From positions 1,488,001 to 1,552,000 of the forward strand of contig NZ_CP125854.1 in the NCBI RefSeq assembly GCF_030169785.1: a DNA stretch of 64,000 bases. Reading direction: 5' to 3'. Position 1 is the first letter of the stretch, and each line of letters begins with the position of its first letter. The notes beneath the pieces are model-generated. The model was given only the letters and a program-made list of their open reading frames with translations. It ran no database searches and was not told the DNA's origin. Shown piece by piece: positions 1 through 64,000 of this stretch. The DNA is from Bdellovibrio sp. 22V (GTDB taxonomy: Bacteria > Bdellovibrionota > Bdellovibrionia > Bdellovibrionales > Bdellovibrionaceae). A program made the translations under genes and the position numbers.

Positions 1-2804
1 TGGGTGTTTCCACTTTGGTTCTTTTCGTCGCTTTGGCGGTTCACGCCGCTCGCGGGGAAAAACTGGATGCTGCGATTATCTTTACGTGTGTCTCGTTGTT
101 TGGTTTATTGGAAGGTCCTTTCGGCGATTTGTCGCGTTTGATTTCACGTTTTACAACGGCGACTGTCGGTGCGGGCCGCATTTTGAATTTTCTTAAGCAA
201 GATCAGGTTGAGATTTCAACCCAAGAAAGCGCGCGCATTGGTGAAGCTGTCGGTGTTGAACTTCGCGATTTGTCTGTGCGTTATCCCGAAGCTCATGACG
301 ATGTCGTAAAAAACATCCAAATCACAATTCCGCCGGGAACGTCTTTGGCGATTGTCGGTCCTGTAGGTTCCGGAAAAAGTTCTTTGTTGTATGCGTTGTT
401 AGGTGAGATTCCTTGTAAAGAAAACGGCATTCACTATTTTCCAATCGAGAAAGGTGAACGTCCGCGCATGGCCTATGTGCCGCAAGAGGCATATATCGTA
501 AACAGCAGCCTTTTGGAAAATCTGCAATTCGGAGAAGACGTGAGCAAAGAAGAATTGCGCCGCGCACTTCATAACAGCTGTTTAAGCCGCGACTTGAAAG
601 AGTGGAGCGGAGGCTTGCGCACGGAGATCGGCGAAAAAGGGGTGAATCTTTCCGGCGGACAAAAACAACGCGTCGCTTTGGCACGTGCTTATTTACGTCG
701 TCCACAGATCGTATTGCTGGATGATCCCCTTTCTGCTGTCGATGCTGAAACGGAAAATCTTCTTTGTGACCGTTTGCTTTTTGGCGCGTGGAAGGACATC
801 ACACGCATTGTCGTCACGCACCGCTTGGAGCACCTCGCGCGCTTCGATCAAATGATTTACATCGAAGATGGAGAAGTAAAAGGCCAAGGGCCTTATTCGG
901 AGCTCCAGAAAAACTGCCCGGCCTTTATGGAATTCTATAAAGAACATGCGGTGACGCAAGGGGATTCTTCCACGCAGGCTTCCGCTGAAATCGCGACGGC
1001 GGATGCCGCTGCCGCTCAAGACAGCGTTTACGATGATAAAAAATCGCGCGTTACCGAAGATGAAGAGCGGGAAGTCGGCGCGGTGAAGAGCTCTGTGTAT
1101 TGGGATTACATTAGCTCTTTAGGTGGCGACGGCAAGTACACAAAGAAGCTTATTCTGACGTGTTTGCTGCTTGGCGCGGTCTTGGTGACGATGCTGCCGC
1201 TGGCGCAAAAAGCCTGGCTGTCTTATTACTCTGGCCATCAGAGTGAGTGGCTGGCGTTATCCGCTGTCGGTATTTATGGATTGATTGGTTTAGCTGTTTT
1301 AGTGGGTTCTCTTTTAAATCATTTGTTTTGGCTGGATCGTGGAATTCGTGCGGGTAAGAACATGCACGATAAAATGCTGAAAAGTGTTTTGTCGTCGCCG
1401 GTGCGTTTCTTTGATTCCACACCGGTGGGGCGAATCATTCAAAGATTTTCGCGCGATATCGAATCGGTGGACGTGTATCTGCAGTGGAGTTTTGACTCTG
1501 CCGTTCACTGTGCTTTGCAGGTGATCGTGTCGATCGTTTTGATTTTGGGATTGATGCCGCTGATGATTTTTGTCATCGGACCGGTGATGGCTTTGTACTA
1601 TGTTGTGCAAAGAGATTATCGCCGTCCGGCTCGTGAAGTGAAACGTTTTGACAGTGTCGCGCGTTCACCGCGCTATGCGCACTTTAAAGAAAGTTTGCAG
1701 GGATTGATTGTTATCCGCGGTTTCAATAAATCGAATTGGTTTATGCGTAACTTCTATGACAAGCTCGCGCACAGTCAGCGTATGTTTTACTCGCATTACA
1801 TGATCAACCGCTGGTTTTCGTCGCGCATTCCCCTGATTGGCGGTGTGATCTCGATGGCCACGGCGATCGGCGTGTCTTTGTCAGCTTACTATGGCGTGAT
1901 GGATGCGGGGACAGCGGGTCTGGTGACCCTGTATTCGCTTTCTTTCTGGGGCTTCCTCAACTGGGGCGTGCGCATCTTCGCGGATATCGAATCACGTATG
2001 ACCTCGATTGAACGCTTGAAGTTTTTCTCGAACTTGCCTTCGGAAAAATCCGTTCTTAAGAAAGCGGAAAATGCGGTTTTACCGACATGGCCCGAGCTTG
2101 GTGAAATCTCGGTAGAGAATTTAAAAGTTCGTTATGCCGAACATCTTCCGATGGTTTTAAAAGGAATTACTTTTAAAGTCGCAGCGGGAAGCCGTGTCGG
2201 TATTATCGGGAGAACCGGTTCGGGAAAAAGTACGTTCTTCCAGTCCTTGTTCCGTTTTATCGAGGCCGAGGAAGGACGCATCGTTATCGACGGTCACGAC
2301 ATTGCCACCGTGCCTTTGGAGAAGCTTCGTCGCAGTCTTGCGATCATTCCGCAGGATCCGACGCTTTTCTTAGGCACGATTCGCAACAATCTGGATCGTT
2401 ACAACGAGTATTCAGACGAAGAAGTGATCGGCGCGTTGAAACATGCTTCAATGTGGGAACACGTTTCAGAGCTGCCGCACGGAATTCATTCGGCGGTCAC
2501 AGAAGGCGGCTTGAATTTGAGCCAAGGCCAAAGGCAGCTTTTGTGTTTGGCGCGCGCCCTTTTGACGAAAGCTCGCGTGATTGTGATGGATGAGGCCACG
2601 GCCAGCGTCGACGTGCAAACAGACGCGCTTTTACAAAAAGTCATTCGTCAAAGTTTCGCCGGAGTTACGATGCTGATTATCGCCCATCGTTTGGGAACCA
2701 TCGCCGATTGCGACCAGATTGTGGAAATCTCTGCCGGAGAAGTAAAATCGATCCGCAGCCCAAGTGAAATCTCGCAAGAAGAAATCGAAGAAAGCTTAGT
2801 CTAA
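1..2804 (+). CDS. ABCC-type (MRP-like) fused ABC exporter, 5' truncated
   Basis: C-terminal part of a full-length ABC exporter. The reading frame is open to the left window edge (first whole codon at base 3), so the true start lies outside. Order seen: end of the first membrane domain, NBD1 (Walker A GPVGSGKSS near base 360, signature LSGGQKQR near 650, Walker B ending LLDD), a linker, a second membrane domain (about bases 1150-2000), and NBD2 (GRTGSGKST near 2215, signature LSQGQRQL, Walker B VIVMDEATASVD). NBD1 has Asp where the catalytic Glu is expected and NBD2 has a changed signature. Together these form one degenerate and one consensus ATP site, the pattern known from eukaryotic MRP/CFTR (ABCC) proteins. 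The substrate cannot be told. A split version of the same architecture lies at 22718-26369. Confidence 0.9.
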   Translation, partial: GVSTLVLFVALAVHAARGEKLDAAIIFTCVSLFGLLEGPFGDLSRLISRFTTATVGAGRILNFLKQDQVEISTQESARIGEAVGVELRDLSVRYPEAHDDVVKNIQITIPPGTSLAIVGPVGSGKSSLLYALLGEIPCKENGIHYFPIEKGERPRMAYVPQEAYIVNSSLLENLQFGEDVSKEELRRALHNSCLSRDLKEWSGGLRTEIGEKGVNLSGGQKQRVALARAYLRRPQIVLLDDPLSAVDAETENLLCDRLLFGAWKDITRIVVTHRLEHLARFDQMIYIEDGEVKGQGPYSELQKNCPAFMEFYKEHAVTQGDSSTQASAEIATADAAAAQDSVYDDKKSRVTEDEEREVGAVKSSVYWDYISSLGGDGKYTKKLILTCLLLGAVLVTMLPLAQKAWLSYYSGHQSEWLALSAVGIYGLIGLAVLVGSLLNHLFWLDRGIRAGKNMHDKMLKSVLSSPVRFFDSTPVGRIIQRFSRDIESVDVYLQWSFDSAVHCALQVIVSIVLILGLMPLMIFVIGPVMALYYVVQRDYRRPAREVKRFDSVARSPRYAHFKESLQGLIVIRGFNKSNWFMRNFYDKLAHSQRMFYSHYMINRWFSSRIPLIGGVISMATAIGVSLSAYYGVMDAGTAGLVTLYSLSFWGFLNWGVRIFADIESRMTSIERLKFFSNLPSEKSVLKKAENAVLPTWPELGEISVENLKVRYAEHLPMVLKGITFKVAAGSRVGIIGRTGSGKSTFFQSLFRFIEAEEGRIVIDGHDIATVPLEKLRRSLAIIPQDPTLFLGTIRNNLDRYNEYSDEEVIGALKHASMWEHVSELPHGIHSAVTEGGLNLSQGQRQLLCLARALLTKARVIVMDEATASVDVQTDALLQKVIRQSFAGVTMLIIAHRLGTIADCDQIVEISAGEVKSIRSPSEISQEEIEESLV

Positions 2805-2830
2805 AAAGTAAGGCCGTACCTAATAAAAAA

Positions 2831-2850
2831 GGGAACCCGAGTGGGTTCCC
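2831..2850. terminator. Rho-independent terminator, bidirectional
   Basis: An 8-bp perfect stem (GGGAACCC/GGGTTCCC) with loop GAGT is flanked by A-run and T-run on the two sides. It lies between the convergent ABC exporter gene and the small secreted protein gene and can serve both. Confidence 0.85.
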
Positions 2851-2890
2851 TTTTTAAAAGAGCTAAGCTCTCACTAAAATCGCAAAGCGA

Positions 2891-3112
2891 TTAGTGACCA
2901 GCAGGAGCTGGAGCAGCAGCTTCTTCTTTTTTAGTTTCAGTAGCAGCAGCAGCTTTTTTAGCGTGCTTTTTCTTAGCAGCTTTACCTTCTTCTTTTTTAA
3001 CTTCAGTAGCAGGAGCAGCAGGAGCCGCAGCTGCAGCAGCAGGAGCAGTTTCGTTAGCGTGAGCAACTACACCAGCAAATACAACAGTCATCAAAACAGA
3101 AGCGAATTTCAT
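2891..3112 (-). CDS. Small Ala/Lys/Glu-rich secreted protein
   Basis: A 73-residue protein with a clear signal peptide (MKFASVLMTVVFAGVVAHA, cleavage likely before NET). The mature part is low complexity: Ala/Pro runs alternate with Lys/Glu blocks (VKKEEGKAAKKKHAKK, then TKKEE), ending in APAGH. A perfect AGGAGG ribosome site lies 6 nt upstream of the ATG, so high expression is plausible. The composition resembles small cationic periplasmic or histone-like tails, but no family is recognised. Its repetitive codons create long open frames on both strands at the same place, which are shadows. It stands alone, with a terminator downstream at 2831-2850. Confidence 0.75.
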   Translation of the reverse strand: MKFASVLMTVVFAGVVAHANETAPAAAAAAPAAPATEVKKEEGKAAKKKHAKKAAAATETKKEEAAAPAPAGH

Positions 3113-3197
3113 AGTAACCTCCTAATGGTTATGTTTTAGCTTCAATCGGACAGGGAAAATGCTAGCAAATAGGGATAAAACTCTGATTAAAAGGGAA

Positions 3198-4655
3198 TTA
3201 AATGTTTTTAATTTCAAAGCTGAATCGCGCGCCGTATCCTGAGTGATTTTGCGCACTTAGCTTCGCGTTGTGAAGAATGGCGATTTTTTGAGCAATCGCC
3301 AAACCTAGACCAAAGCCTTTAACTCGGACGCCCACATTCGAACCGCGCGAGAAACGTTCAAAAATGAGAGGAAGCTGTTCCTCTGGAATTCCCGGTCCGT
3401 TGTCATCGACAATAAAAAGACTGACTTCATCTTTATAGTTCAGTGTCAGTGAAACGACTTCCCCATTCGGTGAATACTTAATGGCGTTTTCAATCACGAT
3501 CACCATAAGATTCAAAAGCAGATCATTGTCGCCGCGAATGATTTTGCGATCGTCCGCTGTTTCATTATTGATGTTTAGCTTCAGCTTAATATTTTTTGAA
3601 TTCGCCAATTTCTCACAGCGGGAAACCGCTTCAAACACCAACTCATCCAAAGCGAGGTCCTGCAAATTCAGGGCGCCGATACCAGCATCAACGCGCGCAA
3701 GCAGAAGCATCTCTTGCACAATGCTCGATAGATTGTCGACCTCTTGCAAAGCCGATTTGATAAATTGATCGATGTCTTTTTTTTCGGTCTTTTTCAAAAG
3801 CTCAAGCTCGCCACGCATGATTGTCAGCGGTGTTAAAAGCTGGTGAGACGCATCCGCGACAAAGCGCTCCTGACTGAGGAAGGCCTGCTGAATCCGGTCG
3901 AGCATTTCATTTAAAGTCAGCGCAAGTTTTTTGATTTCGTCGTTCGCATTAGGGATCGGAACGCGCTGGGAAAGTTCGCTGGCTTTAATCTCTTTCGCCG
4001 TGTTGATCATATTGTTCAGCGGAGTCAAAGCGCGTGCTGATAGAAACAAACCACCGGCTGTCGCAATCAACAAGACAAACGGAATGCCGATTTGCAATAA
4101 CGTCAGACGCTGGCTGATCTGAGTTTCTAGAAGTGTCATCGGAACTGCAATTTGCAACAGAAGCTGAGGTTTTGCGGCGTTATCCAGCGGGAAAGAAATC
4201 AAACGGTACGAATCGGCTTCCGCAGAGGGAATATTGCGGATGTGCTCAATGGTGCGATAGGTGGCTTCTTCGCCTTTCCAAATACGCTCGAAATCTTTCT
4301 TATACGGCGGATTGAACTCACCGAAATTTCCCACACGCGCAAGCACGGCGCCGGAACTATGACGAACTTGAATCAAAGCGGTTCCCAAGGGAAAGGGCAG
4401 AATTTTTCCATGGTCCAAGCGCAGGGGAGGAAAACTTAAGTCCCCTTTGATGCCGATCTCGATCCCTTCGGAAACGTCGACGGAGTAATTGAAAAGAGCG
4501 TCATCGAAGTCCTGCTGAAGGGTGTCGATCATCATTTGGAAAAGGAACATGTTAAAAAAGATCGTCGTCGCTCCGAAAATAAGGACGAAGATCAGCGAAA
4601 GACGCAGACGAATGCTGAAGCCGGAAAAGAATTTATAAATTCTCTTTAAGAACAT
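3198..4655 (-). CDS. Sensor histidine kinase with HAMP domain
   Basis: A membrane sensor kinase of 485 residues. TM1 spans about residues 17-40, followed by a periplasmic loop of about 140 residues, TM2 at about 187-208, HAMP at about 209-260, and a DHp helix with the phospho-accepting His271 in the motif DASHQLLTPL. The HATPase domain has the N box (IENAIKYSP), DDNGPGI and GLGLAI. The ATG at 4655 is preferred to an in-frame TTG at 4670. Either start lies inside the end of the upstream response regulator gene, so translation is coupled. It phosphorylates that OmpR-type partner. The operon also holds an LtaS-like enzyme, which suggests envelope stress or envelope modification as the signal; that is inference. 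Confidence 0.92.
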   Translation of the reverse strand: MFLKRIYKFFSGFSIRLRLSLIFVLIFGATTIFFNMFLFQMMIDTLQQDFDDALFNYSVDVSEGIEIGIKGDLSFPPLRLDHGKILPFPLGTALIQVRHSSGAVLARVGNFGEFNPPYKKDFERIWKGEEATYRTIEHIRNIPSAEADSYRLISFPLDNAAKPQLLLQIAVPMTLLETQISQRLTLLQIGIPFVLLIATAGGLFLSARALTPLNNMINTAKEIKASELSQRVPIPNANDEIKKLALTLNEMLDRIQQAFLSQERFVADASHQLLTPLTIMRGELELLKKTEKKDIDQFIKSALQEVDNLSSIVQEMLLLARVDAGIGALNLQDLALDELVFEAVSRCEKLANSKNIKLKLNINNETADDRKIIRGDNDLLLNLMVIVIENAIKYSPNGEVVSLTLNYKDEVSLFIVDDNGPGIPEEQLPLIFERFSRGSNVGVRVKGFGLGLAIAQKIAILHNAKLSAQNHSGYGARFSFEIKNI

Positions 4656-5316
4656 AGCCTGTGCCGACAACTGTATGAATCAGACGTTTCGAAAAAGGAG
4701 CGTCAATTTTTTTACGCAAAAGATTGATGTACACATCGATCACGTTGCTTTCGGAATCGAAATGGATGTCCCAGACATGTTCTGCAATCGAAACGCGACC
4801 CAAAGGTCGTTCGGGATTGCGCATAAAGTACTCGAGCAGAGCAAACTCTTTAGTCGTTAAAGAAATCTCTTGATTCGCACGACGGGCTTTTCGTTGGATC
4901 AAATCCAACTCCAAGTCGGCGTATTTTAAAACGTTCGAATTGTTTCCAGTACTTGAACTTTTTCGGCGCAGAAGCGCGCGCACGCGTGCATGAAGTTCGT
5001 CAAAAGAATAGGGCTTCGTCAAATAGTCGTCAGCGCCCGCATCCAATCCATGCACTTTGTCTTTTGTTGTGGAAAGAGCCGTCAGCATCATGATCGGTCC
5101 TTCATAGCCATCGCGGCGAATGTGGCGAGCCGTATCGATGCCGCTTTGATCCGGCAACATCACATCAAGGATCACGAGATCGTAATCACCTTGCGCCATG
5201 TAGGACTCGGCCGCACTTCCGCTTTCCGCGATATCAACGGCATAACCTACCTCATTGAGGCCTTTCTTAAGAAAGTTCGCCATTTTGACTTGGTCTTCAA
5301 CGACGAGAATCCGCAT
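4633..5316 (-). CDS. OmpR/PhoB-family response regulator
   Basis: A 227-residue two-domain regulator. The N-terminal receiver has acidic residues E7/D8, phospho-acceptor Asp51 (DLVILDVMLP), the Thr switch (LTAL) and Lys in LTKPYSF. The C-terminal winged-helix DNA-binding domain covers about residues 130-225 and ends in the typical VVGTGYVLKENL. The gene overlaps the upstream LtaS-like gene by 20 nt and the downstream kinase gene by 23 nt, so all three form one operon with coupled translation. Its targets are not visible here. Confidence 0.94.
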   Translation of the reverse strand: MRILVVEDQVKMANFLKKGLNEVGYAVDIAESGSAAESYMAQGDYDLVILDVMLPDQSGIDTARHIRRDGYEGPIMMLTALSTTKDKVHGLDAGADDYLTKPYSFDELHARVRALLRRKSSSTGNNSNVLKYADLELDLIQRKARRANQEISLTTKEFALLEYFMRNPERPLGRVSIAEHVWDIHFDSESNVIDVYINLLRKKIDAPFSKRLIHTVVGTGYVLKENL

Positions 5317-7405
5317 TTGAGTGTGATCCTTTCTTTTCTTTCATAAAGTAATAATCCAGAACGCCCATGAGTGATTTGTATTTTAAAGACAGATCTTTTT
5401 TATGCCCGGTGAGTTCACCTGGAACTAACTTTTCATAAGTTCCCTGCCAATCCAAAGCTTTATCGTCGTTCGCATTTCCCGCAGCCAAAACACCGCCGGA
5501 TCGATCGACGATAAGATGCGAGGCATTCACGGCAAAATCTCCGGCAGGGGAAAATAAATCCCGTCCAAGCGAATAATATTCCTTTTCGGAAAGAGCGAGA
5601 TTGTAAAGTGTCGGAGCAATATCCGCATGCGAACCAAAGCTTTGCGCTTCCAGTTTTTTACGAATGGCCGCCGGAGTGTAGAGATAAAAAGGCACGGCGC
5701 CTTTCTGCAAAAGTTCCTGCTCTGAGAAGTTCACAATCCAAAACGTATGATCTCCGGTGACAGCGATAATCACTTTGTCTTTGAGCGGAGAATTTTTAAT
5801 ACGACTCAAAAAGGCGCCGAGTTTATCAGCGGAATAACGATACGTGCGAAAGCGTTTTTCCGCCAAGGCCGCTTCACCGATGAGGCGCGCTTTCAATTCC
5901 TCGGGGGCGTTGAGCGCCGGGATTGCATAGCTTGCCGGCAGTTGATACGGCGGATGATTGGTTGTCGTCATTGTCAAAAGAAACTGCGGTTCTTTGGCTT
6001 CGCTCAAACTTTTAAACACATATTCAAAGACGTCTTCGTCGTAAACGCCCCAGTCATGTTTTTCTTTAAGCCCACCGAGACTCTCGGTCATCTCGGCTTC
6101 ACCTTCAACGGTGTCAAAACTCTGCATCAGAGCGAATTTATTTACTTCGCGCCACCCGGGGTTGCCACCGTAAAGAAAGCGCGCCTTGTAGCCGTTCTGC
6201 TTGAAAATACGCGCGGGACTTGTGCGGAAGGGGACTTGGAGATAATCACTCTCGGTCAGAAACTCACTGATCGGTCTTTGCGGGGAGCCAATCATCAAGC
6301 AGCTCAAACTTCCAATCGTGGCGTTGGTGCTGGAAAGAAAGTTTGTGATGTAGGTGTCCTCGGATAAGTGTTTTTTAAAATCGCCGACAAGGTCGAAATC
6401 CTGCTTGTCGTATTGCAGCCAGTAAGACCCCAAAGACTCCATCACAAGAACCACAACATGCGGGCGGGTTTTTTCCGCCCATTCATTTTTGGGGGTGACA
6501 TGTTTCATGAGGCTGAGAGGATCTTCCGGCACTTGCTCTACGGGAATTTGATAAAAATCTGCAAAGGCCTGGCGATAGTTTTCGCCATAACCATAGTGTT
6601 TTAAATTGCTGTCCCATTGGGACTGTTGCTGGGATTTCAGCTCAATCGCGCGGGTAAATGCGCGGGTGCCGTTAAAGCACAGATGATTAACGAAAATACT
6701 TTTTGAGATGCCGGTATCCATTTCGCTGAGCGGGAACAAAGCCAAGGTCCCGCGCGCGCCCACACCATTGACGACAAAAAGAACGAAAAAGAAAAAAACA
6801 AAAACAGGATAGGAGATTTTTTGAACGTCGGCTGGCCACCACTCTTTGCCTTGGGTGAAATTGATTTTCAAACCCTTCCAAAGACAATAACAAAAAATCG
6901 CCAGCCCCGTAAAAATCCAAACGATAGGGTAGTTGCGCCACATGGTTTTAACAAGCGCTAAGGTGTCATCTTCGATAAAGCCAAAAATCAAAACGTTGAT
7001 GCGGTCTTGATAGAAACTGTAAAAACCCAGATCCACCGCCGAGATAAACGTGACGATGAAAAGCATCACCGCATAGTACGGGATAAGGAATTTCGTAAAG
7101 CGCGCAAAGATTTTGTGAAGCTGCGGAGCAAATCCCTGCCAAAAGGAAAACAAGCTGAAAAATAAAAGCAAAAGCAGAGGAATGGCGTTGATATAAAATA
7201 AAACCGTGCTGTCAAAGCGTGCGCCCAAAATGAAGGCGTGAAAGACATCGCTACGAAGCTGCGCGAGTTCTTGAGAGTTTCCAAAAAGCCCTAAAAAAGC
7301 CGCGCGCCAAAGAGTTCCAATAAGCAGAAAAACCACATTCACGATCAGAATGCGTTTGATATATAGCCAGCTTAGGTTGAACCATTGCGCCCGAGTTTTA
7401 TCCAT
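5297..7405 (-). CDS. LtaS/MdoB-like membrane sulfatase-fold enzyme
   Basis: An integral membrane protein with five or six N-terminal TM segments (residues about 15-215) and a large extracytoplasmic alkaline-phosphatase-superfamily domain. Family marks are the metal-binding Glu in VVLVMESLGSYW (about 323), the Thr-containing nucleophile region SSTNATIGSL (about 359-368), GDHTFW, and SHADIAPTL. The family transfers phosphoglycerol or phosphoethanolamine to polymers or glycans, or hydrolyses such groups; the exact substrate cannot be assigned. The ATG at 7405 is chosen; a TTG at 7444 would add 13 residues (MHRRSGSEIFTHS), and neither has a strong ribosome site. It heads the operon with the two-component pair and overlaps the regulator gene, so the pair may control this surface modification. 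Confidence 0.85.
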   Translation of the reverse strand: MDKTRAQWFNLSWLYIKRILIVNVVFLLIGTLWRAAFLGLFGNSQELAQLRSDVFHAFILGARFDSTVLFYINAIPLLLLLFFSLFSFWQGFAPQLHKIFARFTKFLIPYYAVMLFIVTFISAVDLGFYSFYQDRINVLIFGFIEDDTLALVKTMWRNYPIVWIFTGLAIFCYCLWKGLKINFTQGKEWWPADVQKISYPVFVFFFFVLFVVNGVGARGTLALFPLSEMDTGISKSIFVNHLCFNGTRAFTRAIELKSQQQSQWDSNLKHYGYGENYRQAFADFYQIPVEQVPEDPLSLMKHVTPKNEWAEKTRPHVVVLVMESLGSYWLQYDKQDFDLVGDFKKHLSEDTYITNFLSSTNATIGSLSCLMIGSPQRPISEFLTESDYLQVPFRTSPARIFKQNGYKARFLYGGNPGWREVNKFALMQSFDTVEGEAEMTESLGGLKEKHDWGVYDEDVFEYVFKSLSEAKEPQFLLTMTTTNHPPYQLPASYAIPALNAPEELKARLIGEAALAEKRFRTYRYSADKLGAFLSRIKNSPLKDKVIIAVTGDHTFWIVNFSEQELLQKGAVPFYLYTPAAIRKKLEAQSFGSHADIAPTLYNLALSEKEYYSLGRDLFSPAGDFAVNASHLIVDRSGGVLAAGNANDDKALDWQGTYEKLVPGELTGHKKDLSLKYKSLMGVLDYYFMKEKKGSHSNADSRR

Positions 7406-7457
7406 GGAGTGAGTGAAAATCTCACTTCCCGAGCGCCTATGCAAGATGAATCAGGAC

Positions 7458-7844
7458 TTATTCAGGTTTTCCAAAGTCCCAAGGCTTATTCGGGTCTGCA
7501 GGGACGCGTGTGTCTCCCGACTCATTGATTTCAACGGATTTGATTCGTTTGTCTTCATCCGCCGTGACCTTCACGGAAGGACCGCCGGCTTTTTTACTTT
7601 TCTCAAGATCCTTGAGCATTTTGCCATAATGCTGTGCAGAGCGGGGGAGAGTGTAGGCTCCTTTAGCTTTATCGCCTTCAAAAAAGACCTCAACTTCATC
7701 GCTAATTTCGCGGACGACGCGCACTTTGGCGGCAAACGATTTTGTCTTGTCCCTTTCGGGTTCTTGTTCGTAAAGATTAGTGTTCAGTTTGCTTTGGGCC
7801 TGAGCGTCACCCATAAGGAATAAGACCATGATGAAGGAAAGCAT
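7458..7844 (-). CDS. Secreted hypothetical protein
   Basis: A 128-residue protein. The ATG at 7844 follows GGGAG and opens with a short signal peptide (MLSFIMVLFLMGDAQA, likely cut after AQA). The open frame extends upstream to 8174 without a credible start and runs antisense through tatA, so the longer version is rejected. The mature part is charged (EVEVFFEGDKAKGAY, then VKVTADEDKRIKSVEINESGDTR) with no family recognised. It lies about 50 nt upstream of the LtaS-like gene on the same strand and may be the first gene of that operon. Confidence 0.65.
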   Translation of the reverse strand: MLSFIMVLFLMGDAQAQSKLNTNLYEQEPERDKTKSFAAKVRVVREISDEVEVFFEGDKAKGAYTLPRSAQHYGKMLKDLEKSKKAGGPSVKVTADEDKRIKSVEINESGDTRVPADPNKPWDFGKPE

Positions 7845-7937
7845 TTTGTTTTCTCCCTTTGAAATATAATGCACGGCCTTTTGTTGCCGTGCAATAGGGC
7901 TTATGGTAGGGTTTTGAGCTTGTAACGAGGAGACCTT

Positions 7938-8180
7938 ATGAATCTTGGTTGGACAGAAATTATTCTCATCGGCGCGATTGCTTTGCTTCTCTTTGGCCCT
8001 AGCAAGCTTCCCAATTTGGGACGTTCTCTGGGCGAAGCCATTCGTGGTTTCAAAAAAGGTCTGAACGAAGACCACTCGCAAGAGCGCGACGTGAACAAGC
8101 AAATCACGCAGAATCAGGAAAAGCCTTTGAATCAAGAGCGTGAAGCGCAAGAGCAAAAAGATCCAAATAAACAATCATGA
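7938..8180 (+). CDS. tatA: Twin-arginine translocase subunit TatA/E
   Basis: An 80-residue TatA-family protein. It has an N-terminal TM helix (about residues 5-20), the conserved FGPSKLPNLGRSLG hinge, an amphipathic helix (EAIRGFKKGL) and a charged Gln/Glu-rich tail. TatA forms the pore for export of folded proteins. The ribosome site GAGGAG precedes the ATG. The stop overlaps the selD start (ATGA), giving a tatA-selD-mnmH operon. Likely clients in this window are the flavin oxidase at 27027 and the DUF1501-like protein at 38502, both with RR signal peptides. tatB and tatC are not in the window. Confidence 0.93.
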   Translation: MNLGWTEIILIGAIALLLFGPSKLPNLGRSLGEAIRGFKKGLNEDHSQERDVNKQITQNQEKPLNQEREAQEQKDPNKQS

Positions 8181-9226
8181 GCTCGCAAAAAATCGCGCTG
8201 ACTCAGACTGTGCAAAAGGGAGGCTGTGCTGCGAAGGTGGCCGCCTCTGAATTGCGAAAAATCCTGCAACAGGTGAAATTCCCTGTGGCGCATCCGGCTT
8301 TGATGGTGGATGGAGGATTGTTTGACGATGCCGCGATTTACAAAGTCAACGACGATGTCGCGTTGGTGCAAACTCTCGATTTTTTCACTCCTATTGTTGA
8401 TACTCCCAAACTTTTTGGTGAAATCGCCGCAGCCAATGCTCTGAGTGACGTTTACGCTATGGGCGGTCGTCCAAAAACCGCCATGGGGATCTTGGCATTT
8501 CCCATCGCGACGATGCCGGAAGAAGTGATCGTCGATGTGATGCAAGGCGCGAGTGATAAGATCGCCGAAGCCGATGCCAACTTCGTCGGCGGTCACTCCA
8601 TTGATGATGACACGTTGAAATTTGGCCTGGCAGTCACAGGTTTTGTGAATCCGCGTTTTGTCTGGACCAATGCGGGAGCAAAAGCCGGGGATCATCTTAT
8701 TCTTACAAAGCCATTGGGCACGGGAACAATGACCGCTTCTTTGAAGCGCCAAGAGTCGCAAGAAAGCGACATCATGGATGCCTTGCAAAGCATGGCAACC
8801 GTGAATAATGCCGTCGATTATTTGACTCCACCTTTGATGGAACACATTCATGCGGCGACGGATATCACGGGTTTTGGTCTTTCCGGGCATTCCATGCAGC
8901 TGGCAAAAGCAAGTCAGGTCAGCTTAAAAATTCACTCTGAAAAATTGCCGCGCTTTAGTAAGGCGCTGGCCTTTTTGGAAAAAGGTTTCTTAACGAAAGC
9001 GCATCGTACGAACGCCGCTTATACTGAAAATGATATCGACGTTTCCGGTCTGGATGCACTTCATAAGCTTCTTCTACACGATCCGCAAACCAGCGGAGGC
9101 CTTCTTTTGAGCGTGTCTCGTGAAGTCAGTCACGACGTTCTTCAGGCCTTGCGTGCGAAGTTCAAATCTGCTGAGATCATTGGAGAGGTTTTGCCTCGCC
9201 AAGATAAAGCGGTGATTTTTGAATAG
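8177..9226 (+). CDS. selD: Selenide, water dikinase (SelD)
   Basis: A 349-residue SelD makes selenophosphate from selenide and ATP. The catalytic Cys is at position 17 (KGGCAAK) with Lys20; the second Cys of the E. coli loop (GCGCK) is replaced by Ala here. No Sec codon is used. Conserved ATP-binding parts such as ALSDVYAMGG, GGHSIDDDTLKFGL and TDITGFGLSGH are intact. The start overlaps the tatA stop by 4 nt and the stop overlaps the mnmH start by 8 nt. Pairing with mnmH points to selenium use for 2-selenouridine in tRNA. selA and selB are not in this window. Confidence 0.95.
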   Translation: MSSQKIALTQTVQKGGCAAKVAASELRKILQQVKFPVAHPALMVDGGLFDDAAIYKVNDDVALVQTLDFFTPIVDTPKLFGEIAAANALSDVYAMGGRPKTAMGILAFPIATMPEEVIVDVMQGASDKIAEADANFVGGHSIDDDTLKFGLAVTGFVNPRFVWTNAGAKAGDHLILTKPLGTGTMTASLKRQESQESDIMDALQSMATVNNAVDYLTPPLMEHIHAATDITGFGLSGHSMQLAKASQVSLKIHSEKLPRFSKALAFLEKGFLTKAHRTNAAYTENDIDVSGLDALHKLLLHDPQTSGGLLLSVSREVSHDVLQALRAKFKSAEIIGEVLPRQDKAVIFE

Positions 9227-10370
9227 CACGAATATCAAAGTCGAAAATCTCAAAGATCTTTTTTTACACGATACACCTTTGTTAGATGTGCGTGCGCCTA
9301 TTGAGTTTTCTCAAGGACATTTACCCGGCGCTGTGAACAGACCTATTCTTAACGATGCCGAGCGGGCTCTGATCGGAACGACTTACAAACAACAGGGACA
9401 AGCCGCCGCGGTCAAGCTGGGGTACGAATTGATTTCAGGGCCTGTTAAGGAAGAACGTGTTCAGGCTTGGAAAGCTTTTTTTGAGCAAAATCCCTCTGCG
9501 GTGATTTATTGTTTTCGTGGCGGAAAGCGTTCGCAGATCACGCAGCAGTGGCTCAAAGAAGCGGGTGTCGAGCGGCCTTTGATTGTCGGTGGCTATAAAG
9601 TCACGCGCCAGTTTTTAATGAGTACCATTGACGAGTTCTCTCAGAAAAAAGAATTCCTGGTGGTTTCAGGCCCCACGGGGAGCGGGAAAACGGAACTTTT
9701 GAAGACGGTCGAAAGCTTCTATCCGACAGTGAATCTGGAAGCTCTCGCGCATCATCGCGGGTCGGCTTTTGGTTCTTTAGAAATAGCCCAGCCGACGCAG
9801 ATTAATTTTGAAAACAAACTGGCCGTAAATCTTCTTAAAATTGAGGACAAAACTGCGACAAGCACAAGGCCGCTTGTTGAAGATGAAAGTCGTATGATCG
9901 GGCAGGTGTATCAGCCAACGTCTTTCTTTGAACGCTTGCGCTCTTCGCAAGTTCTGTGGCTGGATGAGCCCTTGGAAAAACGCGTGGACAATATTTTCCA
10001 TGATTATATTCTCAGCACGGATATTGGAATGGCTCATGCGCAGACCATGCGATGCGCGGAAGAGGCAGAGATCCTGCGCGCGCAAGTAAACAAGGTTTTC
10101 CTTAAGTACAAAACGGCGGTGCAAGTGATTTCGCGCAAGCTCGGGGGCTTGCGTGCAAGGGAAATCTTGACGGATATTGAAGCCGCCGAGCTGGATTTTT
10201 GGCGCAACAATACCGTGAATCTCAATAAAGTATGGATTGAGAAGCTGCTTAGTTACTACTATGACCCGCTCTATCTCGGCTCCCTGCAACGGCGTGAAGT
10301 TCGCGTCGCCTTTAAAGGCCCGGCCTCTGAGGCTTTTGAATTCCTTAAAAGTTCGCAAGCACCTACCTAA
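9219..10370 (+). CDS. mnmH: tRNA 2-selenouridine synthase
   Basis: A 383-residue MnmH/YbbB enzyme that replaces sulfur by selenium at the wobble uridine of Lys, Glu and Gln tRNAs using selenophosphate from SelD. The N-terminal rhodanese domain (about residues 10-130) carries the active Cys in IYCFRGGKRSQ (about 97). A P-loop domain follows with GPTGSGKTELL (about 149) and the family stretch LEALAHHRGSAFG. It starts with TTG at 9219, overlapping the selD stop by 8 nt, which implies translational coupling; no ATG is available near. The C-terminal part (AHAQTMRCAEEAEILRA) is of normal length. Confidence 0.95.
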   Translation: MNSTNIKVENLKDLFLHDTPLLDVRAPIEFSQGHLPGAVNRPILNDAERALIGTTYKQQGQAAAVKLGYELISGPVKEERVQAWKAFFEQNPSAVIYCFRGGKRSQITQQWLKEAGVERPLIVGGYKVTRQFLMSTIDEFSQKKEFLVVSGPTGSGKTELLKTVESFYPTVNLEALAHHRGSAFGSLEIAQPTQINFENKLAVNLLKIEDKTATSTRPLVEDESRMIGQVYQPTSFFERLRSSQVLWLDEPLEKRVDNIFHDYILSTDIGMAHAQTMRCAEEAEILRAQVNKVFLKYKTAVQVISRKLGGLRAREILTDIEAAELDFWRNNTVNLNKVWIEKLLSYYYDPLYLGSLQRREVRVAFKGPASEAFEFLKSSQAPT

Positions 10371-10455
10371 ACTCCCTGCGTTAACTGTTTGAAAAAGCAA
10401 GAAACCAGCGCAAGATATGTCGTTAGCAATTTAACAACCTTTAAGAGGAGACAAC

Positions 10456-11151
10456 ATGAATAAGGTAGTGCTTGGTGGTCTCGTTGTAGCTGCAATGGCT
10501 TTCACAACGGCTTGCCAAAAGAAAGTGAAGCTCGATACTGATATGAAAAAAGCGAGCTACGCTATCGGACAACAAATCGGTGGCAACTTGAAACAACAAA
10601 ACATCGATTTCGATGCTGACGCTTTGGCGCAAGCTTTGAAAGATGCATCTGCTGGTAAAAATGAAATGTCTAAAGAAGACATGCAAGCAGCAATGATGAA
10701 GCTTCAAGAAATGGCGATGAAAAAACAACAAGAAGCGGCTGAAGGTAATGCTAAAGCTGGTAAAGAATTCTTGGAGAAAAACAAATCTGCTGCTGGCGTG
10801 AAAACAACAGCTTCAGGTCTTCAGTACATCGTTGAAAAAGAAGGTACTGGCGCAACTCCTAAGAAAGAAGACGTCGTAAAAGTTCACTACAAAGGAACTT
10901 TGACGAACGGCGAACAATTCGATTCTTCTTACGATCGTGGTCAACCTGCGGAATTCCCAGTAGGCGGTGTGATCCCTGGTTGGACAGAAGCTCTTCAATT
11001 GATGAAAGTGGGCGGCAAAGCAAAACTTTTCATCCCACCTGAGTTGGCATACGGTCCATCTGGCCGTCCTGGTATTCCGCCAAATTCAGTTCTTGTTTTC
11101 GACGTTGAGTTGATCGACATCGTTAAACAAGATACTAAAAAGAAGAAGTAA
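10456..11151 (+). CDS. FKBP-type peptidyl-prolyl isomerase, probable lipoprotein (FkpA/Mip-like)
   Basis: A 231-residue protein. The signal peptide ends in FTTAC, a slightly irregular lipobox (Thr at -3), with Cys20 as the likely lipidated residue. It has the FKBP_N dimerisation helix region (about 28-95, ASYAIGQQIGGNLK) and the FKBP domain at about 105-225 (VHYKGTLTNGEQFDSSYDRG, VIPGWTEALQLM, PPELAYG). This is the FkpA/FklB/Mip arrangement used for periplasmic protein folding. A strong AAGAGGAGA ribosome site and codon bias toward frequent codons suggest high expression. The stop overlaps the pdxH start by 1 nt. Confidence 0.93.
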   Translation: MNKVVLGGLVVAAMAFTTACQKKVKLDTDMKKASYAIGQQIGGNLKQQNIDFDADALAQALKDASAGKNEMSKEDMQAAMMKLQEMAMKKQQEAAEGNAKAGKEFLEKNKSAAGVKTTASGLQYIVEKEGTGATPKKEDVVKVHYKGTLTNGEQFDSSYDRGQPAEFPVGGVIPGWTEALQLMKVGGKAKLFIPPELAYGPSGRPGIPPNSVLVFDVELIDIVKQDTKKKK

Positions 11152-11738
11152 TGATCGATATTACTTTAGATCCTTTTCAGCATTTCGATCGCCTCCTTAA
11201 AGAGGCGATGGCAAAGCAAGTTCCCGAGGCCAACGCGATGTCGGTGGCCACGGTGGATGAAGAGGGTGTGCCCTCCGTTCGAATCGTCTACCTTAAAGAG
11301 GTTTCGAAGGGGGGCTTTGTTTTTTATGGCAACTACAACAGCCATAAAGGCAAAGACATCGAAATCAATGAAAACGTGTGTCTTAACTTCCATTGGCCCG
11401 TTTTGTGGCAACAAATCCGTATCACTGGTAAAGCCGAAAAAATTTCCGCTGCGGAAAGCGATGCTTACTTCGCCACTCGCGCACGTTTAAGTCAGATCGG
11501 TGCCTGGGCTTCCCACCAAAGTGAGATTATTCCTGATCGTGATTGGCTCGCTCGTCGAGTCGCCGAATACGAAAAACAATTCGATGGACAGATTGTGCCT
11601 CGGCCTCCGCACTGGGGCGGATGGAGAGTCATTCCCACTGAGATTGAGTTTTGGTTTGGGCTTTCGGGGAGACTGCATGAGCGTTATGTTTACCAACGTG
11701 GTGCGGATGGTTGGAAGACGTTCATGCGAAGTCCTTAG
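11151..11738 (+). CDS. pdxH: Pyridoxamine 5'-phosphate oxidase
   Basis: A 195-residue FMN enzyme oxidising pyridoxamine-P or pyridoxine-P to pyridoxal-P. Family marks are MSVATVDEEGVPSVRIVYLKE, FYGNYNSHKG (FMN binding), NFHWPVLWQQIRITGKAEK, WASHQSEII, and the C-terminal EFWFGLSGRLHERYVY. The end (WKTFMRSP) fits the family terminus. It is coupled to the FKBP gene by a TAATG overlap. Two bases after its stop a 36-bp inverted repeat begins, which may end the transcript. Confidence 0.95.
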   Translation: MIDITLDPFQHFDRLLKEAMAKQVPEANAMSVATVDEEGVPSVRIVYLKEVSKGGFVFYGNYNSHKGKDIEINENVCLNFHWPVLWQQIRITGKAEKISAAESDAYFATRARLSQIGAWASHQSEIIPDRDWLARRVAEYEKQFDGQIVPRPPHWGGWRVIPTEIEFWFGLSGRLHERYVYQRGADGWKTFMRSP

Positions 11739-11740
11739 TG

Positions 11741-11924
11741 CTTCCGCCAAGCTGCCTTTCCTAGGCTGCCTCCTCTTACGCTCAGACAGTCCTCGCGCTT
11801 GCTTTTCGGTTTCTGGCATTCTTTGTTCTTCTTTTTTAGTTTCCTGATTGCTATGGCCGGTTTTTCTTGGCGCTGTGGAACTCGCTAGAGAGGAGGCAGC
11901 CTAGGAAAGGCAGCTTGGCGGAAG
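11741..11924. repeat. Perfect 36-bp inverted repeat around a 112-bp T-rich spacer
   Basis: The left arm 11741-11776 (CTTCCGCCAAGCTGCC...) is the exact reverse complement of the right arm 11889-11924 (...GGCAGCTTGGCGGAAG), 36 of 36 bases. The arms also contain a short internal direct repeat of AGGCAGC. The spacer 11777-11888 has no convincing gene and no target-site duplication is evident. As RNA it would fold into a very stable long stem. It could be a non-autonomous mobile element (MITE-like), a recombination substrate or a strong transcript-end structure; the sequence does not decide. Confidence 0.9.
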
Positions 11925-12030
11925 AACCAAGGATTTGCTCCGTTCGAATCATTTCATTTCGTGGGAAACTAAGTTTTTGAATTTTCCCGTAAGACTCAAA
12001 AAAATTCAGAACGGATGAGTTATTAATGGG

Positions 12031-12606
12031 TTACTTTGATTTTAAATCTTCTTTTGTGATGGCGTAGATGAGCATGTCTTTCCATTTTTTATTTACTAAG
12101 AGGCGTTTTTTGCTCAGGCCTTCTTTGCGCAGGCCCAAGGCTTTGGCTGTTTTTATGGATTTTTTGTTTGAGGGTGCTATGCCGGCTTCGAGACGGTGGA
12201 GTTTTAGATTTTTAAAGGCGAGATGGAAAGCGGCTTTGCAGGCTTCTTGGGCGTAGCCGTGGCCCCAGAAGTTGTTGTAGATGCGATAACCTAAGTAAGC
12301 GTTTTGGAAGACGCCTCTGGAGATATCCATCAGGCTGACGGTGCCGATAAGAATGCCGTCGTCTTTGCGGAAGATGCCGAAGTCATAGAAGTGATCGGCG
12401 CTGCGTTTTTGTTTTTGCTCTTTAAGAATGGCTTTGAACTTTTTAAGTGTGAGTTCGGAGTCATCCCAGTTGGTTTCATCCCATTCGTTTTGAGGGGAGC
12501 GCATCGAAGAGTGGGCTTGGGCCCAGTTTTCGAAATCGTACTCTTCGAGTGGGCGGATGATAAGACGCTTTGTTGTTTTAGAGAGTGGCAGATCTATAGA
12601 CTTCAT
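12031..12606 (-). CDS. GNAT N-acetyltransferase, RimJ/RimL type
   Basis: A 191-residue acetyltransferase of the RimJ/RimL branch (Acetyltransf_3). It opens with the typical TKRLIIRPLEEYDFENW strand-helix. It contains GTVSLMDISRGVFQNAYLGYRIYNNFWGHGYA, with the acetyl-CoA pyrophosphate loop around WGHGYAQEA, and then LHRLEAGIAPSNKKSIKTAKALGL. Relatives acetylate the N-termini of ribosomal proteins or small amines; the substrate is unknown here. The start overlaps the end of the upstream small gene by 29 nt on the same strand. Confidence 0.88.
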   Translation of the reverse strand: MKSIDLPLSKTTKRLIIRPLEEYDFENWAQAHSSMRSPQNEWDETNWDDSELTLKKFKAILKEQKQKRSADHFYDFGIFRKDDGILIGTVSLMDISRGVFQNAYLGYRIYNNFWGHGYAQEACKAAFHLAFKNLKLHRLEAGIAPSNKKSIKTAKALGLRKEGLSKKRLLVNKKWKDMLIYAITKEDLKSK

Positions 12607-12889
12607 TAGAGATGAGTCTAAGAGGGATGCGCTCTAAGTTGCAATAATAATAGGTTAAAGTGTGCGGGCTGCTGACGACCGCTTCGTGATCATGGTGGCC
12701 GACCATTTTGATCGTCAGTTTTATGTCGGTGGATTTAGGGATCGCGACGATCTTGGGAGTAACGAAATTGGTTTTGACTCCATCAAGCCATATTTCTGCG
12801 CCTTCTTGTTCAGAAACGACCATGCACAAGCACATCGGCTCAGGCTTTTGCAGTCCTAATAATTGGCGAAGATTTTTGAACCAAGCCAT
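12578..12889 (-). CDS. Small hypothetical protein with PEGA-like fold
   Basis: A 103-residue protein. The ATG at 12889 with GGGAG 6 nt upstream is preferred to a TTG at 12904. After a short basic N-terminus (MAWFKNLRQLLGL) comes a segment resembling a PEGA domain (GAEIWLDGVKTNFVTPKIVAIP, then a lysine-containing beta strand and an HDH motif). There is no signal peptide. The similarity is by eye only. It overlaps the GNAT gene by 29 nt and is probably co-transcribed with it. Confidence 0.6.
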   Translation of the reverse strand: MAWFKNLRQLLGLQKPEPMCLCMVVSEQEGAEIWLDGVKTNFVTPKIVAIPKSTDIKLTIKMVGHHDHEAVVSSPHTLTYYYCNLERIPLRLISNEVYRSATL

Positions 12890-12973
12890 GCTTGCTCCCT
12901 TCAAATTCGGGAAGGGTATAGCACTGACTTTTTGAGGAATTCCAGCAATTTTCTTAAAACTAGACCCTGTAAT

Positions 12974-13363
12974 TTAGTGGAGAGCGTGAGGAGCAATTAA
13001 ATAGAATTCAGGCACTTCGACGCTGAAGCTCTCTCCGCTTTCGGCTACGAAGTAATAGCGTCCCTGCATGCTGCCCGCAGAGGCATTAAGGGGACACGCA
13101 CTGTCATACTCAAAAGTTTGGCCGGGTTGAATTTTCGGCTGCATTCCCACAACGCCCGGTCCGCGCACTTCTTCTTTGTGTCCACGAGAATCCGTGATCA
13201 CCCAGTGACGGCTCATCAGTTGCGCCGGCGCTGTGCCTTTGTTTGTGATGGAAATTTTGTAAGCAAAAAAGTGATAACCTTGTTCGGGTTTTGATTCCGA
13301 AGGAACGTAGACCACTTTCGTGGAGATAACAAATTCTGGTACCGCGGTTTTTTGCATTGCCAT
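12974..13363 (-). CDS. apaG: ApaG domain protein
   Basis: A 129-residue single-domain ApaG protein (fibronectin-III-like beta sandwich). Marks of the family are YHFFAYKISITNKGTAPAQLMSRHWVITDSRG, GPGVVGMQPKIQPGQTFEYDSACPL, GSMQGRYYFV and the closing PEFYLIAP. ApaG is often linked to cobalt/magnesium phenotypes, but its biochemical role is unsettled. The ATG at 13363 (or 13357) is chosen because the upstream extension to 13402 would need a TTG and falls outside the domain. No clear ribosome site is seen. Confidence 0.92.
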   Translation of the reverse strand: MAMQKTAVPEFVISTKVVYVPSESKPEQGYHFFAYKISITNKGTAPAQLMSRHWVITDSRGHKEEVRGPGVVGMQPKIQPGQTFEYDSACPLNASAGSMQGRYYFVAESGESFSVEVPEFYLIAPHALH

Positions 13364-13442
13364 AGTGTCATAAAGAATAAGTTTGCAACTTTGAAAGGTC
13401 AACGGGCGAGATCATGACAAATGCAGATGCGACGTATAATTC

Positions 13443-14471
13443 TTATTTGAGTTTCAAGTTCTCAATTTCAAACACAACAGGATAGTGATCCGAAGGAAGA
13501 CTAAGTTTGGCATCCATGTTGCGGGGAATGTCATGTGGCATACCGAACTCATCCTTATATCTGTGGACGTAAGCGGAGCCCGGTTTTATGTGTGAATGAA
13601 GTGACGGTGAAAGAAAGACAAAATCAATTTGTCGTCCGTCTGCGCGCGAGCCGTTGCGGACTTGATAAAAAGTCGCGCGTTCTGCTTGCGGCAGATTCAT
13701 GACTTCCAGCACGTCCTTCAGATTGGTGGTCGAGTAGATGTCCTTAAATTCCTCGTCGGTGTTCACGAGGCTCGCGTTGCCATTGAAGTCTCCCGCAACG
13801 ATCACCGGAAGATCGGGATGAACAGTGTTCAGTTCTTTATAAATCTCAAGCAAAGTGCGCAGCTCGGCCTGGCGGCGCTCGAAACCATTGGGGTCAATAT
13901 TCTCGGGATCTAAACGGGACTTTAAGTGCGCCAGCAAAATCGTGAGGAAAGGTTTTTCTTTATCCACGGTGAAAAGACGTAGCTCAGCAACGTCGCGCGA
14001 GAACTTGTGGCTCCCGTTCACTTTGCCTTTGACGGGATAACCGGTTTCAAGGCTTTGGCGCTCGTGCGGGTAGAGGTAATTGATCGGTCGGTGTTTGTTC
14101 GATTGAAGATCAAAATAAAAAGGCAGATTCTTGCGAATCAAAAAACCGACGTCGATATTGCGCTCAGAGTTTCCCTCAATCAAACAAGGCGAATACGCGT
14201 CATCCATAAAGAGTTGGTTGAAGTTTTTAAGCGATTCAAAGCCGCCCACTTCGCAGAGCATAATAACGTCCGCGTTGATCTCTTTCAGGGCTTTCGCGAT
14301 ATCCGAAGTTTTTTTCAGAGACTTATTCTCATAGATGGAGGTGGAAAGGCGCTGCCATTGCGCCTCTTTCCAGTCTAAGGCTTCCTTACCCGGGACCACA
14401 TCGAACATCAAAAAGAGATTCTCTGCATTGAGTAAGCAAAATTTTAAATTTGTGGTCTCTGTCCACGTCAT
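13443..14471 (-). CDS. Endonuclease/exonuclease/phosphatase-family hydrolase
   Basis: A 342-residue member of the EEP (DNase I-like) superfamily. Catalytic landmarks in order are LNAEN (residues about 13-17), LCEVGG (metal Glu, about 73), the long middle with AHLKSRLD, GDFNGNAS (Asp/Asn), and the C-terminal SDHYPVVFE (Asp-His). There is no signal peptide, so it is probably cytoplasmic. Family members cut DNA, RNA or phospholipid head groups, and the insert around YPHERQSLETGY is not diagnostic. It is transcribed away from the M17 aminopeptidase gene. Confidence 0.85.
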   Translation of the reverse strand: MTWTETTNLKFCLLNAENLFLMFDVVPGKEALDWKEAQWQRLSTSIYENKSLKKTSDIAKALKEINADVIMLCEVGGFESLKNFNQLFMDDAYSPCLIEGNSERNIDVGFLIRKNLPFYFDLQSNKHRPINYLYPHERQSLETGYPVKGKVNGSHKFSRDVAELRLFTVDKEKPFLTILLAHLKSRLDPENIDPNGFERRQAELRTLLEIYKELNTVHPDLPVIVAGDFNGNASLVNTDEEFKDIYSTTNLKDVLEVMNLPQAERATFYQVRNGSRADGRQIDFVFLSPSLHSHIKPGSAYVHRYKDEFGMPHDIPRNMDAKLSLPSDHYPVVFEIENLKLK

Positions 14472-14527
14472 ATTATGATTTTACGGAATTTTTCACCCAT
14501 ATCACAAACTAAAAGTGAGGAAATACA

Positions 14528-16072
14528 GTGGCTAAAAAATCGGCTCCCGCGAAGAACTCCAACAAGCTTCAATTTAAATCTTGGATTGAAACTTTCGACT
14601 TCGGGAAGGAACTTAAAGTTAAAAATGAATTGACGGGATTCGTCTATTTCCTGGGCGTGGATGACTCGAATAAGTTTTCGTCTTTGGTGAAGCAGCATTC
14701 TTTGGATTGGCAAGCGGACTCGTTGAAAACGAATGACAAAGATTTTGTTTATTTTGTCGGCCAGCAAGGGCCTGTGTGGATTTTGCGTTCGCGTAAAAAA
14801 ACCAGCGTTGGGCACGACGGTTTGATTGATGAAGCTTCCTATGCATGGGCGCGTGATCAGTTTGGCTCCCTTGTCAGTCACTTTAAAGCGCATCATCTAA
14901 AAGCGGTTGTCATTGATTTCCACGGCACCGAAGAGGCTCAAGACTTGGGCGCGCTGGTCGGTTTGGATATTGCCGTTTATAACTTCCGTCAGTTCGTGGA
15001 TGGAAAGCAGCTGTTGGATCTGCCGCGTGTTGCGATCAAAAAATCTTTGGGTGGGGGTTTGGACAAAGCCTTAGTGAAAGAGGCGATGATCCGCGCTCGC
15101 GCTGTCAATTTTGCGCGCCACATGGTGAACTTGCCGCCAAACGATTTGAATCCGAAAACGTTTGCTGAAATCGCGATGAAACAATTGTCATTCCCGCAAA
15201 CTCTGAAAGTGAACGTGTGGGACACGAAAAAATTGATTCAAGAAAACATGGGATTGCATGTGGCTGTCGGTCAAGGTTCCGAAAACGGCCCTTGCATGGT
15301 TCACATGAAATACCGTCCTACGAAGAAATCAAAACTAAAACCAGTGGCCTTCGTCGGTAAAGGCATCACGTTTGATACGGGCGGTTTGGATATCAAGCCT
15401 TCGTCAGCAATGCGTTTGATGAAAAAAGATATGGGCGGAGCTGCCAGCGTTATCGGTTTGGCTTTGTGGGTGGCAGAAAGCAATTACCCAGGACCTGTGG
15501 ATTTCTATTTGGCTTTGGCTGAAAACACGGTCGACGGTAAAGCATTCCGTCCAAGTGATGTGATCACGGCAAGAAACGGTTTGCGTGTTGAAATCGACAA
15601 CACCGATGCTGAAGGCCGTTTGGTTTTGGCCGATGTTTTGGATGTCGCATGTACGGCAAAAGGCGCTGACGAAGCCGAGTACGTCATTGACGTCGCGACT
15701 TTGACCGGCGCAATTAAAGTGGGACTGGGTTCAGAGATCGCGGGCTTGTTTTCAAACGACGACGTCTTGGCGAATGAGTTGACGACAGCAGGTCAGCGCG
15801 CGGGCGACCTCAACTGGCGTATGCCGTTGTTTGAAAAATACTGGGGCGAGATGTCTTCGCCATTTGCGGATTTTAAAAACTCCGGTGGCGGATTCGGTGG
15901 CGCGATCACGGCGGCGTTGTTCCTACAAAAATTCGTGCGCGGAAAAAAATGGGCGCACTTAGATGTGTATGCTTGGTCCGACAAAGCTCAAGGTGCTTTG
16001 TTGTCCAGCGGAGGCAGCGGTCAGCCGGTTCAATGTTTGATCGAGTTCCTCACGAAAAGAGCAGAGAAGTAA
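14528..16072 (+). CDS. M17 leucyl aminopeptidase
   Basis: A 514-residue cytosolic dimetal aminopeptidase. It starts with GTG at 14528, preceded by GTGAGG. The catalytic C-terminal domain has VAFVGKGITFDTGGLDIKP, MKKDMGGAA, the signature NTDAEGRL (metal ligands Asp and Glu, Arg nearby), and ATLTGAI. The N-terminal macro-like domain is divergent. The enzyme removes N-terminal residues from peptides, which fits a predator living on prey protein. It is followed by a terminator at 16080-16106. Confidence 0.94.
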   Translation: MAKKSAPAKNSNKLQFKSWIETFDFGKELKVKNELTGFVYFLGVDDSNKFSSLVKQHSLDWQADSLKTNDKDFVYFVGQQGPVWILRSRKKTSVGHDGLIDEASYAWARDQFGSLVSHFKAHHLKAVVIDFHGTEEAQDLGALVGLDIAVYNFRQFVDGKQLLDLPRVAIKKSLGGGLDKALVKEAMIRARAVNFARHMVNLPPNDLNPKTFAEIAMKQLSFPQTLKVNVWDTKKLIQENMGLHVAVGQGSENGPCMVHMKYRPTKKSKLKPVAFVGKGITFDTGGLDIKPSSAMRLMKKDMGGAASVIGLALWVAESNYPGPVDFYLALAENTVDGKAFRPSDVITARNGLRVEIDNTDAEGRLVLADVLDVACTAKGADEAEYVIDVATLTGAIKVGLGSEIAGLFSNDDVLANELTTAGQRAGDLNWRMPLFEKYWGEMSSPFADFKNSGGGFGGAITAALFLQKFVRGKKWAHLDVYAWSDKAQGALLSSGGSGQPVQCLIEFLTKRAEK

Positions 16073-16079
16073 TAAAAAA

Positions 16080-16106
16080 AGCGCCGAAGATCTCGGCGCT
16101 TTTTTC
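16080..16106. terminator. Rho-independent terminator, bidirectional
   Basis: Stem GCGCCGA/TCGGCGC (8 bp with the A-T closing pair) with loop AGATC, preceded by an A-run and followed by a T-run. It lies between the convergent M17 aminopeptidase gene and the gene ending at 16129. Confidence 0.9.
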
Positions 16107-16128
16107 TTGGGGAGTTGAGCCGGGTAAA

Positions 16129-17538
16129 TTACTTATAGCCGAAAAGTTTTTTGGCCTTGATGAGGTCGCGGACCTTCGGAGGAACGGAGGTCTCCCACTT
16201 CGGATCGCCGGACTCAATCATTTTCATAACGTCAGCGGAGTGCAGATAATCATCCGTTTCATCGCAACCGGAGATGTCCACGATCTGCTTGTTTTCGACA
16301 AAATAAGAATACACATGACGAAGATGCGGATTCGGGAAAAAGCTTCGCGCCGTCAAACAAAGGTTCGGCGTCTTGTGCGGATAAATGTACAGCTTCGTTT
16401 TTTGCTCAAGAAGCTTCCCCATTCCCTCGAGAAGGCCGCCCTCAAGATCTTGATAGTGCTCTTCTGTGAAAAGTTTATTGAGATGGCTTGCGCCCACAAC
16501 CAACGCCATAAAATGCGGGTTGTAGCGGCGTAAGAAACGCTTCAAACCGTAGAATAAAAAGAAATTGGAGATCAAAACGTGAAAACCCAAAGACGTCAAA
16601 ACTTCAACGCGGGCTAAGAAGTCCTTCTCGTTGATATGTCCATCCGTTTGCAGGTTGTGCATCGTGAGCTCCATGATCGGCAGGATCTCAAGCTCTTTGC
16701 CTTCGGATTTTTGGACGTCATCACGAATTTGCACAAGGCCTTTTTGCAAAACATCCAAATGCGTGCTCGTGACAGGACGGAAAGTCCCGCGCTGAATAAG
16801 CAGGGACTTGCCATAGACAGCATCTGAAACATTAAGAATTTCATTTTTAGGAGAGAACAAGATCGCTTCAGCAAGTCCACGGCGTACAAGCTCTAGATTC
16901 ATCAAATGCGCATCAAAGTGCTGCAACGCCGGGCCTTCAAACTTGATCACATCGATGACGATCTGACCTTCTTTGAGGCCGTCCACAAGACGGGGAATAA
17001 ACTCTTCCACATTGTCGAGATGGTAAAAAGCGCAGTCCAAAAGATTGACGCCAAGAACACCCAACGATTCTTGTTGTTGCAGGCGATATTTATCCAGCAT
17101 GCGCACGTGCAGAATGATATCGTTGGCAGGGCCGCCAGGCTCAGTTTGAAAGCGAACTCCCATCCAACCGTGAGATTGCTTCGAACTTCCCGAAGAGGCC
17201 GTCGCGACTGTGTTAGCGAAAGAAAAGAAACGAGTCGTCGCTCCACGGTGTTTGCTAAGGCGATCTACTAAAAGATTGTATTCGTGGCCCAACATTTTGT
17301 GCAGACGCGATTCGCAAACGTAACGGCCATTGGCTTCGCGACCGTAGATATCGTCACTGACGATCATGTCGTAGGCAGAGATTGTTTTTGCGATTGTCTG
17401 CGAAGCTTTTCCAGCTTGGAAGAAATGACGAGCCACTTCCTGACCCGCACCAATCTCCGCGAAAGCACCATAACGACTGACGTCTTTATTGATTTTAAGC
17501 GCTTTTCCCACAGTGGTTTCTTGCGGAGATACGGACAT
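16129..17538 (-). CDS. Conserved protein of unknown function (cytoplasmic, 469 aa)
   Basis: A 469-residue protein without signal peptide or membrane segments. Striking conserved-looking parts are AFAEIGAGQEVARHFFQ, AKTISAYDM, CHGWMG-like SHGWMGVRFQ, NDIILHVRMLD, MELTMHNLQTDG and the C-terminal IKAKKLFGYK. From memory this matches a widespread family whose members are often mislabelled in databases (for example as TonB-dependent receptor or nucleotide adenylyltransferase). Nothing in the sequence supports a receptor. Its start overlaps the stop of the DUF502 gene by 1 nt (TAATG), so the two are one operon. Confidence 0.8.
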   Translation of the reverse strand: MSVSPQETTVGKALKINKDVSRYGAFAEIGAGQEVARHFFQAGKASQTIAKTISAYDMIVSDDIYGREANGRYVCESRLHKMLGHEYNLLVDRLSKHRGATTRFFSFANTVATASSGSSKQSHGWMGVRFQTEPGGPANDIILHVRMLDKYRLQQQESLGVLGVNLLDCAFYHLDNVEEFIPRLVDGLKEGQIVIDVIKFEGPALQHFDAHLMNLELVRRGLAEAILFSPKNEILNVSDAVYGKSLLIQRGTFRPVTSTHLDVLQKGLVQIRDDVQKSEGKELEILPIMELTMHNLQTDGHINEKDFLARVEVLTSLGFHVLISNFFLFYGLKRFLRRYNPHFMALVVGASHLNKLFTEEHYQDLEGGLLEGMGKLLEQKTKLYIYPHKTPNLCLTARSFFPNPHLRHVYSYFVENKQIVDISGCDETDDYLHSADVMKMIESGDPKWETSVPPKVRDLIKAKKLFGYK

Positions 17539-18143
17539 TAGTGTTTGTCTCCCTCATTCTTGTCGGCTTTCACCCAACCGGTGATCGCAAGGCTCATGGC
17601 TTTTTCAATCGGCATATCCAAAGGAGTGATACGATTGCGAGGCACCATCAAAGTAAATCCGCCCAAACCATAACTCATTGGAACGTAAACGGCGATACGA
17701 TCACCCGCATTTTGTTCAATGGCAGGAACGTCTTTGAAGTTTTCGCGTGTGACAAGACCGAGCACGCGAATGCCGGTTTCCCCCATGTCGACAAAAACAA
17801 CTTTTTGCAAGCCGCCGGGACCGCCACCTTTTGAAAACAAATTCATCAAGTCACGCAAAGGACTGTAGATCGCTTTGATGAAAGGAACTTGCGTAAGGCG
17901 CTGTTCCAACTTTTGGAAGATTCCGCCCGCAATAAGGTTGTTAAGCATCAAGCCGAGCAACAAGATCAAAAGGATCGTGAGCAAAAATCCTAAGCCGGGA
18001 ATATAAACGGGAAGCACACGGCGAAGAGCGTCTCCAAGGAAGCTATCGACAATCGCGATACCCGCATAGATGATATAAATTGTCAGTGCAATTGGTAAGA
18101 AGGTGACGAGCCCTTGCAAGAAAATTTTTTGGAGTTGTTTCAT
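17538..18143 (-). CDS. DUF502 family membrane protein
   Basis: A 201-residue protein with two TM helices (about residues 8-32 and 50-75, the second very Leu-rich). The DUF502 landmarks are VPFIKAIYSPLRDLMNLF, KVVFVDMGETGIRVLGLVT, and YVPMSYGLGGFTLMVPRNRI. Function is not established; some relatives are linked to membrane integrity. It is divergent from the protease-PilZ gene, and the shared 156-bp intergenic region holds one copy of the TCTCA-N3-TGAGA palindrome. Confidence 0.88.
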   Translation of the reverse strand: MKQLQKIFLQGLVTFLPIALTIYIIYAGIAIVDSFLGDALRRVLPVYIPGLGFLLTILLILLLGLMLNNLIAGGIFQKLEQRLTQVPFIKAIYSPLRDLMNLFSKGGGPGGLQKVVFVDMGETGIRVLGLVTRENFKDVPAIEQNAGDRIAVYVPMSYGLGGFTLMVPRNRITPLDMPIEKAMSLAITGWVKADKNEGDKH

Positions 18144-18222
18144 AGCTAGATGTCCTGTCCTTCTTTTAATATCGGAAAAAAATTAATATCAGCATAGTCG
18201 AGCGTCTTCAAGCTCTTACGCT

Positions 18223-18239
18223 CTTCTCAAAATGAGACA
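18223..18239. promoter_or_regulatory. Putative operator TCTCA-N3-TGAGA (copy 1)
   Basis: Core TCTCA-AAA-TGAGA (18225-18237) followed by CA. It is centred 69 nt upstream of the protease-PilZ GTG start and 88 nt upstream of the divergent DUF502 start. It matches the palindrome seen in four other divergent regions of the window. Confidence 0.6.
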
Positions 18240-18299
18240 TGATTTTCCCTCAACCCTCCAGGACTTCCGACCGAAAAGATCTGGGTCAAAGGAGAACCG

Positions 18300-20156
18300 G
18301 TGAAACGGATTCTAAAGGGTCTTTTTATTTCAATCAGCTTCGTCAGCGGGTCCGCATGGGCTCAGAATCAACCTAAAGTCGTTGAGGGCGAATACCTTAT
18401 TAAATTTAAAGCCTCTGCGGGGGGATTGGCGGTCGCCCATTCCAAGCTTTCCGGTAAGGCCTCCTTTAAAGGTTCGTTCCCAGGTTTGGGAATCATGCAG
18501 GTTTCTTTGAAAACCGGCGCGGGGGAAAAGGTCAATTACGAAGCTCTTAAAAACGATCCCGACGTCGAGTATATTGAGCCCAACTACATTCTTGAAAAAA
18601 ATGAAGTGGCACCGACAGAACCTGTACAAAGACTCAGTTATGATGAGGTCATTGCTTCAGCTTTTGCCTCGACAAGTCCTAATGATTATTCGCAGTCGTC
18701 TGCGAATGTCGGCGTTGCGGATGCCTGGCCTTTGCAAACTCCTTTAGATCAGCAAGGAAAAGTTGTTGTTGCGATCGTGGATACGGGATTAGACCGTTTT
18801 CATGACGTCTTTAAACCTGTCGCGAATGGTGGGACGGGCGCTCTTTGGGTGAATGAGATTGAAGACAAGGGTCGCCCCGGCGTCGATGACGACCAAAATG
18901 GTTTTGTCGACGACATCAACGGTTGGAACTTTATTAACAACACGAATAACTTTATCGATGACGACGATCACGGAACTCACGTTGCAGGTATCGTCGTGGG
19001 TGCAGGTCTGAATATTTTCGCGGATCCTTTGCCAGAGTCAAAAATCCTCGTTATGCCTTTGAAGTTCTTAGGTGCCGACGGGACGGGCTCTACCGCGAAT
19101 GCGATTCGCGCGATTTATTATGCCGTTAACAATGGCGCACGTGTGATCAATAACTCTTGGGGCGGAGGCAGTTACAGCCAAGGCCTTTTAGATGCATTGG
19201 TTTATGCTTACGATCATCAAGTGTTGATCGTTTCGGCGGCCGGTAACTATGGAAATAACAATGACAGTGTGCCGATGTATCCCGCGAACTATTCTGTTCC
19301 AAGCAATTTGACGGTGGCTTCGGTTACACGCTTTGATGATATTTCCGGTTTCTCGAATTACGGAGCATCTCGTGTGCATATCGGGAGCCCCGGTGAAAGT
19401 ATTTTAAGTACCGTGCCTGGTAATACAACGATGCGCATGTCAGGAACAAGTATGGCGGCTCCGCTTGTTTCGGGTATGGCCGCTTTGGCTTTCCGTGAAG
19501 CTCCGGGGCTTTCGGGTTATCAAATGAAAGAACTGATTCAAGCAACAGGCCGCCAAAGCGGTTGGTTGAACGGCTATATTTCTACGAGTGCTCGTATCGA
19601 TGCTTTGTCATTGATTCAATCCGCGCAACAAATGGTGACGGCAGCGGCGGCTCAGCCGACGTACAAACCTGAGCGCTCGGTCGCTTCGGATGCTGCCGGC
19701 GGCGGAGGCGGTTGCGGTCTTGTGATGGACATCACGAAAAACGGTCCTGGCTCTGGTCAGGGGGGCAATGCGCCGATAGCTATTGTCCTGGGGCTTCTCG
19801 CAATGCCGTTGGTTGTATGGCAAGTGCTGCGTGTGCGCGATCCAAAAAACAAACGCCGTTATGATCGCTTCAAGATGAGTTCAGAAATTCGTGTGATGGT
19901 TGGCGACCGCGAGTTGGTCGGCTCTGTGAATACGATTTCACAAGGTGGTCTGTCATTCAATACGGATCAAGCTCTTGATAAAGGCGGCATCGTTACTATG
20001 CGTATCCAAAGCCCTGACGGTCACGAAGTGATCGAGGTGCAAGGGCAAGTCGTATGGTGCGAGAAAAATCAATCTTACGGAGTTCAGTTTGCCAATGCAA
20101 AACAGGGAACTCTGGCGATGATTCGCGATTGGACGTCAGGCCTTATCAAAACGTAA
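18300..20156 (+). CDS. Subtilisin-like protease with TM segment and C-terminal PilZ domain
   Basis: A 618-residue protein with GTG start and GGAGAA ribosome site. Order: signal peptide (ends SGSAWA), inhibitor-I9-type propeptide (about 25-105), S8 catalytic domain with Asp161 (AIVDTGLD), His224 (DHGTHVAG), Ser384 (SGTSMAAP), a Gly-rich linker with a single Cys (GGGGGCGLV, about 466-474), one TM helix (about 495-515), then a PilZ domain (about 520-615) with RRYDRFK and NTISQGGLSF, the RxxxR and [D/N]xSxxG c-di-GMP-binding motifs. The arrangement predicts a type I membrane protein: protease outside the cytoplasm, c-di-GMP sensor inside. I know of no standard family with this fusion. Control of proteolysis by c-di-GMP is inference. 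Confidence 0.9.
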   Translation: MKRILKGLFISISFVSGSAWAQNQPKVVEGEYLIKFKASAGGLAVAHSKLSGKASFKGSFPGLGIMQVSLKTGAGEKVNYEALKNDPDVEYIEPNYILEKNEVAPTEPVQRLSYDEVIASAFASTSPNDYSQSSANVGVADAWPLQTPLDQQGKVVVAIVDTGLDRFHDVFKPVANGGTGALWVNEIEDKGRPGVDDDQNGFVDDINGWNFINNTNNFIDDDDHGTHVAGIVVGAGLNIFADPLPESKILVMPLKFLGADGTGSTANAIRAIYYAVNNGARVINNSWGGGSYSQGLLDALVYAYDHQVLIVSAAGNYGNNNDSVPMYPANYSVPSNLTVASVTRFDDISGFSNYGASRVHIGSPGESILSTVPGNTTMRMSGTSMAAPLVSGMAALAFREAPGLSGYQMKELIQATGRQSGWLNGYISTSARIDALSLIQSAQQMVTAAAAQPTYKPERSVASDAAGGGGGCGLVMDITKNGPGSGQGGNAPIAIVLGLLAMPLVVWQVLRVRDPKNKRRYDRFKMSSEIRVMVGDRELVGSVNTISQGGLSFNTDQALDKGGIVTMRIQSPDGHEVIEVQGQVVWCEKNQSYGVQFANAKQGTLAMIRDWTSGLIKT

Positions 20157-20180
20157 AGATTTAACAGCGAGAAGGGCAGC

Positions 20181-21233
20181 ATGAGTTTGTTCAGCAAAGG
20201 TCTCGTTATTTCTTTTCTCTTTATATCTTCAGCACGAGCGGAGCAGACCTGGAGTCAGGTCTACGAATCCGCTCGACCTGCTATTCCTGTCATTCGCACC
20301 ATGGGCGGGATTTGTTCGGGCGCTTTGATTTCTCCGACCTTAATTCTGACGGCTCAGCATTGTGTGAAGTTTCTTCGCCCGATTACTGTGCAGTGGATAG
20401 AAGGAGACAAAGTCATTTCCCAACAGACAGCCAAGGTGAGCCGCTGGGATCCCCAAAACGATCTTGCCATTCTTGAGCTCGATGTTTCAGTGAAAACAAA
20501 ACCGTTAGTTTTAGCTCCGACAGGTGCGCTTAAAGTCGGAGATGAATTAACAACCATAGGACACCCTTTTGGAATTCGTGGATCCTCTTTGAATTTCGAT
20601 ATGCTTTTTAACTACACGCGCGGCACTGTGACGAAGATAAATTCTGACAAGAATTTTCTTAGTGATATGTCGGTATCGCCAGGAAACTCCGGTGGTCCCG
20701 TTTTAAATAAAGAGGGTCAAGTTGTCGGCGTAGTCTCGCAAAAGAATGTGCATCGTTATGCGGGTAGTATTGCGATGATGGTTCATCCCGATAAAGTCAA
20801 AGCGCTCACGGCGGCGCCGGAGGAGAAAGATAAATCTCTGTTTGAAGGCTCCATGCCCTCGCGGGTGGAAATCGGCGTTAAGAGAGTCTTATTTAACATT
20901 GATACTGCCGAAAAGAGTATCAACGACGGAGTCACCGCTGCCGACCTAAAAATGTATGTTTGGGATCGTCTTATTCTCGGTGTGGATAAATCCTTTTCTT
21001 CTTCCCGTGATGATATGCAATATTCGGGAGAATACATGGGATATGCCTGGTATTTTGAAAGCACCAATTTCTTCCCCCGCTACCTTGCTCTTGGAGTTAA
21101 GTCCGTCAAATTTGAAAAATATGATCGCCATGGCTTCGGAATGATTTTCGCAGATTTTAAATATTTAGAATTGGATGTTGGCTTCACCGGTAAATTCGAC
21201 GAATCCTATATCTCCCTCGGTATCAGCTTCTAG
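20181..21233 (+). CDS. Secreted trypsin-like serine protease (S1 fold, DegP-like core)
   Basis: A 350-residue protein with a signal peptide (ends SSARA). Catalytic triad: His60 (LTAQHC), Asp94 (QNDLAIL), Ser170 (SPGNSGGPV). The core resembles the S1C/DegP type more than digestive trypsins (GHPFGIRGSS, GQVVGVVSQK). It has no PDZ domain; instead there is a unique C-terminal extension of about 140 residues rich in aromatic and acidic residues. It lies 24 nt after the protease-PilZ gene, so the two proteases are probably co-expressed. A palindrome at 21233-21259 likely ends the transcript. Confidence 0.88.
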   Translation: MSLFSKGLVISFLFISSARAEQTWSQVYESARPAIPVIRTMGGICSGALISPTLILTAQHCVKFLRPITVQWIEGDKVISQQTAKVSRWDPQNDLAILELDVSVKTKPLVLAPTGALKVGDELTTIGHPFGIRGSSLNFDMLFNYTRGTVTKINSDKNFLSDMSVSPGNSGGPVLNKEGQVVGVVSQKNVHRYAGSIAMMVHPDKVKALTAAPEEKDKSLFEGSMPSRVEIGVKRVLFNIDTAEKSINDGVTAADLKMYVWDRLILGVDKSFSSSRDDMQYSGEYMGYAWYFESTNFFPRYLALGVKSVKFEKYDRHGFGMIFADFKYLELDVGFTGKFDESYISLGISF

Positions 21234-21259
21234 GAAAAAGGCACCTGGTACCTTTTTCC
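21233..21259. repeat. GGTACC-type palindrome (copy 1), probable bidirectional terminator
   Basis: A 27-nt palindrome, GGAAAAAGGCACC/GGTACCTTTTTCC around one T, with one mismatch. It begins at the stop codon of the trypsin-like gene and lies between convergent genes. A near-identical element is at 50184-50214, also between convergent genes, and a degenerate relative is at 55059-55071. Confidence 0.7.
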
Positions 21260-21296
21260 GACCGTGTACCTTCGATTTGCAAAGGGAAGCGGGTAC

Positions 21297-22637
21297 CTAG
21301 AGGAGGACGCCGTGAAGGAAGATGTGGGCGGCTGTGAAGTAAATCACGAGACCGGTCACGTCGACGAGAGTAGCGACAGCTGGAGCGGAAGCGGAGGCCG
21401 GGTCGAAGCCCACTTTTTTAAGAACGAAGGGGAGCATGGAGCCTGAGATTGTGCCCCATAAAACGACGCCGACGACGCTCGCAGCAACAGTTCCCGCAAC
21501 CAGCATGTAGTGAGCGGTGTAAAGGCTTTCGCGGTTAGGCCAAAGCATAATACGAATAAAACCAATCGCGCCCAGTGCAGCACCCAGGCAGACACCGGTC
21601 ATGATTTCGCGACCGAGGACACGCCACCAGTCGCGCAAACGAACTTCACCCAAGGCAATCGCACGAATCACCAGGGTCGAAGCTTGCGAACCCGAATTAC
21701 CACCGGAGCTGATAATCAACGGAATAAACATGGAAAGCACAACGGCCTTCGCCAATTCATCTTCGTAATAAGCCATTGCCGTGGCCGTGAACATTTCCCC
21801 AAGGAAAAGAATCAAAAGCCAGCCGCCGCGTTTTTTGATCATCTCAAGCATCGAGATTTTCAAATAAGGCGCATCAAGAGTTTCCACACCCCCGATTTTG
21901 TGAATATCTTCAGTCGCTTCTTCTTGAATCGCTGTCGCCACGTCATCGAACGTAACGATACCTTTCATAATGCCTTGCTCGTCGACAACGGGAACGGCCA
22001 TAAGATCTTGTTGTGAAAAGATACGTCCGATTTGTTCTTGGTCCATTTCAACAGGGACTTTCAAAACATCGGTGTGCATGATCTCGGCGATTCTTTTGCC
22101 AGGAGCTGCAGAGAATAATTCACGGAAAGAAACAACACCCAAAAGTTTTTGATCCTGATCCAAAACGTAAGCGTAATAGATCGTCTCAACGTGTGTTTTT
22201 GCCTGAATCCGAATGTAACTGATGGCCTCATCCACGGTCATGTCGGGGCGAAGACGAACGAAACGGGAACTCATCAGACCACCGGCCGCATCTTCGGCAT
22301 AAGCCAAGAGCGCGATGACCTCACGTTTTGTCTGGGGATCAAGAAGACTTAAAAGATCGTCTTTGGACTCCAAGCCCATTTCTTGAATAAGATCGGCCAC
22401 GTCATCGGGCGCGAGCAGGCGAATCCAGGAACGTTTTTCTAAAGGAGCGGCTTCCGCGATGAGTTCAGCCTGGTCATGGGTCTTGAGACTTAAGAAAAGC
22501 TCCTCAGCTTCAGTGCGGGGAAGTTCTTTGAATTTTTCTCGACGTTCATCGGGACTGAGCGCGGACCATGTCTCAGAAAGACTCAAAACGGAGTCTTCAC
22601 TCTGAACTTCTTCTTCGGCTTGGTTGTTATGTTCCAT
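21297..22637 (-). CDS. mgtE: Magnesium transporter MgtE
   Basis: A 446-residue MgtE. The N-terminal superhelical domain (about 25-140; LAPDDVADLIQEM) is followed by a CBS pair (about 145-265; GVVSFRELF, VPVVDEQGIMKGIVTFDDV) and a five-helix membrane domain (PLIISSGGNSGSQAS, RAIALGEV, ATLVDVTGLVIYF). The cytosolic domains sense Mg2+ and gate the pore. The ATG at 22637 has GGAG 7 nt upstream; a GTG at 22640 is too close to it. The leader can fold so that the ribosome site is paired (22644-22706). Confidence 0.95.
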   Translation of the reverse strand: MEHNNQAEEEVQSEDSVLSLSETWSALSPDERREKFKELPRTEAEELFLSLKTHDQAELIAEAAPLEKRSWIRLLAPDDVADLIQEMGLESKDDLLSLLDPQTKREVIALLAYAEDAAGGLMSSRFVRLRPDMTVDEAISYIRIQAKTHVETIYYAYVLDQDQKLLGVVSFRELFSAAPGKRIAEIMHTDVLKVPVEMDQEQIGRIFSQQDLMAVPVVDEQGIMKGIVTFDDVATAIQEEATEDIHKIGGVETLDAPYLKISMLEMIKKRGGWLLILFLGEMFTATAMAYYEDELAKAVVLSMFIPLIISSGGNSGSQASTLVIRAIALGEVRLRDWWRVLGREIMTGVCLGAALGAIGFIRIMLWPNRESLYTAHYMLVAGTVAASVVGVVLWGTISGSMLPFVLKKVGFDPASASAPAVATLVDVTGLVIYFTAAHIFLHGVLL

Positions 22638-22643
22638 CACCGT

Positions 22644-22706
22644 GCTCCGCTATGGCTGAAAAATATGTTGTGTGCCGATGAAATACTCCTTTTCATCGGT
22701 CGGAGC
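22644..22706 (-). promoter_or_regulatory. mgtE leader structure that can hide the ribosome site
   Basis: On the minus strand GCTCCG (22706-22701) can pair with CGGAGC (22649-22644), which contains the mgtE GGAG ribosome site. Between them is a perfect 9-bp hairpin (CCGATGAAA/TTTCATCGG, 22675-22699). This nested fold could give translational control. It is much smaller than the known M-box riboswitch and matches no class I recognise. Confidence 0.4.
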
Positions 22707-22717
22707 AAACTTATTTT

Positions 22718-24589
22718 TTAGACCAGTTCTGCATTTTTAAAACGCGGCAGCACTTCTTGTGTCGGCCCCAGAGCGACAATTTCGCCATTCTGTAACCATA
22801 AAATGCGATCGCACTTTGCAAGCGTTGAAAGACGGTGGGCGATGATGATTTGCGTCCGATCCGAGAAAAACTCTTCTGTGGCTTTCACCATGATCTCTTC
22901 GGACTGTGGGTCTACAGAGCTGGTCGCCTCATCCATAATCACGATAGGCGCTTTTTGCAAAAGACAACGGGCCATGCACAGAAGCTGTCTTTCCCCGAGG
23001 GAAAGATTTTTACCGCGTTCTTCGATCTTCATCATAAGGCCGTCGGGCTGACCTAACACCCATTCGCGCAATCCGACTTGATCAAGAACGGCAAGCAGGC
23101 GCTCGTCAGAGATCTGTCCTTCAATATCCAGATTAAAACGCAAACTGCCTTGGAAAAGAATCGGCTCTTGCGAAATAAAAGACATCGACTGGCGATACAA
23201 GTTAAGATCGACACCGCTGGCGCTTTCGGCAAGCTTCGGTTGATGGTTGTTGATCGAGATATGGCCTTTATCGACAGGGTATAGATAGAAAAGCGCCTGA
23301 ATCAGACTGGATTTGCCCGAGCCCGTGCGACCGACGATGCCTAAACGTTCACCGGCCTTCACCTCAAAGTTGACGCCTTTTAAAACCCAAGGAAGGTCTT
23401 CGCGATAACGGAACCAAACATCTTGGACTTGCACTGAAGCGTTGCGATCTTCTGTCAGTTGGCGGTGTTCAAGATATTTCTCTACAGAGGGCGCGTAAGT
23501 CGGGTGTCCTGTCGCAAATTTCGCAGTGGAAGGAAGCAGGCTGCCTTTTTCCAAATCCATGCGCATGTATTGGTCCAAGCGCTCAACACCTATCATGGCT
23601 TCTTCAAACTGAGTCAACCATTCAAAGAACATCTGCACCGTGTTTCCGGAAAGAGCGATAAAGCTAAACGCCACGCCGACAGAGCCCACGGTTGCCCAGC
23701 CCTTTTCCACCATAAAGTACGCCGACACACCCGTGATCAACAAAAGAAACGCGGTCAGGCTGTTCATTTGTAAAGAAAAGCTCAGAAGACTTTTCGTCGT
23801 GTTCATTTTCTGCGTTAAGAAGTGACGGTCGAGTCTTTCAAAGCGTTCGGCGAAGGAGCGCTGCCGACGGAAAGAGCGGATCGTGCTCGCACCTTGCGTC
23901 GTTTCGGCAAAATGCGCAATGCTTGGCGAGCGGCTTGCAGAAAGCTCACGTCGAGACGTGCGCAGTTTTTGCTGATTAAGTTTGTAAACCACGTAATTCA
24001 TGAAGCCGATGAACACCACAAAAACCAGATAAATCGGATTTGCGACGGTAATCAATGCGATCATCATCGTAAGATCAAAGATGATCGAGATAAACTCCGC
24101 TAAAGGTCCTCCGAAAAGACGGAAGACGTTACCGTAGTCACTCGAAAAGCGCGTGATGATTCTTCCCGCTGGAGTGTTATCAAAAAATCCCATTGGCAGG
24201 CGGGAGGTGCGCAATGTCACTTCGTCATAGAACGAAGAAATCGCTTGCGCCGAAAGTCGCGAAAAACTCACACGGAAAATCAAGGTGAAAACAAAACCTG
24301 TAATCGCCATCGCAAAAAGCAAAGTGATAATTTGCGCCGAGGTAAATCCCGAAAGAGGATTGGATTTTCCGACGATAGTATCGACCCAATAACCAATCAC
24401 GTTTGTATTACCCAGCAAAAGACCGCGACCGATAATACCGATAATTAAACAAAAAAGAATACGCGCAAGAAACGGTTGATAAGCAAATTTCAAAGTTTCA
24501 AAAAGAGTTTTGCTATAGCCGCCTTTGTGAACTTCACCGTCGGAAAGATATTTTGCACGCACAGGTTTTTTAGCTTCTCGTTTAGACAT
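22718..24589 (-). CDS. ABC exporter half-transporter, ABCC NBD2-like
   Basis: A 623-residue half-transporter. The ATG at 24589 follows GGAGG with 6-nt spacing; a longer frame to 24679 has no such site. A basic N-terminus, six TM helices (about 30-330), then an NBD with GRTGSGKSS, PQ-loop ISQEPILFQ, signature LSLGERQL, Walker B VIMDEATSSVD (catalytic Glu present) and IAHR. It resembles the second half of the fused exporter at 1-2804. The stop of its partner overlaps its start by 8 nt, so the two halves are co-translated and should form an asymmetric heterodimer. The altered signature would complete the degenerate site of the partner. Confidence 0.9.
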   Translation of the reverse strand: MSKREAKKPVRAKYLSDGEVHKGGYSKTLFETLKFAYQPFLARILFCLIIGIIGRGLLLGNTNVIGYWVDTIVGKSNPLSGFTSAQIITLLFAMAITGFVFTLIFRVSFSRLSAQAISSFYDEVTLRTSRLPMGFFDNTPAGRIITRFSSDYGNVFRLFGGPLAEFISIIFDLTMMIALITVANPIYLVFVVFIGFMNYVVYKLNQQKLRTSRRELSASRSPSIAHFAETTQGASTIRSFRRQRSFAERFERLDRHFLTQKMNTTKSLLSFSLQMNSLTAFLLLITGVSAYFMVEKGWATVGSVGVAFSFIALSGNTVQMFFEWLTQFEEAMIGVERLDQYMRMDLEKGSLLPSTAKFATGHPTYAPSVEKYLEHRQLTEDRNASVQVQDVWFRYREDLPWVLKGVNFEVKAGERLGIVGRTGSGKSSLIQALFYLYPVDKGHISINNHQPKLAESASGVDLNLYRQSMSFISQEPILFQGSLRFNLDIEGQISDERLLAVLDQVGLREWVLGQPDGLMMKIEERGKNLSLGERQLLCMARCLLQKAPIVIMDEATSSVDPQSEEIMVKATEEFFSDRTQIIIAHRLSTLAKCDRILWLQNGEIVALGPTQEVLPRFKNAELV

Positions 24590-26369
24590 GAGAGGCCTCC
24601 TGTTTTTTCTCGCTGGCTTCTTTGGCGACGGTCGTTGTGTATTCGCGGAACTTTTGATTGCGTGACAGAAGTTCTTCAAAAGTCCCCTGGTCGATGATGC
24701 GGCCTTCTTCCATGAATAAAATACGATCGACTTGATGAAGAGCGCTCAAACGATGGGTCACAAGCAGACGCGTTCTTTCCGCCCACGCGCCCAAGAGCAA
24801 CTGCTCAAAAAGTTTTTGTTCGGTATCGACATCCACGGCGCTTAAGCAGTCATCCAAAAGCATGATAGGGGCTTGATGGAAGTGCACGCGTGCTAAACCC
24901 ACACGTTGGCGTTGGCCTCCCGAAAGATTTACGCCCCGTTCGCCAATTTCCGTCGCTAAGCCTTTTTCCACGCGCTCTGTAGATAAATCAAACTGTGCAA
25001 GCTTCAGCGATTCTTCGACCATGGGATCGCGCTCGGGTTCGATGTCGTAAACGAAGGCCACGTTTTCGCGCAGGGTGGCGTTCATGATAAAGCCCTCTTG
25101 CGGAACATAGGCAAAATGTTGGCGCACTTCATCGAGGGGCGCATCCAAAGCGTTGATTTTTCCTAATTGATAATAATGAAAGCGAGCTCCGGTTTCTTTT
25201 AAAAGAGACAGCAGCAGCATCGACTTTCCGGCGCCGACTTCTCCGACGACGGCAACAAACTCGCCGTGTTTTACATCGAGGTTGATGTTTTGCAGGATTT
25301 TTCTTCCGCCAATCTCAAGATTTAAACCGCGCACTTGCAACGAGTAAATATCCTGACGGGCTTCGGTTTTTTCCAAGGACGGCGATGTGGGCGGAGCTGT
25401 CTCGTTGTTTTTTGTCGAAAGAAAATCTTCCAGACGTTTAAGCGAAGTCCAAGAGTCAAAAGCAAACGTAAAGAACCAAGGCATCTGACGGAAAGGCCGA
25501 GTCAGAAACACACCGACAATCCACAGGAGCGCCAACAATTCTCCGCTGGTCATTTGATGTTTGGAATGAAGAACCAATGTGCCTAAAGCGACCACATTCA
25601 GAATAAATGTGATCGAAGAAGAAATGGAGTTCATCACTTGGCCGTTTGTCACCATCAAAACACGATTGCGGGTTTCAATAATACGTTTGGCGAAAATATT
25701 TTTCTCGAAATGGCGAGTCCAGCCCAGGATGCGAATGGTGCGAATGTTTTGCACCCACTCGTTCACAAGACCGATACGCTCTGCCGCTAATTGTTTGAAG
25801 CGATAAAAAAACTTCGACTGACGAAACGCCATGAAGGTGTTGAATGTCGCGATGGTGATCATCAGCAAAACGGTCGGCCACAGAGGAACGTCAAAAAGAA
25901 CCGAAATCGCAAAAGGCGCGAGGATCAACGGAAATAAAGTCGAGGCTCCGGCAGGAAGTGTTTGATCCAGGAATACGGTGGCACCTTGAACATCTGTCGC
26001 GTAAAGGGAAACGATCTCTCCCACGGGACGGCCGCTCATTGTGTCTACGCGCAAGTGCAAAGTTTTTTCGTACAATCTTTGGGCAAAAACTTTTTGCATA
26101 TAAAGCGACTCACGCACGCTCAGGTAGTTTGTCAGTTGCGAAAAACCTTGCGCCAAAAGCACGCACAGAAAAGCGCCCATGACATAGGTCAAAGGGCTGT
26201 CGAAGTGGATCAGGTGCAGCTGGCTGTGCACGCCGGTCAACTGATCGATAAACTCTTTTTGAAAGAAGGGCCCCAAAAGTCCTAGCACCGCCGCGATCAA
26301 CGAACAAAGAAGAATCGTGAAACGGGCGTGAAGGCGGGTGAAGATGACTTCTTTTAATAGCGAGTTCAT
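24582..26369 (-). CDS. ABC exporter half-transporter, ABCC NBD1-like
   Basis: A 595-residue half-transporter with six TM helices (about residues 12-300) and an NBD: Walker A GEVGAGKSM, YVPQEGFIMNATLRENV, consensus signature LSGGQRQR, Walker B MLLDDCLSAVD with Asp in place of the catalytic Glu, then VTHR. This equals the NBD1 type of ABCC proteins and matches the first half of the fused exporter at 1-2804. The ATG start overlaps the oxygenase stop by 4 nt (ATGA). With the following gene it should make a heterodimer with one degenerate ATP site. Substrate unknown; the oxygenase in the operon hints that a modified small molecule may be exported (inference). Confidence 0.9.
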   Translation of the reverse strand: MNSLLKEVIFTRLHARFTILLCSLIAAVLGLLGPFFQKEFIDQLTGVHSQLHLIHFDSPLTYVMGAFLCVLLAQGFSQLTNYLSVRESLYMQKVFAQRLYEKTLHLRVDTMSGRPVGEIVSLYATDVQGATVFLDQTLPAGASTLFPLILAPFAISVLFDVPLWPTVLLMITIATFNTFMAFRQSKFFYRFKQLAAERIGLVNEWVQNIRTIRILGWTRHFEKNIFAKRIIETRNRVLMVTNGQVMNSISSSITFILNVVALGTLVLHSKHQMTSGELLALLWIVGVFLTRPFRQMPWFFTFAFDSWTSLKRLEDFLSTKNNETAPPTSPSLEKTEARQDIYSLQVRGLNLEIGGRKILQNINLDVKHGEFVAVVGEVGAGKSMLLLSLLKETGARFHYYQLGKINALDAPLDEVRQHFAYVPQEGFIMNATLRENVAFVYDIEPERDPMVEESLKLAQFDLSTERVEKGLATEIGERGVNLSGGQRQRVGLARVHFHQAPIMLLDDCLSAVDVDTEQKLFEQLLLGAWAERTRLLVTHRLSALHQVDRILFMEEGRIIDQGTFEELLSRNQKFREYTTTVAKEASEKKQEASHV

Positions 26370-26956
26370 GATGCGTCGTCCCTAAACCAGCCCGTTATAC
26401 TGAGGCGGTTGGCAAAACTCTTCTCGACTTGATGAGGGAAGAGATCGCTTCGAAAAAGAACGAAGGTGCCCAATTGAGGCTCAATCCGCGCGAGAAGTTT
26501 ACTTTCATTCTCGGGGTGATAGAGACTCAACTCGCCACCATGCTCTTTTTGCCAAGCTTCATTGAGGTACAGAATGAAAGTGATCTTTCGTGCTCCTGAA
26601 CCTCGATGGTTGTCGATATGCTTATCATAAGAAGCGCCCGGAGGATACCACGCAAAATGCGTTTCAAATCTTTTGAGTCCTAAATAGAAACTCTGATTCA
26701 GCCGTTGCAAAAGAGTTTGCAAAATCGAAAGCATCTCCGCTTGCAGAGGCGTGGCGTTTTTTTCGTCAATCCACAGAATGGAGTCACCACGAATCTCAGT
26801 GTGCGTGACTTTTGTAGCTCCGCGTCCGATGGAAGCTTGGCGGAAAGAGCCTTTGTCATAAAGATTTTGACACTCTTGGGCGAGGGAACGACAGAACTCT
26901 TGCGATAAAAACTGGGTCGAAGAGGTCCAATTTTGCTGGGCCAATTCATCGAACAT
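26366..26956 (-). CDS. 2-oxoglutarate/Fe(II) oxygenase, prolyl-4-hydroxylase type
   Basis: A 196-residue single-domain dioxygenase. The Fe ligands are visible as HID in SYDKHIDNH (about 128-130) and His in LFPHQV, with the 2-oxoglutarate-binding Arg in RLSITGWF. KITFILYLNEAW and GGELSLYHP are typical for P4H-like enzymes. The ATG at 26956 begins at the usual domain edge; a TTG at 26995 would add 13 residues, and neither has a strong ribosome site. It heads the operon with the two ABC half-transporters and is divergent from the flavin oxidase gene about 70 bp away. The substrate may be a protein side chain or a small molecule. Confidence 0.85.
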   Translation of the reverse strand: MFDELAQQNWTSSTQFLSQEFCRSLAQECQNLYDKGSFRQASIGRGATKVTHTEIRGDSILWIDEKNATPLQAEMLSILQTLLQRLNQSFYLGLKRFETHFAWYPPGASYDKHIDNHRGSGARKITFILYLNEAWQKEHGGELSLYHPENESKLLARIEPQLGTFVLFRSDLFPHQVEKSFANRLSITGWFRDDAS

Positions 26957-27026
26957 TCTTTCGAGCTCTGAGAGATTGATTTGCTTCTGTTCCAAAGTGT
27001 TGCCATTCTATTCAGGTGAGGGAGTG

Positions 27027-28532
27027 ATGGCAAAAAGTTCTTTGACCCGCCGTGAATTTTTAAAGATTTCAGCAATGAGTTCGTCAGCGTTGGCACTTAG
27101 CAGTTGCACGACCCTCGATCGCTATTTTATGGGCGACAAAAGGAATCTGACGAATGAGGTGGTCATTCTGGGAGCTGGAGCCGCGGGACTCAGTGCAGGC
27201 TTTGAACTCAAAAAGCGTAAAATTCCTTTCCGTGTATTTGAGGCTTCCTCGCGAGTGGGCGGGCGCGTGCAATCCATCCCTCTTTTTGGTTTAGAAGGAG
27301 CCGTTGCGGAATTGGGGGCGGAGTTTTTTGACTCTTCCCATACGGCCGTTTTGTCTTTGGCCAAAGAACTCAATATCTCTGTGAGTGAAATCAAAGCGGC
27401 CAGCGGAGAGGAAGCGCACCTCTTCGCGTTCGACAAAAAAACTTACCGCGTAAAAGACATGGCTTCGCGCCTGAAGACTCTGCAAAATCCCATGCGCCGT
27501 ATTCGCAGCGATCTTTTCCGTGAACAAGACGTGATTCTTAGTTATAAAAACGCTGTGCAGTTTGAAAGATCCCTTTATTACGACACGTTGTCTTTGCAGG
27601 ATCTTCTTAATTCCTGGAAAGATGAAGTCGATCCTTTGGTTCTCAAGTTGATTGAAGTGCAAGCGGTGAATCGTTTCGGCGTGGATGCCAAGGAGCAGTC
27701 GTCGCTGCATTTCCTTTCGACGATTGATGCGGAAGGCAGTTCGCTTTTAAGCGGTCGCACGACTTATCGCATGAACGGCGGGCTTTCGAGCTTGATGCAA
27801 ACATTGTCGGCACGAGTGGCGGGAGTTATTCCGGATCATGTGATGAAACTCAATATGGTATTGACTGAAATCAATGAGGAAGATGGTGTCTTTCAATTGT
27901 TCTTCAGAGGTCCGAACGGCACCGAGGTCTTTACCGCACGAAACATTATTTGCACTTTGCCTTTTTCCAAGTTGAAAGAGGTCAAAGGCATCGGCGATCT
28001 GTCCTTCTCGAATATCAAAAAAGAAAATATCCTGAATCAAGCCTACGCCACTCATAGCAAAGGCACCGTCGTGTTTCCGACGCCTTTCTGGAAAAATCGC
28101 CGCGGCAACACGCCGGCCAACGTCGGCAACTTCACAGGTGATTTTGTTTCGCAAAAAATGTGGGACTCGGGACGCTCGCAACCGGTTACACGCGGTCTTC
28201 TTACTTTCCAAAGAGCAGGTGCTTCAGGGTTGAAAGCGGGCGCTGAAGCCGCTCGAGATGCCGCGAATGATTTGGAACTTTTTTATAAAGACGTTCCCGA
28301 ATATGAAAAAGAAAGAACACAAATCGCCAACTGGAGTCAGCGCCCGTGGGCCGGTGGTTCGATGGCGTTTTTCAAACCGGGACAATACATGCGTTTTAAG
28401 GGAGTTGCGGCCGAGGCTGAGTACGAAGGTCGCTTCTTATTTGCGGGGGAACATACCAGTGCGCGATTCGCAGGAACACTGCAAGGCGCTTTGGAAAGCG
28501 GCCTCAGGGCCGCCTCCGAAGTTTCCATTTAA
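27027..28532 (+). CDS. Tat-exported flavin amine oxidase, probable lipoprotein
   Basis: A 501-residue FAD enzyme. The ATG at 27027 with GAGGGAG upstream opens a Tat signal (SLTRREFLKIS) whose hydrophobic part ends in LSSC, a lipobox. The mature enzyme has the dinucleotide fold VVILGAGAAGLSAGFEL, the flavin motif GGRVQS, and the C-terminal FAD motif GRFLFAGEHTSARFAGTLQGALESG. This is the monoamine-oxidase/phytoene-desaturase superfamily; the substrate is open. As a folded, cofactor-bearing Tat client it would need the TatA made at 7938. The stop codon abuts the stop of the convergent gene (28532/28533), leaving no intergenic space. Confidence 0.9.
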   Translation: MAKSSLTRREFLKISAMSSSALALSSCTTLDRYFMGDKRNLTNEVVILGAGAAGLSAGFELKKRKIPFRVFEASSRVGGRVQSIPLFGLEGAVAELGAEFFDSSHTAVLSLAKELNISVSEIKAASGEEAHLFAFDKKTYRVKDMASRLKTLQNPMRRIRSDLFREQDVILSYKNAVQFERSLYYDTLSLQDLLNSWKDEVDPLVLKLIEVQAVNRFGVDAKEQSSLHFLSTIDAEGSSLLSGRTTYRMNGGLSSLMQTLSARVAGVIPDHVMKLNMVLTEINEEDGVFQLFFRGPNGTEVFTARNIICTLPFSKLKEVKGIGDLSFSNIKKENILNQAYATHSKGTVVFPTPFWKNRRGNTPANVGNFTGDFVSQKMWDSGRSQPVTRGLLTFQRAGASGLKAGAEAARDAANDLELFYKDVPEYEKERTQIANWSQRPWAGGSMAFFKPGQYMRFKGVAAEAEYEGRFLFAGEHTSARFAGTLQGALESGLRAASEVSI

Positions 28533-29048
28533 TTATTTCACAAGATTGACTTGCAAAGTGGCTGCTTCACCTTGAGCAGAGACGAAACCGTCGACATCTG
28601 TTTTGTTGATCGCGTTGATCAATGAGCTCATGTGATTGTTCGTCAAGCTCATGCCTTGAGGGACGCTGCCGTCTGCATTTACCCAAGAGTAGTTCGGTTG
28701 CGGAGACACCACGAACACGATGATGTTATAAGAAGGACGGAAACCTTCTTTTTCAACTTGCACTGTCGGTAAGGTCATTGCGTCGTCGGAGATATAAACC
28801 GTGCGCGACTCTTTCACCTGAGAAATTGAAATCTGCGAAGAGTCTGTCGAGATAAACGGGCGCGAACCGACAGCGTAAAGCACCGTCAGATACTGACCGC
28901 GCATATTGCCAAGTTTGTTCACTTGCAAGGCCGGGATTGTTTCGAAGCGGGCTGCTTCCGCATTTCTTTGCGATACGGAACCGCTCATCAGTCCCAAGCC
29001 AATGATCAAAGTCAAAGCGTTGATGATAATAAGTTTGAGGGATCTCAT
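28533..29048 (-). CDS. Exported hypothetical protein
   Basis: A 171-residue protein with an N-terminal hydrophobic segment (LIIINALTLIIGLGLMSGS), either an uncleaved anchor or a signal peptide. The rest looks beta-rich (YLTVLYAVGSRPFIST, RTVYISDDAMTLPTVQVEKEGF, YNIIVFVVSP). No family recognised. GGAG lies 9 nt upstream of the ATG. The gene follows the exported TULIP-like gene with a 1-nt gap, so they share an operon and probably a location in the envelope. Confidence 0.7.
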   Translation of the reverse strand: MRSLKLIIINALTLIIGLGLMSGSVSQRNAEAARFETIPALQVNKLGNMRGQYLTVLYAVGSRPFISTDSSQISISQVKESRTVYISDDAMTLPTVQVEKEGFRPSYNIIVFVVSPQPNYSWVNADGSVPQGMSLTNNHMSSLINAINKTDVDGFVSAQGEAATLQVNLVK

Positions 29049-29049
29049 T

Positions 29050-30762
29050 TTACTTAGCTCCTGTTTTCGCGTAGTCGAGATACATCACAAGGTGTCCGTT
29101 AGGATCCATGGCCACGCGATTGATATCCAATTTAATTCCCAAAATCTGCGGCGGAAGCGGCAAACTGCCTGGAAGAACTTCATCGCTCATCTTCCATCCC
29201 GCGCTTTTCTTGCGAAGCTCATCCTTTACACCTTCGCGGACTTTTCCTTTAAACATCTTCCCGGCAAATGAAATGTATTTGTCGTCAAGGAACATGCTGT
29301 CCGTATCAATCGTGTAAAGGAGCAGCTGCATGCCGCTCTTATCGCTCAACTGACGAAGTTTTGCAATAATATCGAACTCAACAATGATCGTATCTTTCAA
29401 AAACATCGAACCCGGTTTTGTTTCGATCGCCACTCTCATTTTCATGAAAGCTTCTTGTGGTTTCAAAACGGCTCCAGCTGGAGTTTTTACGTAATCAACC
29501 ACCGGCGACGCCACCAGTTTCAAAACGGAACCATCGGATTGTTTGATCTGCTCGAAATTTTTTCTTTCAAACGCCAATTGCAAGACGCGATTGATAAGGC
29601 CGCGGTCCACGCTCAATGCGATGTCATAGTTGGCTTGCGGGATCAAATTAAATGACGGCACCCCACGAGACGCATTGGATTTCAAAGGCACGCTACGGCT
29701 ATTGATCGGATCTTCCACGTAAGTCGCCAAATCAATATTTAAAGAATCCTTCAAGCCGATATTTTGCAGTTTGAGTCCCCACTTAAAGTTAGGACGACGG
29801 TCTGTCGGCTCCGCACCCGGAGGCGCCATGTCTTGAATCTGCTCCAATGAACCACCCAAAAATTCTTTGGCTTTTTCGTTGAGCATTTCCGGAAGCTGTT
29901 TACGGGCGAAGTCACCAAGGCTTTCGCGCACTTTCTGCAGAATCATAGGGGCCTGCGCCGCTAAAAGATTATCAAGCTCTTTGGTGTTCATATAAAATTT
30001 CTTACCGTTCACTTCAACGGCGAAGGTCGGCACGATCAATTTTTTGTACTGCAAAGAAAGCGACGTCGAATTCAAGTTGTTATCGATTTCCAGAGCTTCA
30101 AAATCAAGTCCGCCATAAGCGTTCATGCGAAGATAGAAGGGGAGGCGAATGCGCAACGGAATCTCGTTGTCACCGGCTTGTAAGGTCACGTCTTCAAGAC
30201 CGACTTTGCCAAGGAATTCATTATTAACGTCCCACGCAATCACAGACTTCGTCGATACCGTCAATTTTTTGATTTCAAGTTCAATAGCCAGAACGGCGCC
30301 GTCACGTTTACCCAAAGCGCGCATCAATTTTTCGTCGGTGACCAAACCAAAACGCGAAAACTGCGCAAGATAACCTGATTCACCTATCTCAATTGTAGGA
30401 CGGTGATCGTTCATGGAAAAGCCGACCAGCCATTTCGTTAAAAGATCGCGGACTTGGCCGTACATTTTGACAGCTTCGGGATTGGCATCTTTAAAATCGT
30501 CCGGGTTGATGGGCTTATCGAAAGTGTACTTCATCGCCGGGAAATAACCCTCGTCGAGTTTGACACCTAAGTTGCCAAGAATTTCACTTAAACGCGTGTC
30601 GAAATACTTCATTCCGCGTTGAGTGACTTGCACGTGAACGGCATTAGAAATCAGATTCTTTTGCGGCAGCTGTGGATTGGTATCCATCGCATGCGCATTC
30701 AAGCCCTGCAAAGTCATCAGCAGGGGAATCAATATTTTTGATGTATGGAGCCGACGTACCAT
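29050..30762 (-). CDS. Exported protein, possible TULIP/BPI-like lipid-binding protein
   Basis: A 570-residue protein with a signal peptide (ends NAHA). The body alternates long amphipathic strands and helices, with elements such as ALSVDRGLINRVLQLAFERKNF followed by strands ending in AIETKPGSMF and IIVEFDIIAKLRQL. This pattern is reminiscent of the C-terminal barrel of LBP/BPI/CETP (TULIP) proteins, which bind lipids. The match is a reading of pattern, not a search. No Cys-rich or catalytic motif is seen. It shares a 246-bp divergent region, holding a TCTCA-type palindrome, with the trypsin-like lipoprotein gene. Confidence 0.6.
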   Translation of the reverse strand: MVRRLHTSKILIPLLMTLQGLNAHAMDTNPQLPQKNLISNAVHVQVTQRGMKYFDTRLSEILGNLGVKLDEGYFPAMKYTFDKPINPDDFKDANPEAVKMYGQVRDLLTKWLVGFSMNDHRPTIEIGESGYLAQFSRFGLVTDEKLMRALGKRDGAVLAIELEIKKLTVSTKSVIAWDVNNEFLGKVGLEDVTLQAGDNEIPLRIRLPFYLRMNAYGGLDFEALEIDNNLNSTSLSLQYKKLIVPTFAVEVNGKKFYMNTKELDNLLAAQAPMILQKVRESLGDFARKQLPEMLNEKAKEFLGGSLEQIQDMAPPGAEPTDRRPNFKWGLKLQNIGLKDSLNIDLATYVEDPINSRSVPLKSNASRGVPSFNLIPQANYDIALSVDRGLINRVLQLAFERKNFEQIKQSDGSVLKLVASPVVDYVKTPAGAVLKPQEAFMKMRVAIETKPGSMFLKDTIIVEFDIIAKLRQLSDKSGMQLLLYTIDTDSMFLDDKYISFAGKMFKGKVREGVKDELRKKSAGWKMSDEVLPGSLPLPPQILGIKLDINRVAMDPNGHLVMYLDYAKTGAK

Positions 30763-30872
30763 TTGAACCTCATCGCAAAGTGGCTATTCTCCGTTGCGTT
30801 CCCCGATGCAAGCCAAGTTCCAATTGGGGGCGGGCTGTTTTAGAACGTATTAGATTTGATAAAGCGGGGAGG

Positions 30873-30889
30873 TGTCTAAGATTGAGACA
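30873..30889. promoter_or_regulatory. Putative operator TCTCA-N3-TGAGA (copy 2, one mismatch)
   Basis: TGTCTAA-GAT-TGAGACA: seven-base arms with one mismatch. It sits near the middle of the divergent region between the TULIP-like gene (start 30762) and the trypsin-like lipoprotein gene (start 31009). No other strong feature is seen in this 246-bp gap. Confidence 0.5.
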
Positions 30890-31008
30890 GGGGACCAAAA
30901 GCGGCGCCGAACGAAACCTCTCGGAAAAATCTTCCAACACCCATTTTATTTTCAGAGCTTCTGGCGTTTCTTTGGTACAAAGAGAGCGTCTTATAAAGGA
31001 GATCAATC

Positions 31009-31815
31009 ATGTTGAAGAAATGGACCGCTCTTCTTGCGACCACAGCTTTGCTTGCGGCTTGCGGTGAAAGTCAAAACTCACAAGTCGATATAACAGCCCA
31101 ACAAAATGGTGTGATTGGCGGCGACAAAGTTTCTGCCGGCACAGCGATCGCACAACATACTGTGGGTCTTTATGATTCCAAATCAGGGTCTTTATGTTCG
31201 GGAACTTTGATCAGTGAAAGTCTGGTTTTGACGGCCGCTCACTGTGTGGTTTCCGATGCTTCTTATATTAAAGTTTACTTCAGCCCCGACATGCGTGAAA
31301 CGCCCGAAGAACTCACTCGTCAAGCCACGGCCGCTTTGCCGAACAAGTTGTACAATCCCGAAGGCAGCGAAGATATCAATGACGTGGCCGTGATCCGCTT
31401 TGCGGGACCATTGCCAGCAGGGTTTGCTCCAGCGCCATTGTTACAAGATTTCTCGCGCATTCAAAAAGGCAGTAAAGTGATTGTGGCGGGTTATGGTTTA
31501 AACTGGTCATGGGGAATCAAAATGGGTTCCGGTGTCCTTAGAACAACAGAACTTAAAGTAAAGCAGTCTTTGTATGGCGCTTCCGAAATTATGTTGGATC
31601 AATCTGTTCGTCGTGGAATTTGCAGCGGCGACTCCGGCGGACCGGCTTACGTTGAAATCAACGGGCAATTGCATTTGCTCGGAGTTGCAAGCCGCGGGGA
31701 CTCTTTGCCGATTCCTTTGACTCCGGATTGTTTTATTCTTTCGGTCTTCACGCGCGTCGATGCACAAATGTCTTGGATTCAAGCGGCATCTACACAATTA
31801 ATGTCGGTAAAATAG
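31009..31815 (+). CDS. Trypsin-like serine protease, lipoprotein
   Basis: A 268-residue protein. The signal peptide ends in the classical lipobox LLAAC, then a short linker and the S1 domain opening with GVIGGDKVS (IVGG-type N-terminus). Triad: His78 (LTAAHC), Asp125 (INDVAVIR), Ser209 (GDSGGPAY). IVAGYGLNWSWG and the closing FTRVDAQMSWI are typical of secreted trypsins. A propeptide (about residues 20-34) would be removed before VIGG, with activation by cleavage. Likely surface-bound and used on prey or envelope proteins (inference). An AAAGGAG ribosome site precedes the ATG. Confidence 0.92.
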   Translation: MLKKWTALLATTALLAACGESQNSQVDITAQQNGVIGGDKVSAGTAIAQHTVGLYDSKSGSLCSGTLISESLVLTAAHCVVSDASYIKVYFSPDMRETPEELTRQATAALPNKLYNPEGSEDINDVAVIRFAGPLPAGFAPAPLLQDFSRIQKGSKVIVAGYGLNWSWGIKMGSGVLRTTELKVKQSLYGASEIMLDQSVRRGICSGDSGGPAYVEINGQLHLLGVASRGDSLPIPLTPDCFILSVFTRVDAQMSWIQAASTQLMSVK

Positions 31816-31824
31816 ATGTTTTCT

Positions 31825-31850
31825 AAGGATACTCCGGTTGGAGTATCCTT
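31825..31850 (+). terminator. Rho-independent terminator
   Basis: An 11-bp perfect stem (AAGGATACTCC/GGAGTATCCTT) with loop GGTT, 10 nt after the trypsin-like lipoprotein stop. The T-run downstream is short and interrupted (TCCTTGATTT). Confidence 0.75.
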
Positions 31851-31895
31851 TCCTTGATTTGACAATAGGCCAAGGGGCAAGGATACTTTCAAATA

Positions 31896-32522
31896 ATGTC
31901 TCAGGCGCTCTCTTATCTTCTTGTCGACGATCATGCTCTTTTAGTTGAAGGTCTTAAGAACCTTCTTGGAACGCATCGACCTGCATGGCGTTGTCTCGGG
32001 GAAGCTTTTAATTTGGCGGACGCCAAAAGACTTATCAGCAAAGGGGATCCTTCTTACGTCCTTCTTGATCACGGCATTGGCGATTCGACGGGACTGTCTT
32101 TAATCGAAGAACTTTTAGAGGTTTATTCCCCGTCGCGATTTGTTTTAGTCAGCCAGCTTCAGGATAAAAAAATTCTGCGCGGCTATCTGCATGTCGGTGT
32201 TAAAGCTCTTATTGCCAAGAAGGACTCTAGCGAAGCTCTTATTGAAGGGATCGAGTCGCTGAGTTCTCCATCCCAGGTGTATCTTTCTGAAAGTTTTAAA
32301 ACTCTTCTGGGTTCCGAGGATCCTGCTGAGGCGTTGACGGCAAGAGAAATTGAAGTCATCCGCCTCATCGCTTTGGGAAAAACCAATAAAGACGTGGGCC
32401 GCGACCTCAATTGCTCTGAATTCACAATCAAAACGCACAAAACTAACATCATGAGAAAGCTCAATCTTAAAAACTCCGTCGAGTTGAGTGTTTGGGCGCT
32501 GAAGAACAATTTGTTGCTATGA
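31896..32522 (+). CDS. NarL/LuxR-family response regulator
   Basis: A 208-residue regulator. The receiver has DDH (about 11-13), phospho-acceptor Asp58 in VLLDHGIGDSTG and the switch Ser in LVSQLQ. The conserved Lys falls in IAKKDSSEA. The C-terminal LuxR helix-turn-helix starts at LTAREIEVIRLIALGKTNKDVG and runs to KTHKTNIMRKL. Its stop overlaps the kinase start (ATGA), making a two-gene two-component operon. No ribosome site stands out before the ATG at 31896. Targets are unknown. Confidence 0.93.
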   Translation: MSQALSYLLVDDHALLVEGLKNLLGTHRPAWRCLGEAFNLADAKRLISKGDPSYVLLDHGIGDSTGLSLIEELLEVYSPSRFVLVSQLQDKKILRGYLHVGVKALIAKKDSSEALIEGIESLSSPSQVYLSESFKTLLGSEDPAEALTAREIEVIRLIALGKTNKDVGRDLNCSEFTIKTHKTNIMRKLNLKNSVELSVWALKNNLLL

Positions 32523-34225
32523 TTCTTTTGTTAAAGATCGGCACCTTGGTGACTCTGACTTTAACGGCTTTGTTCTGTATACAGTCGTGGCCGTTTCGCA
32601 GATCGCTTCTGACAAAGCTCTTTACGATCAATCTGTTCATCGTTTTTTTGTGGTCGTTCTGGGTACTTTTAACTTTGTTGACGCCCAATATAGAGTTGAA
32701 AATTATCTTTACCAAGATCCGGCAAGTGGGAAATCCCTTTTTAACGTCGAGCTGGCTGGCTGTTCTTCTCTTGATTTTTATGCGAGGCCGCTGGAGTAAG
32801 ATCAGAAAATTTCTGCCGCTTCTTTATATCCTTCCGGTTTTGACAAGCGTCCTTTCCATAATGTCCCTTTTCGGCTCAAAAACGGCGGAGCGCTGGATGG
32901 GTCATTCCTTTGAGCTGATGCCCGAAATAGGCTTAATGCGCTATGTGGTCGGGCCCGCTTTAAAGCTGCAGTTTAATTTTGCTTTTGGCCTGATGGTGTT
33001 GATCTTTGCACTTGTTATTTTCAAGCTCTTTTCAAAAAACACCGATATACGAAAATTTGCCGTGCTTTTTCTACTGTGCGGAATTTTCCAAATCGGTTTT
33101 GAGTTCTTCAGCCATTCAAAAGTGGGCAGTGCCGTTTTCATTCAAATGAGCATGGTCTCTTACATTCCATTTTTTGCTTTGGTGTATTACGCCATTCACA
33201 AAATGGAGTTTCTAAATATCAAAGCGCAGGCGAATCAGATTGCCTTTAATGATTTGCCGATTCCGGTTTTGACTTTGAATCCGCGCCGGGAGATTTGGGA
33301 CGCCAACCGCAAAGCCATTGAGGTTTTACACCTAAAAAGCGACGACATCGGACGATCGATCATTGGCGATCCGCGCTTTGAGTTTATTGAGGCGAAGAAA
33401 AAATCCCTGGTCTTAGATGACGTGAATTATCACGTAGAAATCAAGGACCTGAGCGGCTCCGTGCGTACGGAAGGGGTGCAAATCGTTTCCTTGACGGATG
33501 TGACGGAAATTCACCGTTTGAACCAGGAACTTTCCGATAGCAACGCCGTATTAAGTAAAATGAATGCGGAAGTCATGAAGATGACGATGTTCAATCGCCG
33601 TATTCATGCGGTTTTGTCGCATGATCTTTCGGGTCTGCTGCATTCGATGTCAACGTCCCTGGGACATCTCTTTAAAAGAATGACGGGCGGACGGGAAGAA
33701 CAAGCTTTGGCCGAGACGATTCAAAGAACCAATCACTCTTCTTTGGATCTTTTGCAGAACATCTTGTCTTGGAGTTACGACGAAAACAAAGAGTCCGTGT
33801 CGATGGCAAATCTCATTCGCGACGTTGTTGAAACGCAGAGCGGACTGGCGCGACAGTATGATGTCCATGTTCACACTTTAGTAGCGTCGAATCTTCCGGT
33901 ATTTGCAACTTCACCTCGAGTGATGGCGGCGATTCTGCGCAATTTGATTTCCAATGCGATCAAGTACAGTCCCGTCCAGGGGGTCGTACAGATCGAAGCG
34001 TTTTTCATGGAAAACCGTCTGCACATCGTGATCAAAGATCAAGGTCCTGGAATCAAAGAAGAGACTATGCAGACCATTCTAAAACAAAAAGCCGTGAATA
34101 ATAAAGATCGTTTTGGATTTGGCATCGGCATGCAATTCACTTTGGATTTTGTGCGCCAGCTTGACGGTGAAATTCATTTCAAACACGGGCCTCTTAAAGG
34201 CACATGGGTCGAGCTGATCTTTTAG
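32519..34225 (+). CDS. Sensor histidine kinase with 7-TM-like N-terminus
   Basis: A 568-residue kinase starting at ATG 32519 (ATGA overlap with the regulator stop); a TTG at 32492 is less likely. The N-terminus has about seven TM helices (residues about 3-215), like the histidine-kinase 7TM input region. A PAS-like segment follows (FNDLPIPVLTLNPRREIWDANRKAIEVL), a coiled linker, then the DHp helix with HAVLSHDLSGLLHSM. The His in SHD is the probable phospho-acceptor, and the box is divergent from the usual SHELRTP. The HATPase domain has LRNLISNAIKYSP and IKDQGPGI, with FGFGIGMQF as glycine box. Partner: the LuxR-type regulator. Confidence 0.9.
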   Translation: MILLLKIGTLVTLTLTALFCIQSWPFRRSLLTKLFTINLFIVFLWSFWVLLTLLTPNIELKIIFTKIRQVGNPFLTSSWLAVLLLIFMRGRWSKIRKFLPLLYILPVLTSVLSIMSLFGSKTAERWMGHSFELMPEIGLMRYVVGPALKLQFNFAFGLMVLIFALVIFKLFSKNTDIRKFAVLFLLCGIFQIGFEFFSHSKVGSAVFIQMSMVSYIPFFALVYYAIHKMEFLNIKAQANQIAFNDLPIPVLTLNPRREIWDANRKAIEVLHLKSDDIGRSIIGDPRFEFIEAKKKSLVLDDVNYHVEIKDLSGSVRTEGVQIVSLTDVTEIHRLNQELSDSNAVLSKMNAEVMKMTMFNRRIHAVLSHDLSGLLHSMSTSLGHLFKRMTGGREEQALAETIQRTNHSSLDLLQNILSWSYDENKESVSMANLIRDVVETQSGLARQYDVHVHTLVASNLPVFATSPRVMAAILRNLISNAIKYSPVQGVVQIEAFFMENRLHIVIKDQGPGIKEETMQTILKQKAVNNKDRFGFGIGMQFTLDFVRQLDGEIHFKHGPLKGTWVELIF

Positions 34226-34231
34226 CGGCTT

Positions 34232-35905
34232 CTAAAAGTCGTCGTCGTTAACAAGATACCAACGGTCTCCGAAGTCGGATGATTTCAAAAGCGCTGAATT
34301 CGCCATCGGAGACGTGTTAATCATCTCTTCGCTTGGATTTTTAAAATAGTAAGGAGCGTAGGGACGCATCTGACTGTATTCGAGATACAGGTGGTCTCTA
34401 CGGTCAATCGTCATGACCTGATAATAATGCGTGTACTCCTGCGCATTGGGATAAACCAAGACTTGCGGTTTGTTCCAATGAAAATCTTTGCCTGAAGAAT
34501 CAAGCTGACCTTTTTGATAAGCGAGCGCGCCAAAGTATTCAAAATCAAAAATCGATTTATCGTGCATCCACAGACGATACGCAAGATGCAATTGATCTTT
34601 ACTGTCGATGACGAAAGAAACGTATGTCTGGCCTCCGCCGGGAACACCGGGAATATTAAAGACTGCGGGGTAACCATTCTCATAGGTATTTACGTATTGA
34701 GCGGGTGTCCAGCCCTCAATCGAGTCCGGCTGCAAAGAAGTCGTCGAAGCGAAATGAGCTCCGTGAGCGCCTCCTACAACCACAAGACGTCCTTGGCTCG
34801 TACGCACAAGGCCCGGCTGATTGTGACTGTCATTGGTCGGCCAGGTCTTAAGGATATTTTGTTTTTTAAGAAGCTTTGTTTGGGTGTCGTACTCTGCAAT
34901 CCAAATCGCCGAATTGGGATCGCCCTTTTTATTGGGAACCGTATTTGTGGGACGCCCACGCTGATTCTTTTCTACTTTGTGAAGAAGATCTGCTTCCAGC
35001 CATACGACGAAGTATTTGCGGCCTGCGCGAAGAATTTTGACGGCGCTGCCGCTGCGATAACCGATAGGTTGCGCGGTTTTGCTTAGTTCAATCGGTGCAG
35101 ATAACACGAGCTCGCCGTTTTCATCAAATGCCGTCGTTTGCAACGTCAAGCGTCCGACAGTGCCTTGCCAATATTCAAACCCTGCTTCATAACCGGGAGC
35201 TTTTCCCGTCGCCTGGAAATACAAAAACGCGGGAGGTCCCTGCAACGGACGAGGAGAGTAAGGTCTTTCCAGATCGTACCATTCTGGCAATGAAGGGCTT
35301 GACAGCAGAATTCGACTTTCCCATGTCGTGCCTTTATCTTTGGAATACATCAGAACATAGTTCTTATCCGGCGACTTGCCGGTTTTGATTCGCAAAACGG
35401 TGTACATGACATCATTTTTGTCAAAGACGGCCATCTTCGGGTCCCACAGAATATCTTGTTTGTTAAAACGAATAAGGTCCTCGACGGAACTTGCCGGAAA
35501 ACTTTTCTGCAGAGCCGCCACGTCAAGACCGCGCTCTTTCCAAACGCCGTTTTCTAATTTCACAAAGCCATTATTCAAAGCGGTTGTTTGACTGCGCTCG
35601 TGCTTGCGAAAAAACGGTGTGTTCTTACTGTCAAAGGCCGGAATATAAATCGGGTAGCCCGGGTTCCAAGAAAAGGTCTGTCTTTCATGATAGCTTTCTT
35701 GAAAGTTAGCGACCTCTGCTGAGGAATTAAACTGATTCAAACCGGTTTTGGGAAAAGGCGGCAACTTCAAAGGAGCATAAGTTCGCGCAAGAGAAGCAAA
35801 GCTTGCTTCTCCTTCAATGCGTTTTTGCGGCTCAAAAGAAAAATTATAAGAACAGATCAGCGCGACAGCAAAAATCGCAAAACATAAAATCTTTTTCATC
35901 GTCAT
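34232..35905 (-). CDS. Exported BNR-repeat protein (BNR_4-like)
   Basis: A 557-residue protein with a signal peptide or anchor (LCFAIFAVALICSYNFSF). Asp-box-like motifs SKDKGTTWE (about 188) and SSDFGDRWYL near the C-terminus, plus HNQPGLVRTSQGRLVVVGGAHGAHF, fit a BNR_4-type beta-propeller. That fold occurs in sialidase-like proteins and in some polysaccharide lyases. No set of catalytic residues can be assigned by eye, so enzyme activity is uncertain. GGAG lies before the two candidate starts, ATG 35905 and ATG 35899. The gene follows the outer-membrane protein gene by 15 nt and is co-transcribed with it. Confidence 0.7.
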   Translation of the reverse strand: MTMKKILCFAIFAVALICSYNFSFEPQKRIEGEASFASLARTYAPLKLPPFPKTGLNQFNSSAEVANFQESYHERQTFSWNPGYPIYIPAFDSKNTPFFRKHERSQTTALNNGFVKLENGVWKERGLDVAALQKSFPASSVEDLIRFNKQDILWDPKMAVFDKNDVMYTVLRIKTGKSPDKNYVLMYSKDKGTTWESRILLSSPSLPEWYDLERPYSPRPLQGPPAFLYFQATGKAPGYEAGFEYWQGTVGRLTLQTTAFDENGELVLSAPIELSKTAQPIGYRSGSAVKILRAGRKYFVVWLEADLLHKVEKNQRGRPTNTVPNKKGDPNSAIWIAEYDTQTKLLKKQNILKTWPTNDSHNQPGLVRTSQGRLVVVGGAHGAHFASTTSLQPDSIEGWTPAQYVNTYENGYPAVFNIPGVPGGGQTYVSFVIDSKDQLHLAYRLWMHDKSIFDFEYFGALAYQKGQLDSSGKDFHWNKPQVLVYPNAQEYTHYYQVMTIDRRDHLYLEYSQMRPYAPYYFKNPSEEMINTSPMANSALLKSSDFGDRWYLVNDDDF

Positions 35906-35920
35906 GACTCCGAAAACAGA

Positions 35921-36757
35921 TTAAAAATTCATACCCCAGCCCGCGCGCAAGATAATCTGTTTTGCGGAAGAAGTGCTGTTGTCCGGGAAGATTGCATAGT
36001 CTAGCTGCATGGGAATAAAGTTTTCGCGGCTGAGGTGATAGTCTAACCCCAACGAACCCACGATTGTTTGATTCGTGCTGATTTTACTTGTATCAAGAAC
36101 GTTACTGGATTTGCCAATGGCAAAGAGGAAACCTAAACCCGCTCCAGCCCAGACATCCATTGTTTTAGAATGGATGAAAGAATAACGAACCAAAGCTTCT
36201 AAACCCAGATAGCTGATTTCGACTTTACATGAAGAAGATCCAGAACAAGCGGCCGCGGCAGAGTCTCCCGTCGCGTTCAAAGTTTCGTAGCCACCTAAAA
36301 TGCGCGCGCTGATTCGGCCATCCAACTGCATTTGATAAAACGCAGAAAGATTAAAGCTGGAACCAGACAATGAAATGGAAGACGCTCCTGTGGGTTTAAC
36401 GTCCATCGAGTTCATTGCGTAACCCGCTGTGAAACCCCAAGCGGAATTTGATTTTGGCGCTTTGCTTTTTGCCGTTGGTTTTGCGGCTGCACCGGGCGTG
36501 TACTTCGCTACGGAATAATCTTTTTGCATACGGCCTTTGATGACCGCGGCCACGGCACGGCCGTCTTTGACTTGCTTGATTTCAAGAAGCGCGCGAGCTT
36601 TTCCATCAGCATCCCGAGCACCCAATTTATCACCGACCTGCAGGTCTTCGCCTTCAAGATCAATCAAAGCGCGATCGTTTTTAACGGCGACCGTGCGCAG
36701 AGCGTAAGCGGGTGAAACCAAAGATGTTAATAGCAGTGCTGTAATCAAAGTTCTCAT
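35921..36757 (-). CDS. Outer-membrane beta-barrel protein with N-terminal soluble domain
   Basis: A 278-residue protein with a signal peptide (ends SPAYA). A soluble N-terminal domain (about 20-90) contains GDKLGARDADGKARALLEI and is followed by a basic Ala/Pro/Lys linker (TPGAAAKPTAKSKAPKS). An eight-stranded-type barrel (about 105-278) of alternating hydrophobic strands ends in the outer-membrane signal GWGMNF. It resembles the OmpA/OmpW-like porin superfamily. The linker with Lys may touch peptidoglycan (inference). The divergent region to the haem cluster carries a TCTCA-type palindrome. Confidence 0.75.
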   Translation of the reverse strand: MRTLITALLLTSLVSPAYALRTVAVKNDRALIDLEGEDLQVGDKLGARDADGKARALLEIKQVKDGRAVAAVIKGRMQKDYSVAKYTPGAAAKPTAKSKAPKSNSAWGFTAGYAMNSMDVKPTGASSISLSGSSFNLSAFYQMQLDGRISARILGGYETLNATGDSAAAACSGSSSCKVEISYLGLEALVRYSFIHSKTMDVWAGAGLGFLFAIGKSSNVLDTSKISTNQTIVGSLGLDYHLSRENFIPMQLDYAIFPDNSTSSAKQIILRAGWGMNF

Positions 36758-36862
36758 AGGGGTTCTATCGTCAGTTTAAGAATGAAACTAAAGCTTTTTG
36801 AGACATTCGGAGTCCTTAGAGTAATTCGTGGACCGCAAACAACGGGTAATTCTCGCAAAATG

Positions 36863-36879
36863 TGTCTCAACTTGAGAGC
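36863..36879. promoter_or_regulatory. Putative operator TCTCA-N3-TGAGA (copy 3)
   Basis: Exact core TCTCA-ACT-TGAGA (36865-36877), preceded by TG. It is centred 67 nt upstream of the ATG at 36938, almost the same distance as copy 1 from its gene, and 114 nt from the divergent outer-membrane protein gene. A half-site TTGAGACA lies at about 36798-36805. Confidence 0.6.
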
Positions 36880-36937
36880 GGATATATCGAAGCGCCGCTC
36901 CCTTCCGATAAGATATAGGAACACTTTATTCGGGGGA

Positions 36938-38491
36938 ATGAACGTGTCAAAGTACGTCGTAACAATCGGCATCTATTTGCTATTGGGAGTATCTTTCGCT
37001 TCGGGCCAGTCATTGTCTGAAGTGGCGTTCTTCAATCGTTGTTATTCCCATTTAACAGGAAAACCTGTTCCGCTCGGCCACCCGGCGATGGCGCAAGTTC
37101 GGGCGGGGAAAATCAAAGCACTAGATGCTTGTAAGGCTTTGCTCGACAAAGCGGAGTTGGACCCTTCGGGGCCTCTTATCTTGCGGACCGATGCGGAAGC
37201 GAAAGCCATTCTTAACAATTTCTATAATTTCCACCGCACTTGGTTTCCAACGAACAACGTAGAACAGATTCAAGACTATAACGATGAGATCTCGCGCGGA
37301 ACCGTCGACATTTACGATTCCACCGAGCCAGGTCTTGCCATCACACGGGCGGTTTTTGCCCGCGGAGCAAGTTATAGCGATGTTTTGAATTTGAGTTATG
37401 GCGTGCGAGCTCAGAGAGAAGAGAATCTTTCCGTGCGCAATCAATACGGCTTTCAAGTGAATTTTCCAGGACGCCGTGATTATGGCAACAACTTCGGGCT
37501 CAACGAGAACCTTTACCATTTCCGTGCTCTGTCGGGCGGTTTTAATGGAAACTCCGATACGACAAACTCGATCTTTCTGAATATTCCCAAGATTGAAATC
37601 GGGGAGTTGGTAGGTATTCGTCTGACGACGGAAAGTCTGTTTATTCCCAATGTCTCGTTGCAACCTTTGGGACCAGACCGTGCGGGAAATACACAGCAGG
37701 GGCTTAACTACTCTTATGACTTTTATAAAACCTACGGTGGTGGTGTGATCGGAAGCCCTATTTACTTCTTGCTGAACTACGGTCACGGCCGTGGTCTTGA
37801 AGCCAATGGAACGACGAAGTTGCCACGCCGCTGGTCGCAAACGAATATGAGCGCGTTCTTATGCTCTGAGCTTCCGGCCTTGCGTGAAAGTGACATCAAA
37901 AAATTTATTGTTGGAAACTCTTCCGCGCCATTTAGAAACTCTGGCAGCTGCGTGATGTGCCATGCGACGATTGATCCGATGGCATACACAGCCCGCAACC
38001 TTGTCATGGGTAACAGCGATTATACGGAGTTCAGCGCGGGTTCCCGCACGCACGCGAAGAACGCTTTGATGCTTTTAAGTTATCGTGACGAGATTCCTTC
38101 TGATGACACTTGGCATTCAGAACCTGTGGCCGGATTTCATCGTATGACTCCGAAGGGGCGTCTTTTCTTCCGCTCAATGACGGGGGAATTGGTGGACCGT
38201 CCCGTTCACGGCATCGCGCAGTTGGGTGCGGTGATGTCACAAACGACCGATTTTTATTACTGTGCAGCGAAACGCTATTTTGAATACTTCACGGGCATTC
38301 AAGTTCCTTTGTATGACCGTCAGAATCCAGCAAACGCGCATTTAAATCGCGCACTTTCCGCGGAAGCGATCGAAGACAGAAAATTTGTAGAAGCTCTTGG
38401 GGAAGGGCTTCGCACCTCGAATTCAGTTCGCGAGATGTTAAAACAGATTATGTCTTCAAAGTATTATCGCAGCGTGAATTACAGGGAATAA
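36938..38491 (+). CDS. Exported CxxCH haem-motif protein, DUF1585/1588-like
   Basis: A 517-residue protein. The ATG at 36938 follows CGGGGG and begins a signal peptide (ends FASGQ). A single haem-c motif CVMCH occurs in SGSCVMCHATIDP. The C-terminal part (GRLFFRSMTGELVDRPVHGIAQLG, YYCAAKRYFEYFTG, VREMLKQIMSSKYYR) resembles the DUF1588/DUF1585 module of planctomycete-type cytochromes. Such proteins are usually encoded next to a DUF1501/DUF1552 protein, as here (38502). Function in that pairing is unknown. It is the first gene of an operon of four or five exported proteins. Confidence 0.7.
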   Translation: MNVSKYVVTIGIYLLLGVSFASGQSLSEVAFFNRCYSHLTGKPVPLGHPAMAQVRAGKIKALDACKALLDKAELDPSGPLILRTDAEAKAILNNFYNFHRTWFPTNNVEQIQDYNDEISRGTVDIYDSTEPGLAITRAVFARGASYSDVLNLSYGVRAQREENLSVRNQYGFQVNFPGRRDYGNNFGLNENLYHFRALSGGFNGNSDTTNSIFLNIPKIEIGELVGIRLTTESLFIPNVSLQPLGPDRAGNTQQGLNYSYDFYKTYGGGVIGSPIYFLLNYGHGRGLEANGTTKLPRRWSQTNMSAFLCSELPALRESDIKKFIVGNSSAPFRNSGSCVMCHATIDPMAYTARNLVMGNSDYTEFSAGSRTHAKNALMLLSYRDEIPSDDTWHSEPVAGFHRMTPKGRLFFRSMTGELVDRPVHGIAQLGAVMSQTTDFYYCAAKRYFEYFTGIQVPLYDRQNPANAHLNRALSAEAIEDRKFVEALGEGLRTSNSVREMLKQIMSSKYYRSVNYRE

Positions 38492-38501
38492 CGGGGGCCA
38501 A

Positions 38502-40187
38502 ATGGGGGACAGTAATCATATTACCCGCAGGGGATTGTTAATTGGTGGCTCTGTCATTGGAGCTTCGGCATTGGTGCCGACACCTGTTGAACGTCTTCTT
38601 AATATGCTGACAACCGGGATTATTCATCAAGCGCAAGCGGATGCCAACGGTACGGCAGGTTCGCGCAATTTTATCAACTTCCTTATGCCCGGCGGACCGA
38701 TTCGTTATACTTTCGATGCGTGGATGCGCACGAATCCTAACGATGCAATGCTGGATTTCAATCCCATGGTTACGAATCGTTTTGTGAACTCGGGCGGCCG
38801 GGTCACAGGTGTTGAAAATTCAACATTCAATTACAATGGCGTTCTTGTTCCGCACATGTTCTCGCATAACGTTTATAACGGTAAAGGTGCACAACGTCCT
38901 TTGACGGATCTTCTTAACCACATGATGGTGATCCGCGGTTACGGAACAGGTCTGGACGGACACCCCTTCAATGCGACGGCTCAGCAAGCGCCTGTGGGCG
39001 GGGTGTCTTCACTTTTAGGTTTGGCTGCGGATTATTCAAAGAAAACATTCGAAGCGATCGAATGGCCCGACCGCGGCGCTTACGGAAACTTCAACTCTGT
39101 GAATGGAAAAGCTTTGAACAAACTGACCGGCAGTCCGTTGGTTTCTTTGCTTGAAGGTTTTGGCGGCCCTCAAGGCGGTCGTGTGAAAGGTCGCAGTTTG
39201 AAAGACCGCAATCGTGCGGCTTTCGATCTGGCGCAAGCGCGTCTGAAAGCTTATGCACAATCCGATTTCGCGGGTTCAACAATGTTGGGAAAAAATCTTT
39301 CCAATGCTTCGGACCTCATGAAAAAAGGCACGGGCAATATTGATGGCTACTGGAACTCGGCTGTGAATCGCTACCGTACTTTGATTCAAAACAGTTTGCG
39401 CCAAAGCGGCTTGGTCGGTATCAGCGATATTCCGTTGATTTCGGATGAGGGTAACTTCTGGCGTGTGCATGTCGCGGATGGAAACCGTGGTTTGAAAGTC
39501 AGCAGTGATTTCGATATGCGCGATGCTTTGAGTACGATGACAGTGCCGGGAGCTTTGGCTGAAGGCTTAGCTATGGCCGAGTACGTTCTTAAAGAAGGTC
39601 TTGTGACTTCAATCAACATGCACATCGGCGATATGCCTGGCGTCTTGTTGAAAGAAGCGGGCACGGGAATTCTTGCGCAACACAATGCCATTATCGATAT
39701 GCACGAAACAGGCGCGGTGCCTGCGGTGTTATTAACAACAGCTTACTATCGCGCTATTGCCTCGGGACTTTTAGAGTTGATTGATCAATTGAAGGCGGCG
39801 AAAGTTAACGGCGTCGATCTTTGGTCAGAAACAGTGATCCAAGTTATCAGCGAGTTTAATCGCAGTGCGCGTGCAAACGGCACGGGGAGCGATCACGGTT
39901 ACAACCAAATGGTGTCGAGCGTGTTTTCCGGAGCCATCAAAGGACCTGTCGTTGTCGGTAATATCTATCGCAACGGTCACGGTGGCGGTTACACGGGAAC
40001 TCAAGGTATCGGTGCACCGATTGACGGTTACAATCAAAAAGGCATGCCGAGTCCGACCATGGCGGCGTCGACCGTGGCGGCTCTTTTACGTGTTCCCAAA
40101 AATCCTTACGAGAATTTAGCGGCACCTCTTGTCGAGTTGCGCGGCGACCGTTTGGATGTCATTCACAAAGCGAAGTTGGTGGGATGA
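38502..40187 (+). CDS. Tat-exported DUF1501/DUF1552-like protein
   Basis: A 561-residue protein opening with a Tat signal (ITRRGLLIGGSVIGASAL). The C-terminal part shows the DUF1501-type pattern: TVIQVISEFNRSARANGTGSDHG, GAIKGPVVVGNIYRNG, then SPTMAASTVAALLRVP. These lie in the sulfatase/phosphatase-like fold, where Asp-His binds metal in relatives. The N-terminal part (NFINFLMPGGPIRYTFDAW) fits the same family. It pairs with the upstream CxxCH protein, as in planctomycetes and myxobacteria. GGGGG precedes the ATG, and the stop overlaps the next start (ATGA). Confidence 0.75.
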   Translation: MGDSNHITRRGLLIGGSVIGASALVPTPVERLLNMLTTGIIHQAQADANGTAGSRNFINFLMPGGPIRYTFDAWMRTNPNDAMLDFNPMVTNRFVNSGGRVTGVENSTFNYNGVLVPHMFSHNVYNGKGAQRPLTDLLNHMMVIRGYGTGLDGHPFNATAQQAPVGGVSSLLGLAADYSKKTFEAIEWPDRGAYGNFNSVNGKALNKLTGSPLVSLLEGFGGPQGGRVKGRSLKDRNRAAFDLAQARLKAYAQSDFAGSTMLGKNLSNASDLMKKGTGNIDGYWNSAVNRYRTLIQNSLRQSGLVGISDIPLISDEGNFWRVHVADGNRGLKVSSDFDMRDALSTMTVPGALAEGLAMAEYVLKEGLVTSINMHIGDMPGVLLKEAGTGILAQHNAIIDMHETGAVPAVLLTTAYYRAIASGLLELIDQLKAAKVNGVDLWSETVIQVISEFNRSARANGTGSDHGYNQMVSSVFSGAIKGPVVVGNIYRNGHGGGYTGTQGIGAPIDGYNQKGMPSPTMAASTVAALLRVPKNPYENLAAPLVELRGDRLDVIHKAKLVG

Positions 40188-40894
40188 TGTCTATGAATAA
40201 AGCTTCCATCAAATTTTTTACTTTGGCTCTTATTGGTTTGACTCTGACCCAAGCGTATCAAAACTGCGGGCAGATGGGCGGATTCCAAACCTTGGATTCT
40301 TCTTCGATGAATTTACAATTAGGCTCTGCCGGAGGAACTGATTTAACTCATCCGGGGCAAAAAGAGGTCACACCACCAACACAAAAAGTGCAGGTGGTGA
40401 ATCGTGAATATGTCGCCAGCCTGATGCGCGAAATTTTCACGACCAGCGCAGGTCCAGTTCCGAATTTGGAAGGGCTTCTTAATCAGTGGATTATCACGCG
40501 CGGCGCTCAGTATGGTCTGGCGTGCAATCCCTACAGCTCTTACACGGGCCGTGATTGCGGTGGCGATATCGCGAATGCAAACCTTGCCTACGAGACGGAC
40601 GATAACACCGTTCGCGAATCCTTCCGGATTCAATTTTGCGAGAATGTTTTGGGAATGGATGAAGGAGTAAACGCCATTCTGGAAAAAATCGCGAACAGAC
40701 CGGTGGCGCCGAATATTTCAGCGATCAAACAGGTCTATGGTCTTTTCTATCGTGGTGACGAAGCTCCGCAGTTGGTGATTGATTCACTCATGGATCTCGA
40801 TAGAACACTCGTGAAACAAAATGAGACGACGCTGGAAAGATGGCGAGCTTTGGCACTTCAAGTTTGCGAATCACCAGGGTGGCAGCTACAATAA
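40184..40894 (+). CDS. Probable lipoprotein with YQNC signal motif
   Basis: A 236-residue protein. The signal peptide (KFFTLALIGLTLTQA) ends in YQNC instead of a classical lipobox. The same element ends the signal of the next gene (FQNC) and of the VWA protein at 44148 (YQNC), so it is probably a lineage-specific lipidation motif. The mature part carries a linker with Gly/Ser/Thr and helical segments (REYVASLMREIFTT, NLEGLLNQWIITRG, ALQVCESPGWQ). No family recognised. It overlaps the DUF1501-like stop by 4 nt; ATGs at 40184, 40187 and 40193 are all possible starts. Confidence 0.75.
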   Translation: MMSMNKASIKFFTLALIGLTLTQAYQNCGQMGGFQTLDSSSMNLQLGSAGGTDLTHPGQKEVTPPTQKVQVVNREYVASLMREIFTTSAGPVPNLEGLLNQWIITRGAQYGLACNPYSSYTGRDCGGDIANANLAYETDDNTVRESFRIQFCENVLGMDEGVNAILEKIANRPVAPNISAIKQVYGLFYRGDEAPQLVIDSLMDLDRTLVKQNETTLERWRALALQVCESPGWQLQ

Positions 40895-40912
40895 AAGTTC
40901 TTGGGGGAAGAG

Positions 40913-41932
40913 ATGAAAAAAGGGGTTCAAAAGGGACTGATCGTCGCTGGTCTCACCGCTGTCGTCGGTGTGTCCTTTCAAAACTGCAGCGACTTTGCTC
41001 TGCAAGATCAAGTGCTTTATGAACAAGGTCTTTATGACTCTCGCGAAGCCCTTGATGCGAAAACTCTTCCGCAACTTCTTGAGTCTGATTATCTCGCAAA
41101 ATGGTCGAAGGTAGGCGCTACAGGTTATGTGGATCATGACTTCATGGCCGATCAATGGTCTTTTGTTGTCGCGGCTGATCGCAAAATCACCGGCACTATT
41201 TTTACGGTGGGCTCCGGTTCAGGCAACGAAATCAGCGAGATCAAAGTGAACTCCGGAAAAATTTCTTTGGTTCGTACGTCTGGTGCCGGCGCGACAGAAA
41301 CGCTCACCGTGAACTTGCCTAGCGAAGGTGATCGTATGGTCATTGCGGCGGCTCTGGGGCCTAAAGCGGGCGAGATGTCTTTGATGGTCAATGGGATCGT
41401 GCAATCAGGTACGATCGTGAAAACGGGTGTTCCTGGGGAATTCAGTTACATCGAAAAACTCGTGAGTAAAGGCGGCTCTGGCGGCCAAGTTTACGAGTAC
41501 GTCGTTTACGGCGGTGATAGCACGGAAGGTTACGGTCGCTTGACGGATTCAGAGTTAAATGTGATGTCTCGCTATATTGCAAACAATAACATGATCGCCA
41601 ATGTGGTCTTCGATCCAAGTCTGCTTTCCGGTGGCTCTGGAACGGGCGGTGGCGGAAGTCAGTTAGATCCTAAATTTGTTGCCGCTAAAAACGTGATCGA
41701 CTCAAAATGTATTCATTGTCACAACGGATCTCAAGCGGCGGACTTCAAAAATATTTCTGCCGCGAAAGCGATCACGAAAGGTGTTGTAGTGGCGGGAAAT
41801 CCAGCGGGTTCTTCATTGTATTTTCGCTTGAAGGGCTCTTCGGGCGCAGGAACGAAGAACATGCCATCGGACTCCGGTATTTCTGCAGCGGAAGTACAAG
41901 CCATTGCTGACTGGATCTCAAGTATTCAATAA
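40913..41932 (+). CDS. Lipoprotein with lectin-like region and C-terminal CxxCH domain
   Basis: A 339-residue protein; ATG at 40913 with GGGGGAAGAG upstream. The signal ends in FQNC (Cys about 25). The middle (about 70-235) looks like a concanavalin-type sandwich (WSFVVAADRKITGTIFTVGSGSG, MVIAAALGPKAGEMSLMVNG, EYVVYGG). A Gly/Ser linker leads to a cytochrome-c-like end with CIHCH (about 268) and a distal Met candidate in KNMPSDSG, closing with AEVQAIADWISS. This layout resembles planctomycete cytochrome C modules. It belongs to the operon from 36938 and is the second haem-motif protein in it. Confidence 0.75.
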   Translation: MKKGVQKGLIVAGLTAVVGVSFQNCSDFALQDQVLYEQGLYDSREALDAKTLPQLLESDYLAKWSKVGATGYVDHDFMADQWSFVVAADRKITGTIFTVGSGSGNEISEIKVNSGKISLVRTSGAGATETLTVNLPSEGDRMVIAAALGPKAGEMSLMVNGIVQSGTIVKTGVPGEFSYIEKLVSKGGSGGQVYEYVVYGGDSTEGYGRLTDSELNVMSRYIANNNMIANVVFDPSLLSGGSGTGGGGSQLDPKFVAAKNVIDSKCIHCHNGSQAADFKNISAAKAITKGVVVAGNPAGSSLYFRLKGSSGAGTKNMPSDSGISAAEVQAIADWISSIQ

Positions 41933-41980
41933 TCTTTTAATTAATAACTCAAAAAACCATGAGGTAGGGGGATTTATAAA

Positions 41981-42460
41981 ATGAAGTTTTTTGCAACTTT
42001 GATTCTTTCCATGAGCGTATCATATGCAGCTATGGCACAGAGTGTGACGGTCGATGTGGTTCTGAATCCAATGGGCGATTTTAAGGCGAAGACTTCCGAC
42101 GTAAAAGGTTCGGCGGTTGTGAAAGGCGACGAGGTTTCCGCAGAAAACATCGTCGTGAATTTGAAAGGTTTAAAAACGGGCGTAGAGCTTCGTGATAAAC
42201 ACACGCAAAAGCATTTGGACACGACAAAGTTCCCAGAAGCTGTTCTTGTTTCCGCAACGGGTAAAGGCGGAAAAGGAAAAGGTAAAATCAAAATCAGAGG
42301 CGTAGAAAAAGACGTTGAAGGAACTTACAAAGTAGAAGGTAAAGTTCTTAAAGCTGATTTCAAATTGAACATCAGCGACTTCGGTATCAGCGACATCAAC
42401 TACATGGGGGTGGGCGTAGAAGACGAAGTCACTCTTCACGTCGCTGTTCCGGTAAAATAA
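41981..42460 (+). CDS. YceI-family periplasmic protein
   Basis: A 159-residue protein with a signal peptide (ends YAAMA) and the YceI lipocalin-like barrel. Visible marks: VLNPMGDFKAKTSDVKGSA, VVNLKGLKTGVELRDKHTQKHLDTTKFPEA, and the closing DEVTLHVAVPVK. YceI proteins bind isoprenoid quinone-like lipids and are often near cytochromes. Here it follows the two CxxCH proteins by 48 nt on the same strand, which suggests a link with envelope redox chemistry (inference). GAGGTAGGGG lies upstream of the ATG. Confidence 0.9.
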   Translation: MKFFATLILSMSVSYAAMAQSVTVDVVLNPMGDFKAKTSDVKGSAVVKGDEVSAENIVVNLKGLKTGVELRDKHTQKHLDTTKFPEAVLVSATGKGGKGKGKIKIRGVEKDVEGTYKVEGKVLKADFKLNISDFGISDINYMGVGVEDEVTLHVAVPVK

Positions 42461-42467
42461 ATAAGTC

Positions 42468-44051
42468 TTATTTTTTCTCGTTACGAAGTGCCAGGGCAGC
42501 CTCTACGGCTGCCTTTGCATTTATAAGGCCTGCACCGTATTTGTTTTCTTTATTCGGCCCCAAGGGCAGGGCCGTCTTCATCAGAATAGATTTTATCTCT
42601 GCCGGCAAAAGATTCTTATTTGCCACTTTCATTAAAGCGACGACACCAGCGACGTGCGGGGACGCCATGGACGTACCAAAGGTCTCTTTGTAATCCGTGA
42701 TCTTGGTGCGCATAGAGATCTGAATGTCAGGTGTCGTTTCCAGTAACGACAGAATTTTCGCTCCCGCTTCCTGGGATAGTAAAAACGCTGTTGCGAACAA
42801 CATGTTTTCTTTTTCAAACAGGGTCGTATCCGTGATTCCCGTCGTGTTGTTGATGATGAGAACGCTGAGAGCGCCGGCTCTCATGGCATTGCGGATCTGC
42901 TCTGTAAAGTAAAGATCATCGCTTCTCATCAAAAGCACATGCTTACCCGTGACGTCTTTTCCTTGGAAATCTTCCGGCAGACCGTCACCGCAATAGACTA
43001 AAGGTTTTGTTAAAACGGAGCGTGGCACCGTCGTGCCGTGGAACAAAACAGCCTCTTCCGTTTCGTTTGTTGCTGAAATAAGGATCGAGCTTTCACGACC
43101 TGTTCCCACAGGAATCGAAGATAAAACATCCACACCCGGAGCGACCACGGATACTTCGGGACCGTATTGCGAAAAGAAAGCATGGCGAAGATTTTTATCA
43201 ACAGCGCCGACGGCAATCACCGTGGGGTGGGCTGCAGGAAATAAAACTTCAGCGGTGCCGTAATTTCCCGTCGCGGCGACGAGCGAGACCCCCGCACGAT
43301 CCGCACTCAGAACAGCGGCCGTTTCTGCGGGCGTCGGGCCGTAGCTTCCTAGAGACAAATTCACAACATCGACTTTTTCTTCAATGCCCCAGTTGATGCC
43401 GGCAACAACTGCAGTATTCCAGCAGCCTTCTTCGCGACATACGCGGCCAGCCAAGATTTTGGCTTTAGGAGCGACACCGGCGAAACCTCCGGGCATTTCT
43501 GCGGCGGCGGCTGTTCCCGCGACGTGGGTGCCGTGTCCGGTATTATCAGAAAAATCAGAATCGTCACCGGCACCAGTAAAGTCGCGGCCTTTTTCGAAGT
43601 TCGGTTGGATCGAAGGATGATTACTGTGCAAGCCGCTATCTAAAATAAGAATGCGTGCGCCTTCACCTTTGTTGGTGAGGCTCCAAGCTTCCGGCGCATG
43701 AATAGCGTCAAGACCCCAAGGTCTTTCTAAAGGAGTGCTGGCGGCAGCTTGTAAAGCAGCACCTTGAACAAACTTTCGCGGAGCTGGGTGAAGGTACTCT
43801 TTTTCAATGTAAGCAACACCTTGAATGGAACGAAGTCTTTCCACGTCTCGGGGATTTGCGGTATCGACAATAAACGTGTTGATGTTCTGAAGGCTGGCTT
43901 CAATTTTTCCGGGAATTTCTTGTGACCAGGTTCCTTGCTGCTTATGCAGGCGCTGAAAAGACGCTTTGTCTTTCATCATCACGATCAAGCGTTCTGCATG
44001 TGCAAAAAGGGGAGAACTGAGAATGAAAAACAGAAAAGGAAGAAGTCTCAT
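42468..44051 (-). CDS. Secreted subtilisin-like protease with PA insert
   Basis: A 527-residue S8 protease. The ATG at 44051 starts directly with the signal peptide (ends LFAHA); the GTG at 44084 lacks a ribosome site. An I9 propeptide (about 20-90) precedes the catalytic domain: Asp138 (ILILDSGL), His173 (TGHGTHVAG), Ser461 (FGTSMASPH). Between His and Ser, at about 335-450, a PA domain is inserted (VYCGDGLP, VLLMRSDDLYF, AGALSVLIINN), as in lactocepin-type subtilases, where it shapes substrate binding. It differs from the PilZ-bearing subtilase at 18300. It ends 7 nt from the convergent YceI gene. Confidence 0.92.
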   Translation of the reverse strand: MRLLPFLFFILSSPLFAHAERLIVMMKDKASFQRLHKQQGTWSQEIPGKIEASLQNINTFIVDTANPRDVERLRSIQGVAYIEKEYLHPAPRKFVQGAALQAAASTPLERPWGLDAIHAPEAWSLTNKGEGARILILDSGLHSNHPSIQPNFEKGRDFTGAGDDSDFSDNTGHGTHVAGTAAAAEMPGGFAGVAPKAKILAGRVCREEGCWNTAVVAGINWGIEEKVDVVNLSLGSYGPTPAETAAVLSADRAGVSLVAATGNYGTAEVLFPAAHPTVIAVGAVDKNLRHAFFSQYGPEVSVVAPGVDVLSSIPVGTGRESSILISATNETEEAVLFHGTTVPRSVLTKPLVYCGDGLPEDFQGKDVTGKHVLLMRSDDLYFTEQIRNAMRAGALSVLIINNTTGITDTTLFEKENMLFATAFLLSQEAGAKILSLLETTPDIQISMRTKITDYKETFGTSMASPHVAGVVALMKVANKNLLPAEIKSILMKTALPLGPNKENKYGAGLINAKAAVEAALALRNEKK

Positions 44052-44086
44052 GGCTTGGAAATTTAACCGGTCTTGGGAAAACACAA

Positions 44087-44107
44087 AAGGGGCCGCAATG
44101 ACCCCTT
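44087..44107 (-). terminator. Probable rho-independent terminator of the VWA gene
   Basis: On the minus strand, stem AAGGGG/CCCCTT with a 9-nt loop is followed by TTTGTGTTTT. It lies between the VWA lipoprotein gene and the downstream subtilase gene and separates their transcripts. Confidence 0.6.
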
Positions 44108-44147
44108 GAAAGCTTTTCTAAGCTGTCAAAAAATTGGACAAACTGAA

Positions 44148-46520
44148 TTACTCCACGCATTGATAAGTCAGCGTGTAGCTTCCGACCGGCAAGCTGGTAC
44201 TAAAGCTCAAAGCAGCTCCCGCCAGAGTTCTCGTTCCATTGTAAACTGTGGCGCCTTTTTTGACGTTCACGCTCGTTTTATAAGGCGAGCAGGAAAGCGA
44301 AACCATGTTATGGATGTTTTGCACGGAATCACCAATCTTCGACAAGACAGAGGTGTAATCCGCATCACCCACACAACCAACAACGGCGCCGCCTTTTAAG
44401 TTCTGGCCTGTCAGCTTGGACAGTGCCAGGTACTTGGTGCCCATGGCTCCCGTCGTGCAGGTCGCATAGGATTTCACGATCGAACTGAACGAAAAGTTTT
44501 TTTCCGGCCACGCCGCTTTGATAGTAGAAATCAGATTTTCACCCGAGTTCAACATCGTATTTCCAGACTCGTCTTCATCCGAGATCAAGACCACGGCCAA
44601 AGCGGCATCATTGCGGAAGAATGTCGCATTCGGGGCTTCAAAACGGCGGGTCACTGCACGATTGGTCGCTGCAATTCCCTGTTCGGCACCCGAGCCGTTA
44701 ATACCAAGGCCTTCAATGGTCGCACCTAATTCAACTTGCGCTGTCGCCGGATTCATCGCGGAACTTACAAAGTACGTGTTCGGCAGATTCTTGATTTGCA
44801 CAAGACGGCCATCGTAATTTATCAGGTCTGTCGTCGTTACAGCGGCTCTCCAATCCATGTGACTGATTTTAGAAACAAAACTTCCGACTTTAGCCGCCAT
44901 GTTTTTTTGCTCTTCAATCATAGAGCCTGAATCGTCGACAACAAAAAGCACGTCGACTTTTTTAATTTCCGTAACGGCAAGAGACGTCGTTTTCGTCGCC
45001 AGTTTTTTGATATTCAATGACAGAGACTTCGTACCGATGTTGCCGGCTTGATCTTTCGCAACCACTTTAATCAAATGCGCGCCGGTTGTCGGGTACATCA
45101 CCGAAAAGGATCCGGAAGTTTTTGTCGCGTTTTGCGAACAATTAACCGCGATGGAGTCGCTAAAACAAGTCACACTGGCAACCTTGCTTAAATTCGCAGG
45201 CTTGCTAACGGTGAAAGAATATTTCAACGTTTTATTTGTCAAAGGCTCGTTCATGGAATCCGCCAAAATTTGCACAACAGGAGCGGAACGGTCCTGGATA
45301 ATATCTAAAGTTACGCGGGACGATTCTTTGTTGCCGTATCTATCTTCGGCTTCTACGACAAAAAGCTGAGCGCCGGCAACTTTCGGAGTAATACTGACTT
45401 CCATCGAACCATTGGCCAGCGTGCAAGCGATTTTCGTGCTGCCATAAAGGCATGTGTAGGATTTAAGACCGCTTTCTAAATCGACAATCTTAACCGCAAA
45501 CTTTTGCAATTGATTGATAAGGTTTGTATTCGCCGTGTTTTTCGTGATCGTTATTTTGGGTTTGTTCAAGTCCACCAAAGATCGCAACGTGTACGTTGTC
45601 GTAGCCATATTATCCTGGCGATCCGTAGCAACGATTTTTAACTGATGATTCCCGGCTGTCGACGGCTGCGTAACCAAAACGCTTTTTCCCGTGCTTTGGG
45701 AACAGGGTACTGCAACGTTATCAAGGGTACAAATGACGGATTTTAATCCCGCGCCCAATTCGTCCACTTGCAAATTGAATTTCTGTTCATCAATTGTGAA
45801 CCAAGTGTTTGCGCTGAAGGCAGCCAGCGTGATTTTAGGCGCCACCTTGTCATAGCTGATGCTAAATTTCAAAGACGCTTCACCAGTATTATTGTAAGAG
45901 TCCACCGCAAGTACCTTCAGCAGGTGGGTGCCGCTGTCGAGGTCTTTAAATGTAAACTTGCCAGTTGCAGACGCTGGATTGAAACCGCAATCCACACGAG
46001 CGTCATCGAGATAGCACGCGAGGTCTTCGATTTCGCCGCCACCTTCATCGAAAGCTTTGAAGTTAAAACCTAACGTCTGATGCAGGTCATATTTGTTTGT
46101 AGAGTTCGCAAGCAAATTGATGACCGGTGGTTTTTCGTCGGTGATGGGCAGTGTCTCAGACACGTTAAAAAGTGTTCCGTCAGGAGTCCACACTTCGCCA
46201 ATAATCTCATAGTTCTTAGGTGACTCAGGATTGAAAGAGAATTTGAGATTCCCGAAAGCGTCGGGTGCTGTAGAAACCTCTTGGTTATTCACGCGCACGG
46301 AGCTTTTCGCGATCACGCCTTTTTCAGGCAGTTCAATAACCAGAGTGTACTTTTGCACTTCGTTAACTTCATGGACGTTGTTGGGATCGGGAACAAGATT
46401 TAAACCCACTCCAAGTAATGAGGCTTGGTCGTAGTATTCGAAGGCCATCTCTTGCTTAGAACAGTTTTGATAACCTGTGATAGTAAGAAACGCCAATGAT
46501 AGCCAAAGAAACTTACGCAT
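44148..46520 (-). CDS. VWA-domain lipoprotein with four Ig-like Cys-pair repeats
   Basis: A 790-residue protein. The signal peptide ends in YQNC (Cys20), the atypical lipobox shared with two other proteins here. After an N-terminal beta domain come four repeats of about 93 residues (roughly 131-226, 227-318, 319-411, 412-505). Each has a pair of Cys 8-9 residues apart (CYLDDARVDC, CTLDNVAVPC, CLYGSTKIAC, CFSDSIAVNC) and a conserved VxAxDxxxN strand (VLAVDSYNN, VVAKDQAGN). A VWA domain follows with the MIDAS motif DDSGS (about 527). Long stalk plus VWA head suggests a surface adhesin (inference). GGGGGC lies upstream of the ATG. Confidence 0.88.
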   Translation of the reverse strand: MRKFLWLSLAFLTITGYQNCSKQEMAFEYYDQASLLGVGLNLVPDPNNVHEVNEVQKYTLVIELPEKGVIAKSSVRVNNQEVSTAPDAFGNLKFSFNPESPKNYEIIGEVWTPDGTLFNVSETLPITDEKPPVINLLANSTNKYDLHQTLGFNFKAFDEGGGEIEDLACYLDDARVDCGFNPASATGKFTFKDLDSGTHLLKVLAVDSYNNTGEASLKFSISYDKVAPKITLAAFSANTWFTIDEQKFNLQVDELGAGLKSVICTLDNVAVPCSQSTGKSVLVTQPSTAGNHQLKIVATDRQDNMATTTYTLRSLVDLNKPKITITKNTANTNLINQLQKFAVKIVDLESGLKSYTCLYGSTKIACTLANGSMEVSITPKVAGAQLFVVEAEDRYGNKESSRVTLDIIQDRSAPVVQILADSMNEPLTNKTLKYSFTVSKPANLSKVASVTCFSDSIAVNCSQNATKTSGSFSVMYPTTGAHLIKVVAKDQAGNIGTKSLSLNIKKLATKTTSLAVTEIKKVDVLFVVDDSGSMIEEQKNMAAKVGSFVSKISHMDWRAAVTTTDLINYDGRLVQIKNLPNTYFVSSAMNPATAQVELGATIEGLGINGSGAEQGIAATNRAVTRRFEAPNATFFRNDAALAVVLISDEDESGNTMLNSGENLISTIKAAWPEKNFSFSSIVKSYATCTTGAMGTKYLALSKLTGQNLKGGAVVGCVGDADYTSVLSKIGDSVQNIHNMVSLSCSPYKTSVNVKKGATVYNGTRTLAGAALSFSTSLPVGSYTLTYQCVE

Positions 46521-46602
46521 GATGCCCCCATCCCCGCGAAAGACTCATTGCAGAGGACAGGCCAAAAATAAAAAGTATTTAAATGCATTTCTGCGCAAGG
46601 GA

Positions 46603-46619
46603 TGACTCACAAAGAGTCA
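46603..46619. promoter_or_regulatory. Variant of the TCTCA-N3-TGAGA palindrome upstream of the VWA gene
   Basis: TGACTCA-CAA-AGAGTCA agrees with the perfect site at 48645 in 14 of 17 positions. It is centred 91 nt upstream of the VWA lipoprotein start. Nothing else is seen in the 242-bp gap 46521-46762. The change is partly compensated, so a related but distinct regulator is possible. Confidence 0.35.
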
Positions 46620-46762
46620 TTTTCCATGCAATATGAATTAAACTGAGACGTCGTAGTTTTAGGTTCGCAAATAAGATTCACAGAGCGACGAATTTAATGA
46701 ACAAGTTCTCATACTTATAAATCAAGCTCGTCGCTTAAGTGTTCACTGAGCTGACATTGATG

Positions 46763-47479
46763 TTAGAAGCGATAGTTCACGCCCACCTTCCATAGGGTGG
46801 AACCTTCTTTTAACGGGCCAATTCCAGAATAAAAGTCCCACTTGTGGAACAGGCGAACGTTCAAATCAGCTAAGGCCATCACATTCATATTGCGACCAGA
46901 GTCAATCGTTTGATTGGCGGCATCTTTCGGCCAGTCAATACTGCGCATGAAAACCATTCCCGTGACACCGGCATTGATACGCCCCGAAAGACGATAGAAA
47001 GCGCGCGGGGATACGCCGTAAACGGTGAAAGCCACCATGTCTTTCTGGTAAGTGATTGTGCTGGAGTTGCCTCCGCCATTGGCGCGCCCCGAACCGATAA
47101 ATCCAGCGGCAGCCCATCCCCAACGCAGGTAAGTAAATTCTTTTTGCACCGTCAGGATCAAGCCGTTGTAATTGGCGTAATCAGTGTCTGTTGTTACGCC
47201 TTGCTGAAGTTTCAAAGTGTCATTCCACTGCAGCGCTGAAACGCCCACGCCCCAGCTCGAGATAAATTTACGACGAACTTTTGCTCTCGTACGAGCCGGC
47301 GCAGGTGCCGGTGCTGTCGGCGTCTCTTCCGCGGGCGGAGCGGTTTCCACCGCAGGAGTTTCCGCCGGAGCGGACTCGGTCGTTTCCTCAGGAGAAGCTT
47401 CCTCTGAAGGTGCTTCTTGCGCGAAGCTTGCCGAAGAAAGAAGGACACTGGCGATAAGAAGGGAAATAAATTTCTTCAT
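46763..47479 (-). CDS. Outer-membrane beta-barrel protein
   Basis: A 238-residue protein with a signal peptide (ends ASFAQ). A Pro/Glu/Ala/Thr-rich linker (about 22-65; PSEEASPEETTES, then TAPAPAPARTRAKVRRK) precedes a barrel of alternating strands that ends in the outer-membrane signal VGVNYRF. AGGAGG precedes the ATG. The gene follows the CxxCH-barrel gene by 9 nt, so both outer-membrane proteins are co-transcribed. The Pro/Glu linker could span the periplasm. No transport function can be assigned. Confidence 0.75.
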   Translation of the reverse strand: MKKFISLLIASVLLSSASFAQEAPSEEASPEETTESAPAETPAVETAPPAEETPTAPAPAPARTRAKVRRKFISSWGVGVSALQWNDTLKLQQGVTTDTDYANYNGLILTVQKEFTYLRWGWAAAGFIGSGRANGGGNSSTITYQKDMVAFTVYGVSPRAFYRLSGRINAGVTGMVFMRSIDWPKDAANQTIDSGRNMNVMALADLNVRLFHKWDFYSGIGPLKEGSTLWKVGVNYRF

Positions 47480-47488
47480 GGGTGCCTC

Positions 47489-48652
47489 CTAGTATGAAAT
47501 ATGCACTTGGCCCTGCAAAGCCCAAGCGTCCTGAGTTCCGCCACTATCGGAATAGGTCTTCGCGTTTGTCGCCATCATACGTAGCTCCGTGCGCGGAAGC
47601 GGGAAGAGCAAACCGCCCAAGCTCCACTTCATTTGCTCCGGCGAAGATTTATTGATGTTCGATTTGCTGTGTTCGATCACGGAAAGAACGTTGTAACCAC
47701 GGCGGATATTTACAAGCGTTTCGACCAAGGCATAAGTGCCCAGTTCCGCATCGGTGTTTGCGAGTTTATTGGTTTTTTCTTTAAAGCCGGCTTCCGCAAT
47801 CAGCGAAGAACCTTTGGAAAGTCCCATGCGCGTTGTAAAGGCCAACAAATTCCATTTCGTGATATCGCTTTGTGAGGTGAGGGCGGATGCTCCCACCATA
47901 AACTTTTCGTACACTTGATATTCCCCAGAAACGGAGAAGCCTTTTTGCTTCTCTGCATCCTCAGCAGCTGCATTTCCAAAGAACGCTTGAGCGGCGATAT
48001 TCCAATCAGGATAAGTGAAGTGCGCGACCACGCTTTGTGTTTGTGAATATTGACCCAAATCCAGAGGACGGCGATTGACAGCCGTGTGGTCGATATTGCG
48101 CAAACCATAAACGTTATCCAGCTGACCCACATAAAACCAAAGATTGTTGTTTTGCTTCCAGCGCAAATAATACTCTTTCGCAAACCAGGTATTCTGCTTT
48201 CCGTAGTACATCTCTGTGGCTGTGTATGAAGCCGTCGTGATTAATGCAAGACGCTGTTTCTTATCAAAGAAGAAATTCAGGTTGACGTCGTTCTGCATGT
48301 TAATGAAGCGTTCCATGGTGTTACTTGAACCCGGGTCCGTCTTTAACCAAAGGCCACGGTATTTAATGCCGGGACGAAACCACCAAGGCAAAGGCTTGGA
48401 GCCCAAAAATCCAGACATAGCAGCGATTTCTTCCTCTTCCATTTTCTTCGGGAAGACGTCACGAGCGGCGATCTCTGTCGCAAAGAGGGCGCGACCATAG
48501 TCATTCAAAGCTCCGCTGCCGCTTCCGTTGTAGTGGCAAGTGATGCAAGAAGAATAGCCATAGCCAATAAAATCAGGATAGGCCTGCGCTTGTTTTGCAA
48601 AGGTGAAAGAAACGAGAAGAAATAAAACGTGGTGTAATTTAAAATGTCTCAC
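47489..48652 (-). CDS. Outer-membrane barrel with N-terminal CxxCH haem motif
   Basis: A 387-residue protein with a signal peptide (ends KQAQA). Right after the mature start comes a single haem-c motif CITCH in GYSSCITCHYNGSGSG, then a helical linker. From about residue 90 many beta strands with aromatic girdles follow (YRGLWLKTD, LRWKQNNNLWFYVGQL, FTYPDWNIAAQAFFG), ending in VHISY. It looks like a porin-like barrel with one periplasmic haem. The only start is GTG at 48652, which lies inside the palindrome 48645-48661 and lacks a ribosome site, so a bound regulator would cover the translation start region of the DNA. Confidence 0.75.
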   Translation of the reverse strand: MRHFKLHHVLFLLVSFTFAKQAQAYPDFIGYGYSSCITCHYNGSGSGALNDYGRALFATEIAARDVFPKKMEEEEIAAMSGFLGSKPLPWWFRPGIKYRGLWLKTDPGSSNTMERFINMQNDVNLNFFFDKKQRLALITTASYTATEMYYGKQNTWFAKEYYLRWKQNNNLWFYVGQLDNVYGLRNIDHTAVNRRPLDLGQYSQTQSVVAHFTYPDWNIAAQAFFGNAAAEDAEKQKGFSVSGEYQVYEKFMVGASALTSQSDITKWNLLAFTTRMGLSKGSSLIAEAGFKEKTNKLANTDAELGTYALVETLVNIRRGYNVLSVIEHSKSNINKSSPEQMKWSLGGLLFPLPRTELRMMATNAKTYSDSGGTQDAWALQGQVHISY

Positions 48653-48661
48653 AATGAGACA
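48645..48661. promoter_or_regulatory. Putative operator TCTCA-N3-TGAGA (copy 4, perfect 7-bp arms)
   Basis: TGTCTCA-CAA-TGAGACA, the longest perfect copy. It covers the GTG start of the CxxCH-barrel gene and is centred 81 nt upstream of the divergent PilZ membrane protein start at 48734. Confidence 0.65.
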
Positions 48662-48733
48662 AATTCTATTGGACGAGAGAAGAGAATCAATAAAAATCTA
48701 TACTTACGCGGGTCGTTTGCCGATAAGTTTTCC

Positions 48734-49408
48734 ATGGAAGCAAAATCACCCGCATTAGAACGTCCTCGTGCCGTGCAAATGGCCGCTGCTGTGCTTATGA
48801 TGACACCTGTTTTAGACATCTTGATGATGCAAAGAACGGGCACTCAGGTTTTTAGCTGGATCAGTTGGTTGATGATCTTTGGAGCCGGTGTCAGTTTGTT
48901 GATTCGTCACAAACTCTCGTGGGTGATCGGAATCGGTCTTTGCAGTGTCGTGGTGATCTCGACCGCATATCGTCTTGTCACAACGATGGGAGATATCGAT
49001 CCGGCGGTGAGTGCCGCGATGATGCTGGATTGCATGTTGGTGCTTTTTATTGTGGGCACGGTATCGTACTTCTTCCGTTATCCATATCTGGATCGTCGTC
49101 AAAACTGGTTTGCGCCGACGGGGGATCGTTTTTCCATCTCCACACCTGTGGTTCTGCGCGGAGTTGAAACGCAAACAATCGATCTTTCGTATACGGGAGC
49201 GCGCATTGCTCTTCCTGCTTCGACGGAGCCGTTTAAAACGGGCGAAACCGTGACTTTGCAGCTCTCAGAGATCAACGACATTCAATGCCGCGCGAAGGTG
49301 GTGGAAGTGCGTGACAATCTGGTGCGCGTCCGCTTTGAGGGGACGTCGTCTTCTGAAAAAGACCTGATTCGTCAGTGGCTCAATAGCCAAAATTTGCAAA
49401 AAGTATAG
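48734..49408 (+). CDS. Membrane protein with C-terminal PilZ domain
   Basis: A 224-residue protein. The frame is open from 48644, but that would overlap the divergent gene, so the ATG at 48734 (MEAKSPALERP) is chosen. Four TM helices (about residues 15-125) are followed by a PilZ domain (about 130-220) with DRRQNW and DLSYTGARI (the DxSxxG motif). The RxxxR half of the c-di-GMP motif is imperfect, so binding is uncertain. The fold suggests that c-di-GMP regulates something in the membrane. GCCGATAA, similar to a FliA-type -10 element, occurs just upstream at about 48719. Confidence 0.75.
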   Translation: MEAKSPALERPRAVQMAAAVLMMTPVLDILMMQRTGTQVFSWISWLMIFGAGVSLLIRHKLSWVIGIGLCSVVVISTAYRLVTTMGDIDPAVSAAMMLDCMLVLFIVGTVSYFFRYPYLDRRQNWFAPTGDRFSISTPVVLRGVETQTIDLSYTGARIALPASTEPFKTGETVTLQLSEINDIQCRAKVVEVRDNLVRVRFEGTSSSEKDLIRQWLNSQNLQKV

Positions 49409-49470
49409 TTTAGGGCTTCCGTAGAGGGACGTTTTAAGGCATAAGAGGGCTTTTCTCTGAAGGTAAAATC

Positions 49471-50178
49471 ATGGCTAAAACAACGAAGAAAAAGACATCC
49501 AAAAAATCCATCGAGCTAAACCCCGACGCCACTCACGAAGTCGCTATTGCGGTAAAGAAAATTCTCGAAAACGTGCGCCCAACGCCGATGGTTCACAATG
49601 GTCTGAGCAATGAAGAAAAGATTGCGAAGATCACCGATAAATTCACGGACATCATGGAAATCCTCGGTCTTGATTTGAATGACGACAGCTTGGCGGAGAC
49701 TCCCCATCGCGTGGCGAAGATGTACGTTAACGAAGTGTTCAGCGGCTTAGACCCGAAAAAATTCCCGAAAATGACTGTGATCGATAACAAGATGAATTAC
49801 GATCAAATGATCGTCGTTCAAAGCATCAGTTGTCTGTCCTTCTGTGAACACCACTTCTTGCCGATCGATGGTTTTGCCACTGTGGCTTACATTCCGAATA
49901 AAAAGGTGATTGGTCTTTCAAAGATCAATCGCGTGGTGCAATATTTCTCACGCCGCCCGCAAGTGCAAGAGCGTCTGACAAAACAAATCACGGACTGTCT
50001 TCAATACATCTTGGATACAGAGCATGTCGCAGTTCATATCAACGCCAAACACTATTGCGTTGTGATGAGGGGAATCGAAGACACGACAAGCACGACGTCC
50101 ACAGCCGACCTGCGCGGTCACTTCAAATCACGTCAAGAAACACGCGAAGAGTTCCTGCAACACTGCCGCACGAAGTAA
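49471..50178 (+). CDS. folE: GTP cyclohydrolase I
   Basis: A 235-residue FolE makes dihydroneopterin triphosphate, the first step of folate/pterin synthesis. The core has [20 protein letters not shown], the Zn motif CEHHFLP (Cys and His ligands), [23 protein letters not shown], and the closing [14 protein letters not shown] Lys/Thr-rich N-terminal extension of about 12 residues ([12 protein letters not shown]) is unusual and has no known role. A palindrome directly downstream (50184-50214) probably ends the transcript. Confidence 0.95.
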
Positions 50179-50183
50179 GTCGG

Positions 50184-50214
50184 TGGGAAAAAGGTACCAG
50201 GTACCTTTTTCCCA
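50184..50214. repeat. GGTACC-type palindrome (copy 2), probable bidirectional terminator
   Basis: Perfect 15-bp arms around a single A: TGGGAAAAAGGTACC/GGTACCTTTTTCCCA. It lies between the convergent folE and pepN genes. It shares most of its sequence with 21233-21259, the other convergent-gene palindrome. Confidence 0.8.
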
Positions 50215-50220
50215 GCTTTT

Positions 50221-52842
50221 TTAAGTGAGGGCTGATTGAAGTAGCTCGCGGGAGTTTTTGGACAGATTTGGGACTGCCACCATGCGCTTGATTTGTGTGA
50301 GGGCTTTGTCCTTCATCACAGGATCCAACTTCTGAACGAAGTTGAAAGCGGCGCACAGACGGGCTGCGACCTGCGGGTTCTTGCCGTCGATTTCCAAAAT
50401 CTTGTCAGCATAGAATTCATACGCATCCGTTTTTGGATCATGGAAACGCACAAGGTTAGCACCGAAAGCTCTGAGCAATGAATACACATTGTTCGGATTC
50501 GTGATGTTAAACGCGGGGTGCTTAGTCAAAGCTTTCACGTCTTCAAGAGTTTGCTTGCGAGAGGTTGTCGCCTGCGCTGTGAACCACTTATTGATCACCA
50601 CAGAATCATCTTTCCAATTTTGATAGAAATCGTTCAGAGCCGCTTCACGGTGTTTAGATTCTGAGTCCGCCAAAATCATCAAGGCTGTCATACGATCCGT
50701 CATGTTCTGCGCTTTTTGATACTGATTGTTCACGACATCCATGATTTCCGGATCGTTGAGTTCCGCCAAGTAAGTCAAAGCCTGGTTCTTCAAGGAGCGG
50801 TGACCGAACACTTTCGGGTCGTGGCTCTTTGGATCAACGCCATGGTATTTATGGTAAATATCCAAAAGCTGCTGACGGTTTTCACGCGCAATCGCTGTAC
50901 GTAATGCCACACGCGCTTGATGGAAGGCTTCCGCATCAAGAACAGATTCGACTTGCGCCAAAACAGCATAGCTTGGCAATTGCAGCATCTTCGCTTTGAA
51001 AGCCGGGTCCATATCGTTGGACCGAATCAATGCGCTCATGGCGTTCACAAAGCGTGAATCCATATTGAGAGGAGCTTTGTTGCGGGCTTGATCAATGAGT
51101 TTGTGGAATACACGCAACGCCAACTTTTGAGTCATTTCCCGGCGGTTGAAAGAATCAGTATCTTTCTCCATTAAGAAATAAAGATCTTCTTCTTTGGCAT
51201 TCCAGCTCAAATTCACCGGAGCTGAGAACTCACGCAAGATTGAAAGAACAGGACGGTCTTTCAAGCCCTTAAAGACGTAAGTTTCTTTTTTGTCTTTAAG
51301 CTCGATCAGGTTTTTTCCATCGGTATTAACCTGGATTTTATCGCAGCTTAATGGCAACTCTTGGCCAGACTTATCCAAAAGACCCATCATTAATGGAACA
51401 TGGAATGGATCTTTTGTCGGTTGATTTGGGGTTGGAGCGCAATGCTGTTCCAATGTCAGGTGATATTCACCCTTGGCGTCATCAAAGTGCTCGTTGATAG
51501 CAATTGTTGGAGTTCCAGCCTGGTGATACCAACGGCGGAATTGCGAGAAGTCTTTGCCGTTCGGCTCAGAAATCGCGGCCGCAAAATCTTCAGTCGTGAC
51601 AGCTTGGCCGTCGTGCCGCTTGAAGTATTCATCCATGCCTTTGCGGAAACCTTTACGGCCCACAATCGTTTGCATCATACGAATGACTTCAGAGCCTTTT
51701 TCATAGATGGTCATCGTAAAGAAGTTGTCGACAGCCATGCATGATTCAGGACGAACCGGGTGAGCATTCGGACCCGCATCTTCAGCGAATTGACCGGCGC
51801 GAAGAGCATCGACGTCCTCGATTCTTTGCACACCACGATCGGTCATGTCGGCAGAGAATTCCTGATCGCGGAAAACAGTTAAGCCTTCCTTCAAAGAAAG
51901 TTGGAACCAGTCACGAAGTGTGACGCGGTTGCCGGTCCAGTTGTGAAAGTATTCATGCGCGACAACGGATTCAATCGAGTGGAAGTCCACATCAGTTGCA
52001 GAGTTGGAGTCCGCCAAGACCAGACGGGAGTTGAAGATGTTCAAACCTTTGTTTTCCATCGCACCGGCATTGAAATCATCAATTGCAACGATCATGTAAT
52101 CGTTCAAATCATATTCAAGACCGAAAGTGTCTTCGTCCCACTTCATGGATTTCTGCAAAGACGCCATCGCGTGCCAGCAACGCTCTTGTTTGCCGTGAGC
52201 CGCATACACTTCCAGATTCACTTTTCGACCCGATTTTGTCGTGAAAGTATCGCGAATAACACCAAGATCACCGGCGACAAGGGCGAAGAGGTAACAAGGT
52301 TTTTTATGTGGATCGCGCCAGAAAGCTTTGTGACGGCCGTTGCCTACGTCTTCAACTTTGATGCGGTCGCCGTTCGAAAGCAAAACAGGGTATTTCTTTT
52401 TGTCAGCTTCGATAGTGACAGAGTAGGAAGTCATGATATCAGGGCGATCAAAGAAGTAAGTGATCTTTCTAAAACCTTGCGCCTCACATTGGGTGCAGAA
52501 GATGCCGCTGGATTTATACAAGCCTTCTAAAGACGTGTTATTTTGTGGCTGCAATTCGGTTTCAATTTCCAAAGTGAAAACATCTGGAACAGTTTTGATG
52601 ATAAGTTCTTCTTCGGTCGTTTCGTACTCACCCGCAGCTAAAGCCTTGCCGTTGATTTTTACGGAAACAAGTTTGAGCTCTTCGCCGTTAAGGCGGAGTT
52701 CCGCGCCGGGTGTTTGTTTCTTGATTTCGCTCTTTGCGATAACTCGACAAAAGTCTTCATTCAGGATGAAGTCGAGGTTAATGCCCTCTACAGAGAAAGT
52801 AGGCGCTTTATAGTCCTTGAGATAAATTTTTTCTTGTTTCAT
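50221..52842 (-). CDS. pepN: Aminopeptidase N (M1)
   Basis: An 873-residue M1 metallopeptidase of the E. coli PepN type. GAMENKGLN binds the substrate N-terminus. HEYFHNWTGNR followed by LKEGLTVFRDQEF gives the HExxH-x18-E zinc site. The C-terminal alpha-helical and DUF3458-type domains are complete (KDRPVLSILREFSAPV, then HDPKVFGHRSLKNQALTYL). It has no signal peptide, so it is cytosolic and degrades imported peptides. GCGAGG precedes the ATG. It is divergent from the VOC gene with a 26-nt gap. Confidence 0.96.
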   Translation of the reverse strand: MKQEKIYLKDYKAPTFSVEGINLDFILNEDFCRVIAKSEIKKQTPGAELRLNGEELKLVSVKINGKALAAGEYETTEEELIIKTVPDVFTLEIETELQPQNNTSLEGLYKSSGIFCTQCEAQGFRKITYFFDRPDIMTSYSVTIEADKKKYPVLLSNGDRIKVEDVGNGRHKAFWRDPHKKPCYLFALVAGDLGVIRDTFTTKSGRKVNLEVYAAHGKQERCWHAMASLQKSMKWDEDTFGLEYDLNDYMIVAIDDFNAGAMENKGLNIFNSRLVLADSNSATDVDFHSIESVVAHEYFHNWTGNRVTLRDWFQLSLKEGLTVFRDQEFSADMTDRGVQRIEDVDALRAGQFAEDAGPNAHPVRPESCMAVDNFFTMTIYEKGSEVIRMMQTIVGRKGFRKGMDEYFKRHDGQAVTTEDFAAAISEPNGKDFSQFRRWYHQAGTPTIAINEHFDDAKGEYHLTLEQHCAPTPNQPTKDPFHVPLMMGLLDKSGQELPLSCDKIQVNTDGKNLIELKDKKETYVFKGLKDRPVLSILREFSAPVNLSWNAKEEDLYFLMEKDTDSFNRREMTQKLALRVFHKLIDQARNKAPLNMDSRFVNAMSALIRSNDMDPAFKAKMLQLPSYAVLAQVESVLDAEAFHQARVALRTAIARENRQQLLDIYHKYHGVDPKSHDPKVFGHRSLKNQALTYLAELNDPEIMDVVNNQYQKAQNMTDRMTALMILADSESKHREAALNDFYQNWKDDSVVINKWFTAQATTSRKQTLEDVKALTKHPAFNITNPNNVYSLLRAFGANLVRFHDPKTDAYEFYADKILEIDGKNPQVAARLCAAFNFVQKLDPVMKDKALTQIKRMVAVPNLSKNSRELLQSALT

Positions 52843-52868
52843 AAAGCCTCGCTTCGGATAATAAGCTG

Positions 52869-53225
52869 ATGAGTTTGCTAATCACTTCTATCACAATAAA
52901 CACCCCGCATCTACAGGACATGCTGGGTTTTTACCGAATTATCGGCTTTCAATTTACAGCGTCAAAAGTCGATAAGGGGAGTGAAGTTCATCGCGCCATT
53001 CATAACGGAGTGGAGTTCTCTTTGTACTCCATTGCAAATGCGCAGAAATCGCAAATTCCGAGTCTGCAGTTAGGATTTAAAATTACAGATCTAGAGAAAA
53101 CGGTCGGCGATCTTACGAAAATTCCGGGAGCGATGTGTATTCTGGATCCCACAGAGATGCCGGACGGAAAAAAGGCCATCGTTTTAGATCCCGATGGCCA
53201 TTCTATTGAACTCAGTGAACATTAA
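52869..53225 (+). CDS. VOC-superfamily (glyoxalase-like) protein
   Basis: A 118-residue single VOC domain. It opens with a beta strand and the family helix (LQDMLGFYRIIGFQF), has EVHRAIHNGVEFSLYS, and ends with IVLDPDGHSIELSE, the typical C-terminal metal/turn motif with Glu. Members include glyoxalase I, dioxygenases and resistance proteins; the role here is not clear. The stop overlaps the convergent ahpD-like gene by 4 nt. Confidence 0.85.
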   Translation: MSLLITSITINTPHLQDMLGFYRIIGFQFTASKVDKGSEVHRAIHNGVEFSLYSIANAQKSQIPSLQLGFKITDLEKTVGDLTKIPGAMCILDPTEMPDGKKAIVLDPDGHSIELSEH

Positions 53226-53782
53226 AGAGTCAGAGCTTTTTTAAGGCTCGCAAGTCCCTTGGCAGTTGCTGCCAAGCGGGCCAAATCATGAACTTTATCT
53301 GGAGACACATCATGGTGTCTGACAGCTTTTTCATGGCTCGCCACGCACACAGGGCAACCGTTGATGATCGACACAGAAAGCGCCATCATCTCGAAATCTT
53401 TTTTGCTGTTCAAAGACTTCGCCAATGAATTCATGCGAAGACCCGCACGCGGGTAGTCTGCTGCTGCCACTTCAGCTGGCAAGAACGATTTGAATTTGTA
53501 GTAGACGTTGTTCATGCCCATGATGCCGGCGATTTCCGCAGCTTCTTGAATAAGTTCAGGTGCTGTGCCGATTTCGTTCAAAACGTCTTTCGCCAAGGCC
53601 ACCATTGTTTTGCTTTCCAATGCCACAGCAATTGAAAGAAGATTCAAGAATCTTTCTTGCGGCTCAAGAGGGCTGTCTTCCAAAACTTTTTTAAAGTTCA
53701 GGGAAAGATCGCGGTAAATAGTGGAGCTAGCTCCGGGATATTCTGATTCGAGGTAGGCGTCTACTTTTTCTGCAATAGCCAT
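53222..53782 (-). CDS. ahpD: AhpD-type alkylhydroperoxidase
   Basis: A 186-residue protein of the carboxymuconolactone decarboxylase/AhpD family. The active site is GCPVCVASHEKAVR (CxxC plus His), with the preceding helix MALSVSIIN. In AhpC/AhpD systems it passes electrons to AhpC. It follows ahpC by 101 nt, and both are downstream of a Fur-family regulator. A hairpin lies in the gap (53835-53876), which may tune its expression relative to ahpC. Confidence 0.9.
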   Translation of the reverse strand: MAIAEKVDAYLESEYPGASSTIYRDLSLNFKKVLEDSPLEPQERFLNLLSIAVALESKTMVALAKDVLNEIGTAPELIQEAAEIAGIMGMNNVYYKFKSFLPAEVAAADYPRAGLRMNSLAKSLNSKKDFEMMALSVSIINGCPVCVASHEKAVRHHDVSPDKVHDLARLAATAKGLASLKKALTL

Positions 53783-53834
53783 AAAAAAACCTTTCTGAAA
53801 TTCTATCTTCGAATGAGGAATTGAGAGTTAATAA

Positions 53835-53876
53835 CAATCGCAAGCAGGAATTTCTTCCTGCCTGCTGTTGTGATTG
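53835..53876 (-). other. Stem-loop between ahpC and ahpD
   Basis: Inner stem GCAGGAA/TTCCTGC (53844-53861) with a 4-nt loop, and outer pairing CAATC/GATTG. No T-run follows on the minus strand, so a processing or partial attenuation signal is more likely than a full terminator. Confidence 0.4.
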
Positions 53877-53883
53877 CTCACAA

Positions 53884-54420
53884 TTACACAGTCAAAGTTT
53901 GTTGACCTTTTTCCCAGTTACATGGGCAAAGCTCGTCAGTTTGAAGAGCATCCAAAGTTCTCAAAACTTCTTTCACGTTACGGCCTACAGAAAGGTCGTT
54001 AACGGATACCCAGCGGATGATGCCGTCTGGATCAACGATGAAAGTGGCGCGAAGAGGAACTTGATCTTGCTTGTGAAGAACGCCCAATTGAGCTGCCAAT
54101 TCTTTTTTGTAGTCAGCAACCATTGGGAATTGAAGATTCTTAAGATCGTCGTGGTTGTTTCTCCATGCCAAGTGAACGAAGTGAGAGTCAGCGGAAACGC
54201 CGAAAAGTTTCGCTTCACGAGCTTGGAAATTTTTGAATTCTTTGTTGAATTCAGCGATCTCTGTAGGACACACGAAAGTGAAATCCAAAGGCCAGAAGAA
54301 GAATACAGACCATTGACCTTTCATGTCTTTGTTAGAAACTTCAGCGAATTCTTTACCTTTTTCGCGAGATACGCACGCTTGCAATTTAAATTCCGGGAAT
54401 TTTTCACCGATACTCAACAT
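53884..54420 (-). CDS. ahpC: Peroxiredoxin AhpC
   Basis: A 178-residue peroxiredoxin. The peroxidatic Cys is in FTFVCPTEI (about 49) and the C-terminal ELCPCNWEKGQ supplies the resolving Cys. WPLDFTFVCPTE and PLRATFIVDPDGIIRW are AhpC family marks. It reduces hydrogen peroxide and organic hydroperoxides, recharged by AhpD. GGAG lies 7 nt upstream of the ATG. Only 24 nt separate it from the Fur-family gene, so they form one operon and are likely peroxide-inducible. Confidence 0.94.
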   Translation of the reverse strand: MLSIGEKFPEFKLQACVSREKGKEFAEVSNKDMKGQWSVFFFWPLDFTFVCPTEIAEFNKEFKNFQAREAKLFGVSADSHFVHLAWRNNHDDLKNLQFPMVADYKKELAAQLGVLHKQDQVPLRATFIVDPDGIIRWVSVNDLSVGRNVKEVLRTLDALQTDELCPCNWEKGQQTLTV

Positions 54421-54444
54421 TTTATGTCTCCTTTTGTTGTTAAG

Positions 54445-54858
54445 TTATTTAATTTCACCTTTAAAAATTAATTTAATGTCTTTTATTTTAAACTTCTTCG
54501 GGATCGAGATATCGATCTTCACGTCTTCAGGATCGATGTCGTAAATCTTTCCTGTTTTTTCATCCACGAAGTGAAAGTGGTCGTGCGTGTTGCAGTCATA
54601 AACCACTTTCTCGGAGTGATTAAAGCGGAACTCTTTCAAAATTCCCGCATCCACCAGCGTGTTCAGCGTGTTGTAAACGGTGGCTTGGCTGATTTTTCCT
54701 AAGTTCGCATCCGCCCAAGCTTTCACATCATCTGCCGTCGGGTGGTCTGCTTCGCAGAGCACGTACTTGCAAATAGCCATTCGTTGCAAAGTCGGTTGAA
54801 CACCGGCTGATTGCAAACGCTCTTGAATTTCATTTGTCGATAAGCAGTGCTTTGTCAT
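54445..54858 (-). CDS. Fur-family repressor, PerR-like
   Basis: A 137-residue Fur-family protein. The N-terminal winged helix (QRMAICKYVLCEADHPTADDV, then ISQATVYNTLNTLVDAGIL) has the standard family recognition helix. The regulatory half has HDHFHFVDEKTGKIYDI, giving His ligands, but no CxxC structural zinc pairs. That is unlike classical PerR and closer to zinc-site-less variants such as Irr-like proteins. Its place before ahpC-ahpD argues for peroxide sensing. Two palindromes of Fur-box style lie 83-113 nt upstream of its start and probably mediate autoregulation. Confidence 0.88.
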   Translation of the reverse strand: MTKHCLSTNEIQERLQSAGVQPTLQRMAICKYVLCEADHPTADDVKAWADANLGKISQATVYNTLNTLVDAGILKEFRFNHSEKVVYDCNTHDHFHFVDEKTGKIYDIDPEDVKIDISIPKKFKIKDIKLIFKGEIK

Positions 54859-55164
54859 TTATCACTCTTTAGTTTTTAACTTGGTTATTGTGGCTTGGTT
54901 GGACCGTACGAGATAGTCTTAACACCGAGCGGTATACAAGTTCTAAATTTAGAATAGTTCTAAATATGGAATGAGTCAAGAGTCTATTTTGATATGGCGT
55001 ATTGCTCAATTATTTCCAATAGTTAATGCGTATTGCGGGACTTTCTAACGGGGGCGAGGGTGCCAGGTTCCACGGTATTTTTCAACCCGCGGCGTATTTT
55101 TGGTGCGGACAAAGTATTTGCGCAGGGCTTGTGATAAACTACATGCCTTGAAAGAAGATGCTCT
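54859..55164. other. 306-bp intergenic region with regulatory palindromes
   Basis: Divergent gap between the Fur-family gene and the truncated haemoglobin gene. It holds the tandem A/T-rich palindromes (54941-54971) and a degenerate copy of the GGTACC-type repeat (GGTGCCAGGTTCC, 55059-55071). No small gene or RNA is evident in the rest. Confidence 0.6.
54941..54971. promoter_or_regulatory. Tandem Fur/PerR-box-like operators
   Basis: A perfect 14-bp palindrome TTCTAAATTTAGAA (54941-54954) and an imperfect copy TTCTAAATATGGAA (54958-54971), 17 bp apart. Size and A/T-rich inverted form fit Fur-family boxes. They lie upstream of the Fur-family/ahpC/ahpD operon and could also affect the divergent haemoglobin gene. 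Confidence 0.65.
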
Positions 55165-55548
55165 ATGGAAAAGAAACAGCGCAAACCTATCGAAACGCGG
55201 GAAGATATCGAACTTCTCGTAAATAGCTTCTACGATAAAGTACGAAAAGATCCTTTGATTGGGCCGATCTTCAACGATGTCGCGCAAGTGGACTGGGACG
55301 AACACTTGCCTAAACTCTACAATTTCTGGGCGGATCTGTTATTGGGCGAAAACAGCTATAACGGCCGGCCTTTTCCTCCGCATATGAAATTGAACTTGCA
55401 ACCGGGTCATTTCGAACAATGGTTGCGATTGTTCGTCGCAACCGTCGATGAACACTTCGTAGGGCTCAAAGCGGAAGAGGCTAAAGGTCGGGCTCTCCGC
55501 ATTGCTCGCAACTTTATGATCAATTTGAGTTTGCTGGATCCGAATTAA
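55165..55548 (+). CDS. Truncated haemoglobin, group III
   Basis: A 127-residue globin. Helix B/E and the family elements LVNSFYDKVRKDPLIGPIF and WDEHLPKLYNFWADLLLG are followed by the proximal-His helix PGHFEQWLRLFVATVDEHF (His about 81). This is the group III (TrHbP) pattern seen in Campylobacter Ctb-like proteins, which bind oxygen or detoxify NO and peroxides. Its position opposite a peroxide operon, sharing the palindromes, suggests co-regulation (inference). It ends overlapping the convergent membrane protein gene by 4 nt. Confidence 0.9.
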   Translation: MEKKQRKPIETREDIELLVNSFYDKVRKDPLIGPIFNDVAQVDWDEHLPKLYNFWADLLLGENSYNGRPFPPHMKLNLQPGHFEQWLRLFVATVDEHFVGLKAEEAKGRALRIARNFMINLSLLDPN

Positions 55549-55931
55549 GTCTCAGAGATTTTTTTTCTAAAACCCAACTGCAAAATTCCAAAAGTAATTT
55601 CAAAGAGGGCAAAAACTCCCACGATCCAAGGAGCTTGAAACCCTATGAGATAATACATTTGCCATGTGAAAAATAACAGGCGGGCGATTCCATCGTATAA
55701 GCCAAAAATTTCGTTATACTGACGAAGACGCAAAGTCGACCAGACAACGACGACACTTCCCATTAAGTTAGCGAACAACATATGCATCGGTTGATATTCT
55801 GGAAGCGTGACCAAATATCCTAATCCATGATGCAGCCATTTGAATGTCCATGGTGTTGCAAATGGGGCTGACACAATTAAGTCATATATCGCGCTGGCTT
55901 GAACTATTTTTTTATATCTTTTTGATTCCAT
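55545..55931 (-). CDS. Small membrane protein, unknown function
   Basis: A 128-residue protein with about four TM helices (AIYDLIVSAPFATP, MLFANLMGSVVVVWSTL, GIARLLFFTWQMYYLIGF, WIVGVFALFEITFGIL). The ATG at 55931 (MESKRYKK) is preferred; an ATG at 55952 would overlap the regulatory palindrome, and the open frame to 56045 overlaps the MerR gene. It is divergent from the MerR-type regulator, so it is the probable target gene. No family recognised. Confidence 0.7.
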   Translation of the reverse strand: MESKRYKKIVQASAIYDLIVSAPFATPWTFKWLHHGLGYLVTLPEYQPMHMLFANLMGSVVVVWSTLRLRQYNEIFGLYDGIARLLFFTWQMYYLIGFQAPWIVGVFALFEITFGILQLGFRKKISET

Positions 55932-55958
55932 GGTTTTACTGTAAACCTTCATGTATAC

Positions 55959-55971
55959 TTGAGACTCAAGA
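55959..55971. promoter_or_regulatory. Putative MerR-type operator
   Basis: Perfect palindrome CTTGAG-A-CTCAAG in the short gap between the divergent membrane protein and MerR-family genes. It overlaps the ribosome-site region of the merR-type gene and lies just after a TATACT box (55954-55959). Confidence 0.55.
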
Positions 55972-55978
55972 GGAAAAT

Positions 55979-56365
55979 ATGAAAATTGGCGAGTTAGCAA
56001 AAAAAGTTGGATTGTCCGTCTCGAAAGTGCGCTATTATGAAACACTTGGAATTATTCGCGCCAAAAGGGGAGATTCTAATTATCGCGATTTCCCTCCGGA
56101 ATCCGAGGGGCTTCTTCTTTTGGTGTTACAGGCGAAAGATTTAGGTTTCACGCTTAAAGAAATTCAATCTCTAGGAAGCGCTCTACAGCAAGGAGCTTTA
56201 ACTAAAGATAAGATCCGTTCTGAGCTGAACAAAAAACTCGACACATTAGACGAACGAATTGCCTTAATAAAAAAGTTCCAGAAAAATGTTCGGCAAATTC
56301 TTGAGTCCACGTGCCCCTTTGATGTCAACCAGCCTCCTCATACGCCCAAATCCTCTCGCAGGTGA
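55979..56365 (+). CDS. MerR-family transcriptional regulator
   Basis: A 128-residue regulator. The ATG at 55979 follows AAGAGGAAA. The N-terminal MerR winged helix is clear (KIGELAKKVGLSVSKVRYYETLGII, then SNYRDFP), followed by the dimerisation coiled coil (LGFTLKEIQSLGSALQQG, LNKKLDTLDERIALIKKF). Only one Cys is near the C-terminus (STCPFDVNQPP), so a metal-binding role such as in MerR or CueR is not supported; the effector is unknown. It likely controls itself and the divergent membrane protein through the palindrome at 55959. Confidence 0.9.
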   Translation: MKIGELAKKVGLSVSKVRYYETLGIIRAKRGDSNYRDFPPESEGLLLLVLQAKDLGFTLKEIQSLGSALQQGALTKDKIRSELNKKLDTLDERIALIKKFQKNVRQILESTCPFDVNQPPHTPKSSRR

Positions 56366-56500
56366 GACTTGAGGTCTTAAACCCGAATAAGGCCCGATCA
56401 AATTGATAAGAGGTGCACTCATCTTTTTTCTTTTGTTTTTCGACAAGAACGGGCCCTCTTCTTAGGCATTGTTGTCTACAATAAGAAGAGGAGGCGAGCT

Positions 56501-57085
56501 ATGAGACTCAACGTCAATGTCACTTCTCAAGGAAGATTGCTCGACGCTTTATTGTTCTTACCGGATTCATCGGAAGGTCCGTTGCCCGCGCTCCTTTTTG
56601 AAGGAACGATGACGGGAGCGACAAATCAAATTGCCGAATATGTCGCTAAAGAAGTCGCCGATCAAAACTTTGTGTGTCTGGTGATGGATCATAGTTTCTA
56701 TTCGGAAGAGGAAGGCCTGGCTCAGCCTTGGGAGTCGCCTTCAAAACGTTTGGGCGATCTGAAAGCGGCTCTGCAATTCCTGCAGCACCATAATTCCATT
56801 GATCCGCAAAAAATCGTCGGAGTTGGCGTGAGTGTCGGCGCCGAATATCTTGCGCAGATCTGTCGCGAAGACAATATCATTCGCGGACTCATCATTCTTG
56901 AGGGGCCTTTTGATGACTCACAAAATATGGCGAAAGATCTCGATATTCCGACAATTGTGATTGATGAAACCCACTTGGATTCCGCCGTCGATGAGATTGT
57001 TTTATGGACTCGCACGTTGTTTGACGGGGCCTTCGTGCAAGAAGAACCCCAAGTCAAAGTCGACTGGAGCGTGATGGATGAGTAG
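56501..57085 (+). CDS. Alpha/beta hydrolase, dienelactone-hydrolase-like
   Basis: A 194-residue protein. The nucleophile elbow GVGVSVGAEY (Ser about 112) and the opening strand LDALLFLPDSSEGPLPALLFEG fit a short alpha/beta hydrolase of the dienelactone-hydrolase type. The acid (Asp in IPTIVIDETHLD) is a candidate, but the expected catalytic His near the C-terminus is hard to place, and the protein is short for the family. Activity is therefore uncertain. AGAGGAGG precedes the ATG. It ends 2 nt from the convergent PhoD-like gene. Confidence 0.65.
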   Translation: MRLNVNVTSQGRLLDALLFLPDSSEGPLPALLFEGTMTGATNQIAEYVAKEVADQNFVCLVMDHSFYSEEEGLAQPWESPSKRLGDLKAALQFLQHHNSIDPQKIVGVGVSVGAEYLAQICREDNIIRGLIILEGPFDDSQNMAKDLDIPTIVIDETHLDSAVDEIVLWTRTLFDGAFVQEEPQVKVDWSVMDE

Positions 57086-57087
57086 CT

Positions 57088-58161
57088 TTAACGCAATGGA
57101 ATTTTGACGGCGTTTACAACTGCGTTATTAAAGCCGCGGATCTCAATCGTGATATTCTTCTTTTTCCAATCAATCAAAGCCATGCCAAAGTTTTCTTTGT
57201 TATAGACGGGACCTATATAGTGACTGTCGGCATCGCCAAAATTATTCGCGCGATTAATGGAGCTTGCCGTGATGTCGTAAAGAGGACCATAAGATGGAAC
57301 GTCGGTTTTTGCGATGGCGGAGATATGTCTGTCTCCGCTGAGCACGATGACATTTTTTGCTTTCGTCTTTTTTAGAAGATCAAAGAATCTTTGTCTTTCG
57401 CTAGGAAAGTTTCCCCATTTTTCGTATTTGGGATCATTGGCAACAAGTTGAATGCTGCTGACGACGAAACGAATCTCAGCGGGACGTTTTAGTTCCGTCT
57501 CGAGCCATTCCCACTGTGCTTCACCTAGGATGGTGCCGTCCTCTTGCGGAATATAATCATAGGCTTTGCCTTCATTGCCGGGCTTTTCCTTTAAGGGACT
57601 GCGGTAATAGCGAGTATCGAGCATGATCACTTGCACGGCCTTCTTTTTCGGACCGATGACTTTTGCGTGGTAAACTCCACCTTGCTCTGGCGGCAGAGAG
57701 TTTCTCAGGTAAGTCCAATAGTTCAGAAAATCTTTACGAGCGCTGTCTTTGCCAGTCCAGTCCGCTCCACCATCACGCAAACCGAAATCGTGATCGTCCC
57801 ATGTCGCCATGAAGGGAACTTTCTCGCGAACGGCGCGATATTCAGGAATCAAATCAAGCTTGCGGTATTGTTCCGCAATAGGTTGCTGAGAGGGGCTGCT
57901 GGCATAAACGTTATCGCCCATGAATAAAAATAAATCCGGATGGGCCGCGCCGACGTCTTTCCAAAGGGGTTCGGGCTTATCTTGATTCGCGCACGAACCA
58001 AAAGCGATCTTCGTTAACATCTGTGCAGAGTCGATTTCGCGAGCAGGCAAAGATGAAACGTAAGCTTCAACGCCGTGAGGTTGCGAGATTATTGATTTAG
58101 ATTCTTTCGGAGTTTGCGCGCAAGCCGTGAACAATAAAGCTAAGAGTAAAAATCTCTTCAT
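57088..58161 (-). CDS. PhoD-like phosphatase/phosphodiesterase, lipoprotein
   Basis: A 357-residue protein. The signal peptide ends in the lipobox LFTAC. The metallophosphatase landmarks are FGSCANQ, FMGDNVY, WDDHDFG, and LSGDRHISA, the Ca/Fe-type PhoD site. The first Asp of classical alkaline phosphatase D is kept in GDNVY. It should release phosphate from phosphodiesters or teichoic-acid-like or lipid substrates in the envelope. GGGAGGG lies upstream of the ATG. The 108-bp region to the divergent gene at 58270 carries a TCTCA-type palindrome. Confidence 0.88.
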   Translation of the reverse strand: MKRFLLLALLFTACAQTPKESKSIISQPHGVEAYVSSLPAREIDSAQMLTKIAFGSCANQDKPEPLWKDVGAAHPDLFLFMGDNVYASSPSQQPIAEQYRKLDLIPEYRAVREKVPFMATWDDHDFGLRDGGADWTGKDSARKDFLNYWTYLRNSLPPEQGGVYHAKVIGPKKKAVQVIMLDTRYYRSPLKEKPGNEGKAYDYIPQEDGTILGEAQWEWLETELKRPAEIRFVVSSIQLVANDPKYEKWGNFPSERQRFFDLLKKTKAKNVIVLSGDRHISAIAKTDVPSYGPLYDITASSINRANNFGDADSHYIGPVYNKENFGMALIDWKKKNITIEIRGFNNAVVNAVKIPLR

Positions 58162-58224
58162 AAACCCTCCCGAGGCCTTAACGCAGTTGCACTACCAAAA
58201 GTAAGTCCGTACCAAAAGAGGGTC

Positions 58225-58241
58225 AATCTCATTGTGAGACA
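58225..58241. promoter_or_regulatory. Putative operator TCTCA-N3-TGAGA (copy 5)
   Basis: Exact core TCTCA-TTG-TGAGA (58227-58239) followed by CA. It is centred 72 nt upstream of the PhoD-like start and 37 nt upstream of the ATG at 58270, in a divergent region. Confidence 0.6.
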
Positions 58242-58269
58242 GGCATGCACTTTGTATTTGAAGCTTTGT

Positions 58270-58845
58270 ATGACTGATAGAATGCGTTTATTTTTACGAA
58301 CAATGGCTTTTGGATTTGTGGCGTTTGCGATTTTGGCAGCCGAGCTCTCTCTTGTTGGAGTTCAGCGCCAGGCTCTCATAATGAGACAGCCGACAAGCGG
58401 CGTCTCTGTTTACAAAATGCCCAAGCGCCAAATGCTTGAGATGAATATGCGGTCGGCAAAACGCTGGGCTGAAAGGCTCGATGCTCAGTCCCTGCATATT
58501 CTTTCGGTTTCGTCGATGAGCGGTTTTGATCGCTGGCGTCGGGGAGTGGACATCGACTCTATGAAAACCCAATACTCGCAAGATATGATCGCGCACTTAA
58601 AAGCGATGACTTCGATTTTAAAAATACGTCGGGAAAAAGGCGGCTTTGCAAAGCTCCAAGAATTCGACTTCCAAAATATGATTCGTAAAAGTGATTATTT
58701 ACTTTCATTGAGTGTCACAAAATCTTGTATTGAACACTTAAGCAATGAGGGAGATTCAACCGAACTCGTTCGCGAAGTCCTGGCGTCTTACAATCAAGAA
58801 CGCATGCAGTTCGATCACAAAATGATTTCTATTGCCGAAAACTAA
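58270..58845 (+). CDS. Hypothetical protein with N-terminal membrane anchor
   Basis: A 191-residue protein with an N-terminal hydrophobic helix (FGFVAFAILAAELSLVGV) and an otherwise charged, mostly helical body (MRSAKRWAERLDAQSLHIL, MIAHLKAMTSILKIRREKGG). Starts at 58270 and 58282 are possible. A second exact copy of the TCTCA palindrome lies inside the gene at 58372 and overlaps an in-frame ATG at 58381; that later start would lose the anchor. No family recognised. It is followed by a terminator at 58847-58867. Confidence 0.6.
   Translation: MTDRMRLFLRTMAFGFVAFAILAAELSLVGVQRQALIMRQPTSGVSVYKMPKRQMLEMNMRSAKRWAERLDAQSLHILSVSSMSGFDRWRRGVDIDSMKTQYSQDMIAHLKAMTSILKIRREKGGFAKLQEFDFQNMIRKSDYLLSLSVTKSCIEHLSNEGDSTELVREVLASYNQERMQFDHKMISIAEN
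58372..58388. promoter_or_regulatory. TCTCA-N3-TGAGA palindrome inside the gene at 58270 (copy 6)
   Basis: Exact core TCTCA-TAA-TGAGA followed by CA, 147 bp from copy 5. Paired sites 147 bp apart (14 helical turns) could allow DNA looping; the in-gene place makes this less sure than the other copies. Confidence 0.4.
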
Positions 58846-58846
58846 A

Positions 58847-58867
58847 AAGGGCGCGAAGAGCGCCCTT
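58847..58867. terminator. Rho-independent terminator, bidirectional
   Basis: An 8-bp stem AAGGGCGC/GCGCCCTT with loop GAAGA, between the convergent genes ending at 58845 and 58875. Confidence 0.8.
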
Positions 58868-58874
58868 CCCAAAA

Positions 58875-59156
58875 CTACATACATTTTTTTCTAGCGAAAA
58901 TCGATGTCGAAGACGCATGCGCGCGGGCTACGAGGTCGTCGTTCGCAAAAACTCTATAAACGACACCAGAATTCGTTTTTGTGATGGTTCCAACATAACC
59001 CTCATCCGAATGAAAGCTCGACCCGCAAGCCATGTTCACCATGCCGATAGCCCACTGACTTTCGCTGGGAAAATCCAGATGCACAGTCGTTTCTCCGACT
59101 TGGGCAGAGGCATAAGAACCGACAAAGATTGCAGCCATTACAATTATTTTTTTCAT
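58875..59156 (-). CDS. Small secreted protein with three Cys
   Basis: A 93-residue protein with a signal peptide (ends SYASA, mature from QVGETT). Mature part: beta-rich (ETTVHLDFPSESQWAIGMV, VVYRVFANDD) with one Cys in MACGSS and one in the last residues (RKKCM), which may form a disulfide. GGAG precedes the ATG. No family recognised. Similar small exported proteins follow at 60644 and 61221. Confidence 0.7.
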   Translation of the reverse strand: MKKIIVMAAIFVGSYASAQVGETTVHLDFPSESQWAIGMVNMACGSSFHSDEGYVGTITKTNSGVVYRVFANDDLVARAHASSTSIFARKKCM

Positions 59157-59261
59157 CGCATTATCTCCATTTTTTGAATTGTGGGCCTAACTAAATTTAA
59201 ATCCTGAGGGATGTCAGGTTTTTTTCTTGAAAGAATCAGGCATGTAATGGGCTTTGCGAAC

Positions 59262-59298
59262 GGCAAAAAAAAAGCCCCTGCTTTTGGCAGAGGCTTTT
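59262..59298 (-). terminator. Rho-independent terminator of citrate synthase
   Basis: On the minus strand the stem AAAAGCC-CTGC/GCAG-GGCTTTT (one mismatch, loop of 5) is followed by a run of nine T. It lies 25 nt downstream of the gltA stop. Confidence 0.9.
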
Positions 59299-59322
59299 GG
59301 GGGCTTATTAAGAAGCAATTTC

Positions 59323-60489
59323 CTATTTGCGTTCGCTGATAGGAGTCACTTTGCGTTGCTCCTTACCTACGTACTCAGAAAGAGGACGGATGATACGGTT
59401 GTCAGCGGCTTGCTCCATGATGTGAGCAGACCAGCCTGTTGTACGTGCCATCACGAAGATCGGAGTAAAGAAGTCGATGTCAAAGCCCATCATGTAGTAA
59501 GCAGGGCCTGCTGGGAAGTCGAGGTTCGGGTAGATCTTCTTCTTCTCAACCATCACTTTTTCAAGCGCAGCGTACATTTGCATCCATTTTTGCTCGCCCG
59601 TCACGTCAGCCATGACTTGCGCATATTTTCTCATTGTCGGAACGCGAGAGTCACCAGAGCGGTAAACGCGGTGACCGAAGCCCATGACTTTTTTCTTCTG
59701 AGCAAGAGCATCCAGCATCCACTGTTCTGCTTTCGCAGGGTCCGCGATCTCTTTCATCATGTGCATAACCATTTCGTTTGCACCACCATGCAAAGGACCT
59801 TTCAACGCGCCGATACCCGCCACGGTTGCAGAGTAGATATCAGATTGAGTTGAAGTCACAACACGTGCCGTGAAAGTCGAAGCGTTGAAGCTGTGTTCAG
59901 CGTAAAGAATCAAAGAAACGTCGAAAGCTTTCACGACTTCTTTTTGTGGAACTTTGCCGAAGCACATGTGGAAGAAGTTTTCAGCGATAGACAAATCCGC
60001 TTTTGGAGGAATGAAATCCAAACCTTTTTTGAAACGGTAGTCTGCCGCAACCATTGTCGGGATTTTCGCCAACAACATCATCGCTTTGTCCATGTTTGTT
60101 GCAGGAGAAGAGTCCCAGATACGTGCATCTTCCGCGCCCAAGAAAGAAACAGCCGTGCGGATAGAATCCATAGGGTGGCATTTTTGCGGAAGAGCTTTGA
60201 TCACGTTCAACAAAGTTGTGGAGATCTCGCGGTAGCCGCGCTCTTTTTTCGTGAAGTCCGCCAATTGCGAAGCTGTCGGCAATTCGCCGTTGTACATCAA
60301 GAAAGCCACTTCTTCGAAAGAGCAGTTTTCAGCCAAGTCTTGAACTGGGTAACCGCGGTAGATCAAAGAGTTTGTGTGAGGGTTTACTTTAGATACGGAA
60401 GACGTATCCATCACAACGCCTTCAAGACCTTTTTTAACGTTCATCTTCTCTGGTTCTGGAACGTAATCTGGATTGATATACTCAGCCAT
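59323..60489 (-). CDS. gltA: Citrate synthase
   Basis: A 388-residue short-type citrate synthase. The active-site parts are GPLHGGANE (His), VMGFGHRVY (His), and LDFPAGPAYYMMG (Asp), with SAHIMEQ and RIIRPLSEYVG near the end. It joins acetyl-CoA and oxaloacetate at the entry of the TCA cycle. The length and the R in GHRVY also occur in 2-methylcitrate synthases, so dual specificity is possible. The ribosome site GGAGG is 6 nt from the ATG. Codon use is biased as expected for an abundant enzyme. Single gene with its own terminator. Confidence 0.94.
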   Translation of the reverse strand: MAEYINPDYVPEPEKMNVKKGLEGVVMDTSSVSKVNPHTNSLIYRGYPVQDLAENCSFEEVAFLMYNGELPTASQLADFTKKERGYREISTTLLNVIKALPQKCHPMDSIRTAVSFLGAEDARIWDSSPATNMDKAMMLLAKIPTMVAADYRFKKGLDFIPPKADLSIAENFFHMCFGKVPQKEVVKAFDVSLILYAEHSFNASTFTARVVTSTQSDIYSATVAGIGALKGPLHGGANEMVMHMMKEIADPAKAEQWMLDALAQKKKVMGFGHRVYRSGDSRVPTMRKYAQVMADVTGEQKWMQMYAALEKVMVEKKKIYPNLDFPAGPAYYMMGFDIDFFTPIFVMARTTGWSAHIMEQAADNRIIRPLSEYVGKEQRKVTPISERK

Positions 60490-60643
60490 TTTTCCTCCGC
60501 TGCGATGCCTCGCCCGAAATAGGAGCGATGCGTAATTTATGTTAAAAATGATGGTTCAAGCTAGCTCGCACCTGGAGATCGGTCAATAGCCGACCCCCAG
60601 AAATACCCGGTTTGCTTGGCGCGGCGAGGGCGTGGCACTAAGA

Positions 60644-61195
60644 TTAACAGCCGGAGCCTTCCATGATGATTTGATGGATCACGCCGTTTTCGGTGTCCAT
60701 GATAAGAAGAGACGGGAACGTGACTCCGCATTGAACTGCGCCCATGGGAGCGACGCCGTACTTGACGGATTTGATCGAGCGAAGAATTTGGAAAGCTCTG
60801 TTTAATTTAAGCATGCCGTCGGCGAACGTGATCTTGTCTTTGTCTGTTTGTTCGCCTTCTTCGAGAGCGACTTCCAAAGCGTTAGAGACATAACCATAAG
60901 CTCCGCCGGCTGTTTCAAGTCCCCACATCATGCCATCAGCGCCCCAAAGTTCGTAAGTATTTGTCGTCCAGTTAGCTTCGAAATCCTCTTCAGATTCGAT
61001 GCTGCCTTCTTGCAGGGCGAATTCCAAAAGCATTTTCTTCGTATCGGCTTGTGGCGTGACTTTGTATTCCTGCGAACCTTGCGCCGTTTCCGCAAGAAGA
61101 TTGGCGGCAAAACGAATGCGGTCTTCGATACCTTTATTTTTTGCGAACACAGACGTGGAAGCGAGAAGAGAAAGAACAAAAATCATAGTTTTCAT
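60644..61195 (-). CDS. Exported hypothetical protein
   Basis: A 183-residue protein with a signal peptide (ends TSVFA). The mature part is mostly helical and acidic (ALQEGSIESEEDFEANW, LEVALEEGEQTDKDK), with AMGAVQC-like MGAVQCGVTFP and a C-terminal SGC; its two Cys may pair. No family recognised. It lies 25 nt downstream of the next small secreted protein gene (61221) and may be co-transcribed with it. Confidence 0.7.
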   Translation of the reverse strand: MKTMIFVLSLLASTSVFAKNKGIEDRIRFAANLLAETAQGSQEYKVTPQADTKKMLLEFALQEGSIESEEDFEANWTTNTYELWGADGMMWGLETAGGAYGYVSNALEVALEEGEQTDKDKITFADGMLKLNRAFQILRSIKSVKYGVAPMGAVQCGVTFPSLLIMDTENGVIHQIIMEGSGC

Positions 61196-61220
61196 AAAAT
61201 CTACCTTTTATTTATTAGTT

Positions 61221-61565
61221 TTAATTTTTAAAGAATTGAGTTGAGCAACGGTTGATGACGACTTTTTCTGAGATTTCGTTCGGACCATCTCTGAAAACGT
61301 AAGAGATCGCGTCAGGGCCGTGATAGTAAGCCTCTTCCAGCCACTCTTCATCCCAGTTAAAAACATCGTCGTTAAAAAGTTCTAAAACAGCAGAGCGCGG
61401 ACCGGTGAAACAAGCGGATCCCATCATCAAAGCGCCGGCGCATTCGAAGTGTCCGTCCTCGCTGGCAGCATCATAGATTTTGCCATTTTCTTTGCAGTAA
61501 ACGGCAGCGTGAGCTTGGAAAGAAAGACCTAGAAACAAGAAACTGATCAAAGCGTAAGATTTCAT
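61221..61565 (-). CDS. Small secreted Cys-containing protein
   Basis: A 114-residue protein with a signal peptide (ends QAHA). Four Cys in the mature part (VYCKENG, HFECAG, SACFTG, NRCSTQ) suggest two disulfides. The sequence is acidic and rich in aromatic residues (WDEEWLEEAYYHGPD). No family recognised. AAGAGGTG precedes the ATG. Confidence 0.72.
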   Translation of the reverse strand: MKSYALISFLFLGLSFQAHAAVYCKENGKIYDAASEDGHFECAGALMMGSACFTGPRSAVLELFNDDVFNWDEEWLEEAYYHGPDAISYVFRDGPNEISEKVVINRCSTQFFKN

Positions 61566-61658
61566 TTCGCACCTCTTTATGGCGCTTCTTATAGCGAACC
61601 GATGGCGCGCCGTGAAATGAATAAAACGCTAATATATATGCATACAATGAATGATTTA

Positions 61659-61693
61659 AAAAAAGAGCCGGCTCTCTGGGATGTAGAGCCGGC
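61659..61693 (-). terminator. Rho-independent terminator of the M23 peptidase
   Basis: On the minus strand a 9-bp stem GCCGGCTCT/AGAGCCGGC with a 9-nt loop is followed by an eight-base run of T. It lies 12 nt after the peptidase stop. Confidence 0.88.
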
Positions 61694-61704
61694 CAAGAGG
61701 GATT

Positions 61705-62772
61705 TTAAACGTTCAAGCTAAAGGCTTTAATAAAAGCGGCTACAGTGTCCAGCAAGGAGCCGATGATCGTGCGCGGATTTACAGGCGTATATCCACGCTT
61801 GGCAGATGTATGAGTTTCAAAGTGCAAGTGCGGAGCCGTACCGATACCCGTGTTCCCTGAGAGAGCAATCAAGCTGCCTTGAACCACGTTCGTGCCGGCC
61901 TTTGTTTTAAACTCTGAAAGATGCGCGTAAACGGTTTGCATCTTTGATTTCGGGTGAACCACGATAACATAGTGACCGTAGCCCTTGAGTTTCTTCGTCA
62001 GACGATTTCTTTCAGAACGTGTGGCAATCACACGGCCATCGAGCACGCTTACAATCGGTGTGCCCGTTTTTGCGCGAAGATCGATTCCTTTATGCAAACG
62101 GCGCTTCCTCAAAACGGGGTGTCTGCGCATGCCGAATTCACTTGTGGCAACAAGGCAGCCGCGTCCGCAGTTTTGAATCGGGCTGATCACTTGACCACGC
62201 ACAGAGATTTTTTCAACAAGGTCCCACGTCTTTTCCTGGCGCAATCTTTCAACATGATTTGAAAGAGTATTAATGTGAGTAAGGTCGCCGGCCAAACGGA
62301 AAGAATCATAGGACTGAATCACAGCATCGCCATTAGATTCAAGAGCCGACATCGTACTTAAAGAGTGCAAAGGCGCGCAGAAGTCCGTGCGGTCCGCGAT
62401 TTCATCTTCGCGCACGTCTTCGTCCATCGCATCCACAATCGTCAAGCCGCAGATAAATTCAAGATTTGTTTTAATGTCTCTGGAGCCCGCGGGCAAGTAA
62501 GGAAACTTCAGACGCTCCGGGCTTGTTTGTGAGTGAGTAAAAGCGCGATTCGCATCCAAAACATCAATCGATAAAATACTTTCTTCAGGAAGTTCTAAGG
62601 CTGGTTTTAAAACTTGGCGGCCGTCCGTACGCACTGTTGGAAGATAGAGCTGAACGGAGGAGCTGTTCGTCAGATAAAGGGTGTCGTTGATTTCGTCAAA
62701 AGCCATGGCTGCGGGAGCCGCAAGACTTGAAAGAACAAGTGCGCTCAGCGCCTTTGGAATCCATCTTTTCAT
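61705..62772 (-). CDS. Exported M23 (LytM-type) peptidase
   Basis: A 355-residue protein with a signal peptide (ends PAAMA). A specific N-terminal half (about 25-195) precedes the M23 domain (about 200-330): FGMRRHPVL, LHKGIDLRAKTGTPI (metal His and Asp), YAHLSEF, and TAPHLHFETH (metal HxH). All zinc ligands are present, so it should be an active peptidoglycan endopeptidase. Cutting its own wall or a prey wall are both possible. A Cys pair around IQNCGRGCLV precedes the domain. GAGGAGG precedes the ATG. Confidence 0.92.
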   Translation of the reverse strand: MKRWIPKALSALVLSSLAAPAAMAFDEINDTLYLTNSSSVQLYLPTVRTDGRQVLKPALELPEESILSIDVLDANRAFTHSQTSPERLKFPYLPAGSRDIKTNLEFICGLTIVDAMDEDVREDEIADRTDFCAPLHSLSTMSALESNGDAVIQSYDSFRLAGDLTHINTLSNHVERLRQEKTWDLVEKISVRGQVISPIQNCGRGCLVATSEFGMRRHPVLRKRRLHKGIDLRAKTGTPIVSVLDGRVIATRSERNRLTKKLKGYGHYVIVVHPKSKMQTVYAHLSEFKTKAGTNVVQGSLIALSGNTGIGTAPHLHFETHTSAKRGYTPVNPRTIIGSLLDTVAAFIKAFSLNV

Positions 62773-62919
62773 AAAACCTCCTCAGGGACGTTCCGGTATG
62801 GCAAGCCCTATTGCGAAGACCGGGCCAGGAAGGTGAGGAGGCTCTCATTTGCGTGTGAGTGGAAAATGCCCTGTTAAACTTCTTAGCAGAGGGCCCTTTT
62901 GGGGCACTCGAAAGAAATC

Positions 62920-64000
62920 TTAAACGGTCTCCGTTATGGGCTGTGCAGAGGCATTTTGTTTAATGAGCCCGTGTGCGGCCTTTTCGTAAAAGCCCTTCGC
63001 ACTGATAAGACGTGCGGAAAAGTTTGCAATCAACGAGGAAAGCATTAAGTACAAAATGATTTCGTGGGAGTCACTCATCTCAAGCACCAAAACAAATGAA
63101 GTGAAAGGAGTGCGCGAAATTCCCGTGAGGAACGCCACCATTCCCACCATGATCATCAGCTTCATGCTGGCAAAGCCAAAGAGGCTGCTAAGATATTGTC
63201 CCAAAGCTGCGCCACTGGACAGAGCGGGTGCAAACACACCGCCCACCACGCCACCGATATAGGTGAAGAGGTTTCCGAAAATACGCGCAATCGGCAAAAG
63301 AGGATCGACGGGACCGGTGGGATTTTTAAGAAGATCCACCATCACGGTTTTACCTGCTCCAATTGTTGAAGGCCCGCAAAACCAAATCGTCAAACTCAAC
63401 AGAGCACCGCAAAGAGCCGTCAAAAAAACCTTCAGCCAAAAGTTTTTTTGACTGCGCCAGGTTGTGAAACGAAACAGAAATTCAGCAAACAGACTTCCAA
63501 GAACACCGACGATGCCCGCAATGATGATCGTTTGATAAAAGACCTCGCCGGGAAGAGTCCCAAAATTGGAATCACCCAGATAAAGATAATTTCCTAAAAA
63601 CAATTGCGCCAGAATACCCGCGATGATAACCGCCTGGAAAACCGCCGTACGCACGGTGCTAATATGCGCTTTAGAGAGTTCTTCAATCGCAAAAACGATT
63701 CCCCCTAAAGGAGTATTAAACGCTGACGCCAAACCCGCGGCACCTCCCGCCAGAATCATCGCAGGTAATTGCGGTCGCGGAAAACGACGAGGCCACAAGC
63801 GGGAGAATTGATAAAACACCGCAGTTGAAACCTGCAAAGTCGGTCCCTCTCGGCCGGTAACACCGCCGCCTAAAACGCAGATCGAAGACGCGAGGATTTT
63901 AATAAAAATCATGCGCACGCCGAGAAGCTTTTTTAAAAAGGGATGGTTTTCTTGTGAAAGCTCAACGGCCGCGACAACCTGAGGAATCCCACTGCCAATA
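62920..64000 (-). CDS. ClC-family chloride/proton transporter, 5' truncated
   Basis: The frame continues through the right window edge, so the start is missing. Landmarks: GSGIPQ (at the window edge), GREGPTLQ with the gating Glu, and FAIEELSKAH with the proton-pathway Glu (like E203 of E. coli ClcA), followed by GGVFAPALSSGAALG. Both Glu residues present point to a H+/Cl- antiporter rather than a channel. No CBS domains follow the membrane part. The role in predatory bacteria is unknown; acid resistance is the usual one. Confidence 0.92.
   Translation of the reverse strand, partial: IGSGIPQVVAAVELSQENHPFLKKLLGVRMIFIKILASSICVLGGGVTGREGPTLQVSTAVFYQFSRLWPRRFPRPQLPAMILAGGAAGLASAFNTPLGGIVFAIEELSKAHISTVRTAVFQAVIIAGILAQLFLGNYLYLGDSNFGTLPGEVFYQTIIIAGIVGVLGSLFAEFLFRFTTWRSQKNFWLKVFLTALCGALLSLTIWFCGPSTIGAGKTVMVDLLKNPTGPVDPLLPIARIFGNLFTYIGGVVGGVFAPALSSGAALGQYLSSLFGFASMKLMIMVGMVAFLTGISRTPFTSFVLVLEMSDSHEIILYLMLSSLIANFSARLISAKGFYEKAAHGLIKQNASAQPITETV

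Follow-up and report, generated by a model that had tools for sequence, protein, structure and literature searches.

Architecture of the S8-PilZ open reading frame

The stretch of DNA that we analyzed (the window, 64,000 nt) belongs to the complete, 3.6-Mb genome of Bdellovibrio sp. 22V, for which the closest named loci come from Bdellovibrio MAGs (73% identity). At 18300..20156 of the window it carries an uninterrupted 618-aa reading frame (P0001), for which orthologues were found and in which a subtilase, a transmembrane (TM) helix and a PilZ domain are fused; this frame and all of the features described within it lie on the + strand. The start codon is GTG, preceded by AGGAG, and a promoter and terminator scan returned about as many matches as shuffled sequence did.

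The sequence-only reading of this locus had described a signal peptide, an intact S8 triad, a TM helix, a PilZ domain with RxxxR and a Gly-rich stretch with a lone Cys, and each of these was recovered. Read from the sequence, residues 1–21 (18300..18362; KR..LFISISFVSGSAWA|Q) form a predicted Sec signal peptide with an A-W-A|Q cleavage site. It is followed by a Fervidolysin_NPro-like prodomain (residues 23–95, 18366..18584; Pfam, 29.0 bits, cut-off 21), which was detected in 52 of 58 scanned orthologues, and by a Peptidase S8 domain (residues 154–417, 18759..19550; PF00082, 170.8 bits, E = 5e-50). As expected of family S8, this domain holds an Asp-His-Ser triad (D161, H224, S384) and an oxyanion Asn (N316), all four of which are invariant in the alignment (110/110 homologues), and the closest structure to it by structure comparison was deseasin MCP-01 (3vv3). 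The lone Cys is Cys472 (codon 19713-19715), within a G-G-C-G-L-V motif (19707..19724) that starts what we refer to below as a CTERM-like module. The TM helix spans residues 491–512 (19770..19835), with Pro503 at its middle and a basic stretch, RVRDPKNKRR, after it, and the PilZ domain (residues 517–611, 19848..20132) is identified both by Pfam and by a fold match to Alg44. In an AlphaFold model of the full-length protein (mean pLDDT 89), the S8 domain and the PilZ barrel were confidently placed, residues 462–471 were of low confidence, residues 473–481 formed a short helix, and the modeled helix 491–512 agreed with the hydrophobic segment of the protein. The sequence is consistent with a topology in which the protease would lie outside the cytoplasm and the PilZ domain inside.

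Distribution and genomic context

The co-occurrence of S8 and PilZ in other genomes, which the sequence-only reading had proposed as a check, was borne out: both domains were present in 57 of 58 scanned orthologues, and full-length or nearly full-length orthologues were found in ~114 of 144 genomes of the class Bdellovibrionia (counted manually from a table of class genomes). Within the family, orthologues with the PilZ domain were found in 57 of 66 genomes, and in the remainder the gene was clipped by contig ends or the assembly was fragmented. Elsewhere in the phylum, the protein matches listed for the other classes spanned the protease and not the PilZ domain. At the genus level, the gene lies next to a divergent DUF502 gene; its other neighbor is, in many genomes, a convergent MgtE gene, and this context is shared across much of the family. 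Because the two domains co-occur in 57 of the 58 scanned orthologues and the gene is syntenic within the family, chance or artefact as the origin of the fusion is excluded.

The neighborhoods of relatives revealed no conserved operon partner. A gene encoding a trypsin-like protease that carries a signal peptide (20181-21233, +), missing from this position in relatives, begins 24 bp downstream in our genome; we rejected it as an operon partner, since it stands between the S8-PilZ gene and MgtE in this genome only, and in relatives whose locus reaches far enough the next gene is MgtE or another gene.

In a tree of the protease domain, the S8-PilZ proteins formed one class-wide lineage. Relatives that lack PilZ but keep the Cys/helix tail were scattered within it (L048, L049, L050, L052 and L054) or basal to it (L051). 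This tree was built quickly and many of its forks are weak, which makes the count of PilZ losses no more than indicative; in addition, some PilZ-less relatives are second copies. We also considered whether PilZ-less homologues are restricted to genomes without c-di-GMP, and rejected this: the genomes in which they occur still have genes for GGDEF and PilZ proteins, and the absence of the domain therefore does not track loss of c-di-GMP. Apart from this, the small genomes G231-G234 and G252-G255 (1.4-2.0 Mb, from one family of the order) had zero PilZ matches, and most of them retain 1-2 GGDEF domains.

The pairing of S8 with PilZ had been called uncommon, which holds, but it is not new. A B. 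bacteriovorus protein with both domains, NP_969350.1, was tabulated in 2008 under the label ‘Signalling’ (PMC2605481), and going by the reported domain pair it is very probably orthologous to the protein described here. As far as the available text of that paper goes, the entry gives the domain combination alone and describes neither a helix or Cys module nor any conservation or mechanism. New relative to that listing are the class-wide conservation, a corrected PilZ motif and the recognition of the Cys/helix stretch as a common module.

The PilZ domain and its putative c-di-GMP site

The PilZ match was strong (PF07238, 66.9 bits, cut-off 22.5, E = 2e-18), and both arginines of the RxxxR motif (R519-R523, 19854..19868) were invariant in 58 orthologues. 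The second motif had been given as NxSxxG. It reads V-N544-T545-I-S547-Q-G-G550, in which Asn544 sits one residue too early, and the site is therefore T545-x-S547-x-x-G550 (19932..19949), with T545 opposite D in the alignment to Alg44. Relative to the (D/N)xSxxG consensus, the Ser and Gly are retained, S547 in 96 of 99 rows of the orthologue alignment and G550 in all 99, and the D/N position is occupied by T (56 of 99 orthologues), S (34), C (5), D (2), N (1) or V (1). The genome encodes 4 GGDEF and 18 PilZ domains, and among its remaining PilZ proteins some have S or E at this position and one has D. A T or S here might weaken c-di-GMP binding, and our literature search on these residues at the D/N position yielded nothing useful. 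Because T or S is found there in most orthologues, we have filed the domain as a PilZ domain and not as a proven c-di-GMP receptor.

Modeled alone (pLDDT 92.6), the domain was closest to c-di-GMP-bound Alg44 (Z = 15.9, rmsd 1.8, 101 residues aligned), followed by MotI, MapZ and YcgR, among others, while XC1028, which represents a PilZ type with trivial c-di-GMP binding, scored Z = 7.0. Given the fold match and most of the site residues, we place the domain in the ligand-binding class by model and motif, with binding itself putative, and we think it likely that c-di-GMP is its ligand. Alg44, which functions in Pseudomonas alginate synthesis and offers the closest solved fold, also unites PilZ with a single TM helix and a periplasmic portion on one chain; unlike the S8-PilZ protein, it has no protease and its PilZ domain is N-terminal. 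A second PilZ domain is encoded elsewhere in the window (49163-49384, +; G000:C1:1537163-1537384; 47.0 bits), in a 256-aa open frame.

A Cys/helix/basic module shared with other exported proteins

Cys472 was present in 107/107 non-gapped homologues, a conservation equal to that of the catalytic triad, and flanking G in 105/107; Pro503 of the helix was likewise invariant in 58 orthologues. The layout of the module is G-G-C-G, about 20 residues, a Pro-containing helix and a basic cluster, and the PilZ-less relatives terminate in this same arrangement of GGCG, helix and basic residues. From 14 such tails we built a profile (A1), which found no second carrier in the Bdellovibrio sp. 22V genome and matched further proteins across the phylum. 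Twenty of these were retrieved, 19 of them not the fusion. In all 19 the Cys is followed by G or A (and preceded by G in 18) and lies 37-62 residues before the stop; after it come a spacer of 12-28 residues, a hydrophobic helix that has a Pro at its center, and 2-7 basic residues. Because the profile itself partly encodes the Cys and the Pro, finding them in these matches is not independent evidence. Three features do not depend on the profile: the tail is C-terminal, the chain stops shortly after the basic cluster, and the proteins have N-terminal signal sequences. The carriers include matrixin-type metalloproteases, an LPMO-like protein, a subtilase from a different lineage (L153), a PorU-like protein of 2551 aa and an fn3 protein. 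The Cys/helix stretch is thus a module common to unrelated exported proteins, and it resembles MYXO-CTERM and GlyGly-CTERM. Probably, then, the S8-PilZ protein is a subtilase whose anchor or sorting signal is CTERM-like and which carries a cytoplasmic PilZ domain in addition.

In plan, the nearest described signal is MYXO-CTERM, which also has an invariant Cys, a TM helix and an Arg-rich cytoplasmic end and occurs on exported proteins, and for which lipidation of the Cys and then cleavage by the CPBP protease MrtX have been proposed (PMC11980579). Our module shares the first three features; it is internal, with PilZ after it, in the fusion, whereas MYXO-CTERM is terminal, as is the module in the PilZ-less relatives. 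The GlyGly-CTERM signal of the rhombosortase system, found on the serine protease VesB, is like the module in its Gly-rich motif, TM helix and basic end. To our knowledge, that signal has no invariant Cys. None of the NCBIfam CTERM models reached its cut-off with the S8-PilZ protein, its tail or the related tails. For MYXO-CTERM (TIGR03901), neither the protein (E up to 1) nor its tail (E up to 10) gave a match, and L150 scored 12.7 bits (cut-off 20); for GlyGly-CTERM (TIGR03501), the tail gave no match and one PilZ-less relative scored 14.2 bits (cut-off 15.5).

Candidate processing enzymes were sought by their distribution, and none was found to be co-distributed with the gene. A CPBP myxosortase was rejected, as the complete Bdellovibrio sp. 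22V genome has no CPBP protein (PF02517) and only 56 of 144 class genomes have one. The best rhomboid of the genome scored 52.4 bits against TIGR03902 (cut-off 84), and the rhombosortase-like rhomboid L137 was rejected as a dedicated sortase, being missing from several fusion-bearing genomes (G024, G027, G028, G030, G031, G033 and G065) and common in families without the fusion. The suggestion that the Cys stretch is a processing or sorting site therefore fared unevenly: a CTERM-like module on unrelated exported proteins makes it the strongest lead, but no processing enzyme was found.

Discussion

The best explanation overall, to which we give slightly less than even weight, is that this is an inner-membrane subtilase whose external protease is controlled by a cytoplasmic, c-di-GMP-binding PilZ domain. 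The signal peptide would export the protein and the prodomain would assist folding of the subtilase; the chain would then halt in the inner membrane at the CTERM-like module, leaving the protease outside and the PilZ domain following the module's cytoplasmic end. Binding of c-di-GMP to PilZ would be passed via the single helix to the protease, and would act either on its activity or assembly while tethered, or at the Cys/helix module, where the protease would be processed and released to be handed over to the outer surface. The tethered protease or its release is most likely what c-di-GMP governs, although for control of the protease by c-di-GMP as such we see the chances as about evenly balanced. 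Inside-out control of this kind had been predicted from the sequence, and it stands as the leading reading, with a compatible topology and most PilZ ligand residues conserved class-wide, but with one motif position that is not canonical.

A precedent exists in LapD, a degenerate GGDEF-EAL receptor, and LapG, a cysteine protease. In that system, cytoplasmic c-di-GMP controls periplasmic proteolysis by inside-out signalling, and the receptor, which spans the membrane, and the periplasmic protease are two proteins (PMC3032545, PMC3032553), whereas here PilZ and a serine protease are joined on one chain. The S8-PilZ protein may thus work like LapD/LapG in principle only.

How the module would take part is where the explanations diverge. 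One possibility, which we regard as unlikely, is that PilZ-bound c-di-GMP gates intramembrane processing of a hitherto undescribed sorting signal made of GGCG, the Pro-containing helix and the basic end, so that the subtilase is either tethered or released or lipid-anchored on the surface of the predator. This would explain the presence of a cytoplasmic sensor on the same chain as a signal of the sorting type; cleavage or lipidation at the Cys module, proposed by analogy with the described signals, is itself rather doubtful. Alternatively, the protein could be an uncleaved receptor-protease in which the module only anchors, c-di-GMP dimerizes or reorients the chain and an intermolecular disulfide at Cys472 stabilizes the dimer, in effect a one-protein LapD/LapG. 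We hold this only tentatively, as a possibility below an even chance by some distance. In 65 of 99 orthologues the exported part contains no Cys besides Cys472, which could there pair only between chains; nearly all orthologues retain PilZ on the protease chain, as would be the case if the connection were important; and the lack of a processing enzyme in our searches fits as well. Against it, the same Cys module ends matrixins, an LPMO-like protein and proteins of around 2500 aa, for which a dimer role need not be common, and Gly-Cys-Gly followed by a helix containing Pro and by basic residues at the end resembles a processing signal.

Both of these take PilZ to sense c-di-GMP. It could instead be a docking domain that does not sense c-di-GMP and positions the protease at a pole or in a complex, a role for which XC1028 shows that PilZ types with trivial binding exist and with which the T or S at the D/N position would agree. 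We judge this improbable, given that RxxxR, S547 and G550 are retained in almost every orthologue of the class and that the fold scores far better against PilZ domains with ligand bound than against the non-binding type. A subtilase that is simply secreted, with PilZ fused to its C-terminus by accident and without any regulatory role, would account for the several homologues that keep the protease without PilZ, but it is highly improbable for a fusion that is ancient and class-wide, with its PilZ site residues intact.

With an external protease joined via a membrane helix to a probable c-di-GMP sensor, the S8-PilZ protein may couple proteolysis outside the cell to a signal within it. If c-di-GMP does control the protease, as the favored explanation has it, one protein would tie the messenger that controls predatory life-style switching in Bdellovibrio directly to extracellular proteolysis.

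The Cys/helix/basic tail, in turn, points to a Bdellovibrionota protein-sorting signal that lies outside all NCBIfam models. In L138-L153 and L155-L157, from this phylum, the C-terminal tail consists of GC[GA]x[VIA], a spacer, a Pro-containing helix and a basic end, and it is apparently an undescribed sorting-type tail. One of these proteins, L153 (L153:1138-2697, −; genome G221), is a distant subtilase on a long branch with the same Cys tail, and because it lies outside the S8-PilZ lineage, subtilases may have acquired the tail on more than one occasion.
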